A stretch of 37,479 bases of DNA from a virus. The stretch covers positions 1-37,479 of the IMG/VR virus record IMGVR_UViG_3300044612_000828; one strand, written 5' to 3'. The translations under genes were made by a program, and so were the position numbers. Positions 1-37,479 of the stretch are shown piece by piece. The first letter of the stretch is position 1. Each line of letters starts with the position of its first letter. Below the pieces are notes generated by a model, which was not told the DNA's origin, did no database searches, and was given only the letters and a program-made list of their open reading frames with translations.

Positions 1-1
1 T

Positions 2-925
2 CGTGGTATACCCGAACTTGCGAGCACAGATCAAGACGAGGTCAAGGCCCAGCACGATTCGATCCGGGATCATACTGCCTTCTCGACTCTACCTCCCATC
101 AAAGTCGTCAAACGAATTGGTGCCATCAACAAGGTGGGGCCAGGAGTACAGTTGCCTGTCGTAAGCCCAACGGACTACAGCTTCATGGAGCCGCCAGCGC
201 GTGAACCCACGGTGGCGTTTAAGCTCATTGAGCGTGTGGAAGCCAATCACGCTGCGTACTTCGGCACGCTTAATGCGTTTGTGCCGCCAGCCAAGACGCA
301 GATGTTGCAGCAGTTGCTCGTCAATAGCTGGCTCTTAAGCTGGCGTAACATCTACCGGCAGATGTTTGCGCTGTGCTGTCAGTACATGAGCCCGGAAGAG
401 ATCCTGCGTGTCACCGGCGGACAGTTGCCGCAGAGTTTGTCCGAGATACACAACGAGTTCGACCTTAACGTCCGCTTTGACGTGATGGACATGGATAAGG
501 AGTACATCGCGCAGAAGATTGACTTCCTTACCAAGGTTGCGCAGCTCGACACGGGTGGCGTGCTTAACAGGACGCGCCTCACTGAGATGATGATCCAAGC
601 TATCGCGCCCGAAATGGCAAGCGAGCTTATCGTCAACCAACAGCAGGCTAGCGTGCAAATGTTCAAGGACGTGCAGAGTGACATCGGCATGATGCTCCTT
701 GGCAACGAGGCGTTGTACCAAGAGAACGACCCAGCTGCACAGACTAAACTGCAATACGCGCAGCAGGTGTTGCAGTCTAACCCGAAAGCGCAGGCTGCGT
801 TGCAGCAGGATGAGAACTTCAAGGCTCTGTTTGAGAACTACGTTAAGAGCCTGCAAATGTCAGTTATGCAACAGCAAAACGCGCAGATTGGCCGGATTGG
901 CGTAACTCCAGTATCTCAACAATGA
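2..925 (+). CDS. Portal (head-tail connector) protein, C-terminal part
   Basis: The reading frame is open to the left edge of the window, so this is the C-terminal 307 residues of a longer protein; a GTG at 134 is internal and not the real start. Portal proteins form the dodecameric ring at the capsid vertex through which DNA is packaged and ejected. The call rests on position (directly before scaffold and major capsid genes), the mainly helical, charged C-terminal region, and the Gln-rich tail (residues such as QQQNAQIG near the end), all common in podovirus portals. No single diagnostic motif was recognised in this fragment. It overlaps the next gene by ATGA. The terminase genes presumably lie upstream of the window. 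Confidence 0.65.
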   Translation, partial: RGIPELASTDQDEVKAQHDSIRDHTAFSTLPPIKVVKRIGAINKVGPGVQLPVVSPTDYSFMEPPAREPTVAFKLIERVEANHAAYFGTLNAFVPPAKTQMLQQLLVNSWLLSWRNIYRQMFALCCQYMSPEEILRVTGGQLPQSLSEIHNEFDLNVRFDVMDMDKEYIAQKIDFLTKVAQLDTGGVLNRTRLTEMMIQAIAPEMASELIVNQQQASVQMFKDVQSDIGMMLLGNEALYQENDPAAQTKLQYAQQVLQSNPKAQAALQQDENFKALFENYVKSLQMSVMQQQNAQIGRIGVTPVSQQ

Positions 926-1173
926 CGGAAAATCAAAAGGACGCCTTTGGCTTTTCAGGAAAAAACAATACTTGGAGCGAAGTGCTTAAAGTTATCGAGC
1001 AGTTGCAGGAGCAGCACTGGATGATGGCTATAAGTAAAGACTGCAAAGGAGAAGATAGAATACATTCAGCGGGGCAAGCTGATGGGATTAATCTTACTTT
1101 GAGCACACTTATTGAATTAAGAAGGCAAGCAAGAGAATTAAATGGCTTGACTAATAACGAAGATTTGGCATAA
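922..1173 (+). CDS. Small hypothetical protein between portal and scaffold
   Basis: An 83-residue soluble protein whose ATGA start overlaps the portal stop. It is helical, with a Trp-Ser-Glu-Val-Leu stretch near residue 18 and no recognised domain, signal peptide or membrane segment. Its coding sequence is visibly richer in A and T than the flanking portal and scaffold genes, which suggests a separately acquired small gene (moron-like). This is an unusual place for an extra gene, since portal and scaffold are normally adjacent. Function unknown. Confidence 0.6.
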   Translation: MTENQKDAFGFSGKNNTWSEVLKVIEQLQEQHWMMAISKDCKGEDRIHSAGQADGINLTLSTLIELRRQARELNGLTNNEDLA

Positions 1174-1204
1174 CGCCACTAGCGGGCTAACCAGCGTTAC
1201 TGGT
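1172..1204 (+). other. Two mutually exclusive hairpins in the scaffold leader
   Basis: AACGC (1172-1176) can pair with GCGTT (1194-1198), and ACCAG (1190-1194) can pair with CTGGT (1200-1204). Both use G1194, so only one can form fully. They lie between the stop of the small upstream gene and the scaffold start. Each stem is only 5 bp, so chance is possible. Confidence 0.25.
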
Positions 1205-1235
1205 TTGATTAAATAAGGACTTGCTACCTATTAGC

Positions 1236-2231
1236 ATGAACGAAGCACAATCACAGCCTGACGCCGGGAGTCAGGAGGCAGGAACGACACCCGTTGCACA
1301 GAAACTCGGTTTGCTGGATCAGCAAAGTCTCAGTGACTTGCTTAAATCTGGTTTCCTTGACGAGAAGGAGGCGACTCCCGCCAAAGAGGAGCAGGCTGAA
1401 CCTGAAGTTGACACTGAGGAGCCAATTGTGGACTCGGAAGTGGAAGCTGCAGAAGAAGCCGATCAGCCCATTGAAGAAGCTGAAGCTGAAGAAAGTTCGT
1501 TAAGCAAGGGCGTACAGAAGCGTATCAACAAATTAGTTGCTGCGAAGAAGGCCGCTCAAGCTGAATTGGAAGCGCAAAAGTCGCGTTTATCTGAACTGCA
1601 AAGGGAACTAGAGACTGCAAAGTCTTCGGCCCCGGCAAAGCAGGTGGACGTATCCGATGCAGTCGAACGCTTGTCCACCATCGAACAGGTGAAGGAAGAG
1701 CGCCAGAGAGCGTTGGATGTCATTTTGTGGTGCGAAGAGAACCCAGACGGAGGAGTAATTACCCTGCCGGATGGAACTGAGAAGGATTTAACTGATCAGG
1801 AAGTTCGCAGCATGAAACGATTGGCGATTCGGCGCAAGGAAATCGAGCTACCCGCCCGCGAAGAGTACCTGCAACAGCAGACGTACGTCGAGGGTGAAGT
1901 AGTAAAAGACTTTCCTTGGTGGAGCAAGCCAGAGACTGAGGAGTACCAAACTGCTCAACAGATTCTGCGTGAGTTCCCGGAGCTAAAGAAGCGCAGGGCA
2001 GACTGGAAGCATGTTGCTGGACTACTTGTTATGGGCATCAAAGCCTATGGCGAGAAGAAGGCACAGAAGAAGCCGGTTGCACCCATTAAACGCGCCCCTG
2101 CACAGCCGTCTATTAAAGCGGCACCGGCAAGGACGACCCAGACGGACCTTCAGAAAGCCAAGCAATCGTTCATTCGGAACAATTCAAGAGATGGGATGAC
2201 TGACGTGATTAAAGCAATGGGACTTGTGTAA
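1236..2231 (+). CDS. Capsid scaffolding protein
   Basis: A 331-residue, strongly charged protein directly before the major capsid gene, the usual place of podovirus scaffolds. The first 90 residues are very acidic (many Glu in the part ending EEAEAEESS). A Lys/Glu-rich coiled coil follows (around residues 95-140, with AAKKAAQAELEAQKSR), and the C-terminus is basic and Ala/Pro-rich. A basic C-terminal region is where several phage scaffolds contact the coat protein. The ATG at 1236 is preferred to a TTG at 1221, because the latter directly abuts AAGGAC and adds only MLPIS. The role is inferred from composition and synteny; there is no conserved catalytic motif. Confidence 0.75.
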   Translation: MNEAQSQPDAGSQEAGTTPVAQKLGLLDQQSLSDLLKSGFLDEKEATPAKEEQAEPEVDTEEPIVDSEVEAAEEADQPIEEAEAEESSLSKGVQKRINKLVAAKKAAQAELEAQKSRLSELQRELETAKSSAPAKQVDVSDAVERLSTIEQVKEERQRALDVILWCEENPDGGVITLPDGTEKDLTDQEVRSMKRLAIRRKEIELPAREEYLQQQTYVEGEVVKDFPWWSKPETEEYQTAQQILREFPELKKRRADWKHVAGLLVMGIKAYGEKKAQKKPVAPIKRAPAQPSIKAAPARTTQTDLQKAKQSFIRNNSRDGMTDVIKAMGLV

Positions 2232-2266
2232 GTCCTTAACAATCAAACTTAGTTTTACTCTTATTT

Positions 2267-3322
2267 ATGGCTATTCTTACTGAACCCCAACTTAGCGGTC
2301 GCGGTCTACGCGAAGACTTGATGGACATGATTGCGCTCGTTGACGCAAAGGACACTCCTTTTACGTCGATGGCTCGCAAAGGCAGCAAGCCCGGAAATAT
2401 GTACTTCCGCTGGCAGTCTGACTCGCTTCCTACCCCTCAGGTAGGTGGTGTGGTGGACGGCACGGACGTTTCCAGCTACGACAACTACGTCGTTGGCTAC
2501 CGCGCTGAACTCGCTAACTACGCACAGGTGTTCCGCCGTGCAGTGCGCGTGTCCCGCCTCACTCAGGACATCGCTGATGTCGCAGGTGTGCGTGACGAAC
2601 TGGCTGACAACGTCAGCAAGGGCATCACTGGCATCAAGCGTGACATGGAAGCGACCTTCACGTCGAACCAGCTCTCGCAGCAGGACAACGGCACGACTCA
2701 GGCCTACCGCACCGCTGGTGTGCAGACCTGGATCAGCACCGCTGGTACTGGAACGCCAACTCCCGGAGACATCCCTTCGATCTTCCGTACTCCTTCGACC
2801 TCGATCCTCACTGGTGCATCTAGCGGGTTGACGGACGCAGGTGTGCAGGGACTTTTGAAGTCGATCTTCGACCAGACTGGTCACTATACCAGCTTCGACG
2901 CCATCGTCGGAACTGACCTGAAGCGTGCTTTCACCGGCCTGCTTGGCACGACGGCTCTGACCACGGTCAGCAACTCCAGCAATACGCTTGCTGCTGGTGC
3001 TACCAAGGTGCAGACCTTCCAGCGTGACGCTGCGGCTGACACCTTCATCCAGAGCTTGGACGTGTTCCAAGGTGACTTCGGAACGGTGCGTCTGCATCCT
3101 TCCACGTTCATCGGAACTGTGTCCGGCACGACCTGGACGCCAACTCCTTATAAAGGTCTTGTGCTTGACATGAACCTCATCGAGGTTCGCTACGGCGGAA
3201 ACGTCGCTAACGTCACTGCACTGCCAGATTACGGTGGTGGCCCTGCTCGCTTGATCGAAGCAGTTGCTGGCTTGGTTGTCGGCAACCCGCTCGGCCTCGG
3301 GAAATTCGACTACTCCTCCTAG
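2267..3322 (+). CDS. Major capsid protein, SU10/DUF5309-like
   Basis: A 351-residue protein that probably forms the HK97-fold shell. Recognisable family-like elements are an N-terminal LREDLMDMIALVDAKDTPF stretch (residues 14-32), a central VRVSRLTQDIADVAGV segment and KRDMEATF, a layout I associate with the SU10/DUF5309 coat family. The gene shows the most uniform, C-ending codon choice in the window, as expected for the most abundant virion protein. The 5' leader is A/T-rich (about 35 nt after the scaffold stop) and has no Shine-Dalgarno sequence. It is followed by two copies of an RNA-like repeat. A large antisense ORF inside it is a shadow. Confidence 0.88.
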   Translation: MAILTEPQLSGRGLREDLMDMIALVDAKDTPFTSMARKGSKPGNMYFRWQSDSLPTPQVGGVVDGTDVSSYDNYVVGYRAELANYAQVFRRAVRVSRLTQDIADVAGVRDELADNVSKGITGIKRDMEATFTSNQLSQQDNGTTQAYRTAGVQTWISTAGTGTPTPGDIPSIFRTPSTSILTGASSGLTDAGVQGLLKSIFDQTGHYTSFDAIVGTDLKRAFTGLLGTTALTTVSNSSNTLAAGATKVQTFQRDAAADTFIQSLDVFQGDFGTVRLHPSTFIGTVSGTTWTPTPYKGLVLDMNLIEVRYGGNVANVTALPDYGGGPARLIEAVAGLVVGNPLGLGKFDYSS

Positions 3323-3338
3323 TAGTTGTTGATCGGTG

Positions 3339-3375
3339 ACACCTACCTAGTGGTGTGACTAGCTGGAGAGACAGC
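3339..3375 (+). ncRNA. Structured RNA-like element, copy 1
   Basis: A two-hairpin element 16 nt after the capsid stop. Stem 1 is ACACC (3339-3343) with GGTGT (3352-3356) and an 8-nt loop. After GAC comes stem 2, GCTG (3362-3365) with CAGC (3372-3375) enclosing the hexaloop GAGAGA. The primary consensus shared with the other copies is GGYGTGAC, 4-5 nt, GGAGAGAC. The stems differ between copies but remain paired, which argues for selection on RNA structure. Confidence 0.55.
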
Positions 3376-3409
3376 CTCGTCGGCAACGCGACATGAAGCG
3401 TTGTGGGGA

Positions 3410-3448
3410 ACGCACCTCTTAGTGGCGTGACACCTCGGAGAGACGGGG
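3410..3448 (+). ncRNA. Structured RNA-like element, copy 2
   Basis: Stem 1 is ACGC (3410-3413) with GCGT (3425-3428). GAC follows, then stem 2, CCTCG (3433-3437) with CGGGG (3444-3448, one G-T pair) around the same GAGAGA hexaloop. It lies 11 nt before the ATG at 3460. Between copies 1 and 2 a further hairpin is possible (GCGTT 3398-3402 with AACGC 3409-3413, competing with stem 1). The element probably sits in the 5' leader of the next gene; its role is unknown. Confidence 0.55.
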
Positions 3449-3459
3449 ACAATTTTACT

Positions 3460-3804
3460 ATGATTACAATCCCTACTGACCTAGTGCCGCAGCTTGAGCA
3501 AGAATTGCGTAAAGGCTGGCAGAAGAACCGTATTGAAGCGCAGGTTCAGGCCAAGCAAAACGAAAAGATCAATAAGCAGAAGCACAGGTCAATAGAAGGA
3601 TTGGGTCAGCTTACCGCAAGGATTCCTCCTACTGCGTATCACTTTTGGGGACAAAAGCTCGGATACGAGTGCTGGAACGATAAAGCGTTCATGGATGAGT
3701 TTTTGCGTGACAATCCCGAGTGTCGAGTCAATAGTGGAGGGACTAAAGAAATCCACGTTGGCTGGACACCAACCAATGTTCGTTCCCGTACCGTTTATCA
3801 ATGA
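3460..3804 (+). CDS. Small hypothetical virion-region protein
   Basis: A 114-residue basic protein. The N-terminal half is a long charged helix (ELRKGWQKNRIEAQVQAKQ), and the C-terminal half has aromatic and Gly residues (TAYHFWGQKLGYECW). The start at ATG 3460 is chosen because the in-frame upstream ATG at 3403 would run through the two structured repeats. There is no Shine-Dalgarno sequence; the nearest purine run is inside the GAGAGA hairpin, 17 nt away. It overlaps the next gene by ATGA. It may be a capsid or connector accessory protein from its position, but no family was recognised. Confidence 0.65.
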   Translation: MITIPTDLVPQLEQELRKGWQKNRIEAQVQAKQNEKINKQKHRSIEGLGQLTARIPPTAYHFWGQKLGYECWNDKAFMDEFLRDNPECRVNSGGTKEIHVGWTPTNVRSRTVYQ

Positions 3805-5009
3805 AGACCGTTCCGTTTAGCGACATTCTTGCTTCTGTCTGCCAACTTGTTGGTCTGGATCGCGCTACGCTAAACGATAAGTCTTTCGGCGCAATACGCG
3901 ACTTTACGAGTCGCAGGTTGTCCGTTGTGTGGGATCGTGAGGAGTGGCCGGATGTGCAAAGATATATGTACACTTGGCCTGGGATGCCGGTGTCATCGAT
4001 TGAGTCTGGGCTAAACATCCTTGCAACGGAAAGTAATGTGCCGCTTTCTACTGAAGACGACCAAGACTTCTTTACCGAGAACGAGCTTAACACGAACACG
4101 ACTCGAATTAACTTTGACACAAACTTCAAGCGGATCTACCTGCAAGACTTTTTGCATGACAGGTTCAAACTGGGCACAGTTGGCGAGTCGTATGTGAAGT
4201 TCTTAAACCCGTTCTACGGCTCCGTGGATGACGGCCCACTTACTTCAGTTGGGGAGAACCAGTACAACTTCACTTACTCAACAGCCACTGATAGCCTCGG
4301 TGAATACATCACAAATGTCGTGATTGAGGTTGAGTTCACCAACACAAACTATTTCACCTATAACGGCCCGAATTCGCCGTTGACGACTAAGGTGTTGTTC
4401 ATGGACAACCAGCAGTTGTTGATCCAGATTCCGCAGGGCTCACTGCAAGGCTTGGCAATATACACAAACGACCCACGGCAGACGACCAAGGCTATCCCGC
4501 TGCCGTTCATTGCCGAAGACTTTGCCGATCAGACGCCGCAAGACTTTGGTGACGACGTTAACTACTTGCGCACCTTCAACACGTCAAAGCAGTTTGTGCA
4601 GTACCGGCTTACGCCGCCGCGCATGTTTGGTGTTAAGTACGACAACACATCGGTGTACTCCGCGGGGTCACAAATCTACTTTGACCTTGGCCAGAATACC
4701 GGCAGCTATAGCATTAACGACAAGACTAAAGCCAGCAATGGCAACTTCTTCTTTGCGACGACCAACGTAACTTCCGGGGTAACGCCGGTTAACCAGACCA
4801 CAGATATCTGGCAACAAATTGAGATTCCTGCACGGTTTAGGGATTACTTGGCAAACTCTGTTTCGTCTGATTTCCTCAAGTCTGAAGGTCGCGCTGAAGA
4901 AGCTGTCGTGCTTGAGCAGTTGGCTGAGTCTGCGATTCAGCAGCAGATTGACGTTCTTATCCGCCAGCAGGCGCAGAATCAACGCCTGAACATGGCCTAC
5001 ACCTACTAA
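3801..5009 (+). CDS. Head-tail or tail structural protein
   Basis: A 402-residue protein starting inside the preceding stop codon. The N-terminal 60 residues are helical (SDILASVCQLVGLD, then a Trp-rich WDREEWPD segment). The middle is beta-rich with many Asn, Thr and Tyr, and the C-terminal 50 residues are a Gln/Ala-rich helix (EEAVVLEQLAESAIQQQ). This arrangement and the position after the capsid gene fit an adaptor or tail-completion protein of a short-tailed phage. I do not recognise a named family, so the assignment rests on context. Confidence 0.65.
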   Translation: MKTVPFSDILASVCQLVGLDRATLNDKSFGAIRDFTSRRLSVVWDREEWPDVQRYMYTWPGMPVSSIESGLNILATESNVPLSTEDDQDFFTENELNTNTTRINFDTNFKRIYLQDFLHDRFKLGTVGESYVKFLNPFYGSVDDGPLTSVGENQYNFTYSTATDSLGEYITNVVIEVEFTNTNYFTYNGPNSPLTTKVLFMDNQQLLIQIPQGSLQGLAIYTNDPRQTTKAIPLPFIAEDFADQTPQDFGDDVNYLRTFNTSKQFVQYRLTPPRMFGVKYDNTSVYSAGSQIYFDLGQNTGSYSINDKTKASNGNFFFATTNVTSGVTPVNQTTDIWQQIEIPARFRDYLANSVSSDFLKSEGRAEEAVVLEQLAESAIQQQIDVLIRQQAQNQRLNMAYTY

Positions 5010-5010
5010 G

Positions 5011-5214
5011 ATGATTACGAGATTTCTAAGGAAACGGAATCCAAATGTGTCTTTGGAGTTCAATAAAAACTTTGCGCGTGTCCAAGTGAAGGGCAACGCG
5101 AACACGTTCCTGTACAAAAAGACTGCGATAGCAGCACCGTTAACTGATAGAATATTGACAGAAGTTGGTGATTTTCTTAATACTGAAGCTAGCGATCGTA
5201 TAAACATTGGATAA
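5011..5214 (+). CDS. Small hypothetical protein
   Basis: A 67-residue protein starting one base after the preceding stop (TAAG-ATG). The N-terminus is basic (MITRFLRKRNP), and a predicted beta-strand region follows (FARVQVKGNANTFLYKK). There are no membrane segments or Cys motifs. It is A/T-richer than its neighbours. It lies between a tail structural gene and the first fibre gene and is probably virion-associated. Function unknown. Confidence 0.55.
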   Translation: MITRFLRKRNPNVSLEFNKNFARVQVKGNANTFLYKKTAIAAPLTDRILTEVGDFLNTEASDRINIG

Positions 5215-5217
5215 TCC

Positions 5218-6066
5218 ATGAGCATTAAAATCTCTAACCTCCCAGCAGCCGTTGCTGTAAACAATGAGGATCTTGTTCCGATTGTCCAGAATGGTACTAC
5301 CAAGAAAGCAACCGCAGTATTAATTCGCCCAACATTTGGCACTGCCGCTGGCACAACTTGCGAAGGTAACGATGTTCGCTTGAGCGATCCTCGCAATCCA
5401 AAAGGGCCAGCAAGTGGTGACTTGACTGCCGAGTATCCCGGGCCTGCGCTTACGACGACTGGCGTTGTTGCTCTGACTTACGGTGGAGCTGCTCAAGTTG
5501 GCCAGTTCACGGTAGACGCCAAGGGGCGCATTACCTCCGCTGCTTCTGTCGCCATCACGCCTGCCGCTATCGGAGCTTTGTCGCTTTCTTCACTCGGATC
5601 AAACGTATCGACGTTCTTGGCTACACCATCAAGCGCGAACTTGGCTGCTGCGCTTACGGATGAGACTGGGAGTGGTGCGGCTGTCTTTGCAAGTGGGCCT
5701 ACGATTGCGACGCCCACGATTTCAACTCCTACCATCAACGGCTACATTGAAGGAAACTCCGATGTCGGCGTTGTAGGGGCATCTGCGACCCTTAGCATTG
5801 CGAGCAGTACTGTGATTACTGCCACACTAACAAGCGGCACAGCAACGACCTTTACGATGCCATCAGCAGCGGCAGGTAAGGCGTTTACGTTGTATCTCAA
5901 GCAGCCTGCATCTGGAGCAGTTGGATCTGCCGTGTTCACCGGCGTAAAGTGGCCTAATGGTGGCGCCCCTGTTGTCACCGAGCTTAACGGTGTGCTTGAT
6001 ATCTTTCCGTTCATCTCTGATGGAGTTAACTGGTACGGATCTTCGCTGCAAAACTTTGCTTACTAA
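5218..6066 (+). CDS. Tail fibre protein with KIS-type N-terminal module
   Basis: A 282-residue fibre-like protein. The N-terminal 40 residues (KISNLPAAVAVNNEDLVPIV) closely match the start of the much larger next protein, suggesting a shared particle-attachment module. Next comes GDLTAEYPGPALTTTGVVAL and a repeat (VDAKGRITSAASVAITPAAI) that also recurs in the next protein. The C-terminus is a small beta domain rich in Thr, Ser and Ala. Fibres of this kind trimerise and bind host receptors. The start follows TAATCC with no Shine-Dalgarno sequence. Confidence 0.75.
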   Translation: MSIKISNLPAAVAVNNEDLVPIVQNGTTKKATAVLIRPTFGTAAGTTCEGNDVRLSDPRNPKGPASGDLTAEYPGPALTTTGVVALTYGGAAQVGQFTVDAKGRITSAASVAITPAAIGALSLSSLGSNVSTFLATPSSANLAAALTDETGSGAAVFASGPTIATPTISTPTINGYIEGNSDVGVVGASATLSIASSTVITATLTSGTATTFTMPSAAAGKAFTLYLKQPASGAVGSAVFTGVKWPNGGAPVVTELNGVLDIFPFISDGVNWYGSSLQNFAY

Positions 6067-6068
6067 TT

Positions 6069-9000
6069 ATGGCTGACATCAAAATCTCACAACTTCCAGT
6101 AGCCAGTGTCGTCAATGACAACGACATTGTTGTTTTAAACCAAGGAGGTGACACTAAGACTGCTGCGAAGAGCTTGATCGTTGCGGGGCTAGCGACGACT
6201 GACCAGATCTCAGCATTTGCCACGACTTCACAGGTTGAGTCAATTGCTTCAGCGCAAATTGCTGCTATCACTCCGGCGTCTATCGGAGCGTTTGCAACTA
6301 GCGACGTTATTGCAATTTCCAACGGTGGAACTGGAGCAACAGACGCAGTGAGCGCCCTTGCAGCTCTTGGCGGGATTACTTCAGCTCAAGTGCCAGCATT
6401 TGACTCAGCTCAGTTGTCTGCTTACGTGCAGAAGGCTGGATCCACGATGGAAGGTCGCCTTATCATGGCGGCAACTACAGCACAGGCTAAGGCTAACATT
6501 GGGGGTGCTCTTGCTGGAGTTGCAGCTCCAACGTCTTCCATTGCTGGAGATGTTTGGATTAGCAACCAAAGCAAGTTGACGTTTTCGCCATCCACGGGCG
6601 CGGCGGTTACGCTCGCTGGGCTTTCTCAGCAAAACACGTTTAACCAACAGCAAACCATTGGCTCTGCTACTGCGGCAACTGGCCTTATTGTCAGCAACAC
6701 AAGCACAGGCCGCGCTGCCACGTTTGCTGCCGCATCTACGGCTCCAGCCGTTGCTATCACGCAGACTGGCGTAGGTGAAGCATTCCGTGTTGAAGATGAA
6801 ACCAGCCCGGATGCAACTCCATTTGTGATTTCCTCTGCCGGGCGAGTAGGGATCGGCGTGACTCCAGATGCAGTAACTGCTTTGGCGGTGGATGCTGGTG
6901 GGATCAAGTTTAATGACGGATCTATTCAAACCACTGCCGTTGGATCGTTTAGCACTGCACAGCTTTCTGGGTATGCAACGACGACCGACATTCAAGGTAT
7001 TGCGTTCACTTCGCAGTTGGCTGGGTTTGCTACCACTGACCAGATTTCTGGCTTCACTACCAGCGCACAGGTAGAAGCAATATCCGATGCGCAGATCTCG
7101 TTAATTACGCCAGCATCAATCGGCGCAGTTGCAACTAGCGACGTTATCCAGATCAGCCAAGGTGGCACTGGAGAAGTTACATCAACTGCTGCGCTTACGG
7201 CTCTTGGTGGCATGCCGCTTAATCAAGCTGCTGGAGGGGACTTGTCTGGAATATACCCAGATCCTAGCGTAGTTAAACTGCGTGGGTATGACATCTCTAC
7301 AAATACACCGTTTGGTGGTGCAATCCTTCAGTGGATTGGAACAGAATGGACTCCAGCTTCGCCACCTAGCGGGTCTGTAACGTCTGTTGGCACTGGCGCT
7401 GGCCTTACTGGCGGCCCGATCACTAGCGATGGAGTTATTGCGCTGGAAACGACTGGAGTTGCAGCGTTGACTTATGGGTCAGCGACTCAGGTTGCGGTTT
7501 TGGACGTTAATCAATTCGGTCAGATTACATCTGCTTCAAACGCAGCGATCACACCTGCTGGTATCGGCGCATTGTCCACGGACGCTGCTTCCGGGTTTGC
7601 TACGACCGCTCAGATTCAGGGCATCGCATTCACCTCGCAGTTGTCAGCCTTCGCGACAACCGATCAGTTGTCTGGCTATGCTACGACTACGGACATCCAA
7701 GGCATCGCCTTTACGTCTCAGTTGGCAGCATTCACTAACAGTGCTCAAGTAGAAGCTTTGGCCTCCGCTCAGATCGCTGCTATCACGCCAGGTTCAATCG
7801 GTGCTGTAGCTACAAGCGACATCATCGCTATCACGCACGGCGGCACGGGATCAACCAGCGCAGCAGCGGCTCTAACGGCTCTTGGAGCACTAAGCGCAAC
7901 GGCGGCAGCCGGTGGAGACTTGTCGGGGAACTACCCTGATCCAACGGTGGCTAAGATCCAAGGTCAAGCGGTATCGTCTGCTGCTCCAAGCAATGGACAG
8001 GTGCTTCAATGGAATGGAACTGCATGGGTTCCTGGGGAAATCCCTAGTGGCGGATCTGGTGGTGGAGGACAGATGTTCTTCTTCAACTACAATACGGCAG
8101 CGGACGCCCCAACAACCGGGCTTCCAACAACGCCAACTATTGTTAAAGAACTTGGCCGCACAGCCGACACAACTGGCACAAGCTATACATCTGGTGATTT
8201 GTCTACAACTGGATATGACCTAGTAGTCCACTTTGTCACTGACGTTCTTGATCCGAATATCACAGCCATTCCAGCCGGGCTGTTTGACTTCAACTTCTGG
8301 GCGTCATCAACTGGAACTACGACAAATGAGACAATCGTCCAGCTTAAGGTGTTTAAGTACGACGGAACAACCGCTACGCTGCTTGCCACATCAGACGACA
8401 TCTCGATCTACGATCCAACCGTAACTGCTCAGTACATCGCTTCGGTGGTATTGCCGCAGACTACTGTGGCGCTCAATGATCGTTTGTACATTCAGTTCTT
8501 AGGGAAAGCCACACAGAACAACAAGACGATCACGTTTAACTTTGGAGCAACACAGCCTTCGCACGTTCACACCACGATCCCATCTGTTGGTGGCAGCGGC
8601 CTAGTAAAGGTTGTTAACGGCGTATTCCAGTCACCTGCTTCACTGTTGGTAAATGTTGATGTGGCTACTAACGCTGCAATCTCGCTCAGTAAGCTGGCAA
8701 TGTCTGAAGTCAGCGTCCTAACCGAGAATGGCCTGACTGGTGGCGGCGATCTGTCAACGAGCCGCATCTTGTCACTCACGACGACCGGCGTATCTGCGCT
8801 GTCTTACGGCTCTTCGACTCAGGTAGCCGCGCTTACGGTTGACGCTTACGGGCGTATCACAGCCGCTAGTGACGTAGCCATCAGCGCATCTGGCATTGGC
8901 GCCCAGCCAGCACTAACAAGCGCAGCACCTGCTGCAATCGAGCAAGGTGGTACTGGAGCGACTACAGCGGTAGCAGCATTGAGCAACCTTGGTGGTATAA

Positions 9001-10259
9001 GCTCAAGCGCACTGGAAGGGTACGCAACGACTGGCCAGCTCAGTGGATTTGCTACGACAAGCCAATTGTCTGCTTACCAGCCTGCGCTTACGAGTGCAGC
9101 TCCAGCAGCTATCGAGCAGGGTGGAACAGGCGCTACGGACGCTGTATCTGCGTTGGCTAACCTCGGTGGCATCACGACTGACGCGCTGTCCGGGTACGCT
9201 TCTACGAGCCAATTGGCGGCCTATCAGCCTGCATTGACTACAGCAGCACCGCTCGGCATCGAACTGGGCGGCACAGGGGCAACCACGGCGATTTCGGCGA
9301 TGACCAACCTTGGTTCGTTGCACTTTGCTGGTGGATGGTCGCAATCGAGTGTTGTGACTGGAACGATGGACACTGGTGTCACGCCAAACACGTTTACCGT
9401 TACTGCTACAGGCGTGTTGTCAGTTGACGGAGGCACCCCACTTGCTGGCGATATTGTGGTGTTTGCATCGCAGCCAACAGCAAGCCAACATTTTGGACGC
9501 GATAACGGGCCGTGGATTGTGGTAAATCCAGGCGCAGTTGGAGTTCAGGCGACATTCGTGCGTCCAAACTGGTTCTCTGGGACTGTAAAGACTGGCATTT
9601 TAGTAACCAGCCAGTATGGCACAGCAAGAACTGGAACTACCTATGCAATGCAGGGGCCAATTAGCACAACAAGTGGAAATTTTTTGGATGTTGGCACTGA
9701 TATAATAAGCATGCTTGCAGTGTATTCCAGAAACAGTAATGCTGTTCTTGCGGCAAACTCATTTAATGGAAGGCAAACGTTCCCACTTAATAGCGCCACA
9801 GTTAACCCAATTAGCTTTAGCACGGCAGCGCCTACGTTGTTGACTACTCGCCTGCTTGGTGCAGTTGAGTGGGATAACCAGCAGCTCTACATCACTTCGT
9901 CCACGCAGTTTGCTTTGCTTAACCGCAACCCGATTGCTACGGCTACGGTGCTGATCAATGCGCAGACTGGCACAAGCTACACGCCCGCTCTAGCTGACGC
10001 AGGCAAGCTGATCACCGCAAGCAACGCTGCTGCGATCTCGCTAACGATCCCAACGGATGCAACGGTAGACTTCCCCGTGGGCACGCAGCTAATCGTCATG
10101 CAGCTTGCTGCGGGTCAGGTGACAGTTTCGGCGGTTACACCAGGAACGACCACAGTGAACAGCAAGAACGGCACGAAGACTTCTGGACAATATGCAGTCA
10201 TTTCGCTAATCAAAGTGGCCGCAAATAGCTGGGTCGTTGGTGGCGATGCAACAACGTAA
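6069..10259 (+). CDS. Large repetitive tail fibre protein
   Basis: A 1396-residue fibre, the largest protein in the window. The N-terminus (KISQLPVASVVNDNDIVVL) is paralogous to that of the preceding fibre. The shaft consists of recurring units: FATTDQISGF-type segments, QGGTGAT..A..ALGG repeats (at least six), GGDLSGNYPDPTVAKIQG-type units (two or more), and TYGSATQVAVLDVNQFGQIT units. These are typical of trimeric beta-helical phage fibre shafts. A globular insert near residues 670-850 (starting after a Gly-rich GGSGGGGQMFF linker) and the C-terminal 300 residues, including a Thr-rich beta domain, may carry receptor-binding parts. The junction TAATTATG lacks a Shine-Dalgarno sequence. Confidence 0.85.
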   Translation: MADIKISQLPVASVVNDNDIVVLNQGGDTKTAAKSLIVAGLATTDQISAFATTSQVESIASAQIAAITPASIGAFATSDVIAISNGGTGATDAVSALAALGGITSAQVPAFDSAQLSAYVQKAGSTMEGRLIMAATTAQAKANIGGALAGVAAPTSSIAGDVWISNQSKLTFSPSTGAAVTLAGLSQQNTFNQQQTIGSATAATGLIVSNTSTGRAATFAAASTAPAVAITQTGVGEAFRVEDETSPDATPFVISSAGRVGIGVTPDAVTALAVDAGGIKFNDGSIQTTAVGSFSTAQLSGYATTTDIQGIAFTSQLAGFATTDQISGFTTSAQVEAISDAQISLITPASIGAVATSDVIQISQGGTGEVTSTAALTALGGMPLNQAAGGDLSGIYPDPSVVKLRGYDISTNTPFGGAILQWIGTEWTPASPPSGSVTSVGTGAGLTGGPITSDGVIALETTGVAALTYGSATQVAVLDVNQFGQITSASNAAITPAGIGALSTDAASGFATTAQIQGIAFTSQLSAFATTDQLSGYATTTDIQGIAFTSQLAAFTNSAQVEALASAQIAAITPGSIGAVATSDIIAITHGGTGSTSAAAALTALGALSATAAAGGDLSGNYPDPTVAKIQGQAVSSAAPSNGQVLQWNGTAWVPGEIPSGGSGGGGQMFFFNYNTAADAPTTGLPTTPTIVKELGRTADTTGTSYTSGDLSTTGYDLVVHFVTDVLDPNITAIPAGLFDFNFWASSTGTTTNETIVQLKVFKYDGTTATLLATSDDISIYDPTVTAQYIASVVLPQTTVALNDRLYIQFLGKATQNNKTITFNFGATQPSHVHTTIPSVGGSGLVKVVNGVFQSPASLLVNVDVATNAAISLSKLAMSEVSVLTENGLTGGGDLSTSRILSLTTTGVSALSYGSSTQVAALTVDAYGRITAASDVAISASGIGAQPALTSAAPAAIEQGGTGATTAVAALSNLGGISSSALEGYATTGQLSGFATTSQLSAYQPALTSAAPAAIEQGGTGATDAVSALANLGGITTDALSGYASTSQLAAYQPALTTAAPLGIELGGTGATTAISAMTNLGSLHFAGGWSQSSVVTGTMDTGVTPNTFTVTATGVLSVDGGTPLAGDIVVFASQPTASQHFGRDNGPWIVVNPGAVGVQATFVRPNWFSGTVKTGILVTSQYGTARTGTTYAMQGPISTTSGNFLDVGTDIISMLAVYSRNSNAVLAANSFNGRQTFPLNSATVNPISFSTAAPTLLTTRLLGAVEWDNQQLYITSSTQFALLNRNPIATATVLINAQTGTSYTPALADAGKLITASNAAAISLTIPTDATVDFPVGTQLIVMQLAAGQVTVSAVTPGTTTVNSKNGTKTSGQYAVISLIKVAANSWVVGGDATT

Positions 10260-10262
10260 TTT

Positions 10263-12494
10263 ATGTTCTCTTCTATGTTATCCTTACTAGGCAGTCTCAG
10301 GCGCGGAAACTTTGTTCAAAGATCACTTCGGTTTAGATCGAGTGCTTCTGCCTACCTGAACAGGACGTTTGCTGGGCCAACAAGCTCAACCGTCTTTACT
10401 TGGTCTGCTTGGGTAAAAAGAGGAGCATTGACGGGCACATACAGGTTGTTTGGAGCAAGCACTAACACGTTTCTTACGTTTAACAGTTCAGATCAATTAA
10501 ACCTTACGCTTAACGGGACTTCTGCTGCTACTTCAACGGCTGTATTTAGAGATCCATCTGCTTGGTATCATATTGTTTATGCTCAAAATGGAGCATCTCA
10601 AACGCTTTATGTTAACCAAACATCCGTAGCCACAGGAACAACGGCCAATACTATTTTTAATACGGCAATAGCTCATCAAATTGGAGCTGCAAACACGACA
10701 AACTTTTTTGATGGATATCTGACCGAAATTAATTTCATCGACGGCCAAGCCCTGACACCATCGTCCTTCGGCCAGATCGAGTCCACGACCGGCGTGTGGT
10801 CGCCCAAGCCCTACGCAGGCAGCTACGGCACAAACGGCTTCTACCTCAAGTTTGGTAATACGTCGTCTGTAGCGGCGCTGGGCACGGATAGCTCGGGGAA
10901 TGGTAACACTTGGACGGTGAACAACGTGTCGCTGACGGCTGGCGTGACGTACGACAGCATGATCGACGTCCCGGTGAACTACAGTGACGGCGGGAATGGC
11001 AGGGGGAATTACTGCACGTTGAATCCGTTGGATAAAGTAACTACAGCCACACTGTCTTCTGGAAACTTACAAACAACATCTGCTGCTGCTCAAAATATTA
11101 TTGGCAGTATGTCTATGGACAGTGGCAGCTGGTACTGGGAAATTGCTTACAGTGCAGCAACGGCATCGCAGCTTGTTGGCGTTTACAAAGCCGCCGCAAC
11201 AACTACATCTATCACTCCAACAACCAGTGTAATTGGGCTTCGTTTTAATGCAGATACTGGCGCATTGGATTACACTGTTGATGGTTCAGTATATACGTCA
11301 ATTGCAACTGGCCTTACTGGAGGTGGATATTTCCCGTATGCTGGATCATTAACTAACGCAAAGGTTATTTACGCCAACTTCGGCCAGCGCCCCTTCGCCT
11401 ACACGCCTCCCGCTGGCTTCCGCGCACTCAACACGAACAACCTGCCTACACCGTCAATCGTCAACGGAGCCAACTTTATGGCTGCGAAGATTTACACGGG
11501 CACGGGAGTCGTACAGTCCATCTCGAATGCGGTGAACAACGTGTCGTTCCAGCCGGATCTGGTGTGGATCAAGTCACGTACACCTGGGGCTACGAATCAT
11601 GCTTTGTTCGACTCGTCACGGGGCGTCACGAAGTATTTGTCATCCAACACGACGACAGCCGAGACTACGCTTGCGCAGAGCTTGACGGCACTTAACGCTG
11701 ACGGCTTTAGCCTTGGGACGGACACGACGCTGGTGAATGCTAGTGCGAACTTGTATGTGGCTTGGCAGTGGAAGGCCGGTGGCGCAGCAGTCAGCAATAC
11801 GCAGGGTACGATCACGTCACAGGTCAGCGCAAATACAACGGCTGGATTTAGTGTGGTGACGTACACTGGGACGGGCGTGAATGCTACAGTTGGTCATGGC
11901 TTGGGTGTTGCGCCTAAGATGGTGATTGTGAAGCGCAGAACAACTGCTGGAGCTTCGTGGTTGGTGTATCACGCAAATGCAGGATCGCCGCCGCAAAATA
12001 ACTTTTTGTCTTTAAATTTAACAGATGCAGTTTCGGCATCTGCTTTACCATGGAACAATACTGCGCCAAGTTCTACGACTATAAGTCTTGGCACTTCTGG
12101 TGGCACAAATAATATTACAGATACTTTTGTCGCCTACTGCTTTGCCGAAATCGCAGGCTTCAGCAAGTTTGGCAGCTACACAGGCAACGGACTAGCTGAC
12201 GGGCCGTTTGTGTTCTGTGGGTTTAGGCCGAGGTTTGTGATGGTGAAAGCGGCAATTGGAGGAACTGGAGACTGGCAAATCTTAGATTCTTCTAGAAGTA
12301 CTTTCAATCCATCAGACGCCAGAATGTGGGCAGATTTGGCTCAAGTAGAACTGTCAAATACTGGCGGAAATACAGACTTTACGTCAAATGGATTTAAAAC
12401 AAGAAATGTAAATGGCGATGCAAATGCAAGTGGTGTTACCTACATCTTCGCAGCCTTTGCAGAAGTACCCAGCAAGTACGCTCTAGCCCGCTAA
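10263..12494 (+). CDS. Tail fibre/spike with LamG-like domain
   Basis: A 743-residue protein. Residues about 20-175 look like a concanavalin A-like (LamG) fold: LRFRSSASAYLNRTF, then FTWSAWVKRG, then AWYHIVYAQNG and an INFIDGQALTPSSFGQ ending, the order seen in many phage fibre LamG modules. A second beta domain follows (GSWYWEIAYS near residue 295, SPRY-like). Two similar C-terminal segments contain VTYTGTGVNATVGHGLGVAPKMV and YTGNGLADGPFVFCGFRPRFVM, an internal duplication. It probably binds glycans or another host surface ligand. Base composition alternates strongly along the gene, suggesting mosaic assembly. Confidence 0.75.
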   Translation: MFSSMLSLLGSLRRGNFVQRSLRFRSSASAYLNRTFAGPTSSTVFTWSAWVKRGALTGTYRLFGASTNTFLTFNSSDQLNLTLNGTSAATSTAVFRDPSAWYHIVYAQNGASQTLYVNQTSVATGTTANTIFNTAIAHQIGAANTTNFFDGYLTEINFIDGQALTPSSFGQIESTTGVWSPKPYAGSYGTNGFYLKFGNTSSVAALGTDSSGNGNTWTVNNVSLTAGVTYDSMIDVPVNYSDGGNGRGNYCTLNPLDKVTTATLSSGNLQTTSAAAQNIIGSMSMDSGSWYWEIAYSAATASQLVGVYKAAATTTSITPTTSVIGLRFNADTGALDYTVDGSVYTSIATGLTGGGYFPYAGSLTNAKVIYANFGQRPFAYTPPAGFRALNTNNLPTPSIVNGANFMAAKIYTGTGVVQSISNAVNNVSFQPDLVWIKSRTPGATNHALFDSSRGVTKYLSSNTTTAETTLAQSLTALNADGFSLGTDTTLVNASANLYVAWQWKAGGAAVSNTQGTITSQVSANTTAGFSVVTYTGTGVNATVGHGLGVAPKMVIVKRRTTAGASWLVYHANAGSPPQNNFLSLNLTDAVSASALPWNNTAPSSTTISLGTSGGTNNITDTFVAYCFAEIAGFSKFGSYTGNGLADGPFVFCGFRPRFVMVKAAIGGTGDWQILDSSRSTFNPSDARMWADLAQVELSNTGGNTDFTSNGFKTRNVNGDANASGVTYIFAAFAEVPSKYALAR

Positions 12495-12498
12495 TCTT

Positions 12499-12759
12499 AT
12501 GCCAAAGAAATCCGTATCACTATCCGTTGGCCGAGGTGAAAAGCTGCCTGCGTCGAGGGGCGCAGGGCTAACAGCCAAGGGGCGCGCAAAGTATAACAAG
12601 GCAACTGGCAGCAACCTCAAGGCTCCTGCACCTAGTCCAAAGACTAAGGCTGACGCTGGCCGCAAGAAGAGTTTCTGCGCTCGTATGGCTGGTGTAGTTG
12701 CCAAAGCTAAAGGCCCGGCAGAACGGGCTAAGGCAAGCATGAAACGCTGGAAGTGTTAA
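12499..12759 (+). CDS. Small basic phage protein, DUF6321-like
   Basis: An 86-residue Lys/Arg-rich protein with GRGEKLPASRGAGLTAKG, then AKYNKATGSNLKAP, then KKSFCARMAGV and a final SMKRWKC. This motif order matches a small conserved protein I know from many environmental podophages (DUF6321-like). Its function is unknown; the strong basic charge and location among late genes suggest a DNA- or virion-associated role. It starts after TAATCTTATG, without a Shine-Dalgarno sequence. Confidence 0.75.
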   Translation: MPKKSVSLSVGRGEKLPASRGAGLTAKGRAKYNKATGSNLKAPAPSPKTKADAGRKKSFCARMAGVVAKAKGPAERAKASMKRWKC

Positions 12760-12763
12760 CTTT

Positions 12764-12910
12764 ATGAAACGAGGACTCTACGCCAACATCCACGCCAAGC
12801 GCGAGCGTATCGCCGCTGGCAGCAAAGAGAAGATGCGCAAACCTGGCACTAAGGGCGCTCCAACAGCAAAGGCGTTCAAGCAAGCTGCCAAAACCGCTAA
12901 GAAGAAGTAA
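12764..12910 (+). CDS. Very small basic phage protein
   Basis: A 48-residue protein, MKRGLYANIHAKRERIAAGS followed by a Lys-rich tail ending AAKTAKKK, starting after TAACTTT. The pattern (RGLYANIHAKR..RIA.GS.EKMRKPG) is a small conserved protein of environmental phages. It is paired with the preceding basic protein and probably cotranslated. Molecular role unknown. Confidence 0.7.
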   Translation: MKRGLYANIHAKRERIAAGSKEKMRKPGTKGAPTAKAFKQAAKTAKKK

Positions 12911-12912
12911 TT

Positions 12913-13128
12913 ATGAAATACATACTCGAGCGAATCAAAGAACCATCTACATGGCGCGGCGTGTTTGCGCTGCTCACAGCAGTTGGAATTAAACTGCACC
13001 CAGAGATGCAAGAGGCTATTCTGACTACTGGACTAGCGCTTATCGGGCTAATCAACGTCATCCGCAGGGAATCCAATGATACAAAACCTACTGCAAATCC
13101 TGCGCCTGTGGTTGGAGATCAAGGCTAA
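12913..13128 (+). CDS. Holin-like small membrane protein
   Basis: A 71-residue protein with EPSTWRGVFALLTAVGIKL, then EAILTTGLALIGLINVI and a charged C-terminus (RRESNDTKP). There are two hydrophobic segments (about residues 14-28 and 36-50) with a short connector, fitting a class II-type holin that permeabilises the inner membrane. It opens a lysis block followed by the spanin-like pair, another membrane protein and the endolysin. The start follows TAATT with no Shine-Dalgarno sequence. Holin identity is inferred from size, topology and neighbours. Confidence 0.65.
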   Translation: MKYILERIKEPSTWRGVFALLTAVGIKLHPEMQEAILTTGLALIGLINVIRRESNDTKPTANPAPVVGDQG

Positions 13129-13297
13129 ACGGGCCTCATGGGAGCTGGAGCGTGACATAGCCAAGTACTGCGATGATGTCGAAACTCAGATCCTTGAAGC
13201 TAGGGCCAATGGCCGTGATGCTTTGGCTGACCGGCTGCGCTACCAATTCACACGTTCCAGTAAGATACTTATATCCACCCAGCAAGGAGATACTTGA
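13076..13297 (+). CDS. Lysis-block helical protein, Rz-like (inner spanin candidate)
   Basis: A 73-residue protein overlapping the end of the holin-like gene by 53 bases. The N-terminus MIQNLLQILRLWLEIKAKRA is amphipathic or weakly hydrophobic, followed by a long charged helix (EIKAKRASWELERDIAKYCD, then ARANGRDALADRLRYQ). A helical protein here, with a lipoprotein gene nested in another frame of its 3' half, is the Rz/Rz1 arrangement. The N-terminal hydrophobic stretch is shorter and more charged than a classical Rz membrane anchor, so the assignment is tentative. Confidence 0.5.
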   Translation: MIQNLLQILRLWLEIKAKRASWELERDIAKYCDDVETQILEARANGRDALADRLRYQFTRSSKILISTQQGDT

Positions 13298-13424
13298 GCT
13301 TCAGGCCGGTCAGACGTACACTGCCGAGGTGGCACAGAAATGGCATTCAGACTCCCGATACCAGCAACTTGAACTGGAGTTGATTGATGCCACTTCTGTC
13401 GCCAAACAATCTCAACACAGGTAA
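13173..13424 (+). CDS. Small lipoprotein, Rz1-like (outer spanin candidate)
   Basis: An 83-residue protein starting within the preceding helical gene in another frame. The N-terminus has a lipoprotein signal: a basic n-region (MMSKLRSLK), hydrophobic h-region (PMAVMLWLT) and lipobox LTGC with Cys at about residue 22. Mature protein ASILELQAGQTYTAEV-type sequence follows, with a helical end. A nested out-of-frame lipoprotein beside a helical partner is the hallmark of outer-membrane spanins, which implies a diderm host. The start could be either of two adjacent ATGs. Confidence 0.6.
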   Translation: MMSKLRSLKLGPMAVMLWLTGCATNSHVPVRYLYPPSKEILELQAGQTYTAEVAQKWHSDSRYQQLELELIDATSVAKQSQHR

Positions 13425-13428
13425 TGCA

Positions 13429-13605
13429 ATGGAAAGCCCCGGCGAAATGCTAGACGATCTCAAAGAAATTGGCTCTGTTTTGGGCATAAACGTAGCCGCA
13501 ATTGCCTTGTCTTTAAGCGAGATCGAGCAAACAGTTCGTATTCTAGGTGGCATTGCCGCAATCTTTTATACGCTGGCCAAGATATACAAGCTGCTACACA
13601 AATGA
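13429..13605 (+). CDS. Small membrane protein in lysis block
   Basis: A 58-residue protein starting at ATG 13429, five bases after the lipoprotein stop. The N-terminus is acidic (MESPGEMLDDLKE), followed by a hydrophobic middle (GINVAAIALSLS), a second hydrophobic segment (ILGGIAAIFYTLAKIY) and a short basic tail. It lies immediately before the endolysin (overlap ATGA) and could be a second holin, a pinholin or an antiholin. Which of the two membrane proteins triggers lysis cannot be told from sequence. Confidence 0.55.
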   Translation: MESPGEMLDDLKEIGSVLGINVAAIALSLSEIEQTVRILGGIAAIFYTLAKIYKLLHK

Positions 13606-14078
13606 TTGACGAACGGTCAGCCAAGTTCATAGCGACGCTGCTACCTGAAGTCAGGGACGCCTTTATCGCGTTCATCGTAGACGCGAAGGAACTGGTTGCT
13701 CAAAATGGACTGGATTACAAGGTCATCTGTGGAACTAGGACGTTTGAAGAACAAGCGGCGCTGTACGCCAAGGGGCGCACGGCTCCGGGGCCAAAGGTGA
13801 CCAATGCCAAGCCAGGATCATCCATGCATAACTTTGGACTAGCCATCGACTGTGGCGTGTTCAAGGGTAAAGTGTACATGGATGGCAGCACACCCGCTGA
13901 CGCGAAGCTCGCTGATCTTATGCATAAACACGTCTCAACCTTGTGTACAAAGCACAGGCTGCGTTGGGGCGGCAAATTCAAGAAGCTATACGATGCGCCT
14001 CATTTTGAGTATGATACTCCTTATTCTCTTGCTGATCTGCGTGCTCGCAAGGAGCGTGGACAATCCTTAATCGCCTAA
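13602..14078 (+). CDS. Endolysin, L-alanyl-D-glutamate peptidase type (M15/VanY-like)
   Basis: A 158-residue protein with the M15 metallopeptidase pattern: CGTRTFEEQAALYAKGRT (near residues 43-60), the zinc-binding SMHNFGLAID (His and Asp ligands, near residues 74-83) and a C-terminal PHFEY with the third ligand His. These enzymes cut the L-Ala-D-Glu or peptide crosslink of peptidoglycan. The length is typical for single-domain phage endolysins of this class; no cell-wall binding domain or signal peptide is seen, so it should depend on the holin for release. Confidence 0.9.
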   Translation: MIDERSAKFIATLLPEVRDAFIAFIVDAKELVAQNGLDYKVICGTRTFEEQAALYAKGRTAPGPKVTNAKPGSSMHNFGLAIDCGVFKGKVYMDGSTPADAKLADLMHKHVSTLCTKHRLRWGGKFKKLYDAPHFEYDTPYSLADLRARKERGQSLIA

Positions 14079-14082
14079 TCTT

Positions 14083-14328
14083 ATGCCTAAGTCAATGAAT
14101 GCAATGCTGGCCATCCTCGGTGGCCCTATGGGTGGCAGGAGCCGCTCCTGTCCTGAGTGTGAGTCTCCTATGGAATCCGACGGTACTTGTTCCGAGTGCG
14201 GTTACGGCGAAGAGGAAGAGCACGAGGGCGAAGAGGAAGGTGAAGATGATGGTCACATGGAGCGCATGATTGAGTTGCGTGACGATCTCCAGCGGGTTGT
14301 GGACAAGCTCAGTAAGCTTATTTCCTAA
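14083..14328 (+). CDS. Acidic zinc-ribbon-like small protein
   Basis: An 81-residue protein with an N-terminal Gly-rich segment, a CPEC..(9)..CSECGYG zinc-knuckle pattern (residues about 23-40), a run of Glu/Asp (residues about 42-56) and a C-terminal helix (MIELRDDLQRVVDKLSKLI) likely to form a coiled coil. It starts after TAATCTT without a Shine-Dalgarno sequence. It sits between endolysin and tail nozzle. Function unknown; it may be a virion assembly or DNA-mimic-like protein, but that is conjecture. Confidence 0.65.
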   Translation: MPKSMNAMLAILGGPMGGRSRSCPECESPMESDGTCSECGYGEEEEHEGEEEGEDDGHMERMIELRDDLQRVVDKLSKLIS

Positions 14329-16259
14329 TGGCACAAGAAGCACAGGCTGAAGGTGACGACATGTTTCTGGGTTTTGCCAGTAGGCTTGACCCTGCAAACT
14401 TGCAGCCCGGCATCTTGCAAGCGAGCTTTAATACTCGACTTCAGCGTGGGATTGCCCAGCCCCGCAAGGGTACCAAGCGGTTGACTGAGACTGAACTCAT
14501 CGGTTTAACGATGGTTGGCTCTGGCCTGTACGTTGACGCTGCCGGCCACGATAACATCGTCATGGTCTTCACGGACAGGCTATACCTGTACAAGCCTGCT
14601 CAAGGGCAGGATATTGAGGTGCTGTATGGGCCTTATGACTTTCCTCCAGACCGTGTAATCCAAGAAGGTGGCATTTGTGACGTTGTTACGGCCTTAAACA
14701 AGATATTTATCTTCCGTGGCAAGTACGACAAGACGACGTTTACCGCAACCGAGTCTAATGCAGATATTCCAGACAACGATACTGGTATAATCACTATAAC
14801 AACAGCAACGGCACACGGTTACTCGACTGGAGATGAAGTTACAGTTGGCCTGACGGATGGCGGCGATGGCCCCGGACAAGCGGTTACTGGCAGTTATGTT
14901 ATTACTGTAACTAGTCCAACTACGTTTACTTTTGAGTGGGAGAACAATACTGGTTCGACATTTGCGGCACGGCCAAGTGATTCGGGCTGGACAGCTCGAC
15001 GGGGATTGCCGCCGCTTGTATGGCAAGATGGACTTGCAGATCTAGTTTACGCAGAGCAGAAGTTCACCGTAGACGGCGGCACGGTGACGGGAATCACGCA
15101 GTCTGTGCCCTGCGCTGACTTTGGCCTGTACTTTCAGAATCGCTTGATCCTCAAGTACGGTGATTACCAGATGCTCGTTAGCGACATCCTGAGCGAGCAG
15201 TGCGACACAACGCTCAATAACTTTGTTATCAACACAGGCGGAAACGACTCGATTGTAGGGGTACTGCCGTGGGTGCAAGACCAGTTCTTGGTCTTTATGA
15301 CTAACAGTATCTACGTTGTTTTTGTAGAGACTGACAACTTTGACATCAACTCGCCTCCTGGGGTTAACAGCAGCACGACAGTAGTAACGACTGAGATTGG
15401 CTGCTTGGCTAGACGCTCGATTGTGGCGGCTGGTCAGTTTGTGTTCTTCCTGTCTGCTAACGGCGTACACATGCTTACGCCCCAGCTTGACCTAAAGCTG
15501 TTAGGCAACACGCTGCCCCTAAGCGAGCCGATTGCGGACTTCTTCGACACCGTTAACTATGATGCCGTTCAAAACTCGGTAGCGACTTACTATAGCAACC
15601 GCTTCTACATTGCGATGCCTACTGGCACGGCGACTAGGAACGACAAGATCCTTGTATACAATACGCTTAACCAGAACTGGGAGTCGATTGACTATTATCC
15701 TACCGGCTTATTCTCAGATAACTTGATCTTGTCTGCGTATATCAATCAACGCCGATTGATGATCATCACCAACTTTGCTGGGGCTGGCCAGTACGGTGGC
15801 GTGTTCCTGTCAGAGGAGCAGGTCGAGGGTGACGAGTTCAACACGTCCAACGCGCTGCCAGTGCTGCCCTTCAACCTGTTCCCGGCGTCCAGCCAGATCA
15901 CCGAGTCTACGCTAATCCCAAGCACGCAAAACTTCGTTCACATTCCTGCTTCTGTGAAGACTAGGGAGTACGCCTTTGGCGGGACTTCAGAGAAACGGTT
16001 TAGCCGAGGTGAGTTTACTTTCAACAACGTCGCCAACGACTTTGTAAAGATTGACACGACTACCTACGACCCAGATGCTACCGAGACTGTCCTTGAGTAC
16101 AGCTTTAGCGGCACCTCAGACGGAACCTTGCGCCCCCGTATTGCAGCTCGGGGAACGTCGATAGCTTGCACAGTTAATTTTGTAGTTGGAAGACCAGCCT
16201 TGAAAAGTGTTGCTGTTTATGCTATAGCAGCGAATAGACCAATGATCTCTCAGGAGTAA
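14328..16259 (+). CDS. Tail nozzle / stabilisation protein (T7 gp12-like)
   Basis: A 643-residue protein that probably forms the hexameric nozzle of a short tail. It begins with FLGFASRLDPANLQPGILQA, followed by beta-propeller-like repeats, and has hallmark segments such as QNRLILKYGDYQMLVSDI, then GVLPWVQDQFLVFMTNSIYV, then EIGCLARRSIVAAGQFVFFL and YYSNRFYIAMP. These resemble tail tubular protein B / P22 gp10-type proteins. An Ig-like insert seems present at about residues 135-205 (ITTATAHGYSTGDEVTVGL ... TFTFEWE). It supports podovirus morphology. It starts at TAATG, overlapping the previous stop. Confidence 0.8.
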   Translation: MAQEAQAEGDDMFLGFASRLDPANLQPGILQASFNTRLQRGIAQPRKGTKRLTETELIGLTMVGSGLYVDAAGHDNIVMVFTDRLYLYKPAQGQDIEVLYGPYDFPPDRVIQEGGICDVVTALNKIFIFRGKYDKTTFTATESNADIPDNDTGIITITTATAHGYSTGDEVTVGLTDGGDGPGQAVTGSYVITVTSPTTFTFEWENNTGSTFAARPSDSGWTARRGLPPLVWQDGLADLVYAEQKFTVDGGTVTGITQSVPCADFGLYFQNRLILKYGDYQMLVSDILSEQCDTTLNNFVINTGGNDSIVGVLPWVQDQFLVFMTNSIYVVFVETDNFDINSPPGVNSSTTVVTTEIGCLARRSIVAAGQFVFFLSANGVHMLTPQLDLKLLGNTLPLSEPIADFFDTVNYDAVQNSVATYYSNRFYIAMPTGTATRNDKILVYNTLNQNWESIDYYPTGLFSDNLILSAYINQRRLMIITNFAGAGQYGGVFLSEEQVEGDEFNTSNALPVLPFNLFPASSQITESTLIPSTQNFVHIPASVKTREYAFGGTSEKRFSRGEFTFNNVANDFVKIDTTTYDPDATETVLEYSFSGTSDGTLRPRIAARGTSIACTVNFVVGRPALKSVAVYAIAANRPMISQE

Positions 16260-16262
16260 CTT

Positions 16263-17006
16263 ATGCCCGGCCAACAAATCAAAAAAGGTACAACCTACGT
16301 CGATTATCCTACCGTGGGCACCAATCAAGTGACTGCCGCAAACTTGAATGCTCATGTTGATAATGCGGAACTACTTCCCGGTGCTATCTCCGCGCAACCT
16401 ACCAGCACGCCTGAAGAGAATGATTATGTTATAGTCGAAAGAACTGGCGACCTATTTAAGTACACTCTTGGTAGCATTAAGCAGCTATTTTCATCTATCG
16501 TCGATGGCTTCTTGCCAGTCTCTGGTGGCACGATGACTGGGCCATTGGTGCTAGTAAACAGCACGCCGGCTACAGCGGCTACAGCGGCAAGTAAGGGGTA
16601 TGTGGACGCCACAGCGGCAGCTACTGTACTGTCTGGTTCAATTGTAATGTGGGGCGCATCCACGGTTCCGTCCGGTTGGCTGGAGTGCAACGGACAGTCT
16701 ACTGCTGGCTATCCTAATCTTATCACGTTATTTGGGACTAACCTTCCCGATTTGCGAGGTGAGTTTGTCCGTGGATGGGATAACGGTCGTGGAGTAGATG
16801 TTGATCGAGCGCTTTTATCTGCTCAAGCGCAGTCTATCCAGCCACATACGCACTCTTATACTGCTCCAAGTTCTGCTACCACTCCATTTGCTGGCGGAAA
16901 TAGCTCAGGCTCTATCCCATCATCGGTAGCCGCAACCACAGGCTCAACTGGAACCGCCGAAACGCGCCCGCGCAACGTAGCCTTGATGTTCATCGTCAAA
17001 ACCTAA
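16263..17006 (+). CDS. Tail protein with phage collar domain
   Basis: A 247-residue protein. The middle GSIVMWGASTVPSGWLECNG and LPDLRGEFVRGWDNGRGVD are the signature of the phage tail collar domain (PF07484). The preceding part, VSGGTMTGPLVLVNSTPATA, is a fibre-shaft motif, and the C-terminus ends GTAETRPRNVALMFIVK, the usual end of the collar-domain module. Such proteins lie at the tips of fibres or baseplate-like structures. It starts after TAACTT with no Shine-Dalgarno sequence and overlaps the next gene by TAATG. Confidence 0.88.
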   Translation: MPGQQIKKGTTYVDYPTVGTNQVTAANLNAHVDNAELLPGAISAQPTSTPEENDYVIVERTGDLFKYTLGSIKQLFSSIVDGFLPVSGGTMTGPLVLVNSTPATAATAASKGYVDATAAATVLSGSIVMWGASTVPSGWLECNGQSTAGYPNLITLFGTNLPDLRGEFVRGWDNGRGVDVDRALLSAQAQSIQPHTHSYTAPSSATTPFAGGNSSGSIPSSVAATTGSTGTAETRPRNVALMFIVKT

Positions 17007-17404
17007 TGACAGTCCAAGACTGGGAACAACTTGTAGACACGCTTTATGAACAATGCCGCAACCATATTCAGCTTCTTGGACAGGTATCCAGAGATGACGT
17101 TGATGGCTATCTTAGTTTCTACGGCGTCCATGACAGTATTTATGTGGCTAGGCGTGACGGCAAGATCACAGGCATCTCAACCACACATCCCGGCGTTAGC
17201 GACTTCAACTGGAAATGGCGCAAGCAGGATGGCATCTGGACAATCCACATGGCTTGGGCAAGTGAGCCTGAAGCCGTTGGTGAAATGTTTGGACAGTTTT
17301 TTCAACGTAAAGCACCTATCACGCAAGTTTGGGCATGGAGACATGATCATGCCACACAGATCACTCCTAAAAAACTAGAAAGACTTTTATATGGGCGGAG
17401 GTAA
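17006..17404 (+). CDS. Hypothetical protein between collar and internal virion genes
   Basis: A 132-residue, Trp-rich protein (motifs YVARRDGKITGIS, NWKWRKQDGIWTIHMAW). The alternation of short beta strands with helices (SEPEAVGEMFGQFF) faintly recalls GNAT-like acyltransferases, but no acetyl-CoA loop (R/Q-x-x-G-x-G/A) is visible. It starts on the stop of the collar gene (TAATG) and overlaps the next gene by 14 bases. Function unknown. Confidence 0.6.
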   Translation: MTVQDWEQLVDTLYEQCRNHIQLLGQVSRDDVDGYLSFYGVHDSIYVARRDGKITGISTTHPGVSDFNWKWRKQDGIWTIHMAWASEPEAVGEMFGQFFQRKAPITQVWAWRHDHATQITPKKLERLLYGRR

Positions 17405-18266
17405 AACTCAAGTTGTATCAGCACCAGCAGCTCCTAATTACCAGGAGTCGATGCGATCTATCCTGCAAGCACAGGTGGAGATGGCTCCGCAGGTGTACGC
17501 CAGTGAGGAAATCTATCAGCCTAAGTATCAAGCACTGCAAGACAGGATTGCCAGTCAGGCAGCTCGCAGTCAGATTGAGATGTATCAAGGCTTGCAGCCT
17601 CAATACTCTGATCTAGAAGAAGCATACATGCGAAGCCAGCAGGCAGCGCAGTTGCGCGGCTTGCAGGAGCGGGCTCCAGAGTATATCCAGGCCTTCCAAC
17701 AGGCTCAGGGCGTTGGCGGCATCAATCAAGCTCTCCAGAAGTACACAGAGCAAAAGCTCGGCGGCTTGCAGGCCAACGGCGCAGCCTTGTCGCCAGAAGA
17801 GCAACGTATGCTCGACCAACAGGCTAGAGCAGGCTATGCAGCTCGGGGAACGTCGCTGGGCGGGCAGAGCAACCTTGCCGAGGTGATGAACCGCTACAAC
17901 GCACGTCAGGCACGGGAGCAGCAGCTTGTAGCTCTTGGCACAGGATTGGGTGGATACTTCCAGCAGCAGGCTGCTCCTGCGCTGACTTCGTTCTATCAGC
18001 AACCTATGTACGCCGGTTCGTTTGGCGGTCAGGCCGCACAGAACGCGATGATGGCACAGCAGCAAGCTGGCCCACAGTACTTTAATCCTGAGTCACAGAC
18101 TGGAATGGGCTCGATCTACGGAGCGTACAACGCGCAGATGCAGATGGCGGCTGGTCAAGCTCAAGCCAACGCAGCAAGAGCAGCAGGCAGGCAGGGCATG
18201 TTTGGATCACTTGGAGGAGCTGGACTTGGCGCAGCAGGAATGATTGGCGGAGCAATGATTTTGTAA
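17391..18266 (+). CDS. Internal virion / DNA ejection protein
   Basis: A 291-residue, Gln/Ala/Gly-rich helical protein. It begins MGGGKTQVVSAPAAPNYQES, followed by long helices (YQALQDRIASQAARSQIEM, ERAPEYIQAFQQAQ), and the last 30 residues are Gly/Ala-rich and hydrophobic (FGSLGGAGLGAAGMIGGAM), a glycine-zipper-like membrane segment. This profile fits the small internal core proteins that podoviruses eject into the host envelope. A segment YAARGTSLGGQSNLAEVM near residue 150 is typical of these proteins in environmental phages. Confidence 0.7.
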   Translation: MGGGKTQVVSAPAAPNYQESMRSILQAQVEMAPQVYASEEIYQPKYQALQDRIASQAARSQIEMYQGLQPQYSDLEEAYMRSQQAAQLRGLQERAPEYIQAFQQAQGVGGINQALQKYTEQKLGGLQANGAALSPEEQRMLDQQARAGYAARGTSLGGQSNLAEVMNRYNARQAREQQLVALGTGLGGYFQQQAAPALTSFYQQPMYAGSFGGQAAQNAMMAQQQAGPQYFNPESQTGMGSIYGAYNAQMQMAAGQAQANAARAAGRQGMFGSLGGAGLGAAGMIGGAMIL

Positions 18267-19108
18267 TGAATACAAATCCTGCAATAGACATGATTAAAAA
18301 GGCTCTTAAACGAGCCAAGCGGCCTGCTATACTTTGGAGTGGCGGCAAGGACTCCACCGTACTACTGGATCTTGCATTAAAGATCATGCCTGAAATTGAA
18401 GTTATTCACTTCAAGCTGCCGTTCTTGTCACACAAGTACAAGCACCACCATGAGGTGCAAGAGGAGCTTAAGCTGACCGTCCATGACTGGGTTCCGGCAT
18501 CAATCTCTTTAATGCACGGTAAAAACCGCATCGACGTTTGTGAGACTTACTCAGTAGGAACGGGGCAGCTTAAAGTGGCTAGGGGCACGGAGGTTTTAGA
18601 CTTAACCAAACCTTGGGTGTGTGGCAAGGAATGGCTTAACAGGCCAAAGGCAAATGTCGTGAACGATTTTGATGTATTGCTTTGTGGTCACAAGAGCAGC
18701 GATGAAGATCCGCTTACTGGCACTGTACCGTTGATGCTGGATATGAAACTGTTGGAAATGGGCACAGAAATGTGGTTCCCGCTTCGTGAGTGGACTGACC
18801 AAGACATCTCACTGTATATCACATCTAACAACGTCAAGTACGACCATAACAGGTATGACTCGGATGTTGTGTCTCGCCCGGACAAGCACATGAACAGCGA
18901 CTACGTTCATGCCTGTTTTCGCTGCATTGATCGCAGAGAATCTGCATTTGTGCATTGCCCAAAGCTAAAGATCGACGTAGAGAACTTGCATGAGCATGTC
19001 CTCCACGAAGAGCCACGATTTGACTACTGCAACATGCGAACTGGACTGCCAAAAGTGCGGAGCGTGTTGCAGCCACAAGGCCAGTTGGCCGATTCTGCGA
19101 AAGGATAG
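18266..19108 (+). CDS. PAPS reductase-like PP-loop ATPase
   Basis: A 280-residue protein with the PP-loop SGGKDSTVLLDLAL (residues about 25-38), an adenylyl-binding family motif of PAPS/APS reductases, DndC-like and related enzymes. Downstream are LLCGHKSSDEDP and FPLREWTDQDISLYI, matching the usual PAPS-reductase order (..PL..WT..D...Y). Cysteines cluster in ACFRCIDRRESAFVHCPK near residue 215. The phage role may be sulfur transfer or nucleotide modification. It lies among virion genes, followed immediately by an overlapping metal-binding protein, and starts at TAATG. Substrate cannot be inferred. Confidence 0.82.
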   Translation: MNTNPAIDMIKKALKRAKRPAILWSGGKDSTVLLDLALKIMPEIEVIHFKLPFLSHKYKHHHEVQEELKLTVHDWVPASISLMHGKNRIDVCETYSVGTGQLKVARGTEVLDLTKPWVCGKEWLNRPKANVVNDFDVLLCGHKSSDEDPLTGTVPLMLDMKLLEMGTEMWFPLREWTDQDISLYITSNNVKYDHNRYDSDVVSRPDKHMNSDYVHACFRCIDRRESAFVHCPKLKIDVENLHEHVLHEEPRFDYCNMRTGLPKVRSVLQPQGQLADSAKG

Positions 19109-19331
19109 ATCCGATGCAGTTAACATCCCCAAAGAATACATCCGCGACGATCTGCCACTGCTTAAGTGCGTTGGAGCTCGCTGTATTGCGCTTTCGGGGA
19201 TTGTTGGGCAGGAAGTTTCGTGTACAATCTATGAGCATAGACCGCTTGCCTGCCAGCGGTTTGAAAAAGGCAGCGCTCTTTGTTTAGAAGCTAGAACCAA
19301 ATTTTATGGCAAGACCTCGCGAACTTTTTAA
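18990..19331 (+). CDS. YkgJ-like Cys-cluster (metal-binding) protein
   Basis: A 113-residue protein whose first 39 codons overlap the end of the PP-loop enzyme gene in another frame. It contains CELDCQKCGACCSH (residues about 16-29), then GARCIALSG and CTIYEHRPLACQRF, the order typical of the YkgJ/CxxCxxCC zinc- or iron-chelating family. The conserved part begins around residue 16, so a later start is possible, although the ATGs at 18990 and 18996 are the only obvious ones before it. The biochemical role of the family is poorly defined. The tight overlap implies coexpression with the PP-loop enzyme. Confidence 0.78.
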   Translation: MSMSSTKSHDLTTATCELDCQKCGACCSHKASWPILRKDRSDAVNIPKEYIRDDLPLLKCVGARCIALSGIVGQEVSCTIYEHRPLACQRFEKGSALCLEARTKFYGKTSRTF

Positions 19332-19959
19332 TACACCGGCACCACAGGCGATGAGCTTGATGGGCCAGGGCATTGCTGACGCTTATGCTAACGTAGGCCG
19401 GATCGAAGGGCAGGGCATGCAGGCGCTGGGGCAGGGCATTGCGCAGGGAATTACGAGTGCGGCGTCGTCAATTGCTGGAGCGTATGGTGATTACAAGAAG
19501 ATGCAATCGCAGGTGAAGGCTGATGCGGCTGCATTTAATTCGTTTAAAGATTATCTTCCGGCTGAGTTTGTAAATCAACAACAGACCTTAGAGAATGATC
19601 CAAAGGCAAGCTTGATGGACAAACAGCAGTTCTATCAATCTGCTAAGGGGTACTTGGGTGCTGCCATTGGTCAGAAGTACAAGATGGATCAGATTGGAGC
19701 GGAACAGGCTGGAATATTTAACCGGGCTATGGCCGCGAGGGAAGTTGCTCCTGACTTTTCCAACTTAGGTCAAGGGCTTAAAGCAAGTTACGGAGAAGCG
19801 CCTGCGCAGCCTCCAACAATGGCTCCGCAAGAAATGGGATTTGACGCAACATCAGCGGCAACAAAGCTGCAAGACTACATGATCCGCAAATATGGATCGG
19901 ACTATAAAACAAAGGGAATTAAGGCATCCAGTCAGGACGTAATGGACGCCGGTCTGTAA
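19306..19959 (+). CDS. Internal virion protein candidate
   Basis: A 217-residue Ala/Gln-rich protein overlapping the metal-binding gene by 26 bases. The N-terminal region has repeated GQGIADAYANVGRIEGQGMQ-type segments and ALGQGIAQGITSAASSIAGA, then helices (YKKMQSQVKADAAAFN). Its position before two larger proteins suggests it belongs to the internal core or ejection set. No enzymatic motif. Confidence 0.6.
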   Translation: MARPRELFNTPAPQAMSLMGQGIADAYANVGRIEGQGMQALGQGIAQGITSAASSIAGAYGDYKKMQSQVKADAAAFNSFKDYLPAEFVNQQQTLENDPKASLMDKQQFYQSAKGYLGAAIGQKYKMDQIGAEQAGIFNRAMAAREVAPDFSNLGQGLKASYGEAPAQPPTMAPQEMGFDATSAATKLQDYMIRKYGSDYKTKGIKASSQDVMDAGL

Positions 19960-19966
19960 ACATTTT

Positions 19967-20863
19967 ATGCCTTACACTCCAGAGCAAATTAATCAAATCT
20001 TAGGCATGGTAAACGCACCAGCCGAGGCTGCGCAGCCATCTACTAGGGGCACTGTGACTGTGCTCGGCATGGAGCCAACTCCAGAAATGTCTGCTTATGA
20101 TGCTTATCAAGAGCAGTATAAAAATGCTCAACGCAAGAGATCTCTTGGGGAGCAATACATCGCACAGCAAATCTTGGCAAATCCAAAGTACGCCGAGTCT
20201 ATAAGTAAAGCGTTAAAGCCAGTATTGGATGCTGATGTTCCTAAAATGCCAGCATTTGAAGAGACTGAATCTGCTAAAAGCATAATCAGCGCACTGCCGG
20301 CAATTCGTAGAAATGACTTAATGATTAACAACATTAAGAATGAGTTGGTTGCTGCTGAAAAGATTCAAGACAAGACAGACAAAATTGATCGGCTTCAGAC
20401 TATTATTCCAAAGCTGCTTCAATCTGCTGCATCTGGCGGAAGCGACGCAATGCAGATGGGTGAGTTCTTGCTAGGTGCTCCAGAGATGCAGAACTACACC
20501 AGATGGACGACTGCGAACCGCATGGATGTTGGATTAAATTCTTTGGTAAAATACCTGAATGACCCAAGTATCAAAAATAGCTTTGATGTAAATCCAGATA
20601 GTTACATATCAAAAGCAAAGGGAATTTATAATTCAATTGCATCTTCAAGGAACTCAATACTTGATCAATTTGAAACTCAATCTTCTCCTAAGTGGGTTGC
20701 GTCTAACACTGGCTTAAAGCGATTGGATTTGTTTAAGTCTGACATTGAGGCGGAGCTTGGAAAGCAGGCTCAACCACAAGCTACAACTCCAGTAAAGCCA
20801 GGGGTAAAGCGTATTCGATTTGAAATGGACAAGTCAGGCAAACTGATGCCGATACAAGACTAA
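19967..20863 (+). CDS. Hypothetical virion protein (internal core candidate)
   Basis: A 298-residue, mainly helical protein. It begins MPYTPEQINQILGMVNAPAE, has alternating Lys/Ser-rich helices (SKALKPVLDADVPKMPAFEE, YLNDPSIKNSFDVNPD), and ends KRIRFEMDKSGKLMPIQD. There is no signal peptide or strong membrane segment. Its codon use is A/T-richer than that of the capsid gene. The start follows TAAACATTTT without a Shine-Dalgarno sequence. Role inferred from location only. Confidence 0.6.
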   Translation: MPYTPEQINQILGMVNAPAEAAQPSTRGTVTVLGMEPTPEMSAYDAYQEQYKNAQRKRSLGEQYIAQQILANPKYAESISKALKPVLDADVPKMPAFEETESAKSIISALPAIRRNDLMINNIKNELVAAEKIQDKTDKIDRLQTIIPKLLQSAASGGSDAMQMGEFLLGAPEMQNYTRWTTANRMDVGLNSLVKYLNDPSIKNSFDVNPDSYISKAKGIYNSIASSRNSILDQFETQSSPKWVASNTGLKRLDLFKSDIEAELGKQAQPQATTPVKPGVKRIRFEMDKSGKLMPIQD

Positions 20864-20865
20864 TT

Positions 20866-23079
20866 ATGCCACAAGAAGCTGTACTGCCTGACGGCACAAT
20901 ACTGGAGTTTCCAGACCAAGCAACTGCCGAGCAAATCACTCAGGCTGTAAACCAGTACGCCAAAAGCTCTCGTCAGCCTGCTCAAGAGCCTGCCAGCATG
21001 ACCGGCGACGTTGCCCGAGGACTTGCTCGCGGGATGGGACCGGTTGCTATGGGTGCTGCTGCTGGGTTGGTTAGTCCTATTCCTGGTGGAGCGGCAATGG
21101 GCGCTACAGCAGTAGCAGCAGGCCAGCTTATTGGTGACCCACTAGTGCTTGGTCTAAACCACTTCTTGGGCGCTAATCTTAAGACGCCCACGGAACTCTT
21201 TGGCGAACTTTTTACTCAACTTGGCATTGATCCAACCAGCACCGAGGCTGGTCGAGTTGCAGAATCCGTTGGCAGTGTTGTGGCATCAACGGCTGCTACC
21301 ATTGGAATTGGCGCTCTACTTAAAGGAGCCGCATCCGCAACTGCTCGCAAGATTGGCACTGTGTTAGCAGAAAAGCCACTACAACAGCTTTCTGCTGCTG
21401 CTGCTGGCGGAGCCACGGCTGAACTTGCTCGGTACGGCGCAGAAGAGCTCGGAGCAGGCACAGGGGGACAGATTGCCGCAGCTTTAGTTGGTGGCGTTGC
21501 AGGCGGAATGACTGGCAGTAAACTTGCAGGACTTAATCGAGCGCCACTTTCAACTCCAGCAGTAGCAGGCATGACTGCCGCTGAAACTGCACAAGCAGTT
21601 GCAGATGCTGAAGCGGCAGGAAGACTTGTGCGCACATCGGATGTAATTCGTCCTGGTGGGCCAATTTCTAAGCGACTACAAGATATTCGTGAAGCTGTTG
21701 GCGGCAGGGCAGCGTTGGTTAGGCAAGCTGACGAAAACGTAAAATTAATTCAAGATACACTTGGCAACTTTGGAGCAAGCGTAGGTGGAGATGCAATCAA
21801 TGATGTGGCTGCTAGTTTAAGAGCAACTAGAGCACTCGAAATTAAAACCAACACGGATTTTGTTAAAAGCATTCTTTCTGCTGTAGACCGCACTGGAGTT
21901 GCTGTTCCAACACCAAAGTCTATTGCCGCTATAGATGATGCTATAAACAAATTAACAGGAATTGATCCTGTTTCTTATGGAAAAGTAATTTCACAACTTG
22001 AAAATACTAAGCTGCAAATTCAAGGCAAAAATGCATCTCAAGTAGCAGGAAACTTGCGTCTTGTTGGAGACATGCTGGAAGATCCAGCGTTGGCGGCTAT
22101 TAAAACTGACGCCAGCCCTTTAACAAAAAATGTCTATTCGGCAATAAGAGAAGATCTTGGCGATTTTATTCAAGCTCAAGGGATGGATAGGGCCGGATGG
22201 ACTGCTGCCAACACAGTGCTGCATGACGCCTATAAAGAGTTGCAAAATTCTGCACTTAAGGCTGCGTTAAATAAAGGAACTGTAACTCCAGAACTTGCTG
22301 GAAATTTATTACTCAGCAAAAGAAAAAGTGAACTTGAACTATTAAACAGGAATCTTGACACCGCAGGAAGAGCCAACGCACGCGCAGCAATTCTTGAAGA
22401 CATAGCCAGCAGGTCTTTAGATGACAAAACAAAACAACTTTCTATTGCAAAGTTTCGTGCAAATCTTGGAAGGGCAGACAAGCAAACGAGTGTGTTTTTT
22501 AAAGGCGCAGATAAGGATGTGCTTGATGCAACAATTCGCCATTTTAACCTTACCGAAAGAGCTGGTGAATTTAATTACGACCCAGCTACGGGGCAAAGAA
22601 ATTTAATACCCCTACTTCTTGGTGGTGCTGGAAATTTTCTTGGACTTATTGGTTCAGCGGTTGCGGCAGTAGGAACTTATGGGTTTGGCCGCTTGTACGA
22701 AACCCCAGGCGTTCGTAAGTTGCTGCTTCAAATGTCAAGGTTCTCCGCTGGTTCACCTGAAGAATTTGCTATATCCAAACGCATTACTCAGGCCGTGCAG
22801 GCTTCTGCACAGCAGCAGGCCGTTAGCGAGATTGAGCGGAAGAAGATGCCGGTGGCATTCATGCAGCAGGCAAGTAGCAGAGAAGCTCTTGGCAATGGTT
22901 ATGTGCTTTCTGACCCGGTTAATGGCATGAAGATTGTCAGTAAAGATAATGCGTCACACAAGCTGTTTGACGGCAGTGGTAGGCTTGTTGGCGTTTTTGC
23001 TTCTGAGCAAGAGGCAAGAGATAAAGCCAACAAAGAAATTGTTACTAGAATCAAGCGAGAACTCAAGCAGGCCAAATAA
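20866..23079 (+). CDS. Large internal virion / ejection protein
   Basis: A 737-residue protein. Residues 1-30 (AVLPDGTILEFPDQATAEQI) resemble the short beta-helical start of phage injection proteins. Residues 50-230 contain several Gly/Ala-rich hydrophobic stretches (VAMGAAAGLVSPIPGGAAMG, AALVGGVAGGMTG), able to form a membrane channel. A long helical region follows (about residues 245-540), then another hydrophobic segment near residues 575-600 (LLLGGAGNFLGLIGSAVAAV), and a C-terminal MKIVSKDNASHKLFDGSGRL patch. This fits the large ejection proteins of podoviruses. No lytic transglycosylase motif was seen. The start is TAATTATG. Confidence 0.72.
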   Translation: MPQEAVLPDGTILEFPDQATAEQITQAVNQYAKSSRQPAQEPASMTGDVARGLARGMGPVAMGAAAGLVSPIPGGAAMGATAVAAGQLIGDPLVLGLNHFLGANLKTPTELFGELFTQLGIDPTSTEAGRVAESVGSVVASTAATIGIGALLKGAASATARKIGTVLAEKPLQQLSAAAAGGATAELARYGAEELGAGTGGQIAAALVGGVAGGMTGSKLAGLNRAPLSTPAVAGMTAAETAQAVADAEAAGRLVRTSDVIRPGGPISKRLQDIREAVGGRAALVRQADENVKLIQDTLGNFGASVGGDAINDVAASLRATRALEIKTNTDFVKSILSAVDRTGVAVPTPKSIAAIDDAINKLTGIDPVSYGKVISQLENTKLQIQGKNASQVAGNLRLVGDMLEDPALAAIKTDASPLTKNVYSAIREDLGDFIQAQGMDRAGWTAANTVLHDAYKELQNSALKAALNKGTVTPELAGNLLLSKRKSELELLNRNLDTAGRANARAAILEDIASRSLDDKTKQLSIAKFRANLGRADKQTSVFFKGADKDVLDATIRHFNLTERAGEFNYDPATGQRNLIPLLLGGAGNFLGLIGSAVAAVGTYGFGRLYETPGVRKLLLQMSRFSAGSPEEFAISKRITQAVQASAQQQAVSEIERKKMPVAFMQQASSREALGNGYVLSDPVNGMKIVSKDNASHKLFDGSGRLVGVFASEQEARDKANKEIVTRIKRELKQAK

Positions 23080-23082
23080 CTT

Positions 23083-23235
23083 ATGCCACTAAAGAAATCC
23101 GCATCAGACAAAGCTTTCACCGAGAACCTTAAGCGCGAGATCGGCGCTGGTAAGCCACAGAAGCAGGCCGTTGCAATTGCGTACAGCGTCCAGCGTGAGG
23201 CTGCGAAGAAGGCTGCTGCTGCCAAGCGCAAATAG
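23083..23235 (+). CDS. Small basic phage protein (DUF6496-like)
   Basis: A 50-residue protein, MPLKKSASDKAFTENLKREI continuing with GAGKPQKQAVAIAYSVQREA and a Lys/Ala-rich tail. The segment GKPQKQAVAIAYS is strongly conserved in small proteins of many phages. It starts after TAACTT. Function unknown; often found next to late genes. Confidence 0.78.
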   Translation: MPLKKSASDKAFTENLKREIGAGKPQKQAVAIAYSVQREAAKKAAAAKRK

Positions 23236-23238
23236 CCT

Positions 23239-23991
23239 ATGGCGAACATAACACGGAAGTGGAAACGCTTCCTTGCAGTATCATGCAGCCACGGCTTCAT
23301 GGCCGATCAGGCTGTACTCAAGGAGGTACTTCGCTTTCGTGACCGATGGAAGCCGGACACGGCGCTGCATCTTGGTGATGCCATCGACATGACGTGCTTG
23401 CGTAGTGGCGCGATCACCAATGACAGTCACGACGCTACGGTTGACCCGGAGGCTGACCTAAACGATGGCCTAGCGTTCATCTCCGCGCTTCGTCCACAGC
23501 ACTATCTGCTTGGCAACCATGAAGCCCGGCTTGTTACGCTGATGAGCCATCCTAAAGCGATCATCTCAGCACTCGCAACTCGCGTCTATCACCAGATCCA
23601 CGATCGAGCCAAGTCGATCAAATGCAAGGTCTACGACTACAAGCTCAAGACCGGCTTCGTTGGCTTGGGTGACGCGCTCTTCCAGCATGGATATCTGCAC
23701 AGCGAGAACGCCTTGCGTGATTCTGCCGAGCGTATGTGTCACGGCAAGTACACCAAGCTTGTCATGGGGCACATCCACCGTGTACAAATCGCTGAAGGTC
23801 GGCGCATTAAAGGTGTCACTGGCTACTCTGTTGGGTGGCTTGGAGATCCCGAAATGGCTGGCTATGCGGAGAATAGAATTGCAACCACCGCTTGGAGTAG
23901 AGGCTGGGCGTGGGGCGAATATACTGACAACGAGACAATTATATGGCTGACAAAAGAACTAAAGGACGGAAGCTTCAAGCTGCCCCTGTAG
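23239..23991 (+). CDS. Metallophosphoesterase-like protein
   Basis: A 250-residue protein with calcineurin-like metallophosphoesterase motifs: LHLGDAIDMT (GD, near residue 45), YLLGNHEARL (GNHE, near residue 92), QHGYLHSEN (His, near 150) and VMGHIHRVQI (GHxH, near 178). The first motif is unusual: the expected D-x-H reads C-S-H in VSCSHGFMAD (residues 14-23), so the first Asp ligand is replaced. I have a recollection of similar SCSHG starts in phage members, so this may be family-typical. Substrate unknown. It starts after TAGCCT and overlaps the next gene by 49 bases. Confidence 0.82.
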   Translation: MANITRKWKRFLAVSCSHGFMADQAVLKEVLRFRDRWKPDTALHLGDAIDMTCLRSGAITNDSHDATVDPEADLNDGLAFISALRPQHYLLGNHEARLVTLMSHPKAIISALATRVYHQIHDRAKSIKCKVYDYKLKTGFVGLGDALFQHGYLHSENALRDSAERMCHGKYTKLVMGHIHRVQIAEGRRIKGVTGYSVGWLGDPEMAGYAENRIATTAWSRGWAWGEYTDNETIIWLTKELKDGSFKLPL

Positions 23992-24200
23992 AAGGGGACT
24001 GGCTCTCGCAACTTGCGCAGAACCTAGAGATTCAACCCGCACCTCCGGGGTGGTATACACTCTCACAAATTGCTCAACGGCTTGGAATTGGCAGAACCGC
24101 TACACGGAACATCCTTGCTCAAAAGAAAGCTGTACAGCAAAAGTTTTACCACAAGACAAGTGACGGCAGGATTCTCCCCACCGTACACTACAAGCTATGA
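23943..24200 (+). CDS. Small HTH-like DNA-binding protein
   Basis: An 85-residue basic protein. Residues about 38-65 (WYTLSQIAQRLGIGRTATRN) have the pattern of a winged or MerR-type helix-turn-helix, followed by a C-terminal TSDGRILPTVHYKL. It overlaps the phosphoesterase by 49 bases and the next gene by ATGA. It could be a regulator at the boundary between late and replication genes. Family not named. Confidence 0.65.
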   Translation: MADKRTKGRKLQAAPVEGDWLSQLAQNLEIQPAPPGWYTLSQIAQRLGIGRTATRNILAQKKAVQQKFYHKTSDGRILPTVHYKL

Positions 24201-24481
24201 GCCCTGAAGAACAAGAGCGACAAGCCATCATCCAGCGTGCAAAGGACATTCTCTCTGAACACTTTGAGTGTGGCGAGATCCTCGTACAAGCGCAGGACGA
24301 GAAAGATTCGGACAATACGAACCGCTACGAGAGCGGCTGGGGCAATCGTTTCGCCCGGGACATGCACATCAACCTCATGCACAAGGAGCGCGTGCTGGAG
24401 CACTCGTGGATAGAAGAGTGTGGGGATGAGGATGATGACGATGACGAGGATGACGACGACGAAATAAAATCAAAAAAGTAG
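24197..24481 (+). CDS. Acidic-tail hypothetical protein
   Basis: A 94-residue protein with helical N-terminus (EEQERQAIIQRAKDILSEHF), a middle with NRYESGWGNRFARD, and a run of Asp/Glu near residues 76-88 before KSKK. The acidic tail could mimic DNA or contact basic partners, but this is only inferred from composition. It is followed by a short A/T-rich non-coding gap before the ssDNA-binding protein. Confidence 0.55.
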   Translation: MSPEEQERQAIIQRAKDILSEHFECGEILVQAQDEKDSDNTNRYESGWGNRFARDMHINLMHKERVLEHSWIEECGDEDDDDDEDDDDEIKSKK

Positions 24482-24507
24482 TTGCGCGTAGTAGACCAAC
24501 GTATACT
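24479..24507 (+). promoter_or_regulatory. Possible promoter of the replication block
   Basis: A good -10-like TATACT (24502-24507) precedes the first replication gene by 45 nt, with a weak -35-like TAGTTG (24479-24484) 17 nt upstream. Only the -10 half is convincing, and phage or host promoter rules here are unknown. Confidence 0.25.
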
Positions 24508-24552
24508 TTGCTAGGCATTCGGTGAATGGTTCATCGATGAAACACAACAAAA

Positions 24553-25194
24553 ATGAAAGTAGCACAAATTAGCGACATTCAGAACTTGGCCGATGGCAGC
24601 GTCATCGGAGAAATGCGGGTGACGATCAAAGCGACGTTCCCGCCTAAAACTGGTGAAGGTAAGTTTGGCCCTTGGCGGGTACAGAACGCGATCCTTCAAG
24701 ACAGCACCGGCGAGTGCCGGGCATCGTTCTGGGTGCCAGACGAGATGGGTGACCTCAAGGGCCAGATGGTGACCCTTAAGTCACAGGCTGGCAAGAAGGG
24801 GCTCCAGGGCATCTCAGTCAAGCACAGCACACACTCCGGTGAGAACGAACTCAAGATCACCGACCAATGTGCAATCATTGATGATGCTGGTGCAGCCGTA
24901 GCCGCAGCAGGCCCACGCAAGCCTGTGCAGGCCTCGTCGCCTGTGTCACTCACCGTAGCAGACGCCAAGCGTGCGCTCTTTCAAGCGGCGCAGCTCATGG
25001 CTGAAGCCATCAAAGCTGCTGAGTGGGTTGGCGGTCAGGCACAGGTGACGCCCGAGCAGCTTCAGGCTATCGCTACCAGCTTGTTTATCTCCGCAGATCG
25101 TGCTGGGTTTGCTAAGGCATTCCCCTCAGCGCAGACCAAGCCGGCAGCAAAGAAGGAAGAAGTCGAGTTAGAGGAGGATGACTTAAAATGGTAA
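24553..25194 (+). CDS. OB-fold single-stranded DNA-binding protein candidate
   Basis: A 213-residue protein. The first 110 residues look like an OB-fold: VIGEMRVTIKATFPPKTGEG, WRVQNAILQDSTGECRASFW, then KGQMVTLKSQAGKKGLQGIS and ENELKITDQCAIID. A helical middle follows, and an acidic C-terminal tail (EEVELEEDDLKW) of the kind by which phage and bacterial SSBs recruit partners. The start is chosen after AACAACAAAA, a gap with no Shine-Dalgarno sequence. It opens the replication/recombination block and overlaps the next gene at ATGGTAA. Confidence 0.7.
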   Translation: MKVAQISDIQNLADGSVIGEMRVTIKATFPPKTGEGKFGPWRVQNAILQDSTGECRASFWVPDEMGDLKGQMVTLKSQAGKKGLQGISVKHSTHSGENELKITDQCAIIDDAGAAVAAAGPRKPVQASSPVSLTVADAKRALFQAAQLMAEAIKAAEWVGGQAQVTPEQLQAIATSLFISADRAGFAKAFPSAQTKPAAKKEEVELEEDDLKW

Positions 25195-25367
25195 AGGCAC
25201 GCGAAATTGCGACACTGTGCGGCGTCACGCTTCAGACTATCCTGAAGTGGGCACGCGAGAACAAGATCCCTCACCACAGGATCAGCGCACGCTGCCTGCG
25301 ATTTGATGTGGCTGAGGTTAACGCTTGGTTACAGGCCAAACGCGATGCCAATAAACAGCAGGGCTAA
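25188..25367 (+). CDS. Small helix-turn-helix protein (HTH_17/excisionase-type)
   Basis: A 59-residue protein whose ATG overlaps the stop of the ssDNA-binding gene. The sequence VKAREIATLCGVTLQTILKW with ARENKIPHHRISARCLRFDV and AEVNAWLQAK is the typical excisionase/MerR-like winged HTH (HTH_17) layout. No integrase is seen in the window, so a role as regulator or replication accessory is at least as likely as excision. It overlaps the resolvase start by 23 bases. Confidence 0.8.
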   Translation: MVKAREIATLCGVTLQTILKWARENKIPHHRISARCLRFDVAEVNAWLQAKRDANKQQG

Positions 25368-25728
25368 AGGCTGCCGAGGAGAGCGCATGTGGCGCGACGA
25401 ACTTCGGGCTGCTGGCTTCACCGCAAGGCGTGGCCAGCAGTTCGCCGGAGGGACGGACTCGCCAGATGTGATCTGTGAGGAGCTTGCAGCACTACACCAA
25501 GAGGTGAAGTTCGTCGAGAACCTCAACCTTATTAAGGCTACCGAACAGGCCGAGCGTGACGGTGCTGGTAAGGCGTGGATCGTGGCTCACAAGAAGAACC
25601 GTACTCCTTGGCTAGTGACGATGAGCAGCGAACTGTTCTTCAAGTTACTTAGGGATGGCATGGATATCTTTGCGACACCTGCCCCGCTGGTTTCCGGCGA
25701 GCAAGGACTGAGAGATCTCGGTCGATGA
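25345..25728 (+). CDS. Holliday-junction resolvase-like nuclease (PD-(D/E)XK)
   Basis: A 127-residue protein starting at ATG 25345 inside the HTH gene. The motifs are SRAKGCRGERMWRDELRAAG (with the first acidic residue), RRGQQFAGGTDSPDVICEEL (Asp), and HQEVKFVENLNL (E-x-K). This order matches the Hjc-like phage resolvase type, which cleaves four-way DNA junctions during recombination and packaging. A more upstream start at 25303 would overlap the HTH gene further and lacks conserved sequence. Size fits small resolvases. Confidence 0.8.
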   Translation: MPINSRAKGCRGERMWRDELRAAGFTARRGQQFAGGTDSPDVICEELAALHQEVKFVENLNLIKATEQAERDGAGKAWIVAHKKNRTPWLVTMSSELFFKLLRDGMDIFATPAPLVSGEQGLRDLGR

Positions 25729-25771
25729 GTGGTGAGTGTGACTGTCCCGCACGAATACTAGTACAGATCGA

Positions 25772-25811
25772 ACGCCAGTTGCCAGTCAGGCGTGACACTG
25801 GGAGAGACTAG
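25772..25811 (+). ncRNA. Structured RNA-like element, copy 3
   Basis: Stem 1 is ACGCC (25772-25776) with GGCGT (25789-25793) and a 12-nt loop. GAC follows, then stem 2, CTGG (25798-25801) with CTAG (25808-25811, one G-T pair), enclosing GAGAGA. It shares GGYGTGAC and GGAGAGAC with the two copies after the capsid gene, more than 22 kb away, while both stems carry different but compatible bases. It ends 18 nt before the next ATG (25830). Confidence 0.55.
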
Positions 25812-25829
25812 ACCAACTAAAATAAAAAT

Positions 25830-26144
25830 ATGCCAAAGGTTAAATTACATACGAAGACATTTGAAGACTTTGCCACATTAACAGTTTCAATTGGAACAAA
25901 CTGTCCACAGGGCGGGGATTCCGGGCATGGCGGAAGAACTGTTTTGCGTTTGCTGTGTGATAGTGGAGACATGAATGTCAGAACGGACACATCTCCAGAA
26001 CTACAGCATGTGGAATCTATTGAAATTGTTTTTGGAGGAGACGCAGAGTGCCGGGTTTTTGCAGAGGCACTAGAGTTTGCCTTAACAACGCTTCATAAGG
26101 TTTGGCAAAAGCGAGAGACGACAAACGAGGAAGAGTTCGAATAA
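25830..26144 (+). CDS. Hypothetical protein downstream of RNA-like element
   Basis: A 104-residue protein beginning after an A-rich leader (AAATAAAAAT). It has beta-like segments (DFATLTVSIGTNCPQGG, GGRTVLRLLCD, VESIEIVFGG) and a helical, charged end (ALTTLHKVWQKRE). It is A/T-richer than its neighbours. There is no Shine-Dalgarno sequence. No family was recognised. It is, with the gene at 3460, one of the two genes preceded by the repeated RNA-like element. Confidence 0.6.
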   Translation: MPKVKLHTKTFEDFATLTVSIGTNCPQGGDSGHGGRTVLRLLCDSGDMNVRTDTSPELQHVESIEIVFGGDAECRVFAEALEFALTTLHKVWQKRETTNEEEFE

Positions 26145-26161
26145 TTCTGCACCAAGCAGGG

Positions 26162-26180
26162 GCGCGACTGCACAACGCGC
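26162..26180 (+). other. GC hairpin in leader of replication-initiator-like gene
   Basis: GCGCG (26162-26166) pairs perfectly with CGCGC (26176-26180) around a 9-nt loop, 7 nt before the ATG at 26188. There is no U-tract, so it is more likely a translational or processing signal than a terminator. It is short. Confidence 0.3.
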
Positions 26181-26187
26181 ACACTTT

Positions 26188-26733
26188 ATGAACATCAGCA
26201 TTAATATAACATACACGTCAGGAACCAAGGTTGAGCTTATCGTCCCCCTTGAGGAGCCAGCGCAACTCATCAGCAAATCAGAGTCACCTGTGACACCCGA
26301 GCCGGTACAGCCTGCGCAGGACTTGGCGGATGCCATGTGCATAGTCACAAACAAAGAGCTTAAGTCGTCTGGCAAGCGGTACACTTCCGTTAACGAGCTT
26401 ATCGACGATCTCTGCAAAGATCCCGAGGTAGGCAGGACGATGAGCATGTATAACATGACGTTTCAAACTCAAGATGGGAAGGACTGGCAGGTGCCACCGG
26501 GCTTGATGAAAGACCTCGTTATCATCTACGGAGAGAAGACCGTCGAGCAAGAGCTGCTCAAGGCCCACGCTTGGCTCGAAGCTGACCCTGCAAGACGCAA
26601 GACGCCACGCGGCATGGGGCGCTTCCTGAACGGTTGGCTCTCCCGTGCATCATCGATGGTGCGTACACCGATCAAAACCTTACTCAAGCGCGATAGTTTG
26701 ATGTCTACAAATGGAACACAAGAAAGCTGGTAG
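26188..26733 (+). CDS. Replication initiator / helicase-loader-like protein
   Basis: A 181-residue protein directly before the DnaB-type helicase, overlapping it by 23 bases. The C-terminal half has KAHAWLEADPARRKT followed by RGMGRFLNGWLSRA, a pattern I recognise from C-termini of phage replication initiators and replisome organisers. The N-terminal part is less conserved (beta-like MNISINITYTSGTKVELIV, then a Pro/Gln linker). The place and tail suggest it recruits or loads the helicase at the origin. The call is from motif memory and context; the N-terminus is unidentified. Confidence 0.5.
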   Translation: MNISINITYTSGTKVELIVPLEEPAQLISKSESPVTPEPVQPAQDLADAMCIVTNKELKSSGKRYTSVNELIDDLCKDPEVGRTMSMYNMTFQTQDGKDWQVPPGLMKDLVIIYGEKTVEQELLKAHAWLEADPARRKTPRGMGRFLNGWLSRASSMVRTPIKTLLKRDSLMSTNGTQESW

Positions 26734-27418
26734 GCGCAGGCCGGTGGAGCTACCACCCGACACGGTGGTGCCAACTGCACTGGAGGCCGAGCGCGGCATA
26801 GCGTCGATTGCGCTGAATCATCCCGAGGTGTTTCTGCACCACATAAGCGAGAAGAACTTCAAGGTGAGCGACATCTTCGACCCGCTCAGTCACCGGGTGT
26901 GCGAGATTATCTTGCAGCAGCAGTCCCGCAACGCTTCATCCGAGATCCGCGTGATCTTTGAGAAGTGCCGCGAGACGCTACCAGCGACCGAGTTCCACCA
27001 ACTCAGCGACCTCTACACGCTCATGCCAATCGCCGGTGCGATAGGCGACCTCGTAGACATAGTCAAGAATACAGCCAAGCGCCGCACCTTGCAGCATGTC
27101 GCCTACGAGACGCTTATGGCTATTAGCGACGCCACCGTGCAGACGCCAGAGCTACTTAGCGACGTCGTGATGAAGGTCGAGGGACTGTCCCGTGAACTTG
27201 CTCCGCCAAAGGTAATGGATACTAAGTCGCTCTTGCTCAACGCACTGACACGCTACGAGACAGGTGATGACGAGTCCATGCGGATAAAAACTGGCTATTC
27301 TGCTATCGACAACATCTGCCCGATACGCTTTGGTGACTTTGTTGTCATCGGTGGCGAAACCAAATCTGGCAAAACCATGCTGGCACTCAACATAATTGCA
27401 AATCTAATAAATGAATAA
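26711..27418 (+). CDS. DnaB-type replicative helicase, N-terminal piece (to Walker A)
   Basis: A 235-residue protein. Residues 18-120 match the DnaB N-terminal domain (PTALEAERGIASIALNHPEV, then DIFDPLSHRVCEIIL). A linker follows, and the RecA-like core begins with KTGYSAIDNICP (193-204), FGDFVVIGGETKSGKTML (208-224; Walker A GETKSGKT) and ALNIIANLINE (225-235), where it stops. The normal next strand (..VLFFSLEM) is missing here but is found 2.24 kb downstream in a separate gene. Stop and next start overlap as ATGAATAA. It lacks Walker B and the arginine finger, so it cannot hydrolyse ATP alone. Confidence 0.85.
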   Translation: MEHKKAGRRRPVELPPDTVVPTALEAERGIASIALNHPEVFLHHISEKNFKVSDIFDPLSHRVCEIILQQQSRNASSEIRVIFEKCRETLPATEFHQLSDLYTLMPIAGAIGDLVDIVKNTAKRRTLQHVAYETLMAISDATVQTPELLSDVVMKVEGLSRELAPPKVMDTKSLLLNALTRYETGDDESMRIKTGYSAIDNICPIRFGDFVVIGGETKSGKTMLALNIIANLINE

Positions 27419-27725
27419 ACTCGTAAACCTTACCCCTCACGATATCCATATTACTGGGTATGGCGTGATCGAGCCGAGCGGTTACTCGGTTAAAGTACAC
27501 TCACACCTGAGCAAAGTGGCAGACGTTGATGGTGTCCCCATCATGTGCTGTAAAGACGCCAAGGTGAGCAACCTGCCTGACCCTGTGAAGGGCATCCTTT
27601 ACATCGTTCCTGGCTATGTGCGTACTGCACTACCCAACAGGACAGATTTGGCTAGTCCAACAAAACTCATCCGTGACGGAGCTGGCAAGATCGTCGGCTG
27701 CGGGGCGCTTGAAATCAACCCATAA
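27411..27725 (+). CDS. Conserved phage protein, NLTPHDI-type
   Basis: A 104-residue protein with LVNLTPHDIHITGYGVIEPS near the N-terminus, LPDPVKGILYIVPGYVRTAL in the middle, and NRTDLASPTK..G. I know this motif order from many phages (the 'NLTPH' small protein), usually near DNA metabolism genes; its function is unknown. It starts inside the last codons of the helicase N-terminal gene. First of the four genes lying between the helicase halves. Confidence 0.75.
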   Translation: MNKLVNLTPHDIHITGYGVIEPSGYSVKVHSHLSKVADVDGVPIMCCKDAKVSNLPDPVKGILYIVPGYVRTALPNRTDLASPTKLIRDGAGKIVGCGALEINP

Positions 27726-27729
27726 CAAA

Positions 27730-28509
27730 ATGAAAACAGAACTACTACAAAACCTAGAGATGACAACGTACCGTGGAATGCACGGTCTATCGAAGCACAG
27801 CCTTGATTCGTTCGCAGTCTGCCCGGCGTACTACAAGTGGAAAGAACGTCAAGAGTGGAAGCCGTCCCGCGAGATGGAGCTTGGCACGCTTGTGCACAGC
27901 CTCGCTCTTGAGGGGCGCTGTGAATATGCCATTGCTCCAGCGTGCGATCGCCGCACCAAGGAAGGCAAGCTGACGTGGGAGAACTTTTGCCAAGAGAACA
28001 TTGGCAAGGTCATCCTTAACGAAGACGAAGGGGCGCGTGTGGAAGGCGCCTGTGCGGCAGTGGAGCCGCTACTTCAGATGGTGACAGCAGCAAAAATTAT
28101 CGAAGCGTCGCTGTTCTGGGAACGTGACGGTGTGCAATGCAAGGGCCGGCCGGACATGATTACCGAGATCAAGGGCAGGCCAGCCATCGTGGATCTAAAG
28201 ACGACTAGCGACTTCTCGAAATTCGACCACAAGTTCTTCGGCTTCGGCTACGATAAGCAGGCCGCTTGGTACACCTACGGCCTCGAACAGATCACCGGCC
28301 AAGAACACATTGACTTCTACTTTTTAGTTGTCGATATGCAAGCGCCCCATCTGTCGCAGTGGGTAAAGGCGTCTACTGAACTTATCGACATTGCTAACCA
28401 GCAGCTCGACGTGACGTTGTCGCAGTACAAGCTGTGCCTCGATCAAGACGTGTGGCCCGGTCCACCAACGATGCGCGTGATGTTGCCACGTAGATGGGAG
28501 GAAGCATGA
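27730..28509 (+). CDS. PD-(D/E)XK exonuclease (DUF3799/RecB-like)
   Basis: A 259-residue protein starting at ATG 27730 after CATAACAAA. The motifs in order are GLSKHSLDSFAVCPAYYKWK (near residues 18-37), MELGTLVHSLALEG (His motif, near 49-62), CKGRPDMITEI (Asp), and PAIVDLKTTSDFSKFDHKFF (D-x-K, near 156-175), then YDKQAAWYTYGLEQ. This is the order of the lambda-exonuclease-like/RecB-type phage nucleases (DUF3799). It probably degrades one DNA strand for recombination, or trims ends. No partner annealing protein is visible in the window. Confidence 0.85.
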   Translation: MKTELLQNLEMTTYRGMHGLSKHSLDSFAVCPAYYKWKERQEWKPSREMELGTLVHSLALEGRCEYAIAPACDRRTKEGKLTWENFCQENIGKVILNEDEGARVEGACAAVEPLLQMVTAAKIIEASLFWERDGVQCKGRPDMITEIKGRPAIVDLKTTSDFSKFDHKFFGFGYDKQAAWYTYGLEQITGQEHIDFYFLVVDMQAPHLSQWVKASTELIDIANQQLDVTLSQYKLCLDQDVWPGPPTMRVMLPRRWEEA

Positions 28510-28748
28510 GCGACTGGGTACTGATCCGCCGCACTAACGTGCTGCAAAACGTGGAGCTTCCACGCCCAAAGAAGACGCAGGACATCGTCTGTGTCGGCCC
28601 GAAAGACGCACTAGGCTCGAAGATGGAGGCGCTTATGCTTCTGCCAGAGAATCAATCGACGGATCTTATCGAGGTGAAGTATCTGCTCGAACCGTACACG
28701 GGACAACACAGTCACACGTCTGCAAGGCCAGGCAATGGAATGCGCTAA
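28506..28748 (+). CDS. Small hypothetical protein
   Basis: An 80-residue protein with basic N-terminal MSDWVLIRRTNVLQNVELPR, then KDALGSKMEALMLLPENQST and a His-rich end. The ATG at 28506 is preferred to one 12 bases upstream because GGGAGGAAGC gives a proper Shine-Dalgarno sequence, unlike in the late genes. It overlaps the exonuclease by ATGA and the methyltransferase by 14 bases. Function unknown. Confidence 0.6.
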   Translation: MSDWVLIRRTNVLQNVELPRPKKTQDIVCVGPKDALGSKMEALMLLPENQSTDLIEVKYLLEPYTGQHSHTSARPGNGMR

Positions 28749-29691
28749 TGTGGATACTGCCGAAACAATTACACACATTGGCCTCTGTGCAGGGTACGGA
28801 GGGATTGAACTTGGACTTAAACGAGTCCTCCCAGCTTTGCGCTCAGTCGCTCTTTGTGAGATCGAAGCCTTCGCCATTGCGAACTTGGTTGCCAAAATGG
28901 AAGCGGGACTCATGGACGCAGCACCTGTTTGGACGGATCTTAAAACCTTCCCTTGGGAAAGCTTTCGAGATCGAGTGGACATCCTTACTGGCGGTTACCC
29001 CTGTCAACCTTTCAGTGCAGCAGGAAAGCGAGCCGGAAAAGACGACCCAAGACACTTGTGGCCATGGATTGCAGATGGAATTGCTGCAATGCGACCAAAA
29101 CTATGTTTCTTTGAAAACGTCGAAGGACATATTTCGTTGGGGCTGTCCGACGTTATCGAAGACTTGGCAGGAATGGGTTATCGAACGACGTGGGGCATAT
29201 TCAGCGCGGCTGAATGCGGTGCGCCGCACCAACGCAAGCGAGTGTTCATTATGGCCCACGATAAGAGTCAGGCAGGGGCAGGATTGTGCGAGCGAACGAA
29301 GGCGCAACAGTCCAAGTTTGGATTCAATTGTGAAGCAACAATTGGAATGTGGCCCTCCCGCCCCGGACAGCCACAGTACGCATGGGAGCCGCCAAGAGTC
29401 GTGGGGAACGCCAACGGCTCGCGACCACAAGAGCGGCAGGGGCAAGGAGGATCGGGACTACAAGGAGCTGACTCCGATGGTGGAGAGGACGCAAGCAGGC
29501 AAACTCAACCCACGCTGGGTCGATGCATTGCTCGGACTGCCGATAGGCTGGACGATGCCGAGTTGTACGTCACCTGTGACAATCGCACAGACGAGTTGCG
29601 GCTCCTCGGAAACGGAGTAGTTCCAGCCACAGCAGCGTTAGCTTTTACCACATTACTAAATGAACAAAGGAATACTCGTCATCTCGCTTGA
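28735..29691 (+). CDS. DNA cytosine-C5 methyltransferase
   Basis: A 318-residue protein with the ordered motifs of C5 methyltransferases: motif I variant HIGLCAGYGGIELGL (residues 14-28), IV GGYPCQPFSAAGKR (86-99; catalytic Cys90), VI FFENVEG (125-131), VIII HQRKRVFIMA (165-174) and X RLLGNGVVPATAALAF (near 292-307). The target recognition part (175-285) is unusually Gly/Gln/Arg-rich. Methylation may protect phage DNA from restriction. It overlaps the following helicase C-terminal gene by 32 bases, and its whole length is overprinted by another long ORF. Confidence 0.9.
   Translation: MECANVDTAETITHIGLCAGYGGIELGLKRVLPALRSVALCEIEAFAIANLVAKMEAGLMDAAPVWTDLKTFPWESFRDRVDILTGGYPCQPFSAAGKRAGKDDPRHLWPWIADGIAAMRPKLCFFENVEGHISLGLSDVIEDLAGMGYRTTWGIFSAAECGAPHQRKRVFIMAHDKSQAGAGLCERTKAQQSKFGFNCEATIGMWPSRPGQPQYAWEPPRVVGNANGSRPQERQGQGGSGLQGADSDGGEDASRQTQPTLGRCIARTADRLDDAELYVTCDNRTDELRLLGNGVVPATAALAFTTLLNEQRNTRHLA
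28748..29620 (+). CDS. Overprinted ORF within the methyltransferase gene (phage 'GKLNPRWV' protein)
   Basis: A 290-codon ORF in the second frame, lying entirely inside the methyltransferase gene. Its C-terminal half carries motifs I know from a phage protein usually found next to Dcm-like genes: SECSLWPTIR, ESWGTPTARDHKSG and TQAGKLNPRWVDALLGLPIG followed by WT. The middle has SVQQESEPEKTTQDTCG and SLKTSKDIFRWG. That many unlinked conserved phrases in a shadow frame are unlikely by chance. The start is uncertain: ATG 28748 directly follows the previous gene's stop (28746-28748, overlapping), but the recognised part begins near 29090. Function unknown. Confidence 0.6.
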   Translation: MWILPKQLHTLASVQGTEGLNLDLNESSQLCAQSLFVRSKPSPLRTWLPKWKRDSWTQHLFGRILKPSLGKAFEIEWTSLLAVTPVNLSVQQESEPEKTTQDTCGHGLQMELLQCDQNYVSLKTSKDIFRWGCPTLSKTWQEWVIERRGAYSARLNAVRRTNASECSLWPTIRVRQGQDCASERRRNSPSLDSIVKQQLECGPPAPDSHSTHGSRQESWGTPTARDHKSGRGKEDRDYKELTPMVERTQAGKLNPRWVDALLGLPIGWTMPSCTSPVTIAQTSCGSSETE

Positions 29692-30244
29692 GATGCCAGC
29701 CAACCAGATCATCGACCGTCTCGTTGCTCGGCTAGGCAACGTCAGCCTGCGTGCGCTCGCTGAAGGCGCTAAGCATGAGCGTGACATCAGAGGCGTCCAC
29801 AGCGCCATCCAGAAGCTTAACAACAGCCGTCTGGTGGTACGCGACGATCTCTATGACATCGCCAACATCTGCGCCACTGCACGGGCTATGGCGAAGTCCC
29901 CGGACGGCCTCGGCGTGCTGTTTGTTGATTACATCCAGCTTGTCCGCTGTGACCTTGGCAAGGACAGTAGCCGTGAGCGTGAAGTGGCTGAGGTGAGCCG
30001 GAGCTTGCGGCTGCTTGGCATCGAATTAGGTTGCCTTGTGATCAGCATTACGCAACTAAATGAACAGGGTAAAGCTCGCGAAAGTCGCGCAATCGGGCAA
30101 GACGCTACAGCCGTGATGGTTGTGAAGCTCTCCGATGACGCAGAGTTTCGTGAGGTTGGCATACCGATACAACGAAACGGCCCGTGTGGCGTCAGTGCAA
30201 ACTTACGCTTTACAGGCAAAACCGCTACATTCCACAATGAATAA
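29660..30244 (+). CDS. DnaB-type replicative helicase, C-terminal piece (Walker B onward)
   Basis: A 194-residue protein that starts exactly where the N-terminal piece stops: NKGILVISLEMPANQIIDRL corresponds to the strand and helix after Walker A in DnaB. It continues with Walker B GVLFVDYIQLV (85-95), SREREVAEVSRSLRLLGIEL, the sensor-type VISITQLNEQGKARESRAIG (near 127-146) and IPIQRNGPCG, the usual arginine-finger region. With the upstream piece a complete RecA-like core is present. It overlaps the methyltransferase at its start and the next gene as ATGAATAA. The two products probably assemble. Confidence 0.85.
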   Translation: MNKGILVISLEMPANQIIDRLVARLGNVSLRALAEGAKHERDIRGVHSAIQKLNNSRLVVRDDLYDIANICATARAMAKSPDGLGVLFVDYIQLVRCDLGKDSSREREVAEVSRSLRLLGIELGCLVISITQLNEQGKARESRAIGQDATAVMVVKLSDDAEFREVGIPIQRNGPCGVSANLRFTGKTATFHNE

Positions 30245-30452
30245 ACACTACCAAAGTTACATGAAACTAGAACCTGACAACTCCAACAAAGCCATCCCGT
30301 ACTTGTGGGGTTTTGCTACCCTTGCCGTCTTTGACGGACTGGCCATCGCGTATTTTGCTGAAGAGCTATGGGAGGCCATTGTATTGCTCATCCTATTTTG
30401 GGCCAGTGCAGCGTTTGCTGTGTCAGCCATGCAAGAATGGAGGGGAAAATGA
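30237..30452 (+). CDS. Small two-segment membrane protein
   Basis: A 71-residue protein starting inside the helicase C-terminal stop (ATGAATAA). There are two hydrophobic segments (about residues 20-40, PYLWGFATLAVFDGLAIAYF, and 45-62, AIVLLILFWASAAFAV) with short charged ends (MQEWRGK). Role unknown; it could be an inner-membrane or superinfection-related protein. An internal ATG at 30261 is an alternative start. Confidence 0.65.
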   Translation: MNKHYQSYMKLEPDNSNKAIPYLWGFATLAVFDGLAIAYFAEELWEAIVLLILFWASAAFAVSAMQEWRGK

Positions 30453-30607
30453 CACCAACAAAAAAAGAGATCGAGAGTGTGATTGTTGATATTGAGAGAA
30501 TCTCAAACGATCTTCGCAACCAGGAGATCAAACTTACGGACATCTCTCGCATCTTGATGGGTTTGCGAATAGCGAAAGAATATCTTGAACGGGAGTTGGA
30601 GCCATGA
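30449..30607 (+). CDS. Small coiled-coil protein
   Basis: A 52-residue, highly charged helical protein (ESVIVDIERISNDLRNQEIK then RIAKEYLERELEP). A good Shine-Dalgarno sequence (GGAGG in ATGGAGGGGAAA) precedes the ATG, unlike in the late genes. It overlaps the preceding and following genes by ATGA-type junctions. Function unknown. Confidence 0.6.
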   Translation: MTPTKKEIESVIVDIERISNDLRNQEIKLTDISRILMGLRIAKEYLERELEP

Positions 30608-30894
30608 CCGACGATCAAATTAACGCGGCGATTGCGAAAGCGTGTGGTTGGCGTGACCTTGCGATTGAAGGCGGATCTGGCTTTTATAAGGGCTTCGACA
30701 ACGGCGCAGAGTTGCGTCCAGACCTGCCGGACTACGTTAACGACCTCAACGCTATGCATGAGGCGGAGAAAGTATTAACCCAAAAGCAGCGTGACGAGTA
30801 TAGGCATTGGTTGTGTCCAGATATTTTTTCTACTGCCCGTGAGCGAGCAGAGGTGTTTCTGAAGACGCTAGACAAATGGGAGGACAGCAAATGA
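30604..30894 (+). CDS. Phage ABA-sandwich-domain protein
   Basis: A 96-residue protein with INAAIAKACGWRDLAIEGGS, then LPDYVNDLNAMHEAEKVL and a helical QKQRDEYRHWLC end. The LPxYxxDLNAMHEAExxL pattern is that of the small phage ABA-sandwich domain found in many phages. Its role is unknown. A GGAG stretch precedes the ATG. It overlaps its neighbour by ATGA on both sides. Confidence 0.75.
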   Translation: MTDDQINAAIAKACGWRDLAIEGGSGFYKGFDNGAELRPDLPDYVNDLNAMHEAEKVLTQKQRDEYRHWLCPDIFSTARERAEVFLKTLDKWEDSK

Positions 30895-31037
30895 TCAGCA
30901 CAGGTTACCCCGGTGATAGCGATCCACTGGCAGAGCTGCCCACATGCCCCGAGTGCGGCATCTGGCTGACGCAAGATTTGTTTGGTGACTGGATCTGCGA
31001 AGACTGCGACGCAAAGAAAAATGAAGAACCCACCTAA
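30891..31037 (+). CDS. Small zinc-ribbon protein
   Basis: A 48-residue protein with CPECGIWLTQDLFGDWICED followed by C, i.e. CxxC...CxxC, a likely zinc ribbon. Its ATG overlaps the upstream stop, and GGGAGGACAGCAA is a clear Shine-Dalgarno sequence. Function unknown. Confidence 0.7.
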   Translation: MISTGYPGDSDPLAELPTCPECGIWLTQDLFGDWICEDCDAKKNEEPT

Positions 31038-31107
31038 AATTCAGGTTGCTATTGCTATCTTGAGCATCATAGCTTTGGCGCTGAGCTTTATCCTCGACAG
31101 AGAATGA
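31021..31107 (+). CDS. Tiny single-pass membrane peptide
   Basis: A 28-residue peptide with one membrane segment (IQVAIAILSIIALALSFIL) and charged ends, lying across the end of the zinc-ribbon gene and joined to the next gene by ATGA. The short length leaves doubt, but the hydrophobic run and the stop-start overlap support it. Confidence 0.45.
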   Translation: MKNPPKIQVAIAILSIIALALSFILDRE

Positions 31108-31355
31108 GTGCTCAATTAATCGACAACCTCATGGAGAAGATCCATGTACTAACAACAGAAAACAAACGACTAAAAGATGAGAATCAAACAAAGACAGAGA
31201 CAATCGAACGGCTGGGTAGCCAAATTGCGGACGGTAGATCCACGGGACTGGAAGTCACGGATCATGGAGCTGCCAACACGGATGCAGGTGTTTGTAGCAC
31301 AGATCGTGTGGTGGGACTACTTCGCGGACAAGACGGTGCCCACACGGTGGCCTGA
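31104..31355 (+). CDS. Coiled-coil protein, 3' half doubtful
   Basis: An 83-residue ORF. The first 45 residues (SAQLIDNLMEKIHVLTTENK then RLKDENQTKTETIERLGSQI) are a clean leucine-zipper-like coiled coil. The remainder (TGLEVTDHGAANTDAG on) looks less protein-like and overlaps the better-looking frame of the next ORF by 179 bases. Either the genes overlap, or a frameshift joins the coiled coil to the next frame. Confidence 0.5.
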   Translation: MSAQLIDNLMEKIHVLTTENKRLKDENQTKTETIERLGSQIADGRSTGLEVTDHGAANTDAGVCSTDRVVGLLRGQDGAHTVA

Positions 31356-31518
31356 GCTAGACATGTGGCTCCGCGCACATCCTTCCACTTTTCGCAAGGA
31401 AGTGTGTCCTACTGACGAGGAGATGGTTGATGCGCTTATCAGCATCGGGTACGAGGAAAGAACCGCTCTTCGCCGGATGGGCGTAAATCAAAACAACAAG
31501 TGGCACAAGTACAACTAA
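31177..31518 (+). CDS. Hypothetical protein, possibly starting internally
   Basis: A 113-residue protein. The convincing part begins near residue 20 (VDPRDWKSRIMELPTRMQVF, then RWPELDMWLRAHPSTF and EEMVDALISIGYEERTALRR). The first 15 residues (Arg/Gln-rich) may be a shadow, and an in-frame ATG at 31264 is an alternative start. It overlaps the coiled-coil ORF in another frame; a frameshift product is possible. No family recognised. Confidence 0.55.
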   Translation: MRIKQRQRQSNGWVAKLRTVDPRDWKSRIMELPTRMQVFVAQIVWWDYFADKTVPTRWPELDMWLRAHPSTFRKEVCPTDEEMVDALISIGYEERTALRRMGVNQNNKWHKYN

Positions 31519-31709
31519 TGGACGCAAATGAACTAATCATGTACCGGCACGTTTTGGTCCAAGCTGCATCGGCTATCGAGCAGCTCAAGCATTGCCTGCT
31601 CAAGCACTATAATGCTCACTCGGCGTTTGCCAATGACCGGGCTGCACTGCTAGACGCTGACCTTGTGTTGGCGCAGGCGTATAAGTTGACAACGAAGGAG
31701 GGAAAATGA
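31518..31709 (+). CDS. Small helical hypothetical protein
   Basis: A 63-residue protein starting at ATG 31518, which overlaps the previous stop (TAATG). It is helical with several His and Cys (IMYRHVLVQAASAIEQLKHC then LLKHYNAHSA). It overlaps the kinase gene by ATGA. Function unknown. Confidence 0.55.
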   Translation: MDANELIMYRHVLVQAASAIEQLKHCLLKHYNAHSAFANDRAALLDADLVLAQAYKLTTKEGK

Positions 31710-32188
31710 TCCTCCGCACAAAGATCATCGGTTTCACCGGGCTGTCCGGCTCAGGCAAAAGTTACGCAGCTTCGGTTGTTCAGGATTGCTACCCTGCCTA
31801 TCGGCTGTTCTCGTTTGCTTACGAGATCAAGCGGCTTGCTGGCTGTTACATGGGCTGGGACGGCAAGAAGAACGAGCGTGGGCGCAAGTTCTTGCAAGAC
31901 CTGGGCATGGCAGGCCGGGCGTATAATCCGCAGTTGTGGGTGAGCTTTATGCCGCCGGATAGACAGCTTGTCATCGACGACGTGCGCTTTCTGAACGAGG
32001 CTGCGGCTATCCATGAACATGGCGGCATCGTCATCCGTGTCAGGCGGTTTGGCGTAGATCCAATGGATCATGTGTCCGAGACCGAGCAGGAGCGGATCAA
32101 CCCAGACTTCACGCTGGTCAACGATGGCAGCGAGACGTTCAAGCACATACTACTACACGAACTTAAGAAATATGGCAGCAATGAATAG
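31706..32188 (+). CDS. Deoxynucleoside monophosphate kinase-like
   Basis: A 160-residue protein with N-terminal P-loop FTGLSGSGKSYAASVV (residues 10-25), then FSFAYEIKRLAG, a WDGKKNERGRKFLQDLG segment, VIDDVRFLNEAAAI (Walker-B like, Asp pair) and IRVRRFGVDPMDHVSETEQE. This order fits phage dNMP kinases (T4 gp1-like fold), which convert dNMPs to dNDPs for phage DNA synthesis. A GGAGGG Shine-Dalgarno sequence precedes the ATG. The length is short for the family (T4 enzyme over 200 residues) but typical of environmental phages. Confidence 0.82.
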   Translation: MILRTKIIGFTGLSGSGKSYAASVVQDCYPAYRLFSFAYEIKRLAGCYMGWDGKKNERGRKFLQDLGMAGRAYNPQLWVSFMPPDRQLVIDDVRFLNEAAAIHEHGGIVIRVRRFGVDPMDHVSETEQERINPDFTLVNDGSETFKHILLHELKKYGSNE

Positions 32189-32474
32189 GCGTCAGTTATG
32201 GATACGCCGGGTTGAAGCTCGGTGCAAGATCGCGCCCCTTGATTTCAAGATGGCGCGGTACATTGAGTTGCTCAACATCAGCAACATGCAGGACTTACGC
32301 TGGTCGTTTACGACGCCTAAAAGCGTGTATGGTATTGGTGCTGGCACGATAAATAAACTGAAGGAGCTTGCTGGCGTGCCGGTGCCGCCGGTGAAGACAT
32401 CATGGAAACGGGAGGCGCTGCGGTTGTATGCGCTTCTCGACGCAGCAGGAGTAGAGTATATTAAACAAAAATGA
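32181..32474 (+). CDS. Hypothetical protein with helix-hairpin-helix-like segment
   Basis: A 97-residue basic protein starting at ATG 32181, overlapping the kinase stop as ATGAATAG (another in-frame ATG lies 9 bases upstream). It has ELLNISNMQDLRW and VYGIGAGTINKLKELAGV, the latter a GxGxxTxxKL pattern like a helix-hairpin-helix, which binds DNA non-specifically. Function unknown. Confidence 0.55.
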   Translation: MNRRQLWIRRVEARCKIAPLDFKMARYIELLNISNMQDLRWSFTTPKSVYGIGAGTINKLKELAGVPVPPVKTSWKREALRLYALLDAAGVEYIKQK

Positions 32475-32716
32475 CACCAGAACACGCGATCGCTACGGAG
32501 ATGCTACTCCTTCAGGCCGAGGAGGAAATTTCAAGATTGAAATCCGAAATTCAAATTTTGAAAAAGGAACGTGAAATTGAAGCTGACATCCAGCTTCGCA
32601 TCGCGCTCAAAGCAGATCATTACTACATGCAGCTTCAGGCCATCAAGGAGAGCGCATTCGGTGAGATTCACGGTATCACGGCGGAAGATCTGTCGTTTAT
32701 GAGCGAACGAGAATGA
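32471..32716 (+). CDS. Coiled-coil protein carrying an A/T-rich repeat
   Basis: An 81-residue protein with a coiled-coil region (LQAEEEISRLKSEIQILKKE) that is encoded by a GAAATCCGAAATT-type repeat also found in another gene 0.8 kb downstream. The C-terminal part (AIKESAFGEIHGITAEDLSF) looks distinct. It overlaps both neighbours by ATGA. Function unknown. Confidence 0.55.
   Translation: MTPEHAIATEMLLLQAEEEISRLKSEIQILKKEREIEADIQLRIALKADHYYMQLQAIKESAFGEIHGITAEDLSFMSERE
32525..32582 (+). repeat. A/T-rich GAAATT-type repeat block 1
   Basis: Degenerate repeats of the form GAAATTTCAA, TGAAATCCGAAATTCAAA and TGAAATTGAA, in-frame within the coiled-coil gene. A 12-bp core AAATCCGAAATT is identical to one in repeat block 2. 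Confidence 0.6.
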
Positions 32717-33297
32717 GCGACAACCCCAAGCGCAAGAAGCGCAACGCAGTCTATCGGTCACCAGAGTCCCGTGCTAGGCAACTAGCCGGGCTTTCTGGCG
32801 TGAAGATAGAGAAGCATGTGCCAGGCGTAGTCATGGAGAAGGTGAACGGACAGGGCGCCTTGGCCGGCATTCCACCAGAGATACAGAAGAAGGTGCTCGA
32901 TCTATTCGTGACAGGGCAGCACAGCCGAGCCATCGCCATGCAGCTCGGTATCAGCGAGCGGAGTGTGGACGAGATCAAGGTGTCGGCGCTGGACATGGAT
33001 AGCCAGTTCAGGAATGCGTACTTCAACACGAACTTGAAGGCCAAGCTACAATCGGTGATCGACGGCGCTGCCCAGCGGGTCATGGAGCTTATGCCGGAGA
33101 TGAGCGCGAAGGACGCTGTGCTGGCCCTAGGGATCACGCTGGACAAGTATGCTAACCTAGAGAAGAACAAGGTCCCGGATCAGTTGCACCAACATGTGCA
33201 TCTGCACACGAACAACGACATCTCTGCCGCTTTCATGGCGGCCCTTAAGCCGCCGAAAGCCCCTGACGATCATGTTGGAACGATTGAAAACGAGTGA
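32713..33297 (+). CDS. Terminase small-subunit-like or DNA-binding HTH protein
   Basis: A 194-residue protein. The N-terminal 45 residues are basic (NPKRKKRNAVYRSPESRARQ). Residues about 55-95 (IPPEIQKKVLDLFVTGQHSR then AIAMQLGISERSVDEIKVSA) form a clear helix-turn-helix. A helical oligomerisation-like part follows, ending in a His-rich strand (HQHVHLHTNN). An HTH plus helical core resembles small terminase subunits, but a regulator is equally possible. No large terminase is nearby on the right side. Confidence 0.55.
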   Translation: MSDNPKRKKRNAVYRSPESRARQLAGLSGVKIEKHVPGVVMEKVNGQGALAGIPPEIQKKVLDLFVTGQHSRAIAMQLGISERSVDEIKVSALDMDSQFRNAYFNTNLKAKLQSVIDGAAQRVMELMPEMSAKDAVLALGITLDKYANLEKNKVPDQLHQHVHLHTNNDISAAFMAALKPPKAPDDHVGTIENE

Positions 33298-33301
33298 TGC
33301 G

Positions 33302-33592
33302 ATGGCCGGTCTACCTTGCAAATCAGACATTCAACTTCTAAATTTCAAGGTGGATTTCAAAGATCAAATTTCAAATTCCAAATCCGAAATTGAAAATCAA
33401 ATTTCAAATTTCAAAATCAAATCTCAAATTCAAAATTCAAATTTGGTTTTACCGAGCGGGATTGACCTAGCCAATGAGGTACACGACCTGCGCGATCTTA
33501 CCGAGCGGTATTGGCGCATCATCCAAGCGCAACACGTTCGGATCGCGTTGCTAGAGAGCGACTTGCAATGTGCCAGCACTGCGCAACGCTAG
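33302..33592 (+). CDS. Repeat-invaded hypothetical protein
   Basis: A 96-residue protein. The middle (about residues 12-45) is a low-complexity Lys/Asn/Gln/Ile/Ser segment encoded by an A/T-rich repeat (e.g. KSEIENQISNFKIKSQIQNS). The C-terminal part, ANEVHDLRDLTERYWRIIQA, is a normal charged helix. The repeat seems inserted into an otherwise small gene. The next gene starts within its end. Function unknown. Confidence 0.5.
   Translation: MAGLPCKSDIQLLNFKVDFKDQISNSKSEIENQISNFKIKSQIQNSNLVLPSGIDLANEVHDLRDLTERYWRIIQAQHVRIALLESDLQCASTAQR
33340..33446 (+). repeat. A/T-rich AAATTTCAAA repeat block 2
   Basis: About 105 bp of degenerate tandem repeats built on AAATTTCAAA, with the interruption AAATCCGAAATTGAAA. 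It shares the core AAATCCGAAATT with block 1. Such CGAAAT-type strings recall scattered repeats I know from Planctomycetes/Verrucomicrobia-type genomes, or it may be replication-related A/T-rich DNA. Confidence 0.75.
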
Positions 33593-33750
33593 AGGATGAG
33601 GCGGAGTTCTATGCGAGTGAGGCCGCGAAATGGCGGAGCATGTATGAGTCAGCGCATGGGCGTGAGGTAAGGTTGGCCAAGCAACTGGCAACGTTGCTGG
33701 CGAGTCTGCGCAGGGTTGCGCGTGAGGTGCGCGGAGTGGGAAGGAATTAG
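33568..33750 (+). CDS. Small helical hypothetical protein with CxxC
   Basis: A 60-residue protein, MCQHCATLEDEAEFYASEAA then helical (REVRLAKQLATLLASLRRVA). CxxC at the start may bind metal. It is the last rightward gene of the block; its stop overlaps the end of a leftward gene (convergent). Function unknown. Confidence 0.5.
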   Translation: MCQHCATLEDEAEFYASEAAKWRSMYESAHGREVRLAKQLATLLASLRRVAREVRGVGRN

Positions 33751-33908
33751 CTGTCGCAGTCCGGCACGCGGCTCACGGTAATATGGCGCTGGTTTGCCCA
33801 TAAGCGGGCCTCCTTGGCCGAGGTGAAGCGCCGAATGAGTTGCCTTGGCCACAGGCATTCGAGTGTCCAGGTGTTTTCGACTTTGTAGAGCAGTGCTTTG
33901 TCTTTCAT
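33747..33908 (-). CDS. Small leftward hypothetical protein
   Basis: A 53-residue protein on the minus strand, MKDKALLYKVENTWTLECLW then LIRRFTSAKEARLWANQR. The ATG is preceded by a G-free, C/A-rich leader (AACCC repeats). Its end overlaps the end of the rightward gene. No family recognised; the coding look is good (charged, aromatic). Confidence 0.6.
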   Translation of the reverse strand: MKDKALLYKVENTWTLECLWPRQLIRRFTSAKEARLWANQRHITVSRVPDCDS

Positions 33909-33943
33909 AGGTTGGGTTGGGTTGGGTTAGGGTTAGTTGTTAT
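33909..33943 (-). promoter_or_regulatory. G-free leader with AACCC repeats
   Basis: Reading leftward, 35 nt with no G directly precede the ATG at 33908 and contain several AACCC units. There is no Shine-Dalgarno sequence. The same G-free type precedes three other leftward genes. Confidence 0.55.
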
Positions 33944-34070
33944 CCTGCGCTTCGTAGTGGAACAGCGTTTCGAGATACTCGATCCGCTCTGCTAGTGTTC
34001 CGGCGAATGGCTCGTCGTCGGTATGTTCGGCCCAAAGAAGCGGGCATGCTGCTATGTCGTGGTAGGTCAT
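33933..34070 (-). CDS. Small leftward acidic protein
   Basis: A 45-residue protein, MTYHDIAACPLLWAEHTDDE then TLAERIEYLETLFHYEAQDN. It is acidic and helical, with a strong leftward terminator just upstream. That terminator would cut it off from the genes to its right unless read-through or a separate promoter supplies it. Function unknown. Confidence 0.5.
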   Translation of the reverse strand: MTYHDIAACPLLWAEHTDDEPFAGTLAERIEYLETLFHYEAQDNN

Positions 34071-34090
34071 ATATTAGGGCAAAGAAAAGC

Positions 34091-34112
34091 CCCTAGGCGC
34101 GAACCTAGGGGT
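34091..34112 (-). terminator. Strong leftward rho-independent terminator
   Basis: A perfect 8-bp stem (CCCCTAGG with CCTAGGGG) with a 6-nt loop. Reading leftward the stem is followed by CTTTTCTTT, a good U-tract; reading rightward only TCTTT follows. It lies between two leftward genes and should end the gp88 transcript. Confidence 0.8.
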
Positions 34113-34126
34113 CTTTGGTGATCAGG

Positions 34127-34357
34127 TTAAACAATACCGCGCATTACATTGCGGTATAGCGCGCGGTTTTCTAAGTGAAGCCGCACGGTGGCAATATAGA
34201 GCGTGCGTTTATCAACTCGGGAAAGCGCTTTCCAAGCCGCGGGTTTAAATCGGCTCCTAACGTACCGGAAAGCGCTAGTATAGGTGTCGGACACGTGCAG
34301 GCGCGCTACAATAGGGTAAAGCCGGCAAAGGGCGGTAGTGAGAGAGAATGTTTTCAT
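34127..34357 (-). CDS. Small basic leftward protein
   Basis: A 76-residue, strongly basic protein, MKTFSLTTALCRLYPIVARL, then AFRYVRSRFKPAAWKALSRV and RLHLENRALYRNVMRG. The start is chosen at 34357, where the preceding TAATCTT matches the late-gene start context; an upstream ATG at 34375 is possible. It is Arg-rich, so it may bind nucleic acid. It follows the gp88 gene closely. Confidence 0.55.
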   Translation of the reverse strand: MKTFSLTTALCRLYPIVARLHVSDTYTSAFRYVRSRFKPAAWKALSRVDKRTLYIATVRLHLENRALYRNVMRGIV

Positions 34358-34361
34358 AAGA

Positions 34362-35162
34362 TTAGATGGAAACAACGAAGCCGGACTCGGAGCGCTTTGC
34401 TTTGCCTTTGGCGGTTAATCCTACTACGCAACCCTTCGGATCCAAAAAACGGAGGTCGGATTCATCTCCGACGATAACCCGTTTTCCTAGGTATCGCTTC
34501 GGAAGTGTTTTCCGAAACACGACGGCCACGTTTCCGCGAGCCTCGAGAACCCGCTTGCAATCGGCTTCGTTTGTTTCGGAGCGCGAGAAAACCAGGCGGT
34601 AATTTTTCGGGTGTTTCCCGGCCGCATTATCAAGCGCGCGCTTCGGGTTCTTTGTGTAATCATAGAACGCAACCCGTGGAAACAATTCCATCAAATTAAG
34701 GTTGTTCAGCTTCAGCTTTTCCCAGGCAATATCACTGGTCCCGTTTAGACGTACTACCGGCCGCAGCCCGAGATTAAGCGCTTTCAACTGCAGAGCGTGA
34801 ATATCAAGCGCCAGGTTACAAAGGAAGGTTGCGTTTGCTTTGAAGAAAAGGGCGGTTTTGGCGCGCCGGGCCTTTTGTACCGAATTGAAAGCGCCACGGC
34901 CGGCCGAATTAAGGCAATCGGCCGAACAACCTGGCGATGCGAATGGACACACGTTTCCGAAGCCGCCTAGATCCAAAGGGGAAAGGTAGAGAATCCCGGT
35001 AAGGAAGCCGAAGGATTCACCCTTCACGGTTTTCGCATCATTACTGATTCCAAGTAATTCGCGACGCCGAAAGCCGCTTGGCAAGGTTAACCCGAGTAGG
35101 TGTGCGGTACGGTAAAAGCCGCGGCCGAGTGTGTGAAGGCAGTGTTTAGCTGGTGCGTTCAT
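34362..35162 (-). CDS. Gene product 88 (GP88) family protein
   Basis: A 266-residue leftward protein with GKVFxTGILYLSPLDLGGFG-type segment and the Cys pattern NVCPFASPGCSADCLNSAGR (Cys at about 72, 79 and 83), then FNSVQKARRAKTALFFK, VRLNGTSDIAWEKL, VAFYDYTKNPKRAL and a YRLVFSRSETN segment. This is the order of the phage 'gene product 88' family, whose biochemical role is unknown. The three Cys suggest a metal or Fe-S site. A G-free leader precedes it. Confidence 0.85.
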   Translation of the reverse strand: MNAPAKHCLHTLGRGFYRTAHLLGLTLPSGFRRRELLGISNDAKTVKGESFGFLTGILYLSPLDLGGFGNVCPFASPGCSADCLNSAGRGAFNSVQKARRAKTALFFKANATFLCNLALDIHALQLKALNLGLRPVVRLNGTSDIAWEKLKLNNLNLMELFPRVAFYDYTKNPKRALDNAAGKHPKNYRLVFSRSETNEADCKRVLEARGNVAVVFRKTLPKRYLGKRVIVGDESDLRFLDPKGCVVGLTAKGKAKRSESGFVVSI

Positions 35163-35191
35163 AAGTGTGTTTTTTGTAGTGTGTTAGGTTG
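35163..35191 (-). promoter_or_regulatory. G-free leader of GP88 gene
   Basis: Reading leftward, CAACCTAACACACTACAAAA then AACACACTT: 29 nt without G up to the ATG. It closely resembles the leader at 35617-35643 (CAACCTTAACCACACTACAA). Confidence 0.6.
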
Positions 35192-35198
35192 CTGAGTT

Positions 35199-35342
35199 TT
35201 ACTTGCGGTTTGCTTTGCGGTAGTCGAAATGTATTGAGACTGCGAAACATGCGAGGATAAGCGTGCAGCCGCCCATAAGAAGGAAAAGGCAAAGGCGGAC
35301 ATAGCCCGCATACTCAAGTGCATTCATTTCGTTTGGGTTCAT
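35199..35342 (-). CDS. Small leftward membrane protein
   Basis: A 47-residue protein with one membrane segment (YVRLCLFLLMGGCTLILACF) flanked by MNPNEMNALEYAG and a basic tail (DYRKANRK). An N-out or N-in topology cannot be decided. A G-free AACCC-type leader precedes the ATG. Function unknown. Confidence 0.65.
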   Translation of the reverse strand: MNPNEMNALEYAGYVRLCLFLLMGGCTLILACFAVSIHFDYRKANRK

Positions 35343-35369
35343 AGGGTTGGGTTGGTTTGTTGGGTTAAT
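35343..35369 (-). promoter_or_regulatory. G-free leader of small membrane protein gene
   Basis: Reading leftward, TTAACCCAACAAACCAACCC then AACCCT: 27 nt without G, spanning the stop of the upstream gene. There is no Shine-Dalgarno sequence. Confidence 0.55.
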
Positions 35370-35616
35370 CTTGAGCAAAGCAACGAAGGTGACGGAGAGC
35401 GTTTGAAAATGCTGCGCGATCGGTTGTACCGATGTCGCTGAAGTACTTACGCAATCGTGTGCCTGTTGGCGTGGTGAACGTCAGGTGAAAGGCGCACTTG
35501 CGACCATACGGATGAAATACACCACGGTGCATGTAGCGCAACGTGTTAGTGTGAAGTATGAACGTGAAGGACTTAGAGCCCTCGTGGATGGTGTGAAGTT
35601 TGTCGGTTTTTAGCAT
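35365..35616 (-). CDS. Small basic leftward hypothetical protein
   Basis: An 83-residue protein, MLKTDKLHTIHEGSKSFTFI, then LRYMHRGVFHPYGRKCAFHL and a C-terminal DRAAFSNALRHLRCFAQD. It is beta-rich with several His and basic residues. A G-free leader resembling that of GP88 precedes it. No family recognised. Confidence 0.6.
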   Translation of the reverse strand: MLKTDKLHTIHEGSKSFTFILHTNTLRYMHRGVFHPYGRKCAFHLTFTTPTGTRLRKYFSDIGTTDRAAFSNALRHLRCFAQD

Positions 35617-35643
35617 TTTGTAGTGTGGTTAAGGTTGGTTATA
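35617..35643 (-). promoter_or_regulatory. G-free leader, related to GP88 leader
   Basis: Reading leftward, 27 nt without G ending ACACTACAAA before the ATG at 35616. It shares CAACCT, TAAC and ACACTACAAA with the GP88 leader. Confidence 0.6.
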
Positions 35644-35893
35644 CTGCTGGATTGGTTGCGAAAAGATGGCGAAAGAAAGGTAAAGCGTTGTATGCTGCAC
35701 ACTTAGCTTCGTGCTTTGCTTTGGATGCAGCTGCGCGTGCTGTGGAAGCTTCAAGCTGCTCAAAACGAGCGACTTCGCTCTGCAATATTGGGAGTAAGTG
35801 CTTTTTCATTGGGTTGTTATCTGTCCAGCTAAGTACTTCATTTAGCTGTGCTTGTGCGTGTGCTTTGGTGCGGATTGCTGATTGGTTTGTCAT
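35639..35893 (-). CDS. Helical leftward protein, first of the leftward set
   Basis: An 84-residue protein starting at ATG 35893 (a much longer upstream extension to 36178 has poor coding character and is not accepted). MTNQSAIRTKAHAQAQLNEV, then KKHLLPILQSEVARFEQLEA and an Ala/Lys-rich helix. It is charged and probably coiled-coil. It is the first gene of the leftward unit, so its promoter should lie in the region to its right. Confidence 0.6.
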   Translation of the reverse strand: MTNQSAIRTKAHAQAQLNEVLSWTDNNPMKKHLLPILQSEVARFEQLEASTARAAASKAKHEAKCAAYNALPFFRHLFATNPAV

Positions 35894-36147
35894 ACGGGTG
35901 CAAAAGTACGGTGCTCCGCATAAGTACGCAACACAAAAGAGACAACGTGCAAAGAAAAGCGTGCGTCCTGGTGCGTGCGTGCTGTCCGGTGATGCGCGAG
36001 AGGCGCGACCGTGGTACGTGGTGCGGAATGCGTGCGTGCGTGCGGTGAAGCGAGGGTGAAGCGAGAGCGGCGGAATTAGTTCGTACACGAAGGAAATGGT
36101 GAATACCTTAGTGCTGTGGTAGGGTATGAAATGCGTTACGCCCCTTG

Positions 36148-36161
36148 GATTGTATACAATC
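36148..36161. promoter_or_regulatory. 14-bp perfect palindrome, operator candidate
   Basis: GATTGTATACAATC is self-complementary and lies in the gene-free region between the divergent units. Its symmetry and A/T-rich centre fit a dimeric repressor site; the matching regulator is not known. Confidence 0.45.
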
Positions 36162-36375
36162 ACCGCGCGCCCACGCACGACTCGCCCGGCACACGCTGCG
36201 CAGCTCGTTCCAGCCCGTCAAAAGCGACCTCACCGAGCACCAAACGGACCATTCCGACAGCCTACGTTTGACCCGCCCTTGCAAGCTGCTGCGGTTGAGC
36301 AGGTTGGACATAACACAATACAACACAGGTCATATGGAATGGGGTTTTTACTCTGAGAAACCAGCGACAGGGGCG

Positions 36376-36438
36376 GAGGGGGTTCGATGGCGCCCGGCGA
36401 CGGCGACGGCGACGCATAGCCCCCCTCAGATTTTTTTT
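36376..36438 (+). terminator. Rightward terminator-like hairpin with T8 tract
   Basis: GAGGGGG (36376-36382) pairs with CCCCCTC (36421-36427), enclosing about 38 nt that contain three GGCGAC repeats, and a T8 run (36431-36438) follows after AGA. The loop is long for a classical terminator, but the T8 tract is clear. It would stop a rightward transcript from the gene-free region before the gene at 36639. Confidence 0.5.
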
Positions 36439-36638
36439 CGCCAACTGGCCCCCTTCGCACTTGCCCTACACCTGTAGCTTGGCCTACCGTGCTCGTGGCA
36501 GCGTGTGTACATGCTGTGCCGCTGGGAGCAATAGACGTGTTTCTGTGGGGGTACACGTCGAGCGGGCGCCCGGTTAGCTGGCCCTTGTTGGGCGTAAGCT
36601 TGCGCTGCCGCTTCTTTTTCTGTACCGTCGCTAGTACT

Positions 36639-37046
36639 ATGACCAAGTACACACTAAGCGAAAAGACTGTTAAGGCGCATCTAGGGAGCGCATATCGACC
36701 ATTGTCGTACAAGCTCGACGAGGACTACATCGAGCGTAAGGCCTTCAAGGGTATTCGTCGTATCTACCGCAGCAACCTGCTTGATGGTACGTTGCCAGGT
36801 GAAGTGGCCGAGCAGGAGCAGCCGGTGGACGAGCCTACACCAGTGACACCAGAGTCACCTGTTACGGAACCTCGTTACATCCCGATACATAACGAGTCTA
36901 TGGAGCAGAGGATCGTGTACTTGTATCCGAACAAGCGGTGGGTACGCACAGACGTCGAGGATATGGTGTTTGTCGGTATGAAGGGCGTCAACTTTCGTCA
37001 GGGTCAACGTATTTGGGTTAAGAACAAAACGCTATGCATAAGATGA
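36639..37046 (+). CDS. Hypothetical rightward protein
   Basis: A 135-residue protein starting at ATG 36639 (an upstream GTG extension to 36489 is less convincing). It has a basic N-terminal part (TKYTLSEKTVKAHLGSAYRP then YIERKAFKGIRRIY), a Pro/Glu-rich linker (VDEPTPVTPESPVTEP) and a C-terminal beta-like domain (RIVYLYPNKRWVRTDVEDMV then GVNFRQGQRIWVKNK). The linker suggests two domains. It overlaps the next gene by ATGA. Function unknown. Confidence 0.6.
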   Translation: MTKYTLSEKTVKAHLGSAYRPLSYKLDEDYIERKAFKGIRRIYRSNLLDGTLPGEVAEQEQPVDEPTPVTPESPVTEPRYIPIHNESMEQRIVYLYPNKRWVRTDVEDMVFVGMKGVNFRQGQRIWVKNKTLCIR

Positions 37047-37237
37047 CGCTTAAGGACAAGTTGGCGGTATATGACAAGCTTGAGCAGCTTAAGAGTAAGC
37101 TTAAGTCGCTTATGTTCGCGTTAAGTGCAGGTTATGTTCTGCATATCGCGCTTAAGTGGTGCTTAAGCCTGGTGAACGCGCAAGAGATGCAGCTTAACAC
37201 GTTTGAGTTGGCTATACTCTGGATTATCTGTTCTTAA
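37043..37237 (+). CDS. Small membrane protein
   Basis: A 64-residue protein starting at the ATGA junction (an ATG nine bases earlier is also possible). The N-terminus is Lys/Leu-rich and helical (KDKLAVYDKLEQLKSKLKSL), followed by two hydrophobic stretches (MFALSAGYVLHIALKW and FELAILWIIC). It is encoded with many CTTAAG hexamers (Leu-Lys codons). Function unknown. Confidence 0.6.
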   Translation: MTLKDKLAVYDKLEQLKSKLKSLMFALSAGYVLHIALKWCLSLVNAQEMQLNTFELAILWIICS

Positions 37238-37451
37238 TCCAAGTCCAAGTTCTTACTCTCTAGTGATATTCCCCTTCACTAGTGATCTTGCTTCGTGTTG
37301 CCGTTCGCACTAGGCTTCGCCCAGATGCTCACTCTCGCAGCTAACGCTGCTCACCGGAGGAGATAAACAATCCGGCAAGAAGAGTTGCGAGTGAGCATAG
37401 TACCCCCAAGACTCAGCATTACTGCCTATCTTGGGGGACTACTATACAAAA
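37238..37451 (+). ncRNA. Heavily structured untranslated region at window end
   Basis: Three hairpin sets in 200 nt without a good ORF. CTAGTGA (37260-37266) pairs with TCACTAG (37276-37282). GCTCACT plus CGCA (37327-37339) pairs with TGCG plus AGTGAGC (37386-37396), enclosing CCGGA/TCCGG (37354-37358 with 37371-37375). CCCCCAAGA (37403-37411) pairs with TCTTGGGGG (37429-37437), the strongest at 9 bp. No U-tract follows the last stem. An ATG at 37452 may start a gene that leaves the window. It is likely a long leader or a small RNA. Confidence 0.45.
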
Positions 37452-37479
37452 ATGAGATCAACGATCCGTATAAGTGTCG

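Follow-up and report, generated by a model that had tools for sequence, protein, structure and literature searches.

A short RNA element of two adjoining hairpins, present in three copies in the window (the whole stretch of viral DNA analysed, an IMG/VR virus record of 37,479 nt), recurs in phages whose hosts span about ten phyla, and the feature common to most of its places is that it ends right before the next unit of a longer transcript. The reading that we favour, though tentatively, is that it is a cis-acting RNA marking the 5′ boundary of that unit, most likely a processing element that would either cleave itself or be read by a nuclease. Since nothing in Rfam 15 matches the element, and since Mu-gpT-DE, HK022 put and, by their description, theta ribozymes are set apart from it, we class it as a new family among the cis-acting structured RNAs that phages carry.

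Three copies of the element in the window

Re-reading of the sequence bore out the words, stems and position that the first-pass annotation had given for the studied element, copy 3: ACGCC (25772-25776), GGCGT (25789-25793), GAC and A, CTGG (25798-25801), GAGAGA and CTAG (25808-25811), with ATG 25830 starting 18 nt past its end. A scan of the whole window for GTGAC-N-GGAGAGAC, with a spacer N of 2-10, located the motif at 3355, 3427 and 25792, all on the + strand, where shuffles expect 0.00. A covariance model, termed R1 and built from 24 relatives with the window copies kept out, returned three convincing matches only, the next best scoring 9.4 bits; exactly three copies are what the genome-wide motif search first proposed as a check yields in the window. 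The copies and their neighbouring genes are as follows.

2267-3322, + strand: major capsid protein gene (SU10_MCP; PF17236, E 8e-44; phrog_1328), directly 5′ of copies 1 and 2
3335-3379, + strand: copy 1, behind the major capsid gene (R1 23.7 bits, E 4.3e-4; fold z-score -2.07)
3339-3343 with 3352-3356, + strand: P1 of copy 1, ACACC with GGTGT
3362-3365 with 3372-3375, + strand: P2 of copy 1, GCTG with CAGC; loop 3366-3371
3406-3451, + strand: copy 2, in tandem with copy 1 (R1 41.5 bits, E 4.8e-8)
3410-3413 with 3425-3428, + strand: P1 of copy 2, ACGC with GCGT
3433-3437 with 3444-3448, + strand: P2 of copy 2, CCTCG with CGGGG; loop 3438-3443
3460-3804, + strand: gene after copies 1 and 2, its start kept in relatives (tblastn, array comparison)
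25303-25728, + strand: RusA-like Holliday junction resolvase gene, 5′ of copy 3 (phrog_244, E 4e-16)
25675-25742, + strand: degenerate copy 4 (ACACCTGC ... AGTGGTGAGTGTGAC), without the GAGAGA hairpin (read from the sequence and compared with relatives L258 and L261)
25768-25814, + strand: copy 3, the studied element (R1 36.9 bits, E 5.1e-7)
25772-25776 with 25789-25793, + strand: P1 of copy 3; the MFE fold gives both P1 and P2
25794-25797, + strand: linker GACA of copy 3
25798-25801 with 25808-25811, + strand: P2 of copy 3; loop GAGAGA 25802-25807
25830-26144, + strand: conserved ORF 3′ of copy 3 (tblastn, 96% and 91% identity in relatives)

Copy 2 ends 11 nt before ATG 3460, while copy 3 stands between the RusA-like resolvase gene and the conserved ORF, which is followed by a DnaB-like helicase gene. 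None of copies 1-3 was reported as an intrinsic terminator (GC-rich hairpin plus T run on the sense strand) by terminator scans of the window. The last stretch of the rusA reading frame is made up of the degenerate copy 4, which has an intact counterpart in relative L261, and the C-terminus of the window RusA thus seems to consist of one-time non-coding element sequence. The gene after copy 3 does lack a ribosome binding site, as originally pointed out, but this absence was rejected as a special mark of the element, since by our own count a Shine-Dalgarno word precedes only 5 of 42 likely window genes and its lack is ordinary in this phage. Leaders rich in A or T precede many gene starts in the window; together with the 5 of 42, this suggests a host that begins translation without Shine-Dalgarno pairing. 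Comparison of the first 24 kb revealed no near match to the window among 50,697 phage records. The region 32527-33450 (~32.5-33.4 kb) is occupied by AT-rich degenerate short repeats (AAATTTCAAATTC...).

Fold and covariation

The element displays two adjoining hairpins, P1 (ACRCC/GGYGU, with a variable tip) and P2 (with a GAGAGA loop), connected by a GAC(A) linker. The consensus, 5′ to 3′, comprises R-ACRCC, the tip, GGYGU, GAC, usually A, a P2 of 4-5 bp, GAGAGA, P2′ and usually A. The tip of P1 extends over ~4 to 60 nt and may contain one or two hairpins, and P2 may be of almost any sequence. When the search fixed just GYGTGAC and GGAGAGAC, P2 had at least four pairs in 158 of 209 distinct matches, a state for which we estimate a chance level of ~5% with the closing G-C given. 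The arms of P1 co-vary in the sequence-only set, a 3′ GCGT being accompanied by ACG in 96 matches and by ACA alone in 10, and a 3′ GTGT by ACA in 73 and by ACG alone in 2. An alignment of 114 model-fitted sequences has 98.7% of its cells paired, and both partners have changed in 8 of its 10 pairs; its covariation score of 0.401 compares with 0.136 for shuffles and no more than 0.087 for slid controls. As this alignment was fitted to the model, the figures from sequence alone are the safer guide. G-U pairing is frequent, and at one pair of P1 it takes the form of U-G in 21 of the 105 paired cells. Because both stems covary, G-U pairs included, the selected molecule is RNA, in agreement with the structured RNA that had been proposed from the window alone.

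Outside the stems, conservation is confined to the R, the GAC(A) linker, the loop and, weakly, an A/AC behind P2. At least 120 viral contigs contained the pattern GYGTGACNGCYSGG-AGAGACSRGC, which carries the GAGAGA loop, and 31 contained the otherwise identical pattern with a GAAAGA loop (GGAAAGAC), while the one-base control with a GTGAGA loop (GGTGAGAC) was found in none; GAGAGTA, GAGAGCA and GAAGAGA are rarer loops. An additional pairing of P1 flanks with P2 flanks reached at best z 2.8 among 64 combinations and was not accepted as real. An extension of P1 past a bulged A is weakly supported in one subclass (z 2.8-3.6). Tandem copies gave no signal of avoiding identical P2 stems (3 of 29 the same, 10% expected).

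Occurrence in phages and bacteria

Isolation of the three copies to this one phage, an outcome that the first-pass annotation had allowed for, is excluded by the presence of the element in at least 120 viral contigs. Annotated isolates that carry it include Morganella phage IME1369_02, Stenotrophomonas phages phiSHP3 and Pokken, Pseudomonas phages Itty13 and Medea1, coliphage mEp390, Klebsiella P7641, Acinetobacter Alexa, Cronobacter CS01, Planktothrix Pag-Yong1, Gordonia Sour, Vibrio 1.033.O, Aggregatibacter S1249, Sinorhizobium phiM9, Rhodobacter RcCWillis and EBPR podovirus 1. Bordetella MW2 contains a look-alike only, which R1 does not recognise.

The specific pattern was also identified in 49 bacterial contigs of about ten phyla, P1 and P2 being readable in the listed sequences. 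They include Pseudomonadota, Acidobacteria, Myxococcales and Polyangiaceae, Planctomycetota, Chloroflexi (Anaerolinea, Bellilinea), Cyanobacteria (Microcoleus, Oscillatoriales), Bacillota (Defluviitaleaceae), Spirochaetes (Treponema) and Chlorobiota. Individual genomes seldom carry the element, which under strict filters was present in 2 of the 149 genomes examined from one family. In a few bacterial copies, chiefly from Chloroflexi, the 5′ arm of P1 departs from ACRYC; five loci of Anaerolinea and Bellilinea contain near-identical repeats with a different P1 5′ arm. As its neighbours are mostly phage genes, the element is regarded as belonging to phages and prophages, with these few Chloroflexi copies lying beside genes that are not clearly of phage origin.

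Genomic places and turnover of the arrays

Relatives of the window phage present two clusters of the element, one behind the capsid gene and one behind rusA. Among 33 sequences with capsid proteins at least 97% identical, the window included, the gap behind the capsid gene ranges from 70 to 342 nt, holds 0-3 recognised copies and occurs as 22 different sequences. Copies have been swapped as cassettes between phages with near-identical capsid genes, some joins falling inside the core, and the arrays turn over fast. Whatever the length of the array, its last copy in the window clade ends ~10-12 nt before the same ATG.

Over a broader set, the upstream gene belongs to a capsid family at 11 of 89 elements, compared with 1 of 89 random places in the same contigs, and to an SSB family at ~6 of 89, compared with none listed at random places; these counts include relatives, since the phrog_1328 hits share the window's capsid family and several of the phrog_1005 hits resemble one another at ~85% identity. 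The capsid genes that precede the element nevertheless come from different families, namely SU10-like, phrog_1005, Mu gpT and, in phiSHP3, cap_E. PF10124 (Mu-like gpT capsid) lies upstream of 2 of 74 elements, most being elsewhere. The element also stands at the head of early operons (mEp390, EBPR podovirus 1), ahead of terminase genes (CS01, Itty13) and in tRNA arrays, and in mEp390, P7641, CS01 and Medea1 it is part of long leaders of 100-435 nt to the first annotated gene. The element is thus found before genes, including at the start of operons, as the description of copy 3 as a gene leader had anticipated. The different contexts stressed in that description are likewise real, for the element recurs in several, but the place behind the capsid gene is not incidental, being preferred in unrelated phages with different capsid families, although a capsid-specific function there is not possible.

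Association with tRNA genes

A same-strand tRNA lies within 200 nt downstream of 18 of 143 elements in set 1 (1.7 expected) and 10 of 136 in set 2 (0.84 expected), and within 200 nt upstream of 9 (1.9 expected) and 6 (0.7 expected), respectively. Antisense tRNAs were absent within 200 nt upstream and downstream in both sets. Taken over the two sets, the tRNA neighbours are 43 sense and 0 antisense, with same-strand downstream tRNAs enriched ~10-fold. Because the tRNA neighbours are all sense, the transcribed strand of the element is fixed, and this strand bias suggests that the element is itself transcribed. When a same-strand tRNA lies within 400 nt downstream (34 elements), 26 elements end 2-12 nt before the mature tRNA 5′ end, and some are wedged between two tRNAs, filling the spacer of the array. 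The tRNAs preceded by an element are of many types, and tRNA-Met, with 9 of 23, is commoner among them than among all tRNAs of these contigs (33 of 264). At seven loci a phage tRNA-Met, mostly of initiator type by eye, stands directly behind the element.

The orientation relative to tRNAs bears on a DNA-level cassette or recombination site, attC-like, that merely resembles an RNA fold. The arrays shuffled between phages with near-identical capsid genes, with exchanges inside the core, would suit such a site, but we hold it to be very improbable: orientation follows tRNA transcription without exception, G-U pairs are common and no recombinase is consistently adjacent.

The tRNAs also weigh on the earlier proposal of an operator, at which an RNA-binding protein of host or phage would set the translation or transcript level of the next gene. 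Copies before different genes, and near start codons in the window clade, agree with it. However, many copies precede tRNAs, which are untranslated, no obvious protein common to the phages is encoded near the element, and the hosts represent about ten phyla, which makes one shared phage protein an unlikely common reader; unless the protein were a universal host one, the tRNAs and the host range would be left unexplained. We rate an operator as quite unlikely.

A third possibility is a structural insulator or 5′/3′ stabiliser, an uncut fold guarding the neighbouring RNAs (tRNA, start region or capsid message) from exonucleases or from misfolding with the sequence upstream. Both the tight placement 5′ of tRNAs and start regions and the placement behind abundant messages are in line with it, while the conserved loop and linker letters and the weak stems of 4-5 bp point instead to a specific tertiary fold or partner, and we regard such a role as somewhat unlikely.

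Comparison with known RNAs

Rfam 15 revealed no family at gathering score at the element, in the window or at 41 element-bearing loci, with just tRNAs and one suhB elsewhere; the latter is a suhB/mmgR sRNA (RF00519, 50.2 bits) at 3678-3757 of viral contig L011. Single copies compared with Rfam at E up to 10 gave irrelevant weak matches only, and an element-bearing Roseovarius locus gave nothing by cmscan. Searches of an open-access library gave nothing on the motif, although it may have been listed earlier as an unnamed candidate in surveys of phage or viral RNAs.

Mu-gpT-DE (RF03012) is a small orphan phage RNA of 53 model positions, the name of which places it downstream of the Mu-like major head gene gpT. 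The element is also located behind Mu-like gpT and other capsid genes, but in addition before tRNAs and in many other places. Identity with Mu-gpT-DE was rejected, the best score in 7 element-carrying records being 19.3 bits against a 49-bit cut-off, and the RF03012 model found no copy in 658 genomes searched more widely.

The put RNAs of lambdoid phages provide a second comparison. In HK022, putL and putR consist of two hairpins with a short linker and act in cis in phage operon leaders (PMC9378689), an arrangement that the element shares. Homology to put was rejected, as the put regions contain no GTGAC/GAGAGA core and R1 has no match in the HK022 genome. The element could nevertheless be an RNA-only processive antiterminator that works like put, the nascent two-hairpin RNA binding the elongating host RNA polymerase, which would then pass terminators or Rho sites in untranslated stretches. 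The long leaders of mEp390, P7641, CS01 and Medea1 fit antitermination better than processing. Also in its favour are the early-operon leaders just past the repressor region (mEp390, P7641, Medea1; operon start in EBPR podovirus 1), the copies before terminase genes, the long untranslated regions and tRNA arrays, the affiliation of mEp390 to HK022's subfamily and an RNA polymerase conserved across all hosts. In contrast, terminators are not enriched downstream of elements (5 of 112, versus 7 of 112 upstream and 5-8 antisense), antitermination needs neither the 2-12 nt spacing to tRNAs nor tandem arrays in mid-operon, and the sequence does not match put. We regard antitermination as somewhat unlikely.

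The boxB of lambda nut sites is likewise a small phage hairpin of operon leaders, its loop made of purines, and the N protein of the phage reads it along with boxA. The element differs in that no boxA-like word was seen beside it and its host range is far wider.

Theta ribozymes are small HDV-like phage RNAs tied to tRNAs, often tRNA-Met, and are situated mostly in non-coding stretches, in sense; the HDV-like fold takes the form of a nested double pseudoknot, and at suppressor-tRNA genes the ribozyme lies downstream (PMC10879173). The element resembles them in its link to tRNAs and in being mostly non-coding and sense. By their description it differs from them, comprising two simple hairpins just upstream of the tRNA; Rfam gave no HDV-like match, and the covarying fold, for pairs within the two-stem model, is that of two hairpins.

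Proposed processing at 5′ boundaries

Under the preferred reading of 5′-boundary processing, tailed phages would transcribe the element as a folded RNA that acts in cis, and within polycistronic or untranslated phage transcripts this RNA would mark the 5′ boundary of whatever functional unit comes next, be it a tRNA or an ORF together with its start region. The GNRA-like GAGAGA loop would let P2 pack against P1, and such packing would account for stems of fixed length and for a GAC linker that does not vary. The resulting compact core may direct a cut of the transcript at or beside the element, made either by the RNA itself or by a conserved nuclease that recognises it; capsid or SSB messages, tRNAs and downstream genes would then become separate RNAs. 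A single activity would thereby cover tRNAs, start regions and positions behind abundant messages, and, if self-sufficient, would need no host-specific factor, which could account for the spread over about ten phyla. The tRNA enrichment with its 2-12 nt spacing, the constant distance to the ATG, the capsid and SSB enrichment and the loop control all count in favour of this reading.

Against this reading, the Rfam searches matched no known ribozyme family to the element, and a cleavage site is not nameable from conservation since so few letters are conserved outside the stems. In its most specific form, the proposal would make the element a small self-cleaving ribozyme of a new class, common among tailed phages whose hosts belong to about ten phyla, cutting a few nt 5′ of tRNAs, start regions or other units and exchanged as tandem cassettes behind capsid genes; we hold this form to be somewhat unlikely.

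The much covariation, strict tRNA spacing, wide hosts and absence from Rfam point to an overlooked general step in phage gene expression, and the element may represent a previously unrecognised way for phages to divide up transcripts. Whether the element proved to be a ribozyme of a new class or a widespread antiterminator made of RNA alone, the result would be newsworthy. It also gives access to the question of how phages balance capsid protein against its operon neighbours, and it is short and present in culturable phages (coliphage mEp390, Stenotrophomonas phage phiSHP3, Pseudomonas phage Itty13).

Other structured segments near elements and tRNAs

A second conserved structured segment (AACCAC..CUGGUAUGUAGG..AUUGGAAUGUAGC..AAAUCCUG) was observed between tRNA and element in two phages, at L006 (5290-5400) and L036 (upstream of 10763). 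Long near-perfect hairpins with similar arms (AAAGCGCAUUC ... GAGUGCGCUUU and the like) are present at L274 (2530-2610), L275 (2080-2150) and L277 (2540-2600), and also at L281 (2525-2605) and L282 (3110-3185), near an element or tRNA in phages of different hosts. These recurring hairpins are possibly a second recurrent phage RNA.
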